Shown here: positions 1 through 33,364 of the stretch, piece by piece | How positions within the stretch are numbered: position 1 is the first letter of the stretch | Layout: each line of letters opens with the position of its first letter | DNA from: an uncultured Peptococcaceae bacterium | Lineage (GTDB): Bacteria > Bacillota > Peptococcia > Peptococcales > Peptococcaceae | Length of the DNA: 33,364 nucleotides | Direction of reading: 5' to 3' | NCBI GenBank assembly: GCA_949743265.1 | Contig: CATJSX010000056.1 | Span: 1-33,364 of the forward strand | Notes under the pieces: generated by a model | Seen by the model: the letters and a program-made list of their open reading frames with translations, nothing else | Databases searched by the model: none | What the model was told of the DNA's origin: nothing | Translations under genes and position numbers: made by a program

Positions 1-2510
1 GATGGTTGATTGGCGAAAATTTTATAGAGCGCTTCCTCTAATGTTTTTTCCATGATAATTTGGTCTTGATAACCGACGATAATGCGAATGACTTCTGGCA
101 GACTGTTTCTATCACTGCTAGAAAGATAAATCGGTTCGACATACAAAATGGAATCTTTAATAGGAATGACCAGCAAATCACCGCGAATGACCGACGAACC
201 TTGTTGATCCCATAATGTCAGATTTTGTGAGATTTCCGAATCGTTATTGATACGATTTTCGATTTGCATGGGACCATAGATCAAACTCTGTTTGGGGAAT
301 TTGAATAAAACCAACTCTCCATAGTGTTCGCCGTCATTTTGTGCAGCCAGCCATGCCACCATATTATCTTTTTGATACGGTGTAAACGGACGCATCAGTA
401 AATATTCTTGTTTATTGCTGTTAGGCAAACACATATTGACGTAATAAGGCTCCATCGTTTCTGTTGAGTCTTCTACGATTTCTTTGGCAATGCTCCATAG
501 ATCCTCGCGATTGTAAAAGACCGACGGATTTTTCATATGGTAAGTTTGATACATTTCTGTCTGTACTTCAAAAAGCGCCGTAGGGTATTTGATATGAGCC
601 CGCAAGTTAGTGGGCATGGCACTTATGGGTTGGAACAAACCCGGAAATACTTTGGCATAGCTTTGGATAATAGGGTCATCTTCGTCAACGACATAAAAAT
701 CAATGTCGCCATTATACGCATCAATGGTAATTTTGACTGCGTTGCTAACGTAATTTTGACCGTAAAATAACGATTCTGGATTATCAACAGCAGTAGCATA
801 AGGATATTTATCACTGGTAGTGTATGCGTCCAGCATCCATACTAAACGACCGTTATCAATGACGAGATAAGGTTCATTATCATACGTTAAAAACGGCGCT
901 ATTTTCTGTGCTCGTTCATTGACATTGCGATAAAGCAAGATACGGCTATTGCTGTCAATAAGATTGGAAAAAAGAATCTTATAATTTGTTCGATCCAAAG
1001 AAAACAATAGCTTATTACCGATAGTCATGTTAATGCCTGCTGTGCCTTGATAACTGCTTTCGGCGTTGGTGTCGCCAATAGGATAATCAAATTCTTTTTC
1101 TTTTGTATTGACAATAACATAATCGTTGGTCATCTGTCCAAAATAAATTTCTGGTCGTGTGATGGTTAATTCCGGTACATTAGTAGTTGGCGGAATATCT
1201 TTTACCCATAATTCCGGCTGTCCTTGCGAAGTAATTCTATTGACCGGTGTTACGACAGCGCCATAGCCATGCGTATATTTTAGATAGCGATTGATCCATG
1301 TTTTAGCATTTTCCTGCAATTTTGATTGATCCAATTCACGAGCAGAAATAAATACTTGTTGAGAACGACCATTGATTTGATAGCGATCAATAGCGACATC
1401 GTGAAATTGGTAGTACAACCGCATACTTTGCAGTTGATTAAAAATTTGCAAAGACGGACGATAATCGGTGATGCGAATATTGTTGATGGTTTCGATTTCT
1501 TCCTGTAAATCATCAATGCTTAACTGTCCTTGACCGCCAAATTCTACTTCCGTAATATGATTAAGACCATAAGCTTCATTGGTTAAATCAATGTTGCGCT
1601 GAATATAAGGCTGTTCTTGACTGATTTCAGCCGGTCTGACAACAAAATTTTGTACAACAACGGCAGCACCATTGCCAACCAGCAGTACCGCCAGCAAAAG
1701 AACTGGACCAGCTAACGCTAATTTCAGCCGTTGTTTTTTAGCGCCGAGCACAATAGTAATAGCTGAAAGTAAACTGACCGCCGCTGCTAAGTAGTACATG
1801 GGCAGTGTAACTTTTAAATCCACATAGCCAGCGCCATAAGCAGCGCCGTTGGTAGAGTACAATAAATCAGCAGCACGCAAGCCAAATCCAATCAAAAGCA
1901 GCAAAAAGAACATGGCAGCAAAATAAACGATACGTTTGCCCATAATTTTTAGTGCATTTTTACGTACGCCTTGCAAATAAATCGTCAGTATCAAATTACT
2001 TACAGCAATAACGATCAAAAATAAGAGTGCCAATGTGTAAAAATTTTTAGCTAATGAGAAACTAAATAGATAGAAACCGATGTCGCGTCCAAAAACTGGC
2101 TCAGTAACGCCGGCAGCACTTTGATGCAAAAAGAGTAAAATATTTTCCCAAAGCGACGTAGCCGAAACAAAACCGGCCCAAAGTCCTAAGATAATTGAAG
2201 GAATCAATACCAGTTTATGTTTCAAATTTTTAGGATTGGGCACGTTAATAACGCCGTTTTCATCGGCAAAAACTTCGGGGCGCTGATATTTGGTAGAAAT
2301 AGTCAGCGTTCCGTAAGACAGCGCGAACACGCCTAAAAAAACAACAGCGCCAATGGCAAATTTTGCAAACGTGAATTTTAGATAGACTGATTGGTAGCCC
2401 ACTTCTGAAAACCATAAATAATCGGTGAAGAAATGCAAAATCTGCGGCAAAAAGGCAAAAACTACCAAGAGTACGGCTATGACAATCAATAATCGTTTGG
2501 TTTTTTTCAA
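1..2510 (-). CDS. UPF0182 family membrane protein (3' end beyond window)
   Basis: I translated this long minus-strand frame by hand. It starts at TTG 2510 (an in-frame TTG lies directly before it at 2513), 8 bases after a strong GGAGG at 2519-2523, and stays open to the left edge. About 836 residues are visible, so roughly the last tenth of a usual 900-930 residue UPF0182 protein is missing. The first ~290 residues hold about seven hydrophobic segments, starting with one at residues 6-22. The rest is hydrophilic and probably lies outside the membrane. Family-like stretches include 'DYLWFSEVGY' near residue 30, 'YLKYTHGYGAVVTPVN' in the middle and 'YVEPIYL' near the visible end. The biochemical role of the family is unknown. 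The gene is divergent from the thiamin operon and no clear promoter was found. Family call is fairly sure; function is not. Confidence 0.85.
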   Translation of the reverse strand, partial: MKKTKRLLIVIAVLLVVFAFLPQILHFFTDYLWFSEVGYQSVYLKFTFAKFAIGAVVFLGVFALSYGTLTISTKYQRPEVFADENGVINVPNPKNLKHKLVLIPSIILGLWAGFVSATSLWENILLFLHQSAAGVTEPVFGRDIGFYLFSFSLAKNFYTLALLFLIVIAVSNLILTIYLQGVRKNALKIMGKRIVYFAAMFFLLLLIGFGLRAADLLYSTNGAAYGAGYVDLKVTLPMYYLAAAVSLLSAITIVLGAKKQRLKLALAGPVLLLAVLLVGNGAAVVVQNFVVRPAEISQEQPYIQRNIDLTNEAYGLNHITEVEFGGQGQLSIDDLQEEIETINNIRITDYRPSLQIFNQLQSMRLYYQFHDVAIDRYQINGRSQQVFISARELDQSKLQENAKTWINRYLKYTHGYGAVVTPVNRITSQGQPELWVKDIPPTTNVPELTITRPEIYFGQMTNDYVIVNTKEKEFDYPIGDTNAESSYQGTAGINMTIGNKLLFSLDRTNYKILFSNLIDSNSRILLYRNVNERAQKIAPFLTYDNEPYLVIDNGRLVWMLDAYTTSDKYPYATAVDNPESLFYGQNYVSNAVKITIDAYNGDIDFYVVDEDDPIIQSYAKVFPGLFQPISAMPTNLRAHIKYPTALFEVQTEMYQTYHMKNPSVFYNREDLWSIAKEIVEDSTETMEPYYVNMCLPNSNKQEYLLMRPFTPYQKDNMVAWLAAQNDGEHYGELVLFKFPKQSLIYGPMQIENRINNDSEISQNLTLWDQQGSSVIRGDLLVIPIKDSILYVEPIYLSSSDRNSLPEVIRIIVGYQDQIIMEKTLEEALYKIFANQP

Positions 2511-2525
2511 CAATATTACCTCCTT

Positions 2526-2769
2526 AAAATGATAGCTTATTTAGTATTTCGCCCTTGCCGGAAAAAAATCCTCTTATATCTAAATAGAAAGCAGCAGAAT
2601 CTTGATTAAAACTATTATTCTTTTCAACAATCAATCATAATTCCCATTTTTATCCGATATTCGTCAATTTTGTGTATGAAAATACATTCGTAAAAATTTT
2701 ATTGCAATAGCTGGTTATGGGAAGTATTTTCAAATAACCAATGTTACTACAGCGAAATTGATTTTTTTC
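2526..2769. other. Divergent intergenic stretch, no gene seen
   Basis: This AT-rich spacer separates the leftward UPF0182 gene from the rightward thiamin operon. I see no credible coding frame with a ribosome binding site. A promoter for the UPF0182 gene should lie here, but no hexamer pair with acceptable spacing stood out. Confidence 0.5.
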
Positions 2770-2798
2770 TTGCAGCAATTATCATGATATGCTATAAT
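2770..2798 (+). promoter_or_regulatory. Promoter of the thiamin riboswitch/thiM operon
   Basis: TTGCAG at 2770-2775 and a perfect TATAAT at 2793-2798 are 17 bases apart. The -10 is preceded by TG at 2790-2791, which gives an extended -10 (TGCTATAAT). Transcription should begin near 2805, just ahead of the riboswitch. Confidence 0.7.
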
Positions 2799-2805
2799 AA
2801 TTTCG

Positions 2806-2905
2806 AAAAAAAGGGGAGCTTGATGCGTTTTCAGGCTGAGAGGAAGCAAAGAGCAGCTTCGACCCATTGACCTGATTCGGATAATGCCGACGTAGGAAGA
2901 AAATG
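2806..2905 (+). promoter_or_regulatory. TPP riboswitch (THI element)
   Basis: All conserved blocks of the thiamin pyrophosphate aptamer are present in order: GGGG at 2813-2816, the P3 arms CTTGA (2819-2823) and TCAGG (2831-2835), CTGAGA at 2836-2841, ACCC at 2862-2865 (partner of GGGG in P2), ACCTGAT at 2870-2876, GGATAATGCCGACGTAGG at about 2879-2896, then GAAG. An optional P3a hairpin GAAGC/GCTTC sits at 2843-2860. Two terminator-like hairpins follow before thiM, so the switch probably works by transcription termination when TPP is bound. I could not identify a convincing P1 5' strand downstream of the predicted start site. Confidence 0.93.
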
Positions 2906-2910
2906 ATATG

Positions 2911-2940
2911 AAGCATGAGCGATTTGGCATGCGCTTTTTT
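2911..2940 (+). terminator. First terminator-like hairpin after the TPP aptamer
   Basis: GCATG at 2913-2917 can pair with CATGC at 2928-2932; alternatively AGCG pairs with CGCT. Six T residues (2935-2940) follow. The stem is short, so this may act together with the next hairpin as the riboswitch expression platform. Confidence 0.5.
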
Positions 2941-2946
2941 CCTATG

Positions 2947-2973
2947 GACATTCCGTATAAGGTATGTCTTTTT
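2947..2973 (+). terminator. Second riboswitch-linked terminator
   Basis: GACAT (2947-2951) pairs with ATGTC (2964-2968). After a T-T mismatch, CC (2953-2954) pairs with GG (2961-2962). Five T residues follow directly at 2969-2973. It lies about 35 bases before the thiM start, where a riboswitch-controlled terminator is expected. Confidence 0.65.
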
Positions 2974-3008
2974 ATTTTATCGAAAACACAGAAAAGAGGG
3001 AGTCGCTT

Positions 3009-3818
3009 ATGTTTGAAAAGGTCTTAGCCAATCTGAAATTAACAAATCCTGTTGTGCATTGTATTACCAATTATGTGACCGTCAATGACTGTGCTAATAT
3101 TGTTTTAGCCGTCGGTGCATCGCCAATTATGGCCGATGATTTGGAAGAAGTAGCAGATATTACGGCGATTAGTAAAGCGTTGGTAATCAATATTGGCACA
3201 TTAAATCAACGAACGATTCGATCCATGATAGCAAGCGGCAAAAAAGCTAACCAAATTGGTGTGCCGGTTATTCTGGATCCGGTTGGCGCTGGTGCGTCGG
3301 CTTTACGCAATGAAGCGGTAAAGAGTTTGCTCAAAGAAGTGAAATTTTCGGTGATTCGCGGTAATATTTCTGAAATCAAAGCGGTTGCTTTGGGGAGCGA
3401 TACGACAAAGGGTGTTGATGCGGCGGTGAGTGACCAGTTAACTGACAATAACCGTCAAGAAGTAGTGGCTTTTGCCCAAAAACTTAGTCGAGATACTGGT
3501 GCAGTGATTGTAATTACCGGTATTTGTGATTTAATCACCGACGGACAACAAACTTATTTATGTCAAAATGGTCACAGCATGATGAGTCGTATTACTGGCA
3601 GCGGTTGTATGTTGAGCTGTGTTATCGGCGCTTTTGTGGCTAGCGGTGAAAATGTTTTGACTGATACTGCGGCGGCTGTCTGCGCTATGGGGCTTTGTGG
3701 TGAAATGGCTTATCAAGAATCTGTAGGCACTAGCACGTTTCGCATGAATTTGATTGATCAGATGAGCTTGCTTTCTGATGAACACTTGCAGAGGGGGGCG
3801 AAAATTGAATTGCTCTAA
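3009..3818 (+). CDS. thiM: Hydroxyethylthiazole kinase
   Basis: ThiM phosphorylates 4-methyl-5-(2-hydroxyethyl)thiazole in the cytoplasm to salvage thiazole for thiamin. I start it at ATG 3009, after AGAGGGAG, which gives 269 residues, normal for the family. An in-frame ATG at 2964 is open but lies inside the riboswitch terminator and has no ribosome binding site. Recognisable family segments are NPVVHCITNYV (13-23), ASPIMADDLEE (37-47), DPVGAGAS (90-97) and TGSGCML around C200, the catalytic loop and cysteine of the ribokinase-like fold. The gene sits behind a TPP riboswitch and its 3' end overlaps thiE, so both are made from one message. No thiD is present in the window. Confidence 0.95.
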   Translation: MFEKVLANLKLTNPVVHCITNYVTVNDCANIVLAVGASPIMADDLEEVADITAISKALVINIGTLNQRTIRSMIASGKKANQIGVPVILDPVGAGASALRNEAVKSLLKEVKFSVIRGNISEIKAVALGSDTTKGVDAAVSDQLTDNNRQEVVAFAQKLSRDTGAVIVITGICDLITDGQQTYLCQNGHSMMSRITGSGCMLSCVIGAFVASGENVLTDTAAAVCAMGLCGEMAYQESVGTSTFRMNLIDQMSLLSDEHLQRGAKIELL

Positions 3819-4440
3819 AGAACAGCTTAAGCTATATGCTGTTACTGATTCAACATGGCTTAATGGTCGTTCGCTTGACAGCGTTGTCGAAACGGCTATT
3901 TTGGGCGGCGCTACTTTTGTACAGCTTCGTGAAAAGCATTTGACTGATGAAGCGTTATTGATATTGGCGCGAAATATTAAAGCCGTTACCGATCAGTATC
4001 ATGTTCCTTTTGTTATCAACGATCGTGTTCAAGTTGCTTTGGCAGTTGATGCTGACGGTGTTCATGTCGGTCAGGATGATATGAACGCGGCGGAAGCTCG
4101 TCGTTTAATTGGACCAAATAAAATTCTTGGGGTATCGGCAGATACGTTGGAACAGGCGATTTTAGCGGAACAACAGGGAGCTGATTATTTGGGCGTTGCT
4201 GTTTTTGCCACATCGACCAAAACAGACGCTGTTACGGTACCTTTAGAAACGTTGAAAGCGATTACTGCAGCGGTATCAATTCCTGTCGTTGCTATTGGTG
4301 GCATTAAAGCGCACAATATCCAGAAACTGCGCTATACAAATATTGCTGGAATAGCAGTTGTCAGCGCTTTATTTGCCGCTGACGATATTCATGCTTCTGC
4401 CAAGTTGCTTCGTCAACGTGTAGAAGGGTATCTTTATTGA
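3805..4440 (+). CDS. thiE: Thiamin-phosphate synthase
   Basis: ThiE joins hydroxymethylpyrimidine diphosphate and thiazole phosphate to give thiamin phosphate. The chosen start is TTG 3805, seven or eight bases after an AGAGGGGGG run inside the end of thiM; it gives 211 residues, the usual length. A start at ATG 3778 would add nine unconserved residues. TIM-barrel motifs are clear: FVQLREK for pyrimidine pyrophosphate binding, VINDRVQVALAVDADGVHVGQ, the VFATSTK phosphate loop and VAIGGI. The stretch before the phosphate loop, YLGVAVFATSTK, looks one residue shorter than the common GVGPIFxTxTK form. Overlap with thiM indicates translational coupling and shared TPP control. Confidence 0.94.
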   Translation: MNCSKEQLKLYAVTDSTWLNGRSLDSVVETAILGGATFVQLREKHLTDEALLILARNIKAVTDQYHVPFVINDRVQVALAVDADGVHVGQDDMNAAEARRLIGPNKILGVSADTLEQAILAEQQGADYLGVAVFATSTKTDAVTVPLETLKAITAAVSIPVVAIGGIKAHNIQKLRYTNIAGIAVVSALFAADDIHASAKLLRQRVEGYLY

Positions 4441-4510
4441 TGCGCATTATTTTCTGGTAGGATAGCGTTGAAAAAATGCTGAAAAACAAGTTGTTGTGAA
4501 ATCTTTAGGT

Positions 4511-4547
4511 CGATTATTACGTTTCAAAGCGTGATAATCGGCTTTTT
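4511..4547 (+). terminator. Terminator of the thiM-thiE operon
   Basis: An 11-bp stem with one G-T pair, arms CGATTATTACG (4511-4521) and CGTGATAATCG (4530-4540), is followed by GCTTTTTG. It lies about 70 bases after thiE. Confidence 0.88.
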
Positions 4548-4580
4548 GTTTATGCGCATTAACTGATGTAAATTCAGGAC

Positions 4581-4609
4581 TTGATAAAAGAAAGGCTGGA
4601 AATTACCAT
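4581..4609 (+). promoter_or_regulatory. Possible promoter of a tiny transcription unit
   Basis: TTGATA at 4581-4586 and TACCAT at 4604-4609 are 17 bases apart. The -10 is weak. The pair lies between the thiE terminator and a second hairpin, so if active it would drive only a short RNA. Confidence 0.3.
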
Positions 4610-4644
4610 TATTTTTTCATGAACTAAGTGATAATTGAGGAAAC

Positions 4645-4731
4645 ATGAAAGCAGCTTTTCTATCGTATGAAGCGATGTCTTTAAATGTATGTTGCAAATA
4701 TGAAATGCGCCTATGTGTAAAACGCAGATAG
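4645..4731 (+). CDS. Possible 28-residue small protein
   Basis: A short frame starts at ATG 4645, six bases after TTGAGG, and ends at TAG 4729. The predicted peptide begins MKAAFLSYEAMSLNVCC and is unlike anything I recognise. Its stop codon falls inside the right arm of the hairpin at 4705-4739, which is unusual for a true gene. Upstream is a possible promoter at 4581-4609. It could equally be chance, or the RNA itself could be the product. Confidence 0.2.
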   Translation: MKAAFLSYEAMSLNVCCKYEMRLCVKRR

Positions 4732-4745
4732 GCGTATTTTATATT
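4705..4745 (+). terminator. Second hairpin between thiE and nrdD
   Basis: ATGCGCCTAT (4705-4714) pairs with ATAGGCGTAT (4728-4737), ten base pairs with one wobble, followed by TTTTATATTT. It is GC-rich for this region and terminator-like, but no gene needing a terminator ends directly before it other than the possible small unit above. Confidence 0.55.
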
Positions 4746-4786
4746 TGCTCAATAAATTTTTCTCCCAAATATCGGAGTGAATCTTA

Positions 4787-4814
4787 TTGACTACTAGATA
4801 TAGTATGATATAAT
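4787..4814 (+). promoter_or_regulatory. Promoter of nrdD-nrdG-dut
   Basis: TTGACT at 4787-4792 and TATAAT at 4809-4814 are 16 bases apart, and TG at 4806-4807 makes an extended -10. The start site would be near 4821, about 50 bases before nrdD. The spacer is occupied by an NrdR-like box. Confidence 0.8.
4791..4806 (+). promoter_or_regulatory. NrdR box 1
   Basis: CTACTAGATATAGTAT fits the established NrdR consensus acaCwAtATaTwGtgt at ten of the eleven core positions (core 4794-4804). It lies between the -35 and -10 hexamers, so bound NrdR would block RNA polymerase. Confidence 0.8.
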
Positions 4815-4822
4815 GTAATGAA

Positions 4823-4838
4823 TTGGTACATATAGTAT
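4823..4838 (+). promoter_or_regulatory. NrdR box 2
   Basis: TTGGTACATATAGTAT matches nine of eleven core positions and shares ATATAGTAT exactly with box 1. The two boxes are 32 bp apart start to start, about three helical turns, with a 16-bp gap, as in known NrdR operators. It overlaps the predicted transcription start. Confidence 0.8.
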
Positions 4839-4869
4839 CAAAAAGAAGGCATAAAAAGGGGAGAGTATC

Positions 4870-7035
4870 GTGACAACAATGATTATCAAAAGAGACGGTT
4901 CAGTCGTGCCCTTTGATAAGACCAAAATTTCAACGGCCATCATTAAAGCGATGAAGTGTACCAACAATGGCGTTGATTATCATTTGGCGGAGGAAATCGC
5001 TTCTTTTGTTGAAAAAGCAGCGTCTGACCCCGCTCGCGAAACGGAGTTTTCCATCGAGATGATTCAAGACATCGTAGAGGAACGTTTGATGAAAAGCGCT
5101 CGCACTGATGTAGCCAAGTGCTATATTCGTTACCGCTACAAAAGAGAAGAAGAACGTAATACGTATAATGATTTGGATAATGAGATCATGGGCTTAAAAG
5201 ATTTAAGCAGTGATGAAGTACGCAACAACGCCAACAAAGACGGCAGCAAGCTGCAAACCTATCGGGCAATGATGGCTGACGTGGCGTGTATCAACTTTGC
5301 CAAGCGCAAAATCGTGCCAAAACGGTTTATGGAAGAACATCGCAAGTCGATCTATATTCATGATTTTAATTATATTGATACTCAATTTTTTAATTGCTGT
5401 TTGGTTAACTGGATAGATTGTTTAGAAAATGGGATAACCATTGCCAATGCGGAAATTGAAACGCCGAAATCGTTATCGACAGCGGTAGCGCTGCTATCAC
5501 AGATTGTTGCTCATGTTTCCAGCAACTGTTACGGCGGCGTGACTTTGCCGGAATTGACGACAGGGCTTACGCCGTACATGAAAAAGTCGTGGAACAAACA
5601 TTATGCCATTGCGCAGAAATGGATTGGCAGCGATCAGCAGAAATGTGAGGAGTATGCTTGGGAAAGATTGACTAAAGAAACGTATGATGCTTGCCAAAGT
5701 ATGGAATATGAAATTCAGACTTTGACTAATTCACGAGGAGAAGTGCCTTTTATCACATTGGAATTAAATACAGTTGATTTAAACGCTGATGAATTTGATA
5801 AACGGTGTCAGGAAATATTTATTTCCAGCTATTTAGCCATCAGAACTAAAGGGCTGACAGGCGGTTTAACGCCAGTATTTCCTAAATTGGTTATGGAAGT
5901 ACGGCGCGGCAATAACTTAGAAAAGAATGATCCGTATTATCATATTTTTAAACAAGCAGTCAAATGCAGCTCCTTGCGTCTATATCCTGATTTCTTGATG
6001 TATGATAAAATCGTGGAAGTGACAGGCGGTTTTAAAGCACCTATGGGCTGTCGGTCTTTTTTGCCGGAGTTTATTGATCAGAATGGACAGCGCAAAACAA
6101 TGGGGCGGTTTAATCAAGGCGTTTGTTCTATCAATCTGCCGCGTTTGGCGATTCAAGCTAACGGTGATGAAAATCGATTTTACGCTTTATTAGATGATAC
6201 TTTGGATTTGTGTCGAGACGTATTGATGTTTCGTCACAACAAAATCAAAGGAACCAAAGCCAAACAAGCGCCGATTTTGTATCAATATGGTGCAATTTCT
6301 CGCTTAGATGGTGAAGATGTGATTGATGAGTTGCTATTTAACAGTTATTCCACTATTTCTATTGGTTATGTCGGATTGCATAATGCGTTGATGGCGCTTT
6401 ATGGAGAATCTTACGATAATCAACAGATATTGGATAAAGGCGTTGCCGTTTTGAAATATATGCGTAATTATTGTGATAAATGCAAGAAGGAAACTAATAT
6501 CGGTTTTAGTCTCTATTCAACGCCAGCTGAAACGTTGGCAACAAAATTTTGCAAACAGGATATTCAGGATTTTGGTCTTATTAGAGGGGTTAATGACAAA
6601 GGATACTATGAAAACTCTTTTCATTATCCGTCTAACCAATATGTAACGCCTTTTGATAAGATTGATATAGAAGCGCAAATGTCTTATATTCCTTCTGGCG
6701 GTGCTATTGATTATGTGGAATTTGGCAACATGGTACACAATGTAGAGGCGCTAGAAGAAATCATTCGGTATGCTTATGATAAAGTGCATTATTTTGGCGT
6801 CAATGTCAGCTCCGATCGCTGTTTTAAATGTGGCTATGTCGGGGAAATGACTTCGCTGAATAATACGGAAAGCGAGTACGAATGTCCACAGTGCGGTAAT
6901 CGTGAAAATGAGAAAATGAGCGTCGTGCGTCGGATTTGCGGCTATTTAGGTAGTCTTTCAGAGCGACCGACCGTTGACAATAAAATGAAAGAGATCAATA
7001 TGCGTGTGAAACATTTTGAGGGTACGTCATCATGA
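4870..7035 (+). CDS. nrdD: Anaerobic (class III) ribonucleoside-triphosphate reductase
   Basis: NrdD reduces ribonucleoside triphosphates to deoxy forms in the absence of oxygen, using a glycyl radical. It starts at GTG 4870 after AAGGGGAG and is 721 residues, normal for the family. Residues ~3-90 are an ATP-cone allosteric domain (IIKRDGSVVPFDKTKI). The barrel carries FFNCCLVN and PMGCRSF, the latter expected to hold the thiyl-radical cysteine. The C-terminus has four zinc cysteines (C651, C654, C672, C675) and the radical loop RICGYLG with G691. The last four bases overlap nrdG, its activase. The promoter carries two NrdR boxes. All key residues are present, so it should be functional. Confidence 0.97.
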   Translation: MTTMIIKRDGSVVPFDKTKISTAIIKAMKCTNNGVDYHLAEEIASFVEKAASDPARETEFSIEMIQDIVEERLMKSARTDVAKCYIRYRYKREEERNTYNDLDNEIMGLKDLSSDEVRNNANKDGSKLQTYRAMMADVACINFAKRKIVPKRFMEEHRKSIYIHDFNYIDTQFFNCCLVNWIDCLENGITIANAEIETPKSLSTAVALLSQIVAHVSSNCYGGVTLPELTTGLTPYMKKSWNKHYAIAQKWIGSDQQKCEEYAWERLTKETYDACQSMEYEIQTLTNSRGEVPFITLELNTVDLNADEFDKRCQEIFISSYLAIRTKGLTGGLTPVFPKLVMEVRRGNNLEKNDPYYHIFKQAVKCSSLRLYPDFLMYDKIVEVTGGFKAPMGCRSFLPEFIDQNGQRKTMGRFNQGVCSINLPRLAIQANGDENRFYALLDDTLDLCRDVLMFRHNKIKGTKAKQAPILYQYGAISRLDGEDVIDELLFNSYSTISIGYVGLHNALMALYGESYDNQQILDKGVAVLKYMRNYCDKCKKETNIGFSLYSTPAETLATKFCKQDIQDFGLIRGVNDKGYYENSFHYPSNQYVTPFDKIDIEAQMSYIPSGGAIDYVEFGNMVHNVEALEEIIRYAYDKVHYFGVNVSSDRCFKCGYVGEMTSLNNTESEYECPQCGNRENEKMSVVRRICGYLGSLSERPTVDNKMKEINMRVKHFEGTSS

Positions 7036-7547
7036 ATTATAGCGGCTTATACCATTTCGACGTTTTGAACGGCTTAGGTTTTCGCGTGTCGCTTTTTATT
7101 TCCGGCTGTGATCGTCAGCCAAAATGTCGTGATTGTCAGAATCCTAAAGCATGGTGTCATGATTTTGGCGAAACCTTTACAGAAGCAACCAAAGAAGAAA
7201 TTAAACGAACATTAAAGCACAGCAGTGTTAGAGGGCTGTCTTTACTTGGCGGCGAGCCGTCGGACAATCTTGCTGACGGTGTGTTATTAAGCTTTTTGCA
7301 GGAGATACGAGAGGAATTTCCGCAAAAGGATATTTGGGCTTGGAGCGGGTACGTTTTTGAGGAATTATTAAATGACCCTTTAAAAAAGGAGTTTCTCTCG
7401 TATTTGGACGTTTTGGTTGATGGAGAATTTATTCCAGAATTGAAAAATTTGAACCGACCGTTCGGCAATTCAACAAATCAGCGAGTGCTTGATGTGCCGA
7501 AAAGTTTAGCGACTAAGCAGGCAGTTTTGTTTGAAATGGAAAATTGA
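7032..7547 (+). CDS. nrdG: Anaerobic ribonucleotide reductase activating protein (radical SAM)
   Basis: NrdG uses a [4Fe-4S] cluster and S-adenosylmethionine to place the glycyl radical on NrdD. It is 171 residues, overlaps nrdD by ATGA, and has GAGGGT as ribosome binding site. The fold is as expected: an early GLGFRVSLFISGC strand, the glycine-rich SLLGGEPSDN for SAM binding, then DIWAWSGYVFEEL and VLVDGEFI. The odd point is the cluster motif, C26-x5-C32-x2-C35 (CDRQPKCRDC) instead of CX3CX2C. Nothing else is broken and the reading frame is intact, so this looks like a variant rather than decay. Pairing with nrdD makes the assignment safe. Confidence 0.93.
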   Translation: MNYSGLYHFDVLNGLGFRVSLFISGCDRQPKCRDCQNPKAWCHDFGETFTEATKEEIKRTLKHSSVRGLSLLGGEPSDNLADGVLLSFLQEIREEFPQKDIWAWSGYVFEELLNDPLKKEFLSYLDVLVDGEFIPELKNLNRPFGNSTNQRVLDVPKSLATKQAVLFEMEN

Positions 7548-7562
7548 TAAAGGAGATAAGCG

Positions 7563-8012
7563 ATGCGGCAAAGAGGATTTGAAGTGGTTCGTGCGGATAA
7601 GCGCAAAACGACTGGCGATATAAAGTTGCCTGAATGCGCTACCCGTTCGTCAGTAGGATATGATTTTTTTTCGCCTATAGCAGTAACTATTGCGCCGTTT
7701 AAAACGGCAATGATTTGGACAGATGTGAAGGCTTATTTTTTAGCTGATGAAGCCCTTTTGCTAAATGTTCGTAGCAGTATGGGTAAACAACCGGTAATGA
7801 TGGCTAATTCACAAGGCTGGGTAGAAGCGGATTATTATAACAATGTTGATAACGACGGCAATATTGGTTTTCGGCTTTTGAATATGGGCGAAAGTGATTA
7901 TGAAATCAAAGTCGGTGATAAAATCGGACAAGGAATGTTTATCAAAAAATTGACCGCTGATCAAAAAAGCAATGATGTTATTCGTACTGGTGGTTTTGGT
8001 AGTACTGATTAA
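7563..8012 (+). CDS. dut: dUTPase-like nucleotidohydrolase
   Basis: The trimeric dUTPase family hydrolyses dUTP to dUMP and pyrophosphate, lowering uracil in DNA and feeding dTMP synthesis. This 149-residue protein shows motif I SVGYDFFSP (30-38), motif II NVRSSMG (68-74), motif IV KVGDKIGQ (116-123) and motif V GGFGSTD at the very end. Motif III is long, GWVEADYYNN at 85-94 followed by VDNDGNIGF, a form I recall from clostridial relatives as GIIDADYYNN. Position 88, expected to be the catalytic Asp, is Glu here. It follows nrdG by 15 bases with AAGGAGAT as ribosome binding site, so it belongs to the NrdR-controlled operon. A changed substrate or reduced activity is possible. Confidence 0.85.
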   Translation: MRQRGFEVVRADKRKTTGDIKLPECATRSSVGYDFFSPIAVTIAPFKTAMIWTDVKAYFLADEALLLNVRSSMGKQPVMMANSQGWVEADYYNNVDNDGNIGFRLLNMGESDYEIKVGDKIGQGMFIKKLTADQKSNDVIRTGGFGSTD

Positions 8013-8045
8013 CTCTAAAAGTAGCAGATAATATGATCGGTGTGA

Positions 8046-8092
8046 AAAAATGCTGAAGCAATACGAAAAATGTGCGGCTTCAGCATTTTTTT
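8046..8092 (+). terminator. Terminator of nrdD-nrdG-dut
   Basis: A 14-bp perfect stem, arms AAAAATGCTGAAGC (8046-8059) and GCTTCAGCATTTTT (8077-8090), is followed by more T residues. It lies about 35 bases after dut. Confidence 0.92.
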
Positions 8093-8351
8093 GCGCTTAG
8101 GATTATCTGGTAAAAATCATTGGTTGATTTCAAAATACGAGCTTAAGCAAACAAAAATTTTTTGAAAAAGTTTGGTTAAGAAAAGGGATGCTATATATTC
8201 TCTAATATGCGCACATGGACAATAAAATATTGTATCTTTAAAAATTAAAGACAAAATAAACTTGCTTGCAAGGGAATTTTGCTTGCGATAAACTACTACT
8301 CAAAAGCAGTATCATCTTAATATAATATTTGAGAACGAAGGGAGTAATTCG
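8093..8351 (+). promoter_or_regulatory. Leader region of the phosphatase-family gene with weak promoter
   Basis: This AT-rich stretch holds no coding frame I would support. A TATAAT at 8321-8326 lies 26 bases before the gene but lacks a good -35. A second candidate is TTGGTT (8172-8177) with TATATT (8194-8199), 16 bases apart. A small inverted repeat TCTTTA/TAAAGA lies near 8236-8252. None is decisive. Confidence 0.35.
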
Positions 8352-10436
8352 ATGTTACGAAGCAAAGGATTGACCAATAAGCTGTGTATTTTGGGAATAG
8401 ACGGTATGGACCCGCGTTTTTCCAAAGCTATGATTGACGCTGGCAAAATGCCTAATTTAAAAAAAATGGTAGAAATGGGTTCAGCACGTAGTGATTTGAT
8501 GCTTTTAGGCGCGATGCCGACTATTACGCCGCCTATGTGGGCAACATTGGCAACAGGCGCTTATCCCATGACTCATGGTATTTTGGATTACAATTTACAA
8601 GTGAAAAATGAATTGGATTTGATTCAAGAAGCGTTTATGTCTAAATTCTGCAAAGCAGAACAGTTATGGAATATTACTGCTGCGGCTGGCAAAAAAACTT
8701 TGGTTTGGCATTGGCCAGGTGGAGCTTGGCCGCCAACTAGCGACAGTCCTAATTTGATGGTAGTAGATGGAACATCGCCCGGCGGCTTGGGTCATAATGC
8801 TCATCAGCGGGATAATGAAGTGTTAATTATCGCTACTACCAAGACCAAACAAGGCGGTTTTGTGCCTATGGCGTCCAGTACCAGTCATGTGGATTGTGAT
8901 CTCAGTGAATTGTCCATGCAGCCGTTAGCTATGACGACGAATCCCAAAGATCCGCGTATTGATGAATATTATGAAGAGTATTGTGAAGGTCTGGAATTTC
9001 AAGGCTATCTGCCACGCAAAAGTTTGTCGCTAAAAAATGGTATTTTCTATGATGATCCTAATATGCTGCATTTGGCAGATTGGAATTTGAATGTATCTCT
9101 TTCGCCGATTGTTGAACCAAACGGCTGGGCAAAAGCGCCTGCCGGTGCGAAAGAATTTACTATTTATTATGCTTACGGAAGAGTGCAAAAACCGGCGTTG
9201 ATATTGCCAAATGCACAAGGACAATATACGCAGATAGCCGTTTACCTGACAAAAGATGATGAAAAACCGTTGTATGTTTTGGATAATGATGTCTATACGC
9301 CGAATTGTCCCGACGTGATGCCGTCAGCTAAAGGGAATAACAACGTAGTGCGCAATATGCGGGCGTTAGAAATCGCTCCTGACGGCAGTTATGTGCGGAT
9401 GTGGGCAAGTTGTGCTATGGATGCTGATAACAATGATTGTTGGTATCCGCGTTGGATTTATGAAAAGATTAAAGCGAATTTTGGTCCGCCTCCAGCTACA
9501 TCTATGGCTGCTGGTCAAGATCCTGATTTGATTTTGAAATGTGTTCAAGAGCAGTGGAAACAGGCAGCAAAATGGCAAGCTGACGGTATGCAGTATATGA
9601 TGGACAATGAAGGTGTAGAAGTGATTTTCAGTCATTTTCATGGTCCCGATATGTCAGGTCACTGTTACATGAAATATTTAAAAGAGCGTGATTCTTCTGT
9701 ACGAAGTGAAGGGGAAGTACGTAGCTGGCACGAAGCGACTTATCAATGGACTGATGAATATATTGGTTCTTTCTTACCTTATATTGATCAAGGCTGGACA
9801 ATTATGGTTGTTTCCGATCATTCTCTTGTTTGTCCAGAAGCAGTACCTAATCGTATTTCTGATAATACGGGTATTAACGTTGGTGTTATGCAGGAATTAG
9901 GCTATACAGTATTGCAGAAAGATGCTGACGGCAATGATATTAAAGCCATTGATTGGGAAAAAACCCGTGCTGTACAAACTCGTTCTAATAGTATCTATCT
10001 CAATTTGAAAGGCCGCAATCCACACGGTATTGTTGATCCTGCCGATAAATATGAATTAGAAGAACAAATTATTACCGATTTATATGGTTATCGTGATAAA
10101 ACAACAGGTAAGCGTATTGTTTCTATAGCGCTGCACAATAAAGATGCAGTACTTTTGGGCATGGGCGGACCGGAAGCCGCCGATATTATTATCATGATGC
10201 ATGAAGATTACAATTTTGATCATGGCGATTCTCTTTCAACAGCTATTGGTCATAACGATACTTCTGTAGGACCAATTTTTGTAGCGGCAGGTCCTGGCGT
10301 AAAAACTGCTTATGAGATTAAGGGGTATGTGCGTGAAGTTGACGTAGCGCCGACAGCAGCCGTTTTGTTGGGTGTTGATATCCCCGCTCAATGTGAAGGC
10401 GCGCCGGCTTATCAAATTTTAACCGAGAAAATGTAA
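8352..10436 (+). CDS. Alkaline phosphatase superfamily protein (type I phosphodiesterase/nucleotide pyrophosphatase type)
   Basis: This 694-residue protein is a metal-dependent phosphohydrolase of the alkaline phosphatase superfamily, probably a phosphodiesterase or nucleotide pyrophosphatase. The expected two-metal site is complete: D17 in LGIDGMDP, nucleophile T59 in PTITPPMWATLATG, D433 and H437 in GPDMSGH, D489 and H490 in VVSDHS, and H634 in IGHNDTSVGP. About 300 residues lie between the first and second metal clusters, rich in Trp and Asp, and may form a substrate-binding cap. There is no signal peptide, so it should act in the cytoplasm. The start ATG 8352 follows GAAGGGAGT. It stands alone between two terminators. 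Substrate cannot be told from sequence. Confidence 0.82.
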   Translation: MLRSKGLTNKLCILGIDGMDPRFSKAMIDAGKMPNLKKMVEMGSARSDLMLLGAMPTITPPMWATLATGAYPMTHGILDYNLQVKNELDLIQEAFMSKFCKAEQLWNITAAAGKKTLVWHWPGGAWPPTSDSPNLMVVDGTSPGGLGHNAHQRDNEVLIIATTKTKQGGFVPMASSTSHVDCDLSELSMQPLAMTTNPKDPRIDEYYEEYCEGLEFQGYLPRKSLSLKNGIFYDDPNMLHLADWNLNVSLSPIVEPNGWAKAPAGAKEFTIYYAYGRVQKPALILPNAQGQYTQIAVYLTKDDEKPLYVLDNDVYTPNCPDVMPSAKGNNNVVRNMRALEIAPDGSYVRMWASCAMDADNNDCWYPRWIYEKIKANFGPPPATSMAAGQDPDLILKCVQEQWKQAAKWQADGMQYMMDNEGVEVIFSHFHGPDMSGHCYMKYLKERDSSVRSEGEVRSWHEATYQWTDEYIGSFLPYIDQGWTIMVVSDHSLVCPEAVPNRISDNTGINVGVMQELGYTVLQKDADGNDIKAIDWEKTRAVQTRSNSIYLNLKGRNPHGIVDPADKYELEEQIITDLYGYRDKTTGKRIVSIALHNKDAVLLGMGGPEAADIIIMMHEDYNFDHGDSLSTAIGHNDTSVGPIFVAAGPGVKTAYEIKGYVREVDVAPTAAVLLGVDIPAQCEGAPAYQILTEKM

Positions 10437-10456
10437 TTACTTGGTTTATTTCAAGC

Positions 10457-10504
10457 AATCGTTCAGGCAGCAGGCGTAATGTCTGCTTGCTTGGACGATT
10501 TTTA
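10457..10504 (+). terminator. Terminator of the phosphatase-family gene
   Basis: A long imperfect stem joins AATCGTTCAGGCAGCAG with CTGCTTGCTTGGACGATT, ending in TTTTTAT. It starts about 20 bases after the stop codon. Confidence 0.88.
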
Positions 10505-10594
10505 TGATGGCAAAAAATAACCATCTTCTTCAAAAAAGTTTAGCATTGCTGACGGTCTTTATGATAAGATAAAAATAAAAAAGGTGGTCAGTTT

Positions 10595-11497
10595 ATGCGA
10601 TTTGAACAGCTAAAATGTTTGGCGGAAGTCGCTCGTACCGGTTCTATTAGCGGCGCAGCACAGCAACTTTATCTCACGCAGCAAGCGGCTAGTTTGAACA
10701 TTAAACAATTGGAACAAGAGCTAGGGGCAGATTTATTGATTAGAACTAAAAACGGTGTAGCTTTTACCGATAGCGGCAAAGCCGTTGTATCTTTTGCTCA
10801 AGAAGTTTTAGCCGCAAAAGATAATTTGACCAAAACGATTCGTCAGCTTCAAGGTGAATGTGAACAAGAAGAATTTCGTATTAAGATTTGTTCGATATCG
10901 TCAGTGACCAATATTGTTTTGCCAACAGTATTGGCAGAACTCAATGCACAGCAAAAAAATATTTCTATTCGAATGGTATTGACCGATTCTTTGGAAGCGT
11001 TGTTTGCCCAAGTACAGTCGAGAGAGTATGATTTGGGTTTGCTTTCTTTTAATGAAAACGTATTGTTAGAAAAGTTTACAGTGTTAGCAGAGCAGTATCA
11101 ACTGGAGATTTTGGCGCGGGATGAAATGGTGGCGGTGATGGATAAGCGATTTTATAAGGGTGAGCAAGAGCAATTGAGCCTTACCGAATATGCCAGTCAT
11201 TTGAAAACCATTTATAATATCATTCCTATTGAAGAAATGCGTTCCAGCGCTTGGGATACTAATGTTGTCTGTTCTAATGATGCTGAATTTCACAGAGAAA
11301 TGCTGGAAAAAACGGGTGCTATCGTCATGATGCCTTATTTGGCGTATCAATACTTTTTTAACAGCAAAAAATACGTTGCCCTGCCTTTGGAAAATTCGTC
11401 GACTACTATGCTGCACGCCGCTTTTTATCGCAAAGATGCTGATGAACAGTTGCGACAGTTTGTGGACATGTTGAGACGAGAAATGTACATTAAATAA
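10595..11497 (+). CDS. LysR-type transcriptional regulator
   Basis: A 300-residue LysR-family regulator. Residues 1-60 form the winged helix-turn-helix (FEQLKCLAEVARTGSISGAA then LTQQAASLNIKQLEQELG), with LLIRTKNGVAFTDSG as the wing. Residues ~95-300 are the periplasmic-binding-like effector domain. The start ATG 10595 follows AAAGGTGG. It precedes, in the same direction, an efflux pump with its own promoter 30 bases downstream, so that pump is the most obvious candidate target. LysR proteins usually regulate a divergent gene, but the gene to the left points the same way and is closed by a terminator. The effector is unknown. Confidence 0.9.
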   Translation: MRFEQLKCLAEVARTGSISGAAQQLYLTQQAASLNIKQLEQELGADLLIRTKNGVAFTDSGKAVVSFAQEVLAAKDNLTKTIRQLQGECEQEEFRIKICSISSVTNIVLPTVLAELNAQQKNISIRMVLTDSLEALFAQVQSREYDLGLLSFNENVLLEKFTVLAEQYQLEILARDEMVAVMDKRFYKGEQEQLSLTEYASHLKTIYNIIPIEEMRSSAWDTNVVCSNDAEFHREMLEKTGAIVMMPYLAYQYFFNSKKYVALPLENSSTTMLHAAFYRKDADEQLRQFVDMLRREMYIK

Positions 11498-11526
11498 GCG
11501 TTCAGATAGTATAAGAAAAATTATGG

Positions 11527-11555
11527 TTGTTTCTATCGTTGAATTATGGTATAGT
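11527..11555 (+). promoter_or_regulatory. Promoter of the efflux pump gene
   Basis: TTGTTT at 11527-11532 and TATAGT at 11550-11555 are 17 bases apart. Its position argues that the open frame upstream of ATG 11607 is not translated. Confidence 0.6.
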
Positions 11556-11606
11556 ACACATCAACATTTTTCTTGCATCTATGTATTTACAGAAAAGAGG
11601 TTTTTT

Positions 11607-13025
11607 ATGTCATCTGCAATAACCGTTACCGAGCGCAAACGAACGCTCATTTTTGTCAATCTTTTAATTACTTGTATTGCTTCTGGTTTTTTGTCAACAG
11701 CGTTATCAACAGCTTTGCCGCCGATTATTGTTGACTTTGATATCAGTGTTTCTACTGGTCAATGGTTGACCAGTGCTTATTCCTTAGCCGCAGGGATTAT
11801 GATGCCTCTGACGGCTTTTTTGATTATTCGTTTTCCTACCAAAAAATTGTATCTTTTTGCACTGGTATTATTTTTAGCAGGATTGCTCGTTTCTATTTTG
11901 GCTTATGATTTCCCTACGATGATGATTGGGCGGATTTTGCAGGCTTGCAGTAATGGCATTACTGGATCTATGGCACAGGTTGTTTTGTTGAGTATTTATC
12001 CGCGCGAAAAACAAGGGACAATTATGGGCTGGTATGGGCTTTCTATTAGTGCAGCGCCAGTCATTGCGCCAACGATTGCTGGTATTTTAGTAGATACTGC
12101 TGGTTGGAGAATGATTTTTATCATTCCATTTTTTATCTTAATGCTTTCGCTAATTTGGGCATCGGTTGTTTTTGATAATGTTTTAGATAATATAGTACAA
12201 AAGTTTGATATAATTTCTTTTATCTTAACCGCTTTTGCTTTTAGCGGCATAACGTTAGGGATTGGTAATATTACCAGCCAAGGTCTTACCCATGCAGCGA
12301 CTTTTGTATCGTTAGGTATTGGTTTGCTCAGCGGAGTGATTTTTGTTTGGCGGCAGTTAAAGATGGAGCAACCTTTTTTGGATATTCGGTTATTTCGTTT
12401 TCAAAGTTTTAGGTTGAGCGTCATTGGCAGTATGATGCTTTATTTAACAATGATGGGCATTGCTTTGTTGATGCCTTTATATGTTCAGTCTGTGATGGGA
12501 TATTCGGCTACTGTTTCTGGGTTGGTAACTCTGCCCGGTTCGCTGGCAATGGCTGTTATTAGCCCTATGGCGGGAAAATTCTATGATAAAATGGGAATGC
12601 GTAATTTAGCGATTGTCGGTTCAGCAGCTTTAGCGCTGAGCGCGGTAGGAATGGCGTTTATCTCTATGCAGACGCCACTCGGCGTAGCCGTTGTGCTTAA
12701 TATCATTTTTAATGTGGCTATTGGTTGTTTGATGATGCCTTTTGTAACATGGGGAATCGGCAGTATTGATAAAGCTCATACTGCTCACGGTACGGCGCTG
12801 TTAAATTCATTGCGAACCATTTCTGGAGCTGTGGGTACAGCGCTATTTGTAGGCATTATGAATATGGTTGCTTTGCGTTCAATGGAAACTTACGGCAGCA
12901 ACGCCGGCATACATGGTTTGAATGTAGCCTTTGCCGTTATTTCCGTTGTAGCTTTTGCCTTACTATTCATAGCGATTGTTTGTATCAAAAAAGAAGTGCG
13001 TCAAATGAGTAACGTTTCTCGCTAA
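11607..13025 (+). CDS. MFS drug:H+ antiporter, DHA2 (EmrB/QacA/LmrB) family
   Basis: A 472-residue inner-membrane transporter of the DHA2 branch, which exports drugs or other toxic organics with proton import. Many hydrophobic helices are visible. Family marks are STALSTALPPIIVDF with STGQWLTSAYSLAAGIMMP near the N-terminus, APVIAPTIAGILVDTAGWR (motif C and the DHA2 'GWR' turn) around residue 155, and PFLDIRLFRF near the middle. I start it at ATG 11607, seven bases after AAGAGG; the open frame reaches back to 11523 but that part lies over the promoter and is not membrane-like. It follows a LysR gene that may control it. Substrate is unknown. Confidence 0.9.
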   Translation: MSSAITVTERKRTLIFVNLLITCIASGFLSTALSTALPPIIVDFDISVSTGQWLTSAYSLAAGIMMPLTAFLIIRFPTKKLYLFALVLFLAGLLVSILAYDFPTMMIGRILQACSNGITGSMAQVVLLSIYPREKQGTIMGWYGLSISAAPVIAPTIAGILVDTAGWRMIFIIPFFILMLSLIWASVVFDNVLDNIVQKFDIISFILTAFAFSGITLGIGNITSQGLTHAATFVSLGIGLLSGVIFVWRQLKMEQPFLDIRLFRFQSFRLSVIGSMMLYLTMMGIALLMPLYVQSVMGYSATVSGLVTLPGSLAMAVISPMAGKFYDKMGMRNLAIVGSAALALSAVGMAFISMQTPLGVAVVLNIIFNVAIGCLMMPFVTWGIGSIDKAHTAHGTALLNSLRTISGAVGTALFVGIMNMVALRSMETYGSNAGIHGLNVAFAVISVVAFALLFIAIVCIKKEVRQMSNVSR

Positions 13026-13026
13026 T

Positions 13027-13072
13027 AAAAAGAAGTTATGTCAGATCATGATTTTTGGCATGGCTTCTTTTT
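13027..13072. terminator. Shared terminator between convergent genes
   Basis: AAAAAGAAG at 13027-13035 pairs with CTTCTTTTT at 13064-13072, with a further ATG/CAT pairing inside. It has T-rich tails on both strands and lies between the efflux pump gene and the leftward small membrane protein gene, whose stop codon falls in it. Confidence 0.75.
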
Positions 13073-13415
13073 ATTTGTTTAGTCGATAAACAGCCAAAAG
13101 CAAACTGCTGATAATGATGACATAAGCTAAAATCGCGCCAGTACTCAGACTAATAAGGTTTCTTAAGCTCAAGAAATAAACGAGTGATTTCAACAAATTA
13201 GCCGTTAGGTCGTAACGACTGACATCAATGCCCATTTGGTACATTTCGTAACGAATTTTACCGCCCAGTTCGCCTAATTCTAGCGGAATAGAGCATAACG
13301 TAGCAAACAGCAAAAAAATATAAGACCATAAAAGAATACGGGCTTTTGTTTGATAAACAATAATGAGCAGAGCCATTTCTAAAGCGCCAGTTAATATATA
13401 GCTCAATAAAAGCAT
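13071..13415 (-). CDS. Small hypothetical membrane protein
   Basis: A 114-residue protein that I do not recognise. Three hydrophobic segments are visible: residues ~3-22, ~27-46 and ~87-109. Between the second and third is a loop with Glu, Lys, Arg and Asp (ELGGKIRYEMYQMGIDVSRY) and then a moderately hydrophobic stretch LLKSLVYFLSL. The start ATG (13415) follows AAGAAGG by eight bases. It is a single gene pointing left, convergent with the efflux pump and divergent from nusB. Composition is like its neighbours, so there is no sign of transfer. Confidence 0.65.
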   Translation of the reverse strand: MLLLSYILTGALEMALLIIVYQTKARILLWSYIFLLFATLCSIPLELGELGGKIRYEMYQMGIDVSRYDLTANLLKSLVYFLSLRNLISLSTGAILAYVIIISSLLLAVYRLNK

Positions 13416-13528
13416 GGTGATCGCCTTCTTTACAGCAAATTGTTGTTAAGATAAGTTTACAATAAAAAATGGGTTACTGCAAATTTGATTTTGCAAGTGA
13501 TACATTTTTTATGGTTTGTTTTAATTTA

Positions 13529-13537
13529 TGCTATAAT
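13529..13537 (+). promoter_or_regulatory. Distal promoter of the nusB cluster (extended -10)
   Basis: TGCTATAAT is a perfect extended -10, the same nine bases as at the thiamin promoter. The -35 is poor, which an extended -10 can compensate. It lies 140 bases upstream of nusB. Confidence 0.55.
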
Positions 13538-13553
13538 TTTCCGATAAGGGTAA

Positions 13554-13577
13554 TTTACTAAAGAAAAATTTAGTAAA
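13554..13577 (+). repeat. Perfect inverted repeat in the nusB leader
   Basis: TTTACTAAA (13554-13562) and TTTAGTAAA (13569-13577) are perfect complements around the loop GAAAAA. It starts about ten bases after the expected start of transcription, with no T tract behind it, so it is a leader hairpin or an operator rather than a terminator. Confidence 0.6.
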
Positions 13578-13610
13578 TCAGCGGTTATTTTGTTGGCATG
13601 AGTTTACTTG

Positions 13611-13640
13611 TTGACGAATTTGTGTTAAATTTAATATAGC
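13611..13640 (+). promoter_or_regulatory. Proximal promoter of the nusB cluster
   Basis: TTGACG at 13611-13616 and TATAGC at 13635-13640 are 18 bases apart, 40 bases before nusB. Either or both promoters could drive the cluster. Confidence 0.45.
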
Positions 13641-13679
13641 CTTGAAAATAAATGTTTTACCCAAGATTGGAGAAAAATT

Positions 13680-14126
13680 ATGAGACATGTTGCTAGAGAA
13701 AAAGCCTTTCAAACCATTTATCAAATTGATTTGGGCTCTAATGAGCCTGAAGTGGCTTTGCGTTATATGTTGGAAGAAGATACTGGATTAAAAGAAGAAG
13801 AACGTCAGTTTTATGAACAGTTGGTCAGAGGGGTCGTTCAGGAACAGGCAGCGATTGATGAAATTATTGCTTCTCATGCGAAGAATTGGAAAATTGAGCG
13901 AATGATGAGCGTTGATCGCAATATTTTACGTATGGCAGTATATGAAATTCGTTTTTGCGCCGATATTCCCAATAAAGTTGCTATTAACGAAGCTATCGAA
14001 TTGGCTAAAGTGTTTGGCTCTGACGATTCGCCTAAGTTTATAAACGGTATCCTAGATAAAGTTTTAAAATCCGATGATACTGAGCAAATACAAAGCGGGT
14101 TAGAGAATATAGAAATTGATGACTAA
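13680..14126 (+). CDS. nusB: Transcription antitermination protein NusB
   Basis: NusB binds boxA RNA with NusE (ribosomal protein S10) and supports antitermination in rRNA operons. The protein is 148 residues of all-helical type, with the typical opening [13 protein letters not shown], the central helix [32 protein letters not shown] and the family-typical [31 protein letters not shown]. Start ATG 13680 follows TTGGAGAA. It heads the long rightward cluster; the next gene, xseA, is about 120 bases away, the largest gap before the recN-spoIVB junction apart from a similar one there. Confidence 0.96.
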
Positions 14127-14153
14127 GAATTATTGACTACAATTTCGCTCGAT

Positions 14154-14179
14154 AGAACAATTAGTAGGGGGTTCTTTTT
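14154..14179 (+). terminator. Possible weak terminator between nusB and xseA
   Basis: AGAAC (14154-14158) can pair with GTTCT (14171-14175), followed by TTTT. The stem is only five base pairs, so it would be partial at best and might only reduce readthrough into xseA. Confidence 0.3.
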
Positions 14180-14246
14180 ATAAATTTTGCGTGTATTCTC
14201 TTGCTTGCCGTTCAAAAACAAAGTAAAATAGAACTGGGTGATGATG

Positions 14247-15461
14247 ATGGAAACCAAACGGATATTAACGGTTAATGAAGTCAATATACATATCAAAAAT
14301 CTCCTTTCAGGGGATTTTTTATTACGTTCAATTTGCATAAGAGGAGAAATTTCCAATTTTAAGCATCATAGCTCAGGACATATGTATTTTTCACTAAAAG
14401 ACGATGTGTCCACACTAAAATGTGTGATGTTTAGAAGTTACGCTCAGCGGCTGAATTTTCGTCCTGCTCACGGTATGGAGGTCATTGCCGTTGGATATAT
14501 TTCTGTTTATGAACGTGACGGTACGTATCAATTTTATGTCAGCGAAATGATAACAGCAGGTAGCGGTGCTTTAAATATCGCGTATGAACAATTAAAGGAA
14601 CGTTTAAGTAAAGAAGGTCTTTTTGATTCGTCACGGAAACGAGCTCTGCCTTATTGGCCGCGAAAAATAGGGATTGTGACTTCGCCGACTGGCGCTGCCA
14701 TACAAGATATGATTTCGGTTATCAAACGGCGCAATCCTAAAGTGCCTATTTTGATTATTCCAGCTCAGGTTCAAGGCGCTGAAGGTAGCACTTCTTTAAC
14801 TAAAGCATTGGAAGCCATGTACCAAACCGACGTTGACGTAATTATTACCGGTCGTGGTGGTGGTTCTTTGGAAGAATTATGGTGTTTTAATGAGGAAAAA
14901 GTTGTACGCAAAATTGCCGCTAGTCCAGTACCCATTATTAGTGCCGTAGGTCATGAAACTGACGTGACTTTGGCGGATTTTGCCGCTGATGTACGAGCCG
15001 TCACACCGTCTATGGCGGCGGAATTGGCTGTTCCTGTCTTAAGTCAAGCGGTAGAAACGTTGACGCAATATCAAAAACGGCTGTACAATCGGTTGAATCA
15101 ATTGTTGCAGCAAAAAAGGCTAAAATTAGAAATTTTAGCGAATCACCCGTTGCTGAATCGATCGGAACAATTTTTGCAAAACTATCGGCAATATGTCGAT
15201 CAGCTGGAAGAAAAATTATGTCGACAAGAGAATTTATTATTAGAAAGTTGCAAGCAAGAAGTAGCGCTTTTAGCTGGAAAATTGGACGCGTTAAGTCCTT
15301 TGAAAGTATTAAATCGCGGTTTTGCTGTTTGTGAAAACCTAGACGGTCGTTTAATTCGTCAAAATGACGAGGTTGCCGTCAATGAGGAAATTCATGTAAT
15401 TTTGAGTCGAGGCAGGCTTAAGTGTATAGTAAAGGATAATGGGGTAGAAAATAATGGCTAA
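14247..15461 (+). CDS. xseA: Exodeoxyribonuclease VII large subunit
   Basis: XseA is the catalytic subunit of exonuclease VII, which degrades single-stranded DNA from both ends in repair. Residues ~1-100 are the OB-fold DNA-binding domain (GEISNFKHHSSGHMYFSLKD). The catalytic core has GIVTSPTGAAIQDM, DVIITGRGGGSLEELWCFNE and AVGHETDVTLADFAADVRA. Residues ~260-350 form the long coiled coil that binds XseB. Four start codons lie in a row (GTG 14238, ATG 14241, 14244, 14247); I choose the last because GGGTG at 14236-14240 is then six bases away. Length is about 404 residues, as usual. The 3' end overlaps xseB by 8 bases. Confidence 0.96.
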   Translation: METKRILTVNEVNIHIKNLLSGDFLLRSICIRGEISNFKHHSSGHMYFSLKDDVSTLKCVMFRSYAQRLNFRPAHGMEVIAVGYISVYERDGTYQFYVSEMITAGSGALNIAYEQLKERLSKEGLFDSSRKRALPYWPRKIGIVTSPTGAAIQDMISVIKRRNPKVPILIIPAQVQGAEGSTSLTKALEAMYQTDVDVIITGRGGGSLEELWCFNEEKVVRKIAASPVPIISAVGHETDVTLADFAADVRAVTPSMAAELAVPVLSQAVETLTQYQKRLYNRLNQLLQQKRLKLEILANHPLLNRSEQFLQNYRQYVDQLEEKLCRQENLLLESCKQEVALLAGKLDALSPLKVLNRGFAVCENLDGRLIRQNDEVAVNEEIHVILSRGRLKCIVKDNGVENNG

Positions 15462-15690
15462 GAAAAAATTGACCTATGAAGAAGCAATTGCTGCATTGGA
15501 AAAAATTGTTGGCGCATTGGATAATGGCGACGTCACTCTTGACGAAGGTATTAAATTATTTAAGGAAGGCTTAGCGCTGGTAGAAATTTGCACGCAAACG
15601 ATCAATCAAGCGGAAGGCGAAATCAAGATCCTTTTGGAGGGACAATTAAAAGATTTTGCTTATCAAGATGAGGTGGCAGATGATGTCTGA
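15454..15690 (+). CDS. xseB: Exodeoxyribonuclease VII small subunit
   Basis: A 78-residue, mostly helical partner of XseA; several copies bind the large subunit's coiled coil and are needed for activity. The signature LTYEEAIAALEKIVGALDNG then TLDEGIKLFKEG is typical. It overlaps the end of xseA, and GGGGTAG in the xseA coding sequence serves as ribosome binding site. Its own end overlaps ispA. This xseA-xseB-ispA-dxs order is widespread in Firmicutes. Confidence 0.95.
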   Translation: MAKKKLTYEEAIAALEKIVGALDNGDVTLDEGIKLFKEGLALVEICTQTINQAEGEIKILLEGQLKDFAYQDEVADDV

Positions 15691-16570
15691 AACATTTATG
15701 AATGATTATCGCCAAAAAATTGATGATTGTCTAAAAAATCTTTTGCCTGATGCGGCTACTTATCCACCAGAAATTCATCAAGCTATGCGGTACAGTTTAT
15801 TTGCCGGCGGCAAACGCTTGCGTCCAATCCTTTGTTTAAGCGCGGTTAAAGCATGTGGCGATGATGTCGTCAAAGCATTGCCAGCATCGTGCGCTTTGGA
15901 AGCGATACATACCTATTCGCTGATTCATGATGATTTGCCGGGTATGGATAATGATGATTATCGTCGAGGCAAACCGACGAATCATAAAGTTTTTGGCGAA
16001 GGGCTAGCTATTTTAGCAGGCGATGGATTGCTAACATTGGCTTTCGAATGGCTTAGTGATTTAGCAGAAAAAGAATATTATCCGGCAGAACAAATTGTGA
16101 AAGTGATTAAACGGCTGGCTTTTGCCAGCGGCGTTTTAGGTATGGTTGGCGGACAAAGCGCCGATTTGTTGGCAGAAAACAAAACGCCGGATGAAAATGT
16201 TTTACGTTATATTCATAGCCATAAAACTGGTGCACTAATCAGTGCTTCGGTAGAAATTGGCGGTCTTTTGGCAAATGCTAATGAACAGGAAATGACAGCG
16301 TTGCGGATTTATGGCGAGCATGTAGGATTAGCCTACCAAATTACGGACGATATATTGGATATTATTGGCGACGCTGATAAGATTGGCAAACCTATAGGCA
16401 GCGACTTGAAAAATCATAAAGCTACCTTTCCCGCTCTTTTTGGTATCAATCAATCTCAAGAAATAGCGAGGGAAGCCGTTTTAAAAGCGCTTGCGGCGTT
16501 GGAAAATTTGTCGGGCGCTACCGAAGAATTGCGCTATTTAGCACAATCGTTGGTTGAACGAGAAGCCTAA
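15683..16570 (+). CDS. ispA: Farnesyl diphosphate synthase (polyprenyl synthetase family)
   Basis: IspA condenses isopentenyl diphosphate with dimethylallyl and geranyl diphosphate to give farnesyl diphosphate, the precursor of undecaprenyl phosphate and quinone tails. The family elements are all there: GGKRLRP (42-48), the first Asp-rich motif DDLPGMD (83-89) with two inserted residues as in bacterial farnesyl synthases, GMVGGQSADL, the KTGAL helix and the second Asp-rich motif DDILD. I start at ATG 15683, six bases after AGGTGG, giving 296 residues; ATG 15680 is adjacent and the frame is open back to 15656 inside xseB. It shares the cluster with dxs, the entry step of the same pathway. Confidence 0.94.
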   Translation: MSETFMNDYRQKIDDCLKNLLPDAATYPPEIHQAMRYSLFAGGKRLRPILCLSAVKACGDDVVKALPASCALEAIHTYSLIHDDLPGMDNDDYRRGKPTNHKVFGEGLAILAGDGLLTLAFEWLSDLAEKEYYPAEQIVKVIKRLAFASGVLGMVGGQSADLLAENKTPDENVLRYIHSHKTGALISASVEIGGLLANANEQEMTALRIYGEHVGLAYQITDDILDIIGDADKIGKPIGSDLKNHKATFPALFGINQSQEIAREAVLKALAALENLSGATEELRYLAQSLVEREA

Positions 16571-16615
16571 TTAACGACAAAAGCAATACTGGCGAATGAC
16601 AAGGAGGAGAGACTA

Positions 16616-17050
16616 ATGCCTAGTGAAATAATCAATAATCATGCGCTTTTGGCAGCTGTATTGGCTTGGTTTGTTGCGCAGCTCTTAAAAGTTATGTTGG
16701 TGCTTTTAAAGGAGCGGCGTTGGGATGTCAGCCGCATGATTGGTTCCGGCGGTATGCCTAGTTCTCATTCGGCTTTAGTTGTAGCTTTGGCAGTAACAAT
16801 AGGCAAAACGCTTGGCTTTCAATCGCCAGAATTTGCTATCGCAGCAGCATTGGCTTTGGTCGTCATGTATGATGCTGCCAACGTGCGTCGAGCTGCTGGT
16901 AAACAAGCGGAGTTGTTAAATAAAATCGTGGAAGATCTGTATCGTGGCAAACATATTGATGGTGAGCGGCTGAAGGAACTATTAGGGCATACGCCTGTAG
17001 AAGTGGCAGCCGGTGCGCTTTTGGGCATTGTTGTCGGCTGGTATTTTTAG
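16616..17050 (+). CDS. Divergent PAP2 family protein (YuiD-like)
   Basis: A 144-residue membrane protein with about four hydrophobic segments. It carries the DUF212/YuiD signature GSGGMPSSHSALVVALAVTIG, reminiscent of the PSGH phosphatase motif of acid phosphatases, and DAANVRRAAGKQAELLN, then LGHTPVEVAAGALLG near the end. Start ATG 16616 follows a strong AAGGAGGAG. It lies between ispA and dxs, so a role in prenyl phosphate metabolism is plausible, but the activity of this family is not established to my knowledge. It is co-oriented, 45 bases after ispA and 25 before dxs. Confidence 0.9.
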   Translation: MPSEIINNHALLAAVLAWFVAQLLKVMLVLLKERRWDVSRMIGSGGMPSSHSALVVALAVTIGKTLGFQSPEFAIAAALALVVMYDAANVRRAAGKQAELLNKIVEDLYRGKHIDGERLKELLGHTPVEVAAGALLGIVVGWYF

Positions 17051-17075
17051 CTGAAACTGGAAAGAAGGGGGAAAA

Positions 17076-18974
17076 ATGCAGTTTTTAGACAAAATCAAAT
17101 CACCGCAAGATCTGAAAAGGTTAGATCTAGCAGCTTTGAAAGTATTTTCACATGAAATTCGTCAAAAATTGGTGGAAGTAACTGCCCAAAATGGCGGTCA
17201 TTTGGCACCTAATCTCGGCGTTGTAGAACTTTCATTAGCTTTGCATTACGTCTATCAAACACCAGAAGATAAAATTATTTGGGATGTCGGGCATCAGGCT
17301 TATGTGCATAAAATGCTTACCGGTAGAAGCGATGAACTGAATACCATCAGACAATATGGGGGATTATCAGGATTTCCTAAGCGCAGCGAAAGTGTTCACG
17401 ATGCTTTTGGCGCAGGGCACAGCAGTACGTCTATTTCAGCGGCGGTTGGTTTTGCACTTACCCGTGATTTGCGGGGCGAAAACCATCAAGTTATAGCTGT
17501 TATTGGCGATGGGGCCATGACAGGTGGCATGGCTTTTGAAGCGCTTAATAATATCGGTCATTTGCAGCGGCGTATGATCATTATTTTGAATGACAACGAA
17601 ATGTCCATTGACCCTAATGTCGGCGGTATGAGCGAATATTTGAATCGTGTTCGCAGTGATCCGTCTTATATCAAACACAAAGAAGATATTGAGTTATTAT
17701 TTAAAAAAATTCCTACGATTGGCGATAAAATGTTTCAAGCGGCAGACCGATTGAAAGATTCGTTAAAATATTTATTAGTACCCGGCACTTTTTTTGAAGA
17801 GTTGGGGCTAAAATATTTTGGACCTGTTAATGGGCATGATTTATCAGCATTGATCAATGTTTTGGAAAACACCAAAAAGCTCAACAAACCCATCTTTATT
17901 CATGTTGTTACACGTAAAGGCAAAGGATATGCGCCGGCAGAAAAAACGCCTGACCTTTTTCATGGGGTCAGTCCTTTTGATATTAAAACTGGTCAAGTGT
18001 TAGCTCCAAAACGTCGTCCGACTTATACTGATGTTTTTGCTGATACGCTTATTCAGCTTGGCGAACAAGACGAGCGGGTATTAGGGATTACTGCCGCTAT
18101 GGGTCAAGGTACCGGTATCAACAAATTTGAGCAACGTTTTAGTCAGCGCGCTTTTGACGTAGGAATTGCTGAACAGCATGCAGTTACTATGGCAGCGGCA
18201 ATGGCATTAGACGGTTATAAACCGGTAGTGGCTATTTATTCGACTTTTTTGCAGCGTGCTTATGATCAAATTGTTCATGATGTTGCTTTGCAGAAAGCGC
18301 CAGTTGTTTTTGCCTTGGATCGTGCTGGATTAGTGGGTGATGATGGGCCTACTCATCATGGCGTTTTTGATTTGGCTTATTTGCGTCATATTCCTCATAT
18401 GGTGGTTATGGCACCAAAAGATGAAAATGAGTTGCGTCATATGCTTTACTCCGCTCTTTGCTATGAGCAACCGGCGGCTGTTCGCTATCCGCGTGGCGAA
18501 GGTTTAGGCGTGCCGCTTGATGAAAAGCTGACGCTCTTGCCATTGGGTAAGGGGGAAATTCTTCAGCAAGGGCAAACCGTTGCTTTATTGGCATTGGGTG
18601 CTATGGTGACGATAGCGCAACAAGCGGCAGAATTATTACATCGGTTATACGGTTTGACGGTAACGGTAATCAATGCTCGCTTTGTCAAACCTCTTGATGA
18701 AGCGTTGCTCCTTGAACAGCTTAGCCGCCATCAACTAATGATTACTATTGAGGAACATATTTTAGCTGGTGGCTTTGGCGCAGCGGTTTTGGAAATGCTT
18801 AGTGAACACGGTGCAGAAACACAAAAAGTTTGTCGTATCGCTTTGCCTGATGAATTTATTCCGCATGGCAAAACGGAAATATTAAAAGAAAAATACGGCT
18901 TATGTGCTGAGAACGTCGTACAAGTTGCAGTTGAAAAATTAAATTTGCAAAAAGAAGCCGAGGGATTGTCATGA
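17076..18974 (+). CDS. dxs: 1-deoxy-D-xylulose-5-phosphate synthase
   Basis: Dxs joins pyruvate and glyceraldehyde 3-phosphate with thiamin diphosphate as cofactor, the first step of the non-mevalonate isoprenoid pathway. The 632-residue protein has WDVGHQAYVHK (69-79), the cofactor motif GDGAMTGG (144-151) with FEALNN, the transketolase pyrimidine domain with DVGIAEQHAVTMAAAMA, DRAGLVGDDGPTHHG, and a C-terminal transketolase domain. Start ATG 17076 follows AAGAAGGGGG. The stop codon overlaps tlyA by ATGA. Its need for thiamin diphosphate links it functionally to the thiM-thiE operon upstream, though nothing suggests shared regulation. Confidence 0.97.
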   Translation: MQFLDKIKSPQDLKRLDLAALKVFSHEIRQKLVEVTAQNGGHLAPNLGVVELSLALHYVYQTPEDKIIWDVGHQAYVHKMLTGRSDELNTIRQYGGLSGFPKRSESVHDAFGAGHSSTSISAAVGFALTRDLRGENHQVIAVIGDGAMTGGMAFEALNNIGHLQRRMIIILNDNEMSIDPNVGGMSEYLNRVRSDPSYIKHKEDIELLFKKIPTIGDKMFQAADRLKDSLKYLLVPGTFFEELGLKYFGPVNGHDLSALINVLENTKKLNKPIFIHVVTRKGKGYAPAEKTPDLFHGVSPFDIKTGQVLAPKRRPTYTDVFADTLIQLGEQDERVLGITAAMGQGTGINKFEQRFSQRAFDVGIAEQHAVTMAAAMALDGYKPVVAIYSTFLQRAYDQIVHDVALQKAPVVFALDRAGLVGDDGPTHHGVFDLAYLRHIPHMVVMAPKDENELRHMLYSALCYEQPAAVRYPRGEGLGVPLDEKLTLLPLGKGEILQQGQTVALLALGAMVTIAQQAAELLHRLYGLTVTVINARFVKPLDEALLLEQLSRHQLMITIEEHILAGGFGAAVLEMLSEHGAETQKVCRIALPDEFIPHGKTEILKEKYGLCAENVVQVAVEKLNLQKEAEGLS

Positions 18975-19786
18975 CAAAAATGCGATTAGATGCGGCGTTG
19001 GTAGAATTAGGATTAGCGCCAAGTCGCGAAAAAGCTAAAGCATTGGTAATGGCCGGTTTGGTACTGGTTGGCGACCGCAAGATTGACAAAGCCGGCACAA
19101 CAGTCGAGGTCAATTCAGCTATTCATGTATTGGGTCAAAAGCCGCCTTATGTAGGGCGAGGTGGCTTAAAATTGGCAAGAGCTATTGAAACTTTCAATCT
19201 AAATTTTCATAATAAAGTTGTAGCTGATATAGGGGCTTCTACTGGCGGCTTTGTTGATTGCGCTTTGCAAAACGGCGCAAAAAAAGTTTTTGCTATTGAC
19301 GTTGGTTACAATCAGTTGGATTGGAAACTGCGCAGTGATGAGCGGGTGGTTACTATGGAAAAAACCAATGCTCGTTATCTAAAGCCAGAAGATCTGGGCG
19401 AAATGATGGACATGGTAACAACCGATGTTTCGTTTATTTCTTTGGATAAGATTTTACCGCCTGCCATGGCATTATTAAAAGATGACGGTCAAGTGGTAGC
19501 TTTAATTAAACCTCAGTTTGAAGCAGGCAGAGAACAAGTTGGCAAAAAAGGTGTTATCAAAGATCCTAAGATTCATCAAGAAGTATTAGAAAAAATTTTG
19601 GCTTTATGTGATGAGCTTGATTTGCATATTAACGGCATGACTCATTCGCCAGTGAAGGGCGCAGAAGGTAATATTGAATATTTGCTATGGGGCAGTAAAC
19701 ATTTACCGTCTATAGCAATCGATACAGCCGCAATCGTCAATAAAGCTCATGAATCATTGAATACTGTCAAAACAGATCCGTTCTAG
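18971..19786 (+). CDS. tlyA: TlyA family rRNA (cytidine-2'-O)-methyltransferase
   Basis: TlyA proteins methylate ribose 2'-hydroxyls in 16S and/or 23S rRNA. The 271 residues consist of an N-terminal S4 RNA-binding domain (residues ~4-60, RLDAALVELGLAPSREKAKA) and an FtsJ/RrmJ-like methyltransferase domain with the SAM loop VVADIGASTGGFVDCAL. The K-D-K-E set appears as VGRGGLKL, TTDVSFISLDKI, ALIKPQFEAG and EGNIEYLLWG. It overlaps dxs by four bases. Members of this family were once called hemolysins; the methyltransferase call is better supported. Confidence 0.95.
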   Translation: MTKMRLDAALVELGLAPSREKAKALVMAGLVLVGDRKIDKAGTTVEVNSAIHVLGQKPPYVGRGGLKLARAIETFNLNFHNKVVADIGASTGGFVDCALQNGAKKVFAIDVGYNQLDWKLRSDERVVTMEKTNARYLKPEDLGEMMDMVTTDVSFISLDKILPPAMALLKDDGQVVALIKPQFEAGREQVGKKGVIKDPKIHQEVLEKILALCDELDLHINGMTHSPVKGAEGNIEYLLWGSKHLPSIAIDTAAIVNKAHESLNTVKTDPF

Positions 19787-19831
19787 GAAAACTTTGAGTG
19801 ATGTCGAATACTTCAGATGGAGGTGTCAGCA

Positions 19832-20350
19832 GTGCAAAGAACTGATCTTTTTATCTGGGGTATTTTTATAGGAATTTTATTCGCTTATATTATCAGTCGT
19901 AAATACAAACGCTATAAAACGAAAAAAATACTCAAAAAAGCGAAATTAGCTGAAAGAAAAGCAGTAGTTTTGTTGAAAAAATGGGGCTATCATGTGTTAG
20001 ACGTCCAGTTAAAAGAAACAGTAACCATTTATATCGACAATAAACCTCACAATTGTCCTGTGAGAGCTGATCTTTTGGTGCGACGAGGATGGAAAAGATA
20101 TATTGTAGAGGTCAAAACAGGTGCGCAAACACAAGCGACTTTACCTAATGTACGCAGACAGCTATTAGAATATTATTTAGTTTACAAACCAGATGGAATT
20201 CTTTTGTTGGATATGGAAAAGGAGCAGCTGAAAAAAGTAAATTTCACTTGCACTGGCACAGCGCATAGTTCAATAAAGCCTTTGATACTAGCTATTATGA
20301 TAGGAATTTGTTTGGGATATGGCTTGTTGAAAATTTTAGGCGGGAGATAA
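19832..20350 (+). CDS. Membrane-anchored PD-(D/E)XK nuclease-like protein
   Basis: A protein of 172 residues that I cannot assign to a named family. It starts at GTG 19832, six bases after GGAGGTG; the frame is open to 19817. Residues 6-21 form an N-terminal membrane helix followed by a very basic stretch, and residues ~150-169 form a second helix at the C-terminus. The middle reads like a PD-(D/E)XK core: E41 in a first helix (AERKAVVLLKKWGYHVLD), D80 in RADLLV, E93-x-K95 in YIVEVKTG, and Q110-x3-Y114 in RRQLLEYY. That order and spacing match RecB- or resolvase-like nucleases. It lies 45 bases after tlyA and 3 before nadK, near recN and xseAB. Nuclease activity is inference. Confidence 0.75.
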   Translation: MQRTDLFIWGIFIGILFAYIISRKYKRYKTKKILKKAKLAERKAVVLLKKWGYHVLDVQLKETVTIYIDNKPHNCPVRADLLVRRGWKRYIVEVKTGAQTQATLPNVRRQLLEYYLVYKPDGILLLDMEKEQLKKVNFTCTGTAHSSIKPLILAIMIGICLGYGLLKILGGR

Positions 20351-20353
20351 ATC

Positions 20354-21277
20354 ATGAAGGAAATTGGAACGATTGGTTTGATTTTAGATACTAATAAAGA
20401 GGGGTGCCTCACTATTGGTCAAGCCGCCATTAGCTGGTGTATGGCTCATGCAATTATGGTTTTGGTTTTAGAAAACGAAGCCGGTGCTTTGGGATTATCA
20501 GCTTGTTCTACAGACGATTTTGCGCAAAATGTTGATTTTGTGTTGGTCATCGGTGGCGATGGCACGTTTTTACGAGCGGCTAGAACAGTTTATGGTTATA
20601 ATAAACCGTTATTGGGCATCAATCAAGGCTATTTGGGTTTTTTAACAGAAATTGAACTAGAACATATAGCAGAAACCAATGATTATTTGGAGAAAATTCT
20701 CAATGAGCAATATACTATCGAAAAACGAATGATGTTGACTGGTGAAGTATGGCGTAATGGACGCAAAATCACTCAGTTGACAGGGCTGAATGACTTGGTC
20801 ATTACCAAAGGAGCGCTTTCTCGTTTGATATCGCTGGAAATTTATCAAGAGAATGGTTTGGTCGATCACTATCTTAGCGATGGCGTTATTTTTTCAACCC
20901 CTACTGGATCTACTGGTTATTCTCTTTCAGCGGGTGGTCCTATTGTTTATCCTAATTTTGATTTGTGTGTTCTGACACCGATTTGTCCTCATACGCTTTC
21001 GGCTCGACCAATTATTTTTCCACCGGAAGCGCTGTTGAAAGTGAAACTAGGTACGGATAATTTTCAGGCAATGCTTACCGTTGATGGTCAATATGGACTG
21101 GAATTAGAAAATGGCGATGAAATTTTGATTAGCAAAGCCAAAGACTATACTTATTTGATCAAAATGAAAGAACGTCATTTTTTTCATTTAATGCGGGAAA
21201 AATTAAAAGGAACGAACGGTAATAAATATAGCAAAAAAACGGAAAGGAAAACCCATGAAAACAAGACGACATCGTAA
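20354..21277 (+). CDS. nadK: NAD kinase
   Basis: NadK phosphorylates NAD to NADP. The 307-residue protein has the GGDG motif at 67-70 (LVIGGDGTFLRAAR), GINQGYLGFLTE, the LNDLVITKG strand, and the diacylglycerol-kinase-like STPTGSTGYSLSAGGPIV. Start ATG 20354 follows GGCGGGAG. The C-terminus has a Lys/Thr-rich tail beyond residue ~288 that runs 23 bases into argR. This tail looks unstructured and is longer than in most relatives. The overlap with argR suggests translational coupling. Confidence 0.96.
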   Translation: MKEIGTIGLILDTNKEGCLTIGQAAISWCMAHAIMVLVLENEAGALGLSACSTDDFAQNVDFVLVIGGDGTFLRAARTVYGYNKPLLGINQGYLGFLTEIELEHIAETNDYLEKILNEQYTIEKRMMLTGEVWRNGRKITQLTGLNDLVITKGALSRLISLEIYQENGLVDHYLSDGVIFSTPTGSTGYSLSAGGPIVYPNFDLCVLTPICPHTLSARPIIFPPEALLKVKLGTDNFQAMLTVDGQYGLELENGDEILISKAKDYTYLIKMKERHFFHLMREKLKGTNGNKYSKKTERKTHENKTTS

Positions 21278-21704
21278 AATTCTGGAGTTGATCAAAGAAT
21301 ATCCTATTGCTACACAAGAAGAATTAGCGGATATTCTGCGAGCCGAAGGCTATAATGTCACTCAAGCTACCGTTTCAAGAGATATTAAGGAACTAGCGCT
21401 CATTAAAATCAATATTGGCAATGACCAATGCAAATATGCGCTGCCCGCCGAAAGTTTTGTCTCTGAAACACGACTGCGATTTATGCTTAAAGAGTTTGTT
21501 ATTAACTATGATTACAGTGAAAATATTATGGTTATCAGGACTGCACCGGGCAACGCTAATGCAGTTGCTTCTGCCATAGATCATGCCGGCTGGAACCATA
21601 TTATTGGCACAGTAGCGGGAGACGATACGATTTTATTGGTGATAAAACCCAGAGAAGCGGTAAAATCGGTGATAGAAAAATTGGAAAGCTATTTGCAGCA
21701 GTAA
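21255..21704 (+). CDS. argR: Arginine repressor ArgR
   Basis: ArgR is a hexameric, arginine-responsive DNA-binding regulator of arginine synthesis and breakdown. The 149-residue protein has the winged helix N-terminus (RRHRKILELIKEYPIATQEE, then VTQATVSRDIKELALIK) and the arginine-binding oligomerisation domain with the signature GTVAGDDTILLV. Start ATG 21255 follows GGAAAGGAA inside nadK. The argR-recN pair is a conserved neighbourhood in Firmicutes. No arginine biosynthesis genes or ARG boxes were seen in the window. Confidence 0.96.
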   Translation: MKTRRHRKILELIKEYPIATQEELADILRAEGYNVTQATVSRDIKELALIKINIGNDQCKYALPAESFVSETRLRFMLKEFVINYDYSENIMVIRTAPGNANAVASAIDHAGWNHIIGTVAGDDTILLVIKPREAVKSVIEKLESYLQQ

Positions 21705-21761
21705 AAAATTCCTTCCATTTTATCCGCAGAAAACGATAGGTTTGATTAGGAGGTAAAAAGC

Positions 21762-23426
21762 ATGTTGCTGCAATTAACGGTAAAAAATTTTGCGTTGATT
21801 GATCACTTAAGTTTGGAATTTGATCCTAAATTAAATGTTTTAACTGGAGAAACGGGTGCCGGCAAATCAATTATTATTGACGCTGTTGCCTTGCTTTTGG
21901 GAGCAAGAGCAAAAAGTGAAGATATTCGATTAGGATGCGATAAGGCCGTTATTGAAGGGGCTTTTGAATTTGAGCAGAATGCCGTAGTCAAAGACTTGCT
22001 GACTGAAATGGGCTTTGATGAAGACGACGTGTTGGTTTTGACCAGAGAAATTGCTAAAACAGGTAAAAATACTTGCCGCGTTAATGGACGTATGGTTACT
22101 TTACAAAATTTCAAATTACTGGGAAGCCATTTAATTAACATTTACGGTCAGCATGATTTTCAAGCAATTTCTAATAAAGATAAACATATTGAACTATTAG
22201 ATAGTCTAGGTGATGAAACGCTAAAAAATGCGAAAGCTGACGTAGCGCAAAGCTATGATGATTTGCGCAGAGCTCGTAAAGCGTTGAAAGACATGCAGAA
22301 TGCTGCCAAAGACCGCAAAGAACGGTTGGAATTTTTACGGTTTAAAGCGCAGGAAATCAGCGAATTATCTTTGCGTCCTGAAGAAGATGAGGAACTGGAG
22401 CAAGAATTGCTGCTTTTGAATAATGTTTCTCGTATCGTTGAAAAAACGCATAAAACGTATCAGCTTTTGTACGGCGGCAATGGTTCTGTTTATGCTAACT
22501 TAACTAAAAGCGTCGAGTTGCTAGAAAGTATCAGCAGTTTTGATGAAAAATTATTGCCAATAGTAGAAAGTTTGCAAAGCATGAGTTATATTGCTGAAGA
22601 TCATGGCTTAACGTTAGCAAAATATGACGATCAAATTGATTTTGATCCGATACATAAAGAACGATTAGAAGAACGAAAATATACGTTAGACAAAATAAAA
22701 AAGAAGTATCAACGTTCTATTAGTGAGATTTTGGACGAATTGGCAGCGACGGAAGCGGAAATAGCCCAGCTTAGCAATATGGAATTTACGCTGAATCATT
22801 TGCAGGAAAATTACAAAGCGCAAAAAGAGATTTTTTTGCAGAAAGCTAAAGTGTTGACGAAAGTCCGCAAAGGAGTTGCTCATCAATTTGAGGAACAACT
22901 GATTGTTCATTTGGCTGATTTGGCTATGACTAACGCCAAGTTTGAAGTGCGTTTTGGCATAAAAGAAGCATCAAGTTGGGGAATTGACGATGTTGAATTT
23001 TATTTGTCGGCTAACCCTGGGCAGCCTTTGCGGCCATTAAGTCAGATTGCTTCTGGCGGCGAAATGAGCCGAATTATGCTGGCATTTAAAACGATTTTGG
23101 CAGCTTATGAATCGGTGAATACGCTAATTTTTGATGAAATTGATTCCGGTATTGGTGGTAATATCGTGGTGATGGTAGCCGACAAATTAGCGGCTGTTAG
23201 TCAAGCGGCGCAAGTGATTTGTGTGACACATTCTCCGCAAATCGCTGCTTTGGCGGAAAATCATTTCAAAATTACCAAAAATATTATCAACGAGGCAACA
23301 ATTACCGAAGTTCATCTGTTGACGCAGGAAGAAGAAATCAAAGAATTGGCGCGAATGCTCGGTGGTGAAGAAGATTATCAGCTGGAACATGCACAAAAAT
23401 TGAAATTACTAAAAACCAATAAGTGA
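21762..23426 (+). CDS. recN: DNA repair protein RecN
   Basis: RecN is an SMC-like ATPase that acts early at DNA double-strand breaks. The 554-residue protein begins with LQLTVKNFALIDHLSLEFD and the Walker A GETGAGKS (29-36), has QHDFQAISN after it, a long coiled-coil middle (residues ~150-370), and at the C-terminus the ABC signature QIASGGEMSRIMLAFK, Walker B TLIFDEIDSGIGG and the VTHSPQIAA switch. Start ATG 21762 follows TAGGAGGT. It is 57 bases after argR. The message probably includes argR upstream and perhaps spoIVB downstream. Confidence 0.97.
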   Translation: MLLQLTVKNFALIDHLSLEFDPKLNVLTGETGAGKSIIIDAVALLLGARAKSEDIRLGCDKAVIEGAFEFEQNAVVKDLLTEMGFDEDDVLVLTREIAKTGKNTCRVNGRMVTLQNFKLLGSHLINIYGQHDFQAISNKDKHIELLDSLGDETLKNAKADVAQSYDDLRRARKALKDMQNAAKDRKERLEFLRFKAQEISELSLRPEEDEELEQELLLLNNVSRIVEKTHKTYQLLYGGNGSVYANLTKSVELLESISSFDEKLLPIVESLQSMSYIAEDHGLTLAKYDDQIDFDPIHKERLEERKYTLDKIKKKYQRSISEILDELAATEAEIAQLSNMEFTLNHLQENYKAQKEIFLQKAKVLTKVRKGVAHQFEEQLIVHLADLAMTNAKFEVRFGIKEASSWGIDDVEFYLSANPGQPLRPLSQIASGGEMSRIMLAFKTILAAYESVNTLIFDEIDSGIGGNIVVMVADKLAAVSQAAQVICVTHSPQIAALAENHFKITKNIINEATITEVHLLTQEEEIKELARMLGGEEDYQLEHAQKLKLLKTNK

Positions 23427-23546
23427 TTTTCTTGCGTAAATCTGCAAGACATAAGCCAAAGCAAAAAAGGACAACTTAAGACTTGTAAGCGAAAGTTTTG
23501 AAGCAATAAGGGAAGCGTTTGGGAGTATACGAGGGAGTGAGTATAT

Positions 23547-24860
23547 GTGTCCAAAGGCTTCAAAATCAAAACGGTTACATGGTCAATGATTCTTTTTGGC
23601 GTATTTTTGCTGATGCTGCCGTTCCTTCAACCATTAGAACAAAATGTGCGGGTAGGCGATACACTGGAATTAGCGCTCAATTATCCCGAAAAAATGGTAG
23701 AACAACTGAAGATCAACATTTCCGACCGAGATGGTATTTTAGGGTTGGCTGAAAGTCAAACGGCCGCAGTTAATCTGATTGATCAAGAAACATTGACTTA
23801 TCTTCAGCCCGGTGAAGTTAGTCTCAGTTTGCGGCTGTTTGGATTGATTCCAGTCAAGCAAATTGACGTCAATGTTCTGCCGGAACTATCGTTATATCCC
23901 GGCGGCCAGCCTGTGGGAATTTTGCTGCGTACAGACGGTATTATGGTAGTAGGAATGTCGCCGGTGCTTGATGATGAAGGCAAAAGCCGTTTTCCTGCCG
24001 AAAAAGCAGGTATTAAAGTTGGCGATATCATTCAAAAAGTTAACAACGTGACGGTCAACAATGATGAAAAAATGGCGATGCTGATTGATCAACTAGGTCA
24101 AAACCATGAAGAAATTACACTGGAAGTTTTACGTGAACAAGAGATTATCTACAAAAAAATCGAACCGGTTTATTGTACAGAAAGCAAAACTTACCGCATC
24201 GGGCTGTATGTTCGTGACAATGCCGGTGGCGTGGGAACACTGACGTTTATCGATCCAGTAACTAAGCAATACGGTGCTTTAGGCCATATGATTGCCAATA
24301 ATGAAACACAAGAAAAACTTAATATTTTAAACGGCAAATTGGTCAGCGCTAATATCGAAGGCATTAAAAAAGGTCAGCGTGGCTATCCCGGTGAAAAAAT
24401 CGGCGGTTTTGCTAATGATAACAGTTTGGGCACCATTGAAAAGAACACTTATGCAGGAATATTTGGCGTTTTAAAAAATTTATCAATGACGGAAAACAAT
24501 TATTACGACAAGCCGCTGCCAGTAGCGTATTACCCAGAAATAGAATTAGGACCGGCTACTATTTTGACAGCTTTAGAAGGTCAAAAAGTAGAAGCTTTCA
24601 CTATTGCAATTGAAAAAGTTATGCCCAATGGAGAAAATGGCAAAGGTATGGTCATCAAAGTTACTGATCCCATTCTCTTGGAAAAGACGGGAGGAATTAT
24701 TCAGGGCATGAGCGGCAGTCCTATTATCCAAAACGGCAAGATTATCGGCGCAGTAACTCATGTGTTCATTAACGATCCCACAAAAGGCTATGGGATTTTG
24801 ATTAGCGATATGCTAAGCGAGGTTGGTTTGATTGAAGACGATATTGAAAAATCTGCATAA
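23547..24860 (+). CDS. spoIVB: SpoIVB serine peptidase
   Basis: SpoIVB is a PDZ-containing S55 peptidase, secreted from the forespore in Bacillus, where it triggers the SpoIVFB-sigma K checkpoint. This protein is 437 residues from GTG 23547, nine bases after GAGGGAG. Residues 9-28 are a membrane or signal segment. A PDZ domain covers ~125-205 (GIKVGDIIQKVNN). The catalytic set is present: H247 in GALGHMIAN, D374 in KVTDP and S389 in QGMSGSP, followed by GAVTHVFINDPTKGYG. It therefore looks active. In spore formers spo0A normally follows; here the next gene is the leftward ygiQ. The 120-base gap after recN shows no promoter I could defend. Confidence 0.95.
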   Translation: MSKGFKIKTVTWSMILFGVFLLMLPFLQPLEQNVRVGDTLELALNYPEKMVEQLKINISDRDGILGLAESQTAAVNLIDQETLTYLQPGEVSLSLRLFGLIPVKQIDVNVLPELSLYPGGQPVGILLRTDGIMVVGMSPVLDDEGKSRFPAEKAGIKVGDIIQKVNNVTVNNDEKMAMLIDQLGQNHEEITLEVLREQEIIYKKIEPVYCTESKTYRIGLYVRDNAGGVGTLTFIDPVTKQYGALGHMIANNETQEKLNILNGKLVSANIEGIKKGQRGYPGEKIGGFANDNSLGTIEKNTYAGIFGVLKNLSMTENNYYDKPLPVAYYPEIELGPATILTALEGQKVEAFTIAIEKVMPNGENGKGMVIKVTDPILLEKTGGIIQGMSGSPIIQNGKIIGAVTHVFINDPTKGYGILISDMLSEVGLIEDDIEKSA

Positions 24861-24910
24861 ATTTTCAGTGAAAATAGAAAAATCATAGCGCTTAAGGCAT
24901 TGTCGTTAAG

Positions 24911-24965
24911 CAAAAGATCCCTTTAAAGGAAGCATTAGCTGTGCCTTTAAAGGGATTTGCTTTAT
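24911..24965. terminator. Shared terminator between spoIVB and ygiQ
   Basis: A perfect 13-bp stem, arms ATCCCTTTAAAGG (24917-24929) and CCTTTAAAGGGAT (24944-24956), extended by GCAA/TTGC after a bulge. T-rich sequence follows on the right and A-rich on the left, so it can serve both converging genes. Confidence 0.8.
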
Positions 24966-25004
24966 CTAAAACAAGAGAGCATAAAAATATTGCTGTGTTG
25001 AATC

Positions 25005-26864
25005 TTATCGTCGCATTTTGGGCTTGGAATTCGTTTTTTTCGTTTTGTCGTTTGGAAAATTATGGTGACGGCGCGGTTTAATCAGACATTTAGAATCGAA
25101 ACCAATCAAATCTTGACGATGGGCTTTGATTAACGCTTCGTATACCAAATCATAATTTTTAGGATCACGGTATTGAAGCAAGGCTCTCTGGTAAGCTTTT
25201 TCTTGTGCTGAACGCGGGACGTAAACTGCTTCCATGGTACGTGGGTCAATACCTGTGTAAAACATAGCGGTAGCCATACTGCCCGGTGTCGGGATAAAAT
25301 CTTGCACTTGCTCTGGATTATAGCCTAAATCGCGAATATACTCAGCCAACAATACGGCATCTTCTAAGGTGCAGCCCGGATGACTAGAAATGAAATATGG
25401 CACTAAATATTGCTTTTGTTGGTGTTGTTGATTAAATTGGTGATAGCGTTTTACAAATTTATCAAAAACGTGATGTTGAGGTTTACCCATACAATATAAT
25501 GTATGAGGTGCGACGTGTTCCGGCGCGACTTTTAGTTGTCCACTGATATGGTATTGACACATTTCTTCAAAGAAAGTAGGATTTTTATCCGCCATGATGT
25601 AATCAAAACGAATACCTGAACGAATAAAAACTTTTTTGACTTTCTCCAATTTGCGGACTTTGCGCAAGATCGCTAAATATTCCTGATGGTCAACCTTAAG
25701 ATTAGGGCAAATATCAGGGAATAAACATTGGCGATGCTTGCAGGCGCCAACTTTTTGCTGTTTATCGCAAGCCATTTGCCGGAAATTGGCTGTTGGTCCG
25801 CCGATATCGTGAATATAGCCTTTAAAATTAGGCTGTTTAGTCATTATTTCTGCTTCTGCTAAAATTGATTGTTCGCTGCGGTTTTGGATAATACGTCCTT
25901 GATGAAAATTGATGGCGCAAAACGTACAGCCACCGAAACAACCGCGATGATCAGTAATGCTGAATTCTACTTCGGCAAGAGCCGGTACACCGCCAGCTTT
26001 TTCATAGCGAGGATGATAAGTTCGTGTAAACGGTAGTCGATACAGTTCGTCCATTTCTTTTTGTGAGAGCGGCTTGGCGGGCGGCAGTTGAATTAAATAA
26101 CGGTCGCCATGCGGCTGAACCAAAGTTTTACCAATGAATGGATTTTGTTCTTCGTTTTGAATACGAAAACTTTCGGCAAATTTACGTTTGCTTTGAGAAA
26201 TTTCTTCATATGATGGCAGCAAAATATAATCGTCTTTTTTAGGCAGTTGTTTGCTGAGATAACAGCAGCCTTGAACGTCATGCATTTTTCCAATGGGCCA
26301 ATTTTTATCTAAACCGTGCGCTAAATAACGAACTTGCCGTTCACTCATGCCATAAGTCAACAAATCAGCAGCGGCAGTTATCAATATGGAAGGACGCAGT
26401 TTATCGGTCCAATAATCGTAATGAGCAAAACGTCTCAGGCTGGCTTCAATACCGCCAATAATCAACGGTGTGTCAGGATAAAGTTCTTTTAAGATAGCAC
26501 AATAAATGTCTACTGCCCGATCGGGACGCAGTCCTTTTTGTCCGCCCGGCGAATAATCATCAGTAGAGCGAGGTTTTTTAGCAGCGGTATAATGATTGAC
26601 CATCGAATCAATATTGCCGCTGGCAACCAAAAAACCTAAACGCGGCTGACCGAAAACTTGAAAATTTCGTTTTTGCCGCCAATCTGGTTGTGCCAAGATA
26701 CCCACGCGAAATCCTTCATGTTCCAAAAGCCTACCAATTAGCGCCGCTCCAAAAGAAGGGTGATCTACATAAGCATCGCCGCTAACCAATACAAAGTCCA
26801 GCTCATGCCATCCTTTGGCATGAGCTTCTTTTTTATTCAAAGGTAAGAATAACGTCTTGTCCAT
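25005..26864 (-). CDS. ygiQ: YgiQ family radical SAM protein
   Basis: A 619-residue protein of the YgiQ/UPF0313 radical SAM family, whose substrate is unknown. The N-terminal part (DFVLVSGDAYVDHPSFGAAL) is cobalamin-domain-like, followed by PLIIGGIEASLRRFAHYDYW. The cluster motif is C309-x3-C313-x2-C316 (HRGCFGGCTFCAI). A second cysteine group at ~370-395 (CDKQ, CKHRQC, CPN) is family-typical. Later parts, KVAPEHV and SSHPGCTLEDAVLLAEY, and the FIPTPGSMATAMFYTG segment complete the barrel. I start at ATG 26864, after CGGAGAA; the frame is open to 26930 but that part lacks a ribosome binding site. Single gene, leftward. Confidence 0.93.
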   Translation of the reverse strand: MDKTLFLPLNKKEAHAKGWHELDFVLVSGDAYVDHPSFGAALIGRLLEHEGFRVGILAQPDWRQKRNFQVFGQPRLGFLVASGNIDSMVNHYTAAKKPRSTDDYSPGGQKGLRPDRAVDIYCAILKELYPDTPLIIGGIEASLRRFAHYDYWTDKLRPSILITAAADLLTYGMSERQVRYLAHGLDKNWPIGKMHDVQGCCYLSKQLPKKDDYILLPSYEEISQSKRKFAESFRIQNEEQNPFIGKTLVQPHGDRYLIQLPPAKPLSQKEMDELYRLPFTRTYHPRYEKAGGVPALAEVEFSITDHRGCFGGCTFCAINFHQGRIIQNRSEQSILAEAEIMTKQPNFKGYIHDIGGPTANFRQMACDKQQKVGACKHRQCLFPDICPNLKVDHQEYLAILRKVRKLEKVKKVFIRSGIRFDYIMADKNPTFFEEMCQYHISGQLKVAPEHVAPHTLYCMGKPQHHVFDKFVKRYHQFNQQHQQKQYLVPYFISSHPGCTLEDAVLLAEYIRDLGYNPEQVQDFIPTPGSMATAMFYTGIDPRTMEAVYVPRSAQEKAYQRALLQYRDPKNYDLVYEALIKAHRQDLIGFDSKCLIKPRRHHNFPNDKTKKTNSKPKMRR

Positions 26865-26889
26865 AAAATTCTCCGTTCTAATATTAAAA

Positions 26890-26907
26890 TTTGAGTTTAA
26901 TCTCAAA
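26890..26907 (-). repeat. Small inverted repeat in the ygiQ leader
   Basis: TTTGAG (26890-26895) and CTCAAA (26902-26907) are perfect complements around a six-base loop, 26 bases before the ygiQ start. It could be a leader hairpin or an operator; six base pairs in AT-rich DNA may also be chance. Confidence 0.35.
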
Positions 26908-27029
26908 CTTATGATTGCTTGTATTCTCATGGTTGGTCATCGTCGTGCGGTGAGCAGACAGCATTATTTAAGCAGTTTATTTTGCTGTTATGTTTTTTAT
27001 TTACGACAACTAACCTTATATATTCATAT

Positions 27030-27038
27030 ATTATATCA
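27030..27038 (-). promoter_or_regulatory. Probable ygiQ promoter (extended -10)
   Basis: On the minus strand TGATATAAT is a perfect extended -10, with TATAAT at 27030-27035. No good -35 is seen. It would give a leader of about 160 bases before ygiQ. Confidence 0.45.
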
Positions 27039-27040
27039 TA

Positions 27041-27182
27041 TGGTGTAGTTGGCTGGACAGCTCTTTTTATTATATTATCAGTCAGCATACTTTATTTGGC
27101 AAAAATAGCAGTCTTATCTTTGTCAATGGAGCGTTAGATTGATTGCGATAATTTTCAGCGATAAACAAAGCAAAAACCGCAT
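27041..27182. other. Spacer between ABC-F terminator and ygiQ promoter, nothing seen
   Basis: AT-rich sequence with short open frames on the plus strand that have no ribosome binding site and overlap the ygiQ promoter. I see no gene, repeat or RNA structure here that I would support. Confidence 0.4.
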
Positions 27183-27226
27183 AAAAAAAGCAGCAAGAAA
27201 ATTTAATTTTTCTCGTTGCTTTTTTA
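27183..27226 (-). terminator. Terminator of the ABC-F gene
   Basis: AAAAAAGCA on the left pairs with TGCTTTTTT on the right, continued inward by AAGAAAA/TTTTCT with one wobble and one mismatch. It lies just past the ABC-F stop codon and has T-rich tails on both strands. Confidence 0.82.
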
Positions 27227-27280
27227 GATTATACAGGTGAAAACTACGTTTTTATGAGCACAATTTTTTTGACAACGAAT

Positions 27281-28882
27281 TTAAGCGCGATTGTTCTTTT
27301 TCCATATCAGATATTCATCATACGTTTCTCGTTTATCCAAAAGTCCTTCGGCAGTAAATTCGATAATGCGATTGGCAATGGTTTGAACGAATTGATGGTC
27401 ATGAGAGGCAAAAAGAACAATGCCTTTGAACTCAATCAAACCGTTATTAACGGCGGTGATGGATTCTAAATCAAGGTGGTTGGTGGGTTGATCAATAACC
27501 AATACATTAGCGCCATACATCATCATGCGCGAAAACATGCAGCGCACTTTTTCACCGCCAGAAAGAACATTGACTGGTTTCAAGACATCGTCGCCGGAGA
27601 AAAGCATACGCCCCAAGAATCCTCGCAGATAAGTTTCGGTATTGTCTTTAGGCGTATATTGTTCCAGCCATTTCAAAAGATTTAAGGTACAATTATTGAA
27701 ATACTCACTGTTATCTTTTGGAAAATATGATTGGCTAGTGCTGATGCCCCATTTAAAACTTCCGCTGTCCGCTTCCAGTTCGCCCATCAAAATTTTGAAT
27801 AGCGTAGTCGTAGCGATTTCATTGTCACCAACAAAAGCAATTTTATCTCCCCGCTCAACGCGAAACGAAATATTATCCAAAACTTTTACCCCATCGACGA
27901 TTTTGGTCAGATTTTCTACGGTCAGAATTTCTTTGCCCGGTTCGCGATCCATTTGAAAGCCTAAATAAGGATACTTACGAGATGATGCAGGCATTTCTTC
28001 TAACGTCAATTTTTCCAGCAATTTGCGTCGGCTGGTGGCTTGTTTAGCTTTTGACTTATTAGCGGAAAAACGAGAAATAAAGTTTTGCAACTCTTTGATT
28101 TTATCCTCATTTTTCTTTGTTTGATCGCGCATCATTTTTTGCATCAACTGACTGGATTCATACCAAAAATCGTAATTGCCGGTATATAGTTTAATTTTAG
28201 TATAATCAATATCAACGATATGTGTACAAACGGTATTGAGAAAATGGCGGTCGTGAGAAACGACAATAACTGTGCCATCATAATCCAAAAGAAAATCCTC
28301 TAGCCATTCTATGGAATCAATATCCAAATGATTGGTTGGTTCGTCCAAAAGAATAATTTCTGGTTGACCGAATAACGCTTGCGCTAATAAAACTTTTACT
28401 TTTTCATTGCCGCCCAAGCTACTCATTTGGGCTTCTATAATTTCATTATCCAATCCCAAGCCCTGCAATAGTTTAGCGGCTTCGGTTTCTGCTTCCCAGC
28501 CGTTTAATTCGGCAAATTCACCTTCTAGTTCAGAAGCTAAAAGACCATCTTCTTCGGAAAAATCCTCTTTAGCATAGAGAGTGTCTTTTTGTTTCATAAT
28601 TTCATATAAGCGGCTGTTGCCCATAATGACCGTATCCATAACGGAATATTCATCATAAGCATAATGGTCTTGTTTCAAAACGGATAAGCGAGTATTCTCA
28701 CTAATGGTCACTTCACCAGTAGTCGCTTCTAACTGACCAGACAAAATTTTGAGAAAGGTCGATTTGCCGGCGCCATTGGCGCCAATAATGCCGTAGCAAT
28801 TACCCGATGTAAATTTCAAATTGACATCGCTAAATAATTTGCTGCCGTTAAAACTTAAACTCAAATTAGTAACAGTAATCAT
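27281..28882 (-). CDS. ykpA: ABC-F family ribosome-associated ATPase (YkpA/YbiT type)
   Basis: ABC-F proteins have two ABC ATPase domains and no membrane part; they act at the ribosomal E site. This 533-residue protein follows Bacillus YkpA closely from memory. Domain 1 has Walker A GANGAGKS (34-41), Walker B LLDEPTNHLD with E181 and a degenerate signature SLGGNEK. A charged linker with RFSANKSKAKQATS follows (~250-290). Domain 2 has a degenerate Walker A (GDNEIATTT, 352-360), an intact signature LSGGEK (440-445) and VIDQPTNHLD, where Q465 replaces the catalytic Glu. One composite ATP site is thus intact and the other degenerate. Start ATG 28882 follows GGAGG. Target or antibiotic role unknown. 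Confidence 0.93.
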   Translation of the reverse strand: MITVTNLSLSFNGSKLFSDVNLKFTSGNCYGIIGANGAGKSTFLKILSGQLEATTGEVTISENTRLSVLKQDHYAYDEYSVMDTVIMGNSRLYEIMKQKDTLYAKEDFSEEDGLLASELEGEFAELNGWEAETEAAKLLQGLGLDNEIIEAQMSSLGGNEKVKVLLAQALFGQPEIILLDEPTNHLDIDSIEWLEDFLLDYDGTVIVVSHDRHFLNTVCTHIVDIDYTKIKLYTGNYDFWYESSQLMQKMMRDQTKKNEDKIKELQNFISRFSANKSKAKQATSRRKLLEKLTLEEMPASSRKYPYLGFQMDREPGKEILTVENLTKIVDGVKVLDNISFRVERGDKIAFVGDNEIATTTLFKILMGELEADSGSFKWGISTSQSYFPKDNSEYFNNCTLNLLKWLEQYTPKDNTETYLRGFLGRMLFSGDDVLKPVNVLSGGEKVRCMFSRMMMYGANVLVIDQPTNHLDLESITAVNNGLIEFKGIVLFASHDHQFVQTIANRIIEFTAEGLLDKRETYDEYLIWKKNNRA

Positions 28883-28946
28883 AAATCCTCCATCGTTTTA
28901 ATAATATTGCGCCGACTAGTGGTCAAAAAACGCTTTATAAATGCGT

Positions 28947-28955
28947 ATTATACCA
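28947..28955 (-). promoter_or_regulatory. Promoter of the ABC-F gene (extended -10)
   Basis: Minus-strand TGGTATAAT with TATAAT at 28947-28952. The start would be near 28940, leaving a leader of about 58 bases. The -35 region overlaps the terminator of the upstream gene and is poor. Confidence 0.55.
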
Positions 28956-28966
28956 TAAAAACCAAA

Positions 28967-29006
28967 GAAAATCAGCGCTTTAAGTAAATTTGACGCTGAT
29001 TTTGTA
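28967..29006 (-). terminator. Terminator of the CofE-like gene
   Basis: AAAATCAGCG (28968-28977) and CGCTGATTTT (28994-29003) are perfect ten-base complements. On the minus strand the hairpin is followed by TTTTCTTTGG. It lies about 70 bases after the stop codon. Confidence 0.8.
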
Positions 29007-29074
29007 TTAACATTTATGATGATATCTTTCACAGTAGTGATATGAGAATTTATGAGACGTTCTTTAAACAAATT

Positions 29075-29779
29075 TCAGCAGGCTTGGCGAATAATACCCA
29101 TAGGCGTTTGCTCATCAGTTTGTCCCAGCGGATTGTCCCCTAAAAGCGATAAGTAGTAATTATTTTTGTGTTTGTCATCAGAAGAACCTAATATTTGACC
29201 GCCTAAATCATTGATATCAACAATTAAAACCGTTGTACCGTGAAGTATTTGTGAAAGATTGGTAGCTACTGCTTGCGGATCAGCCGGTCCCAAAACGACG
29301 TATTCATTATAAGGCGCAATGGTTTTAGGACAAGGACCGTCGATAGATGCAGCTTTGCTGCCAGCGATATGATAAAACCATCCCTTTTGATGAAATAATT
29401 TACCTAAGGCACCGATAAAAGCTGCCATTAAAATTCGCAATCGACCACATTCTGCGATAGCCATAGTCATGGTTTCCGGCATAGACAAGCCGATGCCATA
29501 GGGACTTTTAGTAACAAAACGACTTAGGAAAATAGCCAGTTTGTTGGGCTTGATTGATTTCAACGGAATAGCGCGATTTTGTGTGCAGGCGACCATTTTT
29601 TCTGAAAGAAAAAGTATATCGCCTTTTTCTAAATGTGGTGCGGCATAAGTGGTAACAATTTCCTCCAATGAATCATTTTTTGTTACCAATGGGGTTTGGA
29701 TTGCCAGCCGCCGATAAGACTGACCGTTTACCGTAATGATTTCTGTTTTATCGTTATTGATGACTAATCCTTTATTCAT
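29075..29779 (-). CDS. CofE-like (F420-0:gamma-glutamyl ligase family) protein
   Basis: A 234-residue protein of the family that includes CofE, which adds glutamate to coenzyme F420. Family segments are IQTPLVTKNDSLEEIV (28-43), GDILFLSEKMVACTQNR (53-69), the strongly conserved PYGIGLSMPETMTMAIAECG, RILMAAFIGALGKLF, and VDINDLGGQILG near the end. No other F420 gene is seen, and Firmicutes of this kind generally lack F420, so the true acceptor is unknown; a related amide-ligase reaction is only a guess. Start ATG 29779 follows GGGAGGG. It lies 95 bases after the histidine kinase gene and may share its transcript. Confidence 0.85.
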   Translation of the reverse strand: MNKGLVINNDKTEIITVNGQSYRRLAIQTPLVTKNDSLEEIVTTYAAPHLEKGDILFLSEKMVACTQNRAIPLKSIKPNKLAIFLSRFVTKSPYGIGLSMPETMTMAIAECGRLRILMAAFIGALGKLFHQKGWFYHIAGSKAASIDGPCPKTIAPYNEYVVLGPADPQAVATNLSQILHGTTVLIVDINDLGGQILGSSDDKHKNNYYLSLLGDNPLGQTDEQTPMGIIRQAC

Positions 29780-29814
29780 AATAAAACCCTCCCAAAACTA
29801 TTGAATGTACCATT

Positions 29815-29820
29815 AGTATA
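29815..29820 (-). promoter_or_regulatory. Possible promoter of the CofE-like gene
   Basis: Minus-strand TATACT stands about 35 bases before the start codon. No convincing -35 is present, so readthrough from the two-component operon is an alternative. Confidence 0.3.
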
Positions 29821-29874
29821 AACAATAGCGCGAGGGTAATTTTTGAGGTTTTCTAAACGAATCCTTACGATTTT

Positions 29875-30999
29875 CTAAAGATTGTTTTCTTGATGCTCAG
29901 CATCGGCAGTATTAGGTAATTCAATAATAAAAGTCGTCCATAGATTTTCGCTTAAAGCAGTAATCGTGCCTTCATGAGCTTCTACGATAATTTTGGCAAT
30001 GGCTAAACCTAAGCCACTTCCGCCAGTAGTGGAAGAACGTGCGTCATCAGTCCGATAAAATTTGTCAAAGATACGTGAAAGTTTGTCCGGTGCGATAGTA
30101 ACGCCATAATTGCTAAAAACGATTCTGATTTTTTTCTCTTGTTCAAACAGAGCAATTTTGATAACGGAACCTTCTTCGCTGTAATGAAGCGCATTGCGTA
30201 AAAGATTGTCAAATACGCGCGCCATTTGGTCGCTGTCTAAAATTAGTTTGTATTGACGATCCGCTTTGAATTCAACGGTCAGTTGTTTTTTGATTAGTTC
30301 TGGATAAAATTCTTCTGCTAGTTGCTCCAGCATCATATTGAGATCGATAAGACGCTGATTAAGCGTTATTGTTTGTGTATTAAAGCGCGTCACTTCAAAT
30401 AATTCATCCAATAACATCTCCATGTGTTTGGCCTTTTTGTAAACAATACCATTGTATTTTTGATTGATTGCCAAAGGCAAATCAGCAGTTTCCTGAATAA
30501 TGCTGCTATAACCGATAATAGACGTTAAAGGCGTTTTGAGATCATGAGCTAAATAAACTACTAAATCGCTTTTCTGCTGCTCAGCTTGCTTAGCTTCACG
30601 AGAACGGCGTTGCAGCGCTTGTTTTAAGGTATTCAGTTGGTGTTCAAAAAATCTTAGATCGTTGGACATGATAATCAATTTATCATTATCATCGTCAATT
30701 TGTTCAATGGCATTATAGATTTCCGTTAGCAAGTTGATGATACGTCCCGTATAGCTATAGAGAATAACCAAAAAAAAGATGATTACCAACGCAAGACCAA
30801 GTATCGTATAATCAATATAACGCAAATCTAAGCCTAATTGGCGCCAAATAATCTCGTCTCGTACATAACGCAAATCTTGTCTAAAGAAAGTTAAAGCGCC
30901 GCTAATCATAAACATGCAGCTAAGGTAGGAAGCGACTAAAAGAAAAATCAAACGCCCAAAAAGGTTCAAACGTAATCGTAAAAAATTATTGTTATTCAA
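29875..30999 (-). CDS. Sensor histidine kinase (VanS-like)
   Basis: A 374-residue membrane sensor kinase. Two membrane helices (residues ~16-37 and ~64-84) flank a short outside loop of about 25 residues, so the signal is probably sensed in or at the membrane. The dimerisation domain carries H152 in YLAHDLKTPLTSIIGY, very like VanS. The ATPase domain has the N box DNLLRNALHYS, the DKFYRTDDARSS segment, and GGSGLGLAIAKIIVEAHEG. It starts at TTG 30999, eight bases after GGAGTGGG within the response regulator gene, and overlaps it by 8 bases. No van resistance genes are present, so a vancomycin role is not implied. Confidence 0.93.
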   Translation of the reverse strand: MNNNNFLRLRLNLFGRLIFLLVASYLSCMFMISGALTFFRQDLRYVRDEIIWRQLGLDLRYIDYTILGLALVIIFFLVILYSYTGRIINLLTEIYNAIEQIDDDNDKLIIMSNDLRFFEHQLNTLKQALQRRSREAKQAEQQKSDLVVYLAHDLKTPLTSIIGYSSIIQETADLPLAINQKYNGIVYKKAKHMEMLLDELFEVTRFNTQTITLNQRLIDLNMMLEQLAEEFYPELIKKQLTVEFKADRQYKLILDSDQMARVFDNLLRNALHYSEEGSVIKIALFEQEKKIRIVFSNYGVTIAPDKLSRIFDKFYRTDDARSSTTGGSGLGLAIAKIIVEAHEGTITALSENLWTTFIIELPNTADAEHQENNL

Positions 31000-31687
31000 T
31001 TTTATATCCCACTCCCCATACCGTTTTAATAAATTTTGGCTTACGCGGTTCTTCGTTCATTTTTTCTCGCAGCCTTCTGATATGAACCATTACGGTATTA
31101 TTGCTTTCTAAATACTTTTCCTGCCAAATCGTTTCAAATAGCATCTCTGAACTGATCACTCGTCCGCGGTTTTGGCATAAAAGCAGCAAAATCGCGAATT
31201 CAGTAGGCGTCAAATTTAATTTATTGCCATAGAGCAACGCTTCGTGAGTTACCTCATTGATGGATAAACCGTTGATTTCAATCGTTGATGTTTCCTCATT
31301 TTTAGTGGGGTGATTGTAAGTTAAATAGCGGCGCAATTGAGCTTTTACTCTAGCAACCAACTCTAAAGGATTGAAAGGCTTGGTAATATAATCGTCAGCA
31401 CCGTTAGCTAGACCAGTGATTTTGTCCAAATCGTCACTTTTGGCTGTAAGCATAATTAACGGAAAATAATCGTGGCTGCGAATTTCTCGGCACAGCGTCA
31501 TGCCATCCATGCCGGGCATCATGACATCAATAATTCCTAAAGCAATTTGGTACTGTTGATAATTGGCCAGCGCTTCTCGCGAATCATAAAATTTGACTAC
31601 CTGATAGCCTTCATTAAGCAAACAAACCTCTACCAAATCGGCAATTTCTGTTTCATCGTCAACAACTAAAATTTGAATAGCTTCCAT
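30992..31687 (-). CDS. OmpR-family response regulator (VanR-like)
   Basis: A 231-residue response regulator. The receiver domain (1-120) has the acidic pocket DDE at 10-12, phosphorylation site D54 in IIDVMMPGMDG, T/S switch in IMLTAKS, and K in ADDYITKPF. The C-terminal winged helix DNA-binding domain (~140-231) shows LTPTEFAILLLLCQNRGRVIS, then VMVHIRRLREKM and TVWGVGYKIE. The receiver resembles VanR (ITGLANGADDYITKPFNPLE). Start ATG 31687 follows AAGGAGG. It is the first gene of the pair with the kinase. Its upstream DNA holds tandem hairpins and two candidate promoters. Confidence 0.95.
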   Translation of the reverse strand: MEAIQILVVDDETEIADLVEVCLLNEGYQVVKFYDSREALANYQQYQIALGIIDVMMPGMDGMTLCREIRSHDYFPLIMLTAKSDDLDKITGLANGADDYITKPFNPLELVARVKAQLRRYLTYNHPTKNEETSTIEINGLSINEVTHEALLYGNKLNLTPTEFAILLLLCQNRGRVISSEMLFETIWQEKYLESNNTVMVHIRRLREKMNEEPRKPKFIKTVWGVGYKIE

Positions 31688-31716
31688 AGCGTTTCCTCCT
31701 TAAACTGCTTATTATC

Positions 31717-31722
31717 ATTATA
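31717..31722 (-). promoter_or_regulatory. Proximal promoter of the two-component operon
   Basis: Minus-strand TATAAT about 30 bases before the start codon, preceded by TTGGC. The -35 is weak, which would fit a promoter that needs an activator such as the phosphorylated regulator itself. Confidence 0.45.
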
Positions 31723-31841
31723 GCCAATAAAAGATTGTAATTCATCATTTTGTCGGGAATTTAAGAAAAACTTCATTTTTTCATGATTTTTTGTGGCAAA
31801 TAAAAAGTCAAAATTTATCTCTTGCCTCTAGCCGATAAAAA

Positions 31842-31869
31842 TGTCTAACAAACTATAGTTTTTTAGACA
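31842..31869. repeat. 28-bp near-perfect palindrome
   Basis: The left half TGTCTAACAAACTA (31842-31855) and right half TAGTTTTTTAGACA (31856-31869) are complementary except for one position pair. On the minus strand it is followed by TTTTTAT, so it can be read as a second terminator; as DNA it has the symmetry of a dimer binding site. It lies about 145 bases upstream of the proximal promoter of the response regulator. Confidence 0.7.
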
Positions 31870-31871
31870 AC

Positions 31872-31916
31872 AAAAAAAGAGCCGAAAAACAGCGAAACTT
31901 CGTTGCTTTTCAGCTC
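31872..31916 (-). terminator. Strong terminator upstream of the response regulator
   Basis: On the minus strand GAGC pairs with GCTC (31879-31882 and 31913-31916), followed inward by GAAAA/TTTTC and AGCGA/TCGTT pairings with small mismatches, then a run of seven T residues. It can end transcripts of the upstream unknown gene or of the promoter at 31946-31974. Confidence 0.85.
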
Positions 31917-31939
31917 AAAAATAGCAGTCTATCAAATCA
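31872..31939 (-). ncRNA. Possible short RNA or attenuated leader
   Basis: A promoter with good hexamers (31946-31974) is followed, about 65 bases after its expected start, by the strong terminator. No coding frame of note lies in between. This would give an RNA of about 65-70 bases, or, with readthrough, a long leader for the response regulator operon. It may also be simply the region between a gene and its terminator, with a chance promoter. Confidence 0.35.
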
Positions 31940-31945
31940 TGATTT

Positions 31946-31974
31946 ATTATACTATGCATGGTAAAATATAGCAA
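31946..31974 (-). promoter_or_regulatory. Promoter inside the intergenic region, leftward
   Basis: On the minus strand TTGCTA (31969-31974) and a perfect TATAAT (31946-31951) are 17 bases apart. The expected start is near 31939, only about 25 bases before the terminator stem. Confidence 0.55.
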
Positions 31975-32079
31975 TGAAAAATATTAAGATAAACGATTCT
32001 CTCCATCATTTCATAAGCTCGGTTTTTATTTTGTTTTATAAGACTTTCTGCCCTTTTCTAGTGAGTCTTAAAATAACCG

Positions 32080-33364
32080 TTATATCCGTTCAATTCGTAT
32101 TTGTCTTTGACGATTTTCTTCATCAAATATTATCCTGAGATAGCAGCCGGCTGCTGGGTAGTGTGTCCGATTATTGCCTAAAACAATTTGTTCCTTTTTC
32201 ATGTAATCAGCAATATTTTTTCTCTTTGATTGTTCTTTTATCTGACCTTCATCATCGCAGAGTACATAGCCGCCAGTAAGTGATTCTGTGAAAACGAAAA
32301 TGAATTCGTTTTTATAAGGAATAATTCCCACAAATTCCAAGGGCAACCAGCTATTTTCAGTAGTGATTTTAGTTAATGCATGAAAAGTCAATGTTTTTTG
32401 TTTAGCATCAAAAATGGCCAACTTGATGAGATTTTCTTTCACATCACGAACAATAGCGGCAAAATATTCCTGACAAATCATCTCATCATATAAAGCGTAA
32501 TCGTATGTCAACACCTCAAAGAAATCTTCTATGCTGTCGTTAAAAGCACCATAAAAACAAGATGATTTGTCGTCCATCACTTTAACAACAATCATTTCCT
32601 TATCAATCCAAAATTGTTGTATAGCCATATGATCAAATAGGGGCTCACAAATGCCGTCAGTAAATTTCATCAGAGGACTTTGCGTATCATAAGCTGTGAA
32701 AAAAAGTGAGCCTTCGTTAATGGCAGTATTGTATCCCGACCATTGCAACAAACGACGCTGATAGTCTTCGCGTCTGTCGCTCATATCATGGAGAAGAGTC
32801 ATATGACCATTGCGAAGGTCAAAGCTAATCATCCGTAAACCCATATCTAAAACCAAATAATTTTCATCAATCCAATAAGGGACGTTAAGATCATAATAAT
32901 CAGTTTCCGTCGTCTTAGGCCAAAAAGGTGAGCGCTTTGACAATTCCAACTCGTTAAACGCTGTTCCCGAAGCTTTGATAACTGCTGTTAAAATTTCTTG
33001 ATGGACACATTCACCTTTCCAATTCCACAAGCTGAGGTCAAAAAATTGATAGTATTTATCGTCGTGAGTAATCAATTGTTGGCGTTCTTTTCCTTTTGCG
33101 ACGATACCCTCATCGAATAAATAAAGTGTATAATCTTGCGGTAGTTGTTCCGTTGGTAAAACAATTTCCCGCACTAAATGGTTTTGGCAATCAATTATCT
33201 GAATGATATTATCGTTGGGTATTGCCAGCAATTGTCCGTCATTCAGCCAGAGTTCGCCACCACTGTAGGCGTAAGTTCTCGTTGTCGATTGTTGATAATA
33301 ATAGAGCAAAATAGCTCCCATACTAAAAAATAGTATGAGCAAAAATATCCCTAATGTTTTTGGC
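32080..33364 (-). CDS. Hypothetical membrane-anchored protein (5' end beyond window)
   Basis: I do not recognise this protein. The frame stays open through the right edge (PKTLGIFLL precedes a TTG at 33342), and no ribosome binding site is seen in the window, so I treat it as truncated at its start. About 428 residues are visible. A hydrophobic segment, GIFLLILFFSMGAILLYYY, is the only membrane helix, and the remaining ~400 residues are hydrophilic, rich in aromatic and acidic residues, with repeated strand-like pieces (GGELWLNDGQLLAIPNDNII, YWIDENYLVLDMG, EPLFDHMAIQQFWIDKEMIV). That suggests a beta-propeller-like domain outside the membrane, which is only inference. It lies upstream of the two-component genes in the same orientation. 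Confidence 0.6.
   Translation of the reverse strand, partial: PKTLGIFLLILFFSMGAILLYYYQQSTTRTYAYSGGELWLNDGQLLAIPNDNIIQIIDCQNHLVREIVLPTEQLPQDYTLYLFDEGIVAKGKERQQLITHDDKYYQFFDLSLWNWKGECVHQEILTAVIKASGTAFNELELSKRSPFWPKTTETDYYDLNVPYWIDENYLVLDMGLRMISFDLRNGHMTLLHDMSDRREDYQRRLLQWSGYNTAINEGSLFFTAYDTQSPLMKFTDGICEPLFDHMAIQQFWIDKEMIVVKVMDDKSSCFYGAFNDSIEDFFEVLTYDYALYDEMICQEYFAAIVRDVKENLIKLAIFDAKQKTLTFHALTKITTENSWLPLEFVGIIPYKNEFIFVFTESLTGGYVLCDDEGQIKEQSKRKNIADYMKKEQIVLGNNRTHYPAAGCYLRIIFDEENRQRQIRIERI

Follow-up and report, generated by a model that had tools for sequence, protein, structure and literature searches.

PD-(D/E)XK folds, familiar from DNA nucleases, occur also in RNA-cutting and in non-cutting proteins. 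Several described families resemble the protein reported here, X, which is encoded in the window (the whole stretch of DNA analysed, 33,364 nucleotides from an uncultured Peptococcaceae bacterium). Exonucleases of the RecB/Cas4 clade (Cas4 SSO0001, AddAB, AdnAB) share with X the order D, E-x-K, QhxxY, and the core of X reaches a TM score of 0.67 to SSO0001; mutating the D, E, K, Q or Y that match these motifs abolishes or nearly abolishes cutting by Cas4 proteins (PMC4176176, PMC3466216). X departs from this clade in having no iron-sulfur cysteines, helicase or CRISPR context, in its predicted membrane anchoring and in the YraN-like A-E-x2-A ... GY motif of its N-terminal helix. The helicase-associated, resolvase-like YraN/UPF0102 proteins align with X over the first helix and the E-D-E-x-K/R columns, but they are soluble and lack the long E41-D80 beta hairpin, the QhxxY motif and the membrane helices.

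Other relatives are alike in architecture. The mostly archaeal, YraN-like COG4741 proteins consist, as X does, of an N-terminal membrane helix and a minimal PD-(D/E)XK core, which prediction places in the cytosol (PMC1189080); the two are compared and set apart by description alone, COG4741 having one anchor as described and no known tlyA-nadK locus. RmuC also combines an N-terminal membrane helix with a PD-(D/E)XK core (PMC1189080), but it is a different family of about 475 aa with long coiled coils. SmdA of Staphylococcus, a cell division protein that needs its membrane helix, joins this single helix to a NERD-like domain devoid of several conserved residues (PMC9040797). Its N-out helix and its cytoplasmic PD-(D/E)XK-like domain, from which key residues are absent (PMC9040797), recall those X homologues that have lost the active site (hereafter lost-site), whereas its length (302 aa), single anchor, monocistronic gene beside metK and restriction to Staphylococcaceae do not. 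TP1 of the virus TTV1 is a Cas4-derived nucleocapsid protein that has lost its active site and is proposed to bind DNA (PMC4625639); it shares with lost-site X a RecB/Cas4-type core without an active site, but is viral, soluble and the outcome of a single event. SmdA and TP1 are precedents for the non-catalytic use of an X-type core proposed below. Literature searches found no description of the X locus.

The X gene and its product

X lies on the + strand between tlyA, commonly annotated as an rRNA methyltransferase family gene, and nadK. Its reading frame starts with a GTG at 19832, just 3' of a GGAGGT ribosome-binding site, and stops at 20348-20350; the in-frame ATG further upstream (19817) shares bases with the ribosome-binding site and is a less likely start, probably not used. 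The features are:

18971..19786, + strand: tlyA, directly upstream of X (same position in 97 of 126 homologue loci)
19832..20350, + strand: X gene, predicted membrane-tethered PD-(D/E)XK protein, 172 aa, GTG start (open reading frame and orthologues)
19841..19897, + strand: predicted N-terminal membrane helix, residues 4-22 (hydropathy 1.94; model)
19898..19945, + strand: basic stretch, residues 23-38, after the first membrane helix (sequence)
19928..20242, + strand: predicted alpha-beta-beta-beta-alpha-beta core, residues 33-137 (models and Foldseek)
19952..19954, + strand: E41, predicted active-site glutamate of the first core helix (99% of complete versus 25% of incomplete homologues)
20006..20008, + strand: Q59, conserved and tracking the active-site set (99% of complete versus 6% of incomplete homologues)
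20069..20071, + strand: D80, predicted metal-binding aspartate at the RecB motif II position (aligns with the catalytic Asp of Cas4 SSO0001)
20108..20116, + strand: E93-V-K95, (D/E)XK half-motif, RecB motif III (conservation, profile alignment)
20153..20173, + strand: R108-R109-Q110-L-L-E113-Y114, or RRQxxEY (R108, R109, Q110 and Y114 in 100% of complete homologues)
20273..20338, + strand: predicted C-terminal membrane helix, residues ~148-169 (model and hydrophobic segment)
20354..21277, + strand: nadK, downstream of X, starting 3 bases after its stop (directly downstream in 108 of 126 loci)

An original prediction, made from the letters of this DNA, had picked out E41, D80, E93-x-K95 and Q110-x3-Y114 in RecB-like or resolvase-like order; coordinates and conservation agree with it. 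The catalytic aspartate of SSO0001 matching D80 is D99 (PMC3466216). RRQxxEY consists of the RecB/Cas4 QhxxY motif (Q110 at 20159-20161, Y114 at 20171-20173) plus two arginines and one glutamate. The conserved Q59 did not figure in that earlier list of residues.

Fold and superfamily

With the 81-sequence alignment described below, AlphaFold2 modelled the full protein at a pLDDT of 93.8 and the isolated core at 91.6, in the order H-E-E-E-H-E. The structure check named in the original prediction thus returned exactly the alpha-beta-beta-beta-alpha-beta fold expected there. The model comprises a helix (3-50), strands 54-68, 71-85 and 88-95, a helix (105-118), strands 122-127 and 132-136, and a last helix (148-169); in it, the first membrane helix and the first core helix appear as one continuous helix, 3-50. 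When the isolated core was searched with Foldseek, the best PDB match was Cas4 SSO0001 (E 7.6e-6, TM 0.67), followed by Argonaute-associated Cas4 proteins, AdnAB and AddAB entries, Hjc and UPF0102. The X profile retrieved Cas4 4ic1 (E 0.004) and Hjc 1gef (E 0.024), and in the alignment to 4ic1 its D, E-x-K and QxxxY columns line up with those of Cas4. By hhalign, X matched true YraN at 95.6%, with E41, D80, E93 and K95 falling on the YraN E, D, E and R, and Cas4 at 7%, an uninformative value since the Cas4 side of this comparison consisted of four divergent sequences only. Single members of the 81 sequences matched the PDDEXK_1, Cas4, UPF0102, NERD, PDDEXK_3 and Hjc models at E 1e-5 to 1e-3. 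The superfamily assignment was made by profiles and structure, single-sequence searches being weak: the window protein alone scored 15.9 bits against PDDEXK_3 in Pfam (cut-off 22) and, as a single-sequence query of the PDB, gave no meaningful match.

Membership of X in the PD-(D/E)XK superfamily, as originally proposed, is strongly supported by the profiles, AlphaFold2, Foldseek and the hhalign comparison to YraN. Because YraN columns and Cas4 motifs both align, X combines a YraN-like first helix with a RecB/Cas4-like set of motif II, motif III and QhxxY.

No curated family claims the window protein, and the X family is without a name in Pfam, NCBIfam, PHROGs and PADLOC. The earlier remark that no named family has this layout agrees with the searches, in which the window protein reached no curated cut-off in Pfam or NCBIfam and X matched PADLOC and PHROGs only at E 0.03 or worse. 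UPF0102 (Pfam) did not appear among the matches of the window protein up to E 10, and the NCBIfam YraN model scored it at 17.2 bits against a cut-off of 124; on X of three relatives UPF0102 gave 20.6-21.4 bits, under its cut-off of 23.6. Searched with UPF0102, the source genome yielded true YraN only, on another contig and separate from X. On the strength of these scores, the membrane helices and the separate true YraN, X was rejected as a YraN/UPF0102 member. It is worth recording that the true YraN of certain Clostridia (L111:1462-1821, L152-L170) has E-x-R (FVEVR) against the E-x-K of the superfamily, the R being invariant in 15 aligned sequences.

No Cas4 match was obtained for the window protein; one X orthologue from a search of 40 genomes lay just over the Cas4 cut-off (23.8 versus 22.7 bits). 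Conserved cysteines for an iron-sulfur cluster, of which Cas4 has four, are absent from the 81-sequence alignment. NERD PF08378 gave no match on the window protein and matched 34 of the 81 members at E <=0.1 (best 9e-5).

Distribution and conservation

A single-protein search with X found orthologues in 31 of 60 related genomes. Among 30 aligned X proteins, the window's included, at least 90% retain E41, D80 and E93, and none lacks K95. Genome contigs first scanned with X alone gave no match; an alignment query of GTDB genomes returned 167 X-related places, of which 80 were kept and, with the window protein, form the 81-sequence alignment. The 80 homologues come from Bacillota, Atribacterota and Myxococcota and from records labelled Planctomycetota, Spirochaetes, proteobacteria and Saccharicrinis. 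The Spirochaetes-labelled L095 is almost identical to the Atribacteria contig L089 at TlyA, NadK and X, and is probably mis-binned or misnamed. Across the alignment G52, Q59, K95, R108, Q110, E113 and Y114 never vary, and at least 90% of the sequences keep E41, D80 and E93, a motif conservation that is far from chance.

In a phylum-wide sample, X was matched in 71 of 299 genomes, nearly always as one copy per genome. Forty loci from this search, mostly lower-scoring homologues, were added to give 126 distinct homologues. No X match was found among 72,556 plasmid and 50,697 phage records, and no defence family matched with any weight; a mobile-element or defence origin was rejected on these grounds. 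X is a vertically kept chromosomal gene and not a mobile defence gene.

Genomic context

In 90 of the 126 loci tlyA lies directly upstream and nadK directly downstream of X, and where nadK is directly downstream the median gap between X and nadK is about 0 bases. This placement between tlyA and nadK holds for nearly all sampled Bacillota and Atribacterota, and where other genes separate tlyA from X, as in some families, these have no relation to one another or to DNA. Ten loci from other phyla (L079, L081, L082, L087, L098, L101, L103, L106, L108, L110) have no tlyA or nadK beside X, and the neighbours of loci outside Bacillota and Atribacterota include no common partner of X. Just upstream of X in the Saccharicrinis record, L108:5049-5888 looks, by eye only, like a secreted DNA/RNA non-specific endonuclease gene.

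recN and xseAB are found near X in the window, and the original prediction had drawn on this as a DNA repair cluster. That argument has proved weak, the homologues in the Myxococcota, Planctomycetota and Bacteroidota records lying outside any such cluster. The neighbours of X give no clear pathway, since nadK and tlyA are not DNA-end genes. A spoIVB-like gene (window 23547-24860) follows recN as in other spore formers, and spo0A, usually next, is on another contig. A strict sporulation link was rejected: Spo0A is very common (256 of 299 genomes), and two genomes with intact X (G003, G014) have no Spo0A match.

Membrane helices and orientation

An N-terminal hydrophobic segment is present in 122 of 126 homologues and both ends are hydrophobic in 104. 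The helices originally placed at both ends are thus borne out in X as hydrophobic segments at residues 4-22 and ~148-169, but 19 of 126 homologues lack the C-terminal one. Some of the proteins without it are catalytically complete (L034, L035, L086, L102, L110), which indicates that the second anchor is dispensable. The two membrane helices are no fixed pair in the family, a minority having the N-terminal anchor only.

The 15 residues after the first helix carry a mean net charge of +6.2 in catalytically complete homologues, and this positive charge predicts an N-out topology and a cytoplasmic core. By the positive-inside rule, the basic stretch that follows the first membrane helix of X would accordingly lie on the cytoplasmic side, and the second helix would return the chain to the outside.

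Recurrent loss of the active site

Conservation of D80, E93 and K95 among orthologues, on which the original prediction was to be judged, is found in part: 94 of 126 homologues retain all three, counting either D or E at 93, and the other 32 do not, a proportion that is no estimate of frequency, the added homologues having been chosen largely for low scores. The losses are concerted. Of K95 and Q110-x3-Y114, 95 homologues keep both, 28 have lost both and 3 are mixed, and Q59, E41, R109 and E113 follow the same pattern, whereas the structural positions L48, G52, Y53, Y90 and G122 are equally kept in complete and lost-site classes. Intermediates also occur: L129 to L131 and L151 keep E93 and RR...EY with K95N and Q110R, and L141 has lost E41 alone.

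The lost-site proteins match complete X by hhalign at 99.9% (E 8.7e-36, 168 columns) and by this profile comparison are true homologues; the residue-by-residue alignment of the most divergent members is uncertain because the proteins are short and deeply diverged. Of the 32 lost-site genes, 31 adjoin tlyA or nadK and the remaining one has tlyA 341 bases off, and 29 of the 32 proteins retain the N-terminal hydrophobic segment. In three large genomes of 6-7 Mb (L123, L125, L126), lost-site X stands between tlyA and argR, with nadK absent from the stretch taken. Wherever pairs can be measured, the lost-site genes show purifying selection, with NG86 dN/dS of about 0.06-0.23 where dS is usable; in other pairs dS is saturated.

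A tree of TlyA and NadK, in which X was not used, requires at least six changes of active-site state, a parsimony minimum on a quick tree; three are forced by well-supported branches. Grouping all lost-site genomes as a single clade is rejected on this tree (p-AU 7.7e-62). Two cases are clear: within one family the lost-site L137 stands next to the complete L148, and the lost-site L029 stands next to complete members from neighbouring families. We read the changes as losses because regain of nine residues is implausible. Active-site loss in this family is therefore concerted and recurrent and not one event. Because the losses are clustered, recurrent and affect the whole motif set, we read them as secondary inactivation and not as evidence against the nuclease assignment. 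This repeated silencing at a fixed locus is a new point, absent from the original prediction.

Proposed role of X

Based on the frame, fold, motif set, conservation, synteny, concerted and repeated loss and purifying selection obtained computationally above, we propose X as the founding example of an unnamed family: a membrane-tethered, cytoplasm-facing, metal-dependent DNA nuclease with a second, non-catalytic role. We regard this combined reading as moderately probable; cutting activity, DNA substrate, pathway, orientation, co-expression with nadK and second role are its inferred parts. Both ends of X would cross the cytoplasmic membrane and leave the nuclease core inside, and a complete RecB/Cas4-type site on a membrane-held cytoplasmic core is most simply that of a metal-dependent DNA nuclease. 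The predicted site (E41, D80, E93, K95, Q110, Y114), with Q59, R109 and E113 as probable helpers, would bind Mg or Mn and cut DNA, most likely ends, flaps or branched structures next to the membrane. Such cutting would be a housekeeping activity, X being made together with NadK. In its second role, the core may act at the membrane by binding DNA or a partner; the retention of the protein and its place after the active site is lost suggests such a role, and slow decay or lineage-specific reuse could fit this persistence as well. It is possible, though we hold it to be less probable than the foregoing, that X is in essence a conserved module, built on a nuclease fold, that docks DNA or a partner handling DNA at the membrane, this being the essential and ancestral role, with cutting an option that was switched off independently several times.

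The alternatives differ mainly in what they make of the two classes of homologue. Were X a plain membrane-anchored housekeeping nuclease for DNA repair or end processing, its single chromosomal copy, in a vertically kept place in housekeeping surroundings close to recN and xseAB, and the complete active site of 94 of 126 homologues would be as expected, and lost-site copies would be decaying or reused. These copies, however, persist in whole families at the dN/dS values given above (0.06-0.23 where dS is usable) and retain fold residues, N-terminal membrane helix and place; as for decay, too many frames are intact, with an internal stop in only a few sampled homologues. We therefore find a plain repair nuclease without a second role unlikely. 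At the other extreme, X might be no nuclease anywhere, its fold binding nucleic acid or division proteins at the membrane as SmdA may do (PMC9040797). The many lost-site orthologues would suit this, but 94 of 126 homologues keep the full RecB-type catalytic set, which moves as one unit, and a pure binder would have no need of K95, Q110 and Y114; a protein that is non-catalytic throughout is hence improbable.

Two further readings concern the substrate. The original prediction had suggested degradation at the membrane, perhaps of incoming DNA, and a membrane tether on a nuclease core would suit DNA uptake or defence against foreign DNA, as would the analogy with COG4741, described as a possible 'membrane-associated guardian against foreign DNA' (PMC1189080). 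None of the results points to uptake, and degradation of incoming DNA is unsupported: the place of X is a fixed housekeeping one, its closest gene partner is nadK, and no uptake gene is nearby. Co-occurrence with competence was rejected as uninformative because ComEC is near universal (283 of 299 genomes, against 71 of 299 for X). With no match on the plasmid or phage records and no weighty defence-family match (DruK at E 0.039), a role in uptake or defence seems very unlikely. A membrane ribonuclease or nucleotide-cleaving enzyme would give meaning to the link with nadK and tlyA, nadK being the most constant neighbour (108 of 126 loci), and Cas4 SSO0001 does slowly cut RNA with Mn (PMC3466216). 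Yet the RecB/Cas4, AddB, Hjc and YraN relatives of known activity act on DNA and the top Foldseek matches of the core are DNA enzymes, so that we give this last reading the slimmest chance.

Implications

The X family is present in about a quarter of the genomes sampled from the phylum (71 of 299), and also in several further phyla, yet is unnamed. The Pfam and NCBIfam libraries would never connect its lost-site copies in other genomes with nucleases, and recognising the family would provide an annotation for many 'hypothetical membrane proteins' between tlyA and nadK. The question of which job of a membrane-held nuclease fold survives repeated loss of its active site is thereby made testable. 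Beside SmdA, X is a second and much wider family, which could reveal whether this fold serves generally to link nucleic acid to the membrane. If the docking reading is true, the X family would be a natural experiment in the passage from enzyme to scaffold at one fixed locus.

Follow-up and report, generated by a model that had tools for sequence, protein, structure and literature searches.

Dispersed terminators between paired palindromic sites in a Peptococcaceae genome, candidate invertible elements for phase variation

Known inversion switches and the repeat at the window locus

The described system nearest in mechanism to the locus analysed here is the CwpV switch of Clostridioides difficile, in which the promoter lies outside and 195 bp between 21-bp inverted repeats flip between promoter and gene, an intrinsic terminator having been proposed to form in the OFF orientation only (PMC2784873). 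The recombinase RecV has been named in the same species (PMC7446863). In gut bacteria, the segments called invertons are flanked by short inverted repeats and often lie near genes for the enzymes; intergenic invertons mostly flip promoters, and terminators are listed as future work in the available text of that survey (PMC11892184). Our literature search found no paper naming an invertible terminator and, within the searches made, no dispersed terminator switch. To our knowledge, most inversion switches in bacteria act on promoters or gene ends, and the known terminator switch, CwpV, is a single locus. RecV is a tyrosine recombinase. The Mpi master invertase of Bacteroides fragilis is reportedly one small serine recombinase that flips many dispersed segments, and these segments carry promoters. 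REP/BIME elements are short dispersed palindromic units, some with terminators.

The window, by which we mean the whole 33,364-nucleotide stretch of DNA that was analysed, contains one copy of a dispersed repeat in the gap upstream of a VanR-like two-component operon (Table 1). The plan of this repeat unit is a 28-bp palindromic site, a covarying intrinsic terminator and another 28-bp palindromic site, in 112-124 bp. Judged from the genome sequence, these units are probably invertible intrinsic terminators that give phase variation in the manner of CwpV but in many copies, and the enzyme would probably be of the serine type. Whereas the CwpV switch, in the available descriptions, is one locus served by RecV, the units number at least 34, their sites are AT-centred and lie 84-96 bp apart, and the candidate enzyme is a serine recombinase. 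Mpi resembles the units in scale, with one enzyme for many segments, but its segments hold a promoter where the units hold a terminator; the same difference separates the units from gut invertons, in which, according to the available text, it is mostly promoters that flip. REP/BIME elements share short length, dispersal, palindromes and, in some, terminators, but here we find paired AT-centred sites and inverted junctions. A RAYT/REP origin was rejected, as the genome has no match to PF01797 (Y1 transposase).

Under the mechanism that we propose, the window block would be one copy of an invertible terminator, with two AT-centred 28-bp sites around a one-way terminator. A serine recombinase would cut at both ATs and turn round the 84-96 bp between them. 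RNA polymerase that had started at a promoter outside the unit, or had read through from the preceding gene, would reach the hairpin; in one orientation the T tract after the hairpin would stop transcription into the next gene, and in the other, where the hairpin is followed by AAAAT, transcription would pass. With at least 34 copies beside transporter, LysR, surface-polysaccharide and BREX genes, many traits could vary together. If this is true, many operons would be variable with one enzyme and one standard part, mixed expression of transporters and BREX is predicted in clonal populations, annotated terminators in such genomes may point either way, and a compact one-way part of about 120 bp would be available for switch building. 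More tentatively, and with somewhat less than even confidence, we suggest that more than 30 invertible terminators of identical plan, with one master serine recombinase, randomise transporters, LysR regulators, polysaccharides, BREX and the VanR-like system, and, jointly with this, that a genome-scale terminator-flipping layer exists in the family, of which a genome of another genus (G008) might be a second, independently built example.

A one-way terminator between paired sites

Table 1. Parts of the gap upstream of the VanR-like two-component operon and the adjoining genes, in window positions
Feature	Positions	Strand	Remarks
Whole unit (left site, terminator, right site)	31842..31953	-	112 bp, short-spacer class
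Left 28-bp palindromic site, AGTATAATAAATC-AT-GATTTGATAGACT	31926..31953	-	Outer half degenerate; central AT at 31940-31939
Terminator hairpin, 38 nt, 16 pairs	31879..31916	-	Fold; covariation over 28 units
T7 tract after hairpin	31872..31878	-	U-tract score 5.38 forward, 0.08 reverse (window copy)
Right 28-bp palindromic site, TGTCTAAAAAACT-AT-AGTTTGTTAGACA	31842..31869	-	Central AT at 31856-31855
Promoter-like TTGCTA-17-TATAAT	31946..31974	-	Reality uncertain
VanR-family response regulator, first downstream gene	30992..31687	-	PF00072, PF00486; NF033117
Sensor histidine kinase, same operon as response regulator	29875..30999	-	PF00512, PF02518
Upstream gene, at least 420 aa, runs past window end	32080..33363	-	Ends 126 bp before unit

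The earlier note, made from the window alone, had described a strong terminator with seven T residues, and this is borne out on the minus strand, where the 38-nt hairpin (31916..31879) is followed by T7 on one side only and positions 31868-31940 fold at -22.9 kcal/mol (z -3.93, equalled by 0 of 200 shuffles); an automated terminator scan listed 0 sites. The palindrome that it placed beside the terminator is a near-perfect 28-bp dyad (31869..31842) with 0 mismatches to the family site pattern, but the T5 tail ascribed to it is no family feature (at least 5 T within 8 bases after the right site in 4 of the 28 complete units), and it looks like one of two paired crossover sites rather than a second terminator. 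The repeat nature of the block (its window copy is a covariance-model match of 120.2 bits, C56:31842-31953(-)) and the second palindromic site, left of the terminator, go beyond that note: terminator and palindrome are real, but are a copy of a dispersed unit and not a local leader. The VanR-like label given to the regulator also holds (NF033117, 359 bits against a cut-off of 350). Between the unit and the start codon of the response regulator lies a separate TATAAT-like sequence (31720-31715, by eye), and because of this the main role of the window unit would be to control readthrough from the 420-aa gene upstream, which has no match in Pfam or NCBIfam, or transcription from the uncertain promoter at 31974. 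The window copy occurs in the assembly in a single orientation, the stopping one, in which the two-component operon would be insulated from the upstream gene.

With the intergenic gap as query we obtained 44 matches in the source genome (3.04 Mb, 208 contigs), and a covariance model from the 28 complete units gave 61, merged to at least 34 loci with the C98 and C33-start units counted once; the total may be an undercount, as 150 of 2474 first-look candidates were scored. Thirty-five rows were dissected, 28 of them complete; the seven omitted (C112, C206, C39b, C33-start, C27, C59 and C193b) have one site missing or weak, and several are truncated at contig ends. Two of the seven, C39b (L022:3155-3275) and C193b (L063:1490-1560), are decayed relatives in which the hairpin is kept and one or both sites are barely recognisable. 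The genus is represented by the source genome only; the 123-nt consensus had 0 matches in 12 other genomes of the family, and the exact core pattern 0 matches in the collections genome_contigs and viral_contigs, both of which perhaps leave out the source genome. Even with doubts on flipping, a dispersed terminator between paired palindromic sites is well supported.

Covarying stems, which the earlier note had proposed, are present among the copies in the source genome. Standard pairs make up 94.6% of pair cells over the 28 units, and double changes affect 8 of the 16 hairpin pairs, with 29 cells against 10.1 in shuffles (0 of 500 as high), a lenient control since the sequences are related and the structure was taken from one of them; slid versions of the test gave at most 4. 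As in the CwpV proposal, termination is predicted in a single orientation: the U-tract score is higher forward than reverse in 34 of 35 rows (mean 4.63 vs 0.30), and in the inverted unit the hairpin is followed by AAAAT. By these measures the terminator is one that is selected as RNA, with a predicted one-way action. The exception is the unit at the start of C33, with T tracts on both sides of the hairpin. This C33/C98 unit (L030:1-121, and the start of L029) is a genuine two-way terminator or else the product of two halves folded back.

The flanking inverted repeats by which invertons are recognised are found in all 28 complete units, as two palindromic 28-bp sites each. A central AT occurs in all 56 sites, 28 left and 28 right, with a mild bias toward this result because the consensus used for picking sites assigns 4 of its 26 scored positions to the centre. 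Such a centre fits, as expected, what a serine-recombinase crossover site would require, and half-sites that start with TGTC may resemble those of resolvases. An early reading as an 11-6-11 XerCD-like site was dropped in favour of a serine-type AT-centred site, because the inverted junction in contig C151 diverges right after the AT. The site pattern (up to 3 mismatches) has 40 matches in the genome, all inside terminator units by inspection, and its reversed control has 0. Measured from start to start, the sites of 6 units are spaced by 84 bp and those of the other 22 by 93-96 bp, roughly 8 and 9 helical turns, a regularity that is only suggestive and of limited weight, since the copies share ancestry. 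The two cores of one unit often have identical bases at just the central AT or slightly more. Over 13 positions the inner half-sites carry 17.5 bits and the outer ones 13.9, and the degenerate outer half-sites are the unit borders.

Inverted junctions and the candidate recombinase

At two loci the assembly joins a unit to its surroundings both ways round. Contigs C47 and C117 share a flank; in C47 it abuts the left inner half of the unit and in C117 the right inner half. When the C47 unit is inverted in silico about its central ATs, it equals the start of C117 over 107/107 bases (60/60 beyond the centre); uninverted, it agrees at 77/107 (30/60 beyond the centre). Contig C151 begins with flank, unit and reversed flank, such that the left AT is preceded by the same 75 bases that, reversed, follow the right AT, and its inner halves differ from the first base past the AT. 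Three further contig ends (C112, C206 and C33-start) break off a single base beyond a central AT. These junctions, at 2 of the at least 34 loci, are assembly facts rather than read counts, and chimeric reads or mixed strains could contribute to them. From them we infer inversion, and the joining of units both ways suggests a switch that would turn neighbouring genes on and off. Frequent and reversible flipping, a resulting change in expression and the flipping of the window copy itself would follow from the proposed mechanism.

The candidate enzyme is a small serine recombinase of 191 aa (C149:5334-5906), the gene for which starts 311 bp after the C68 unit, C68 and C149 being joined via identical 99-base ends. 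Both its domains exceed the Pfam cut-offs (PF00239 Resolvase, 126.6 bits; PF02796 HTH_7, 24.2 vs 23.8). Its nearest solved relatives are a DNA invertase (1.3e-25), presumably Gin, and gamma-delta resolvase, with both of which its Ser and Arg region aligns; the roles of the aligned Ser and Arg residues we assume from general knowledge. As would befit a likeness to Mpi, the NCBIfam Mpi-family model NF009949 aligns with it near full length (E 3.9e-20), but the score of 72.4 bits against a cut-off of 272 indicates that it is not a member of that family. Matches to the NCBIfam models of the mobile-element recombinases XisF, CcrB and IS607 are weak and all below cut-off. We consider this protein the likely enzyme for the units, acting on their sites, an assignment made from one adjacency; with crossover points about 95 bp apart, the DNA loop would be a short one.

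Other recombinases occur in the genome. Its seven PF00239 matches include two small recombinases and three other large serine recombinases, and there are 12 PF00589 matches (tyrosine recombinases). The second small serine recombinase (L084, C85) was rejected as the enzyme, having no site-like sequence nearby, and so were the tyrosine recombinases, as the inverted repeats around C118 and C34 differ from the 28-bp site. Tyrosine recombinases, the class of RecV, are thus present, but the recombinase beside a unit is of the serine type. In C118 itself (L088:3027-3312), 22-bp inverted repeats with a spacing of 242 bp lie between the end of a tyrosine recombinase gene and a large surface-protein ORF, an arrangement that looks like a classic invertible promoter.

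Neighbouring genes, relatives and competing explanations

Among 35 context entries, the terminator is codirectional sense in 11 (10 without the hairpin-only C193b) and codirectional antisense in 8, while 5 are divergent, 1 is convergent and 10 are cut by contig ends; in 24 of the 25 complete contexts, C193b included, a gene start faces the unit. We scanned 27 start-facing genes and found 11 CitMHS or Na_sulph_symp transporters (one beside C193b), 5 LysR regulators and 2 genes without a match, the rest falling in families seen once or twice (BrxA, O-antigen ligase, UbiA, hexapeptide transferase, ABC components, BadF and FMN reductase). Genes for a glycosyltransferase, acyltransferase and O-antigen ligase follow or flank the C47, C82, C97 and C124 units. 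A BREX operon (BrxA, BrxB, BrxC, split PglX, PglZ and BrxL) lies downstream of the C79 unit; brxA, which opens it, has its start codon 30 bp past the end of the unit. Transporter, regulator, surface-polysaccharide and BREX contexts are typical of phase variation. Ten neighbour proteins are 42-56% identical to a phosphodiesterase-like protein in the window (8352-10436), and in the spacers from phosphodiesterase to transporter gene the unit is sense in L002, L004, L005, L008 and L024 and antisense in L022 and L026; the transporter of L004, unmatched in Pfam and NCBIfam, shares 33% identity with the L008 one. Across the genome, such phosphodiesterase-like proteins form an expanded set in which each is paired with a CitMHS/Na_sulph_symp transporter. 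The PglX of the C79 operon (L149:5036-10106) is split into an 862-aa N part and a 443-aa C part, between which lie 172-aa and 191-aa HEPN-like (PF18736) ORFs.

Orthologues of the recombinase (E 1e-30 or better) occur in 10 of 46 genomes of the class, 9 of these being in the 13-genome family, and among these family genomes only the source genome and G008 show site-terminator-site blocks by the patterns used. At 8 of 11 recombinase loci from named MAGs (7 titled Peptococcaceae, 1 Clostridia) the orthologue is 71-74% identical, and in all 8 it is divergently adjoined by an ArgS-like gene (by eye; argS confirmed for L096). None of the 8 has an AT-centred palindrome of at least 11/13 pairs nearby, and therefore the gene in these relatives is not next to a unit. 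Such a palindrome near a recombinase was found at only one of the 11 loci (L101:2144), where a 12/13 AT-centred palindrome lies near a 30%-identical serine recombinase of another MAG.

In G008, which belongs to another genus of the family, the orthologue is 72% identical. A first site there came from a pattern search with 1 true and 1 control match (the latter in G010) outside the source genome, and by itself would carry no weight; a second AT-centred site, however, lies 126 bp away, and the interval holds a perfect hairpin and T6 (z -7.34, 0 of 200). The two sites pair at 9 and 8 of 13, which makes them weak palindromes, and the terminator bears no sequence relationship to the one in the window. 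Upstream of this unit is an extended -10-like TATAAT (by eye); downstream come the ribosome-binding site of a 156-aa gene and, after that gene, one for an 897-aa surface protein that has thioester and SpaA domains. Run over 46 genomes, a pattern describing the complete architecture matched 12 times in the source, at one place (both strands) in G008 and once in G003, with 0 control matches, the pattern having been written after G008 was seen, so that its match there is not independent. The G003 match was set aside as chance (its sites pair at 5 and 2 of 13). An extended site pattern derived from G008 had 0 matches in 21 genomes of the order.

The main rival to an invertible terminator is a cassette that moves rather than flips, that is, a miniature mobile element in which a terminator with palindromic ends is copied or moved by a recombinase or transposase and inserts either way, with no flipping in place. 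The scatter of at least 34 copies over one genome, against none in 12 relatives from the family, would suit such an element, as would both orientations at similar gene pairs, the sub-cut-off resemblance of the recombinase to the XisF, CcrB and IS607 models, and the greater degeneracy of the outer half-sites (13.9 vs 17.5 bits), as if the inner halves travelled and the outer ones were target. We nevertheless consider it unlikely: it leaves unexplained that one flank is joined to both unit ends at C47/C117 and C151, and the genome has no Y1 transposase. An assembly artefact, with plain repeats as units and junctions inverted by repeat collapse around hairpins, might be expected in a draft of 208 contigs, where repeats break contigs, and the unit at the C33/C98 ends, with its T tracts on both sides, may be just such a fold-back. 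However, the overlaps at C98/C33 and C68/C149 are both exactly 99 bases long, which suggests an assembler word size too long for fold-back at a 38-base hairpin, and the C47/C117 junction lies at the site AT, outside the hairpin, and is exact over 107 bases; we judge this account improbable.

Less probable still is a regulon in which a dimeric transcription factor would bind the palindromes as operators and the terminator would serve as a leader attenuator, ordinary or regulated. The 28-bp dyads and the functionally alike neighbours (11 of 27 start-facing genes CitMHS or Na_sulph_symp, 5 LysR) would agree with it, but all 40 pattern sites lie in terminator units and none alone at a promoter, the terminator is antisense in 8 of 18 codirectional spacers (C193b left out), and inverted junctions are not predicted. 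The attenuated leader of the two-component operon envisaged by the earlier note survives in so far as termination would limit readthrough into the operon, but a locus-specific attenuator is unsupported because the same block occurs at 34 or more loci, in both orientations relative to its neighbours. That note's other proposal, a small RNA of 65-70 bases from a promoter at 31974-31946, we regard as scarcely credible. The TTGCTA-17-TATAAT sequence is indeed there, 10/12 in match and the best of seven promoter-like sites, with the terminator about 70 bases on; its standing as a promoter is another matter, as seven sites in 2 kb is the shuffle level (7.0, sd 2.9), its TATAAT falls within the degenerate left-hand, recombination-type site (31953..31926), and a -10 of at least 5/6 at the left site plus a -35 of at least 4/6 occurs in 2 of 28 complete units, the window copy included. 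A small-RNA gene is therefore unsupported, the copies having no common promoter and the block no Rfam match at gathering score. The sole Rfam match in the window is a TPP riboswitch at 2807-2909 (56 bits; cut-off 54.3), which precedes genes of the thiamine type.
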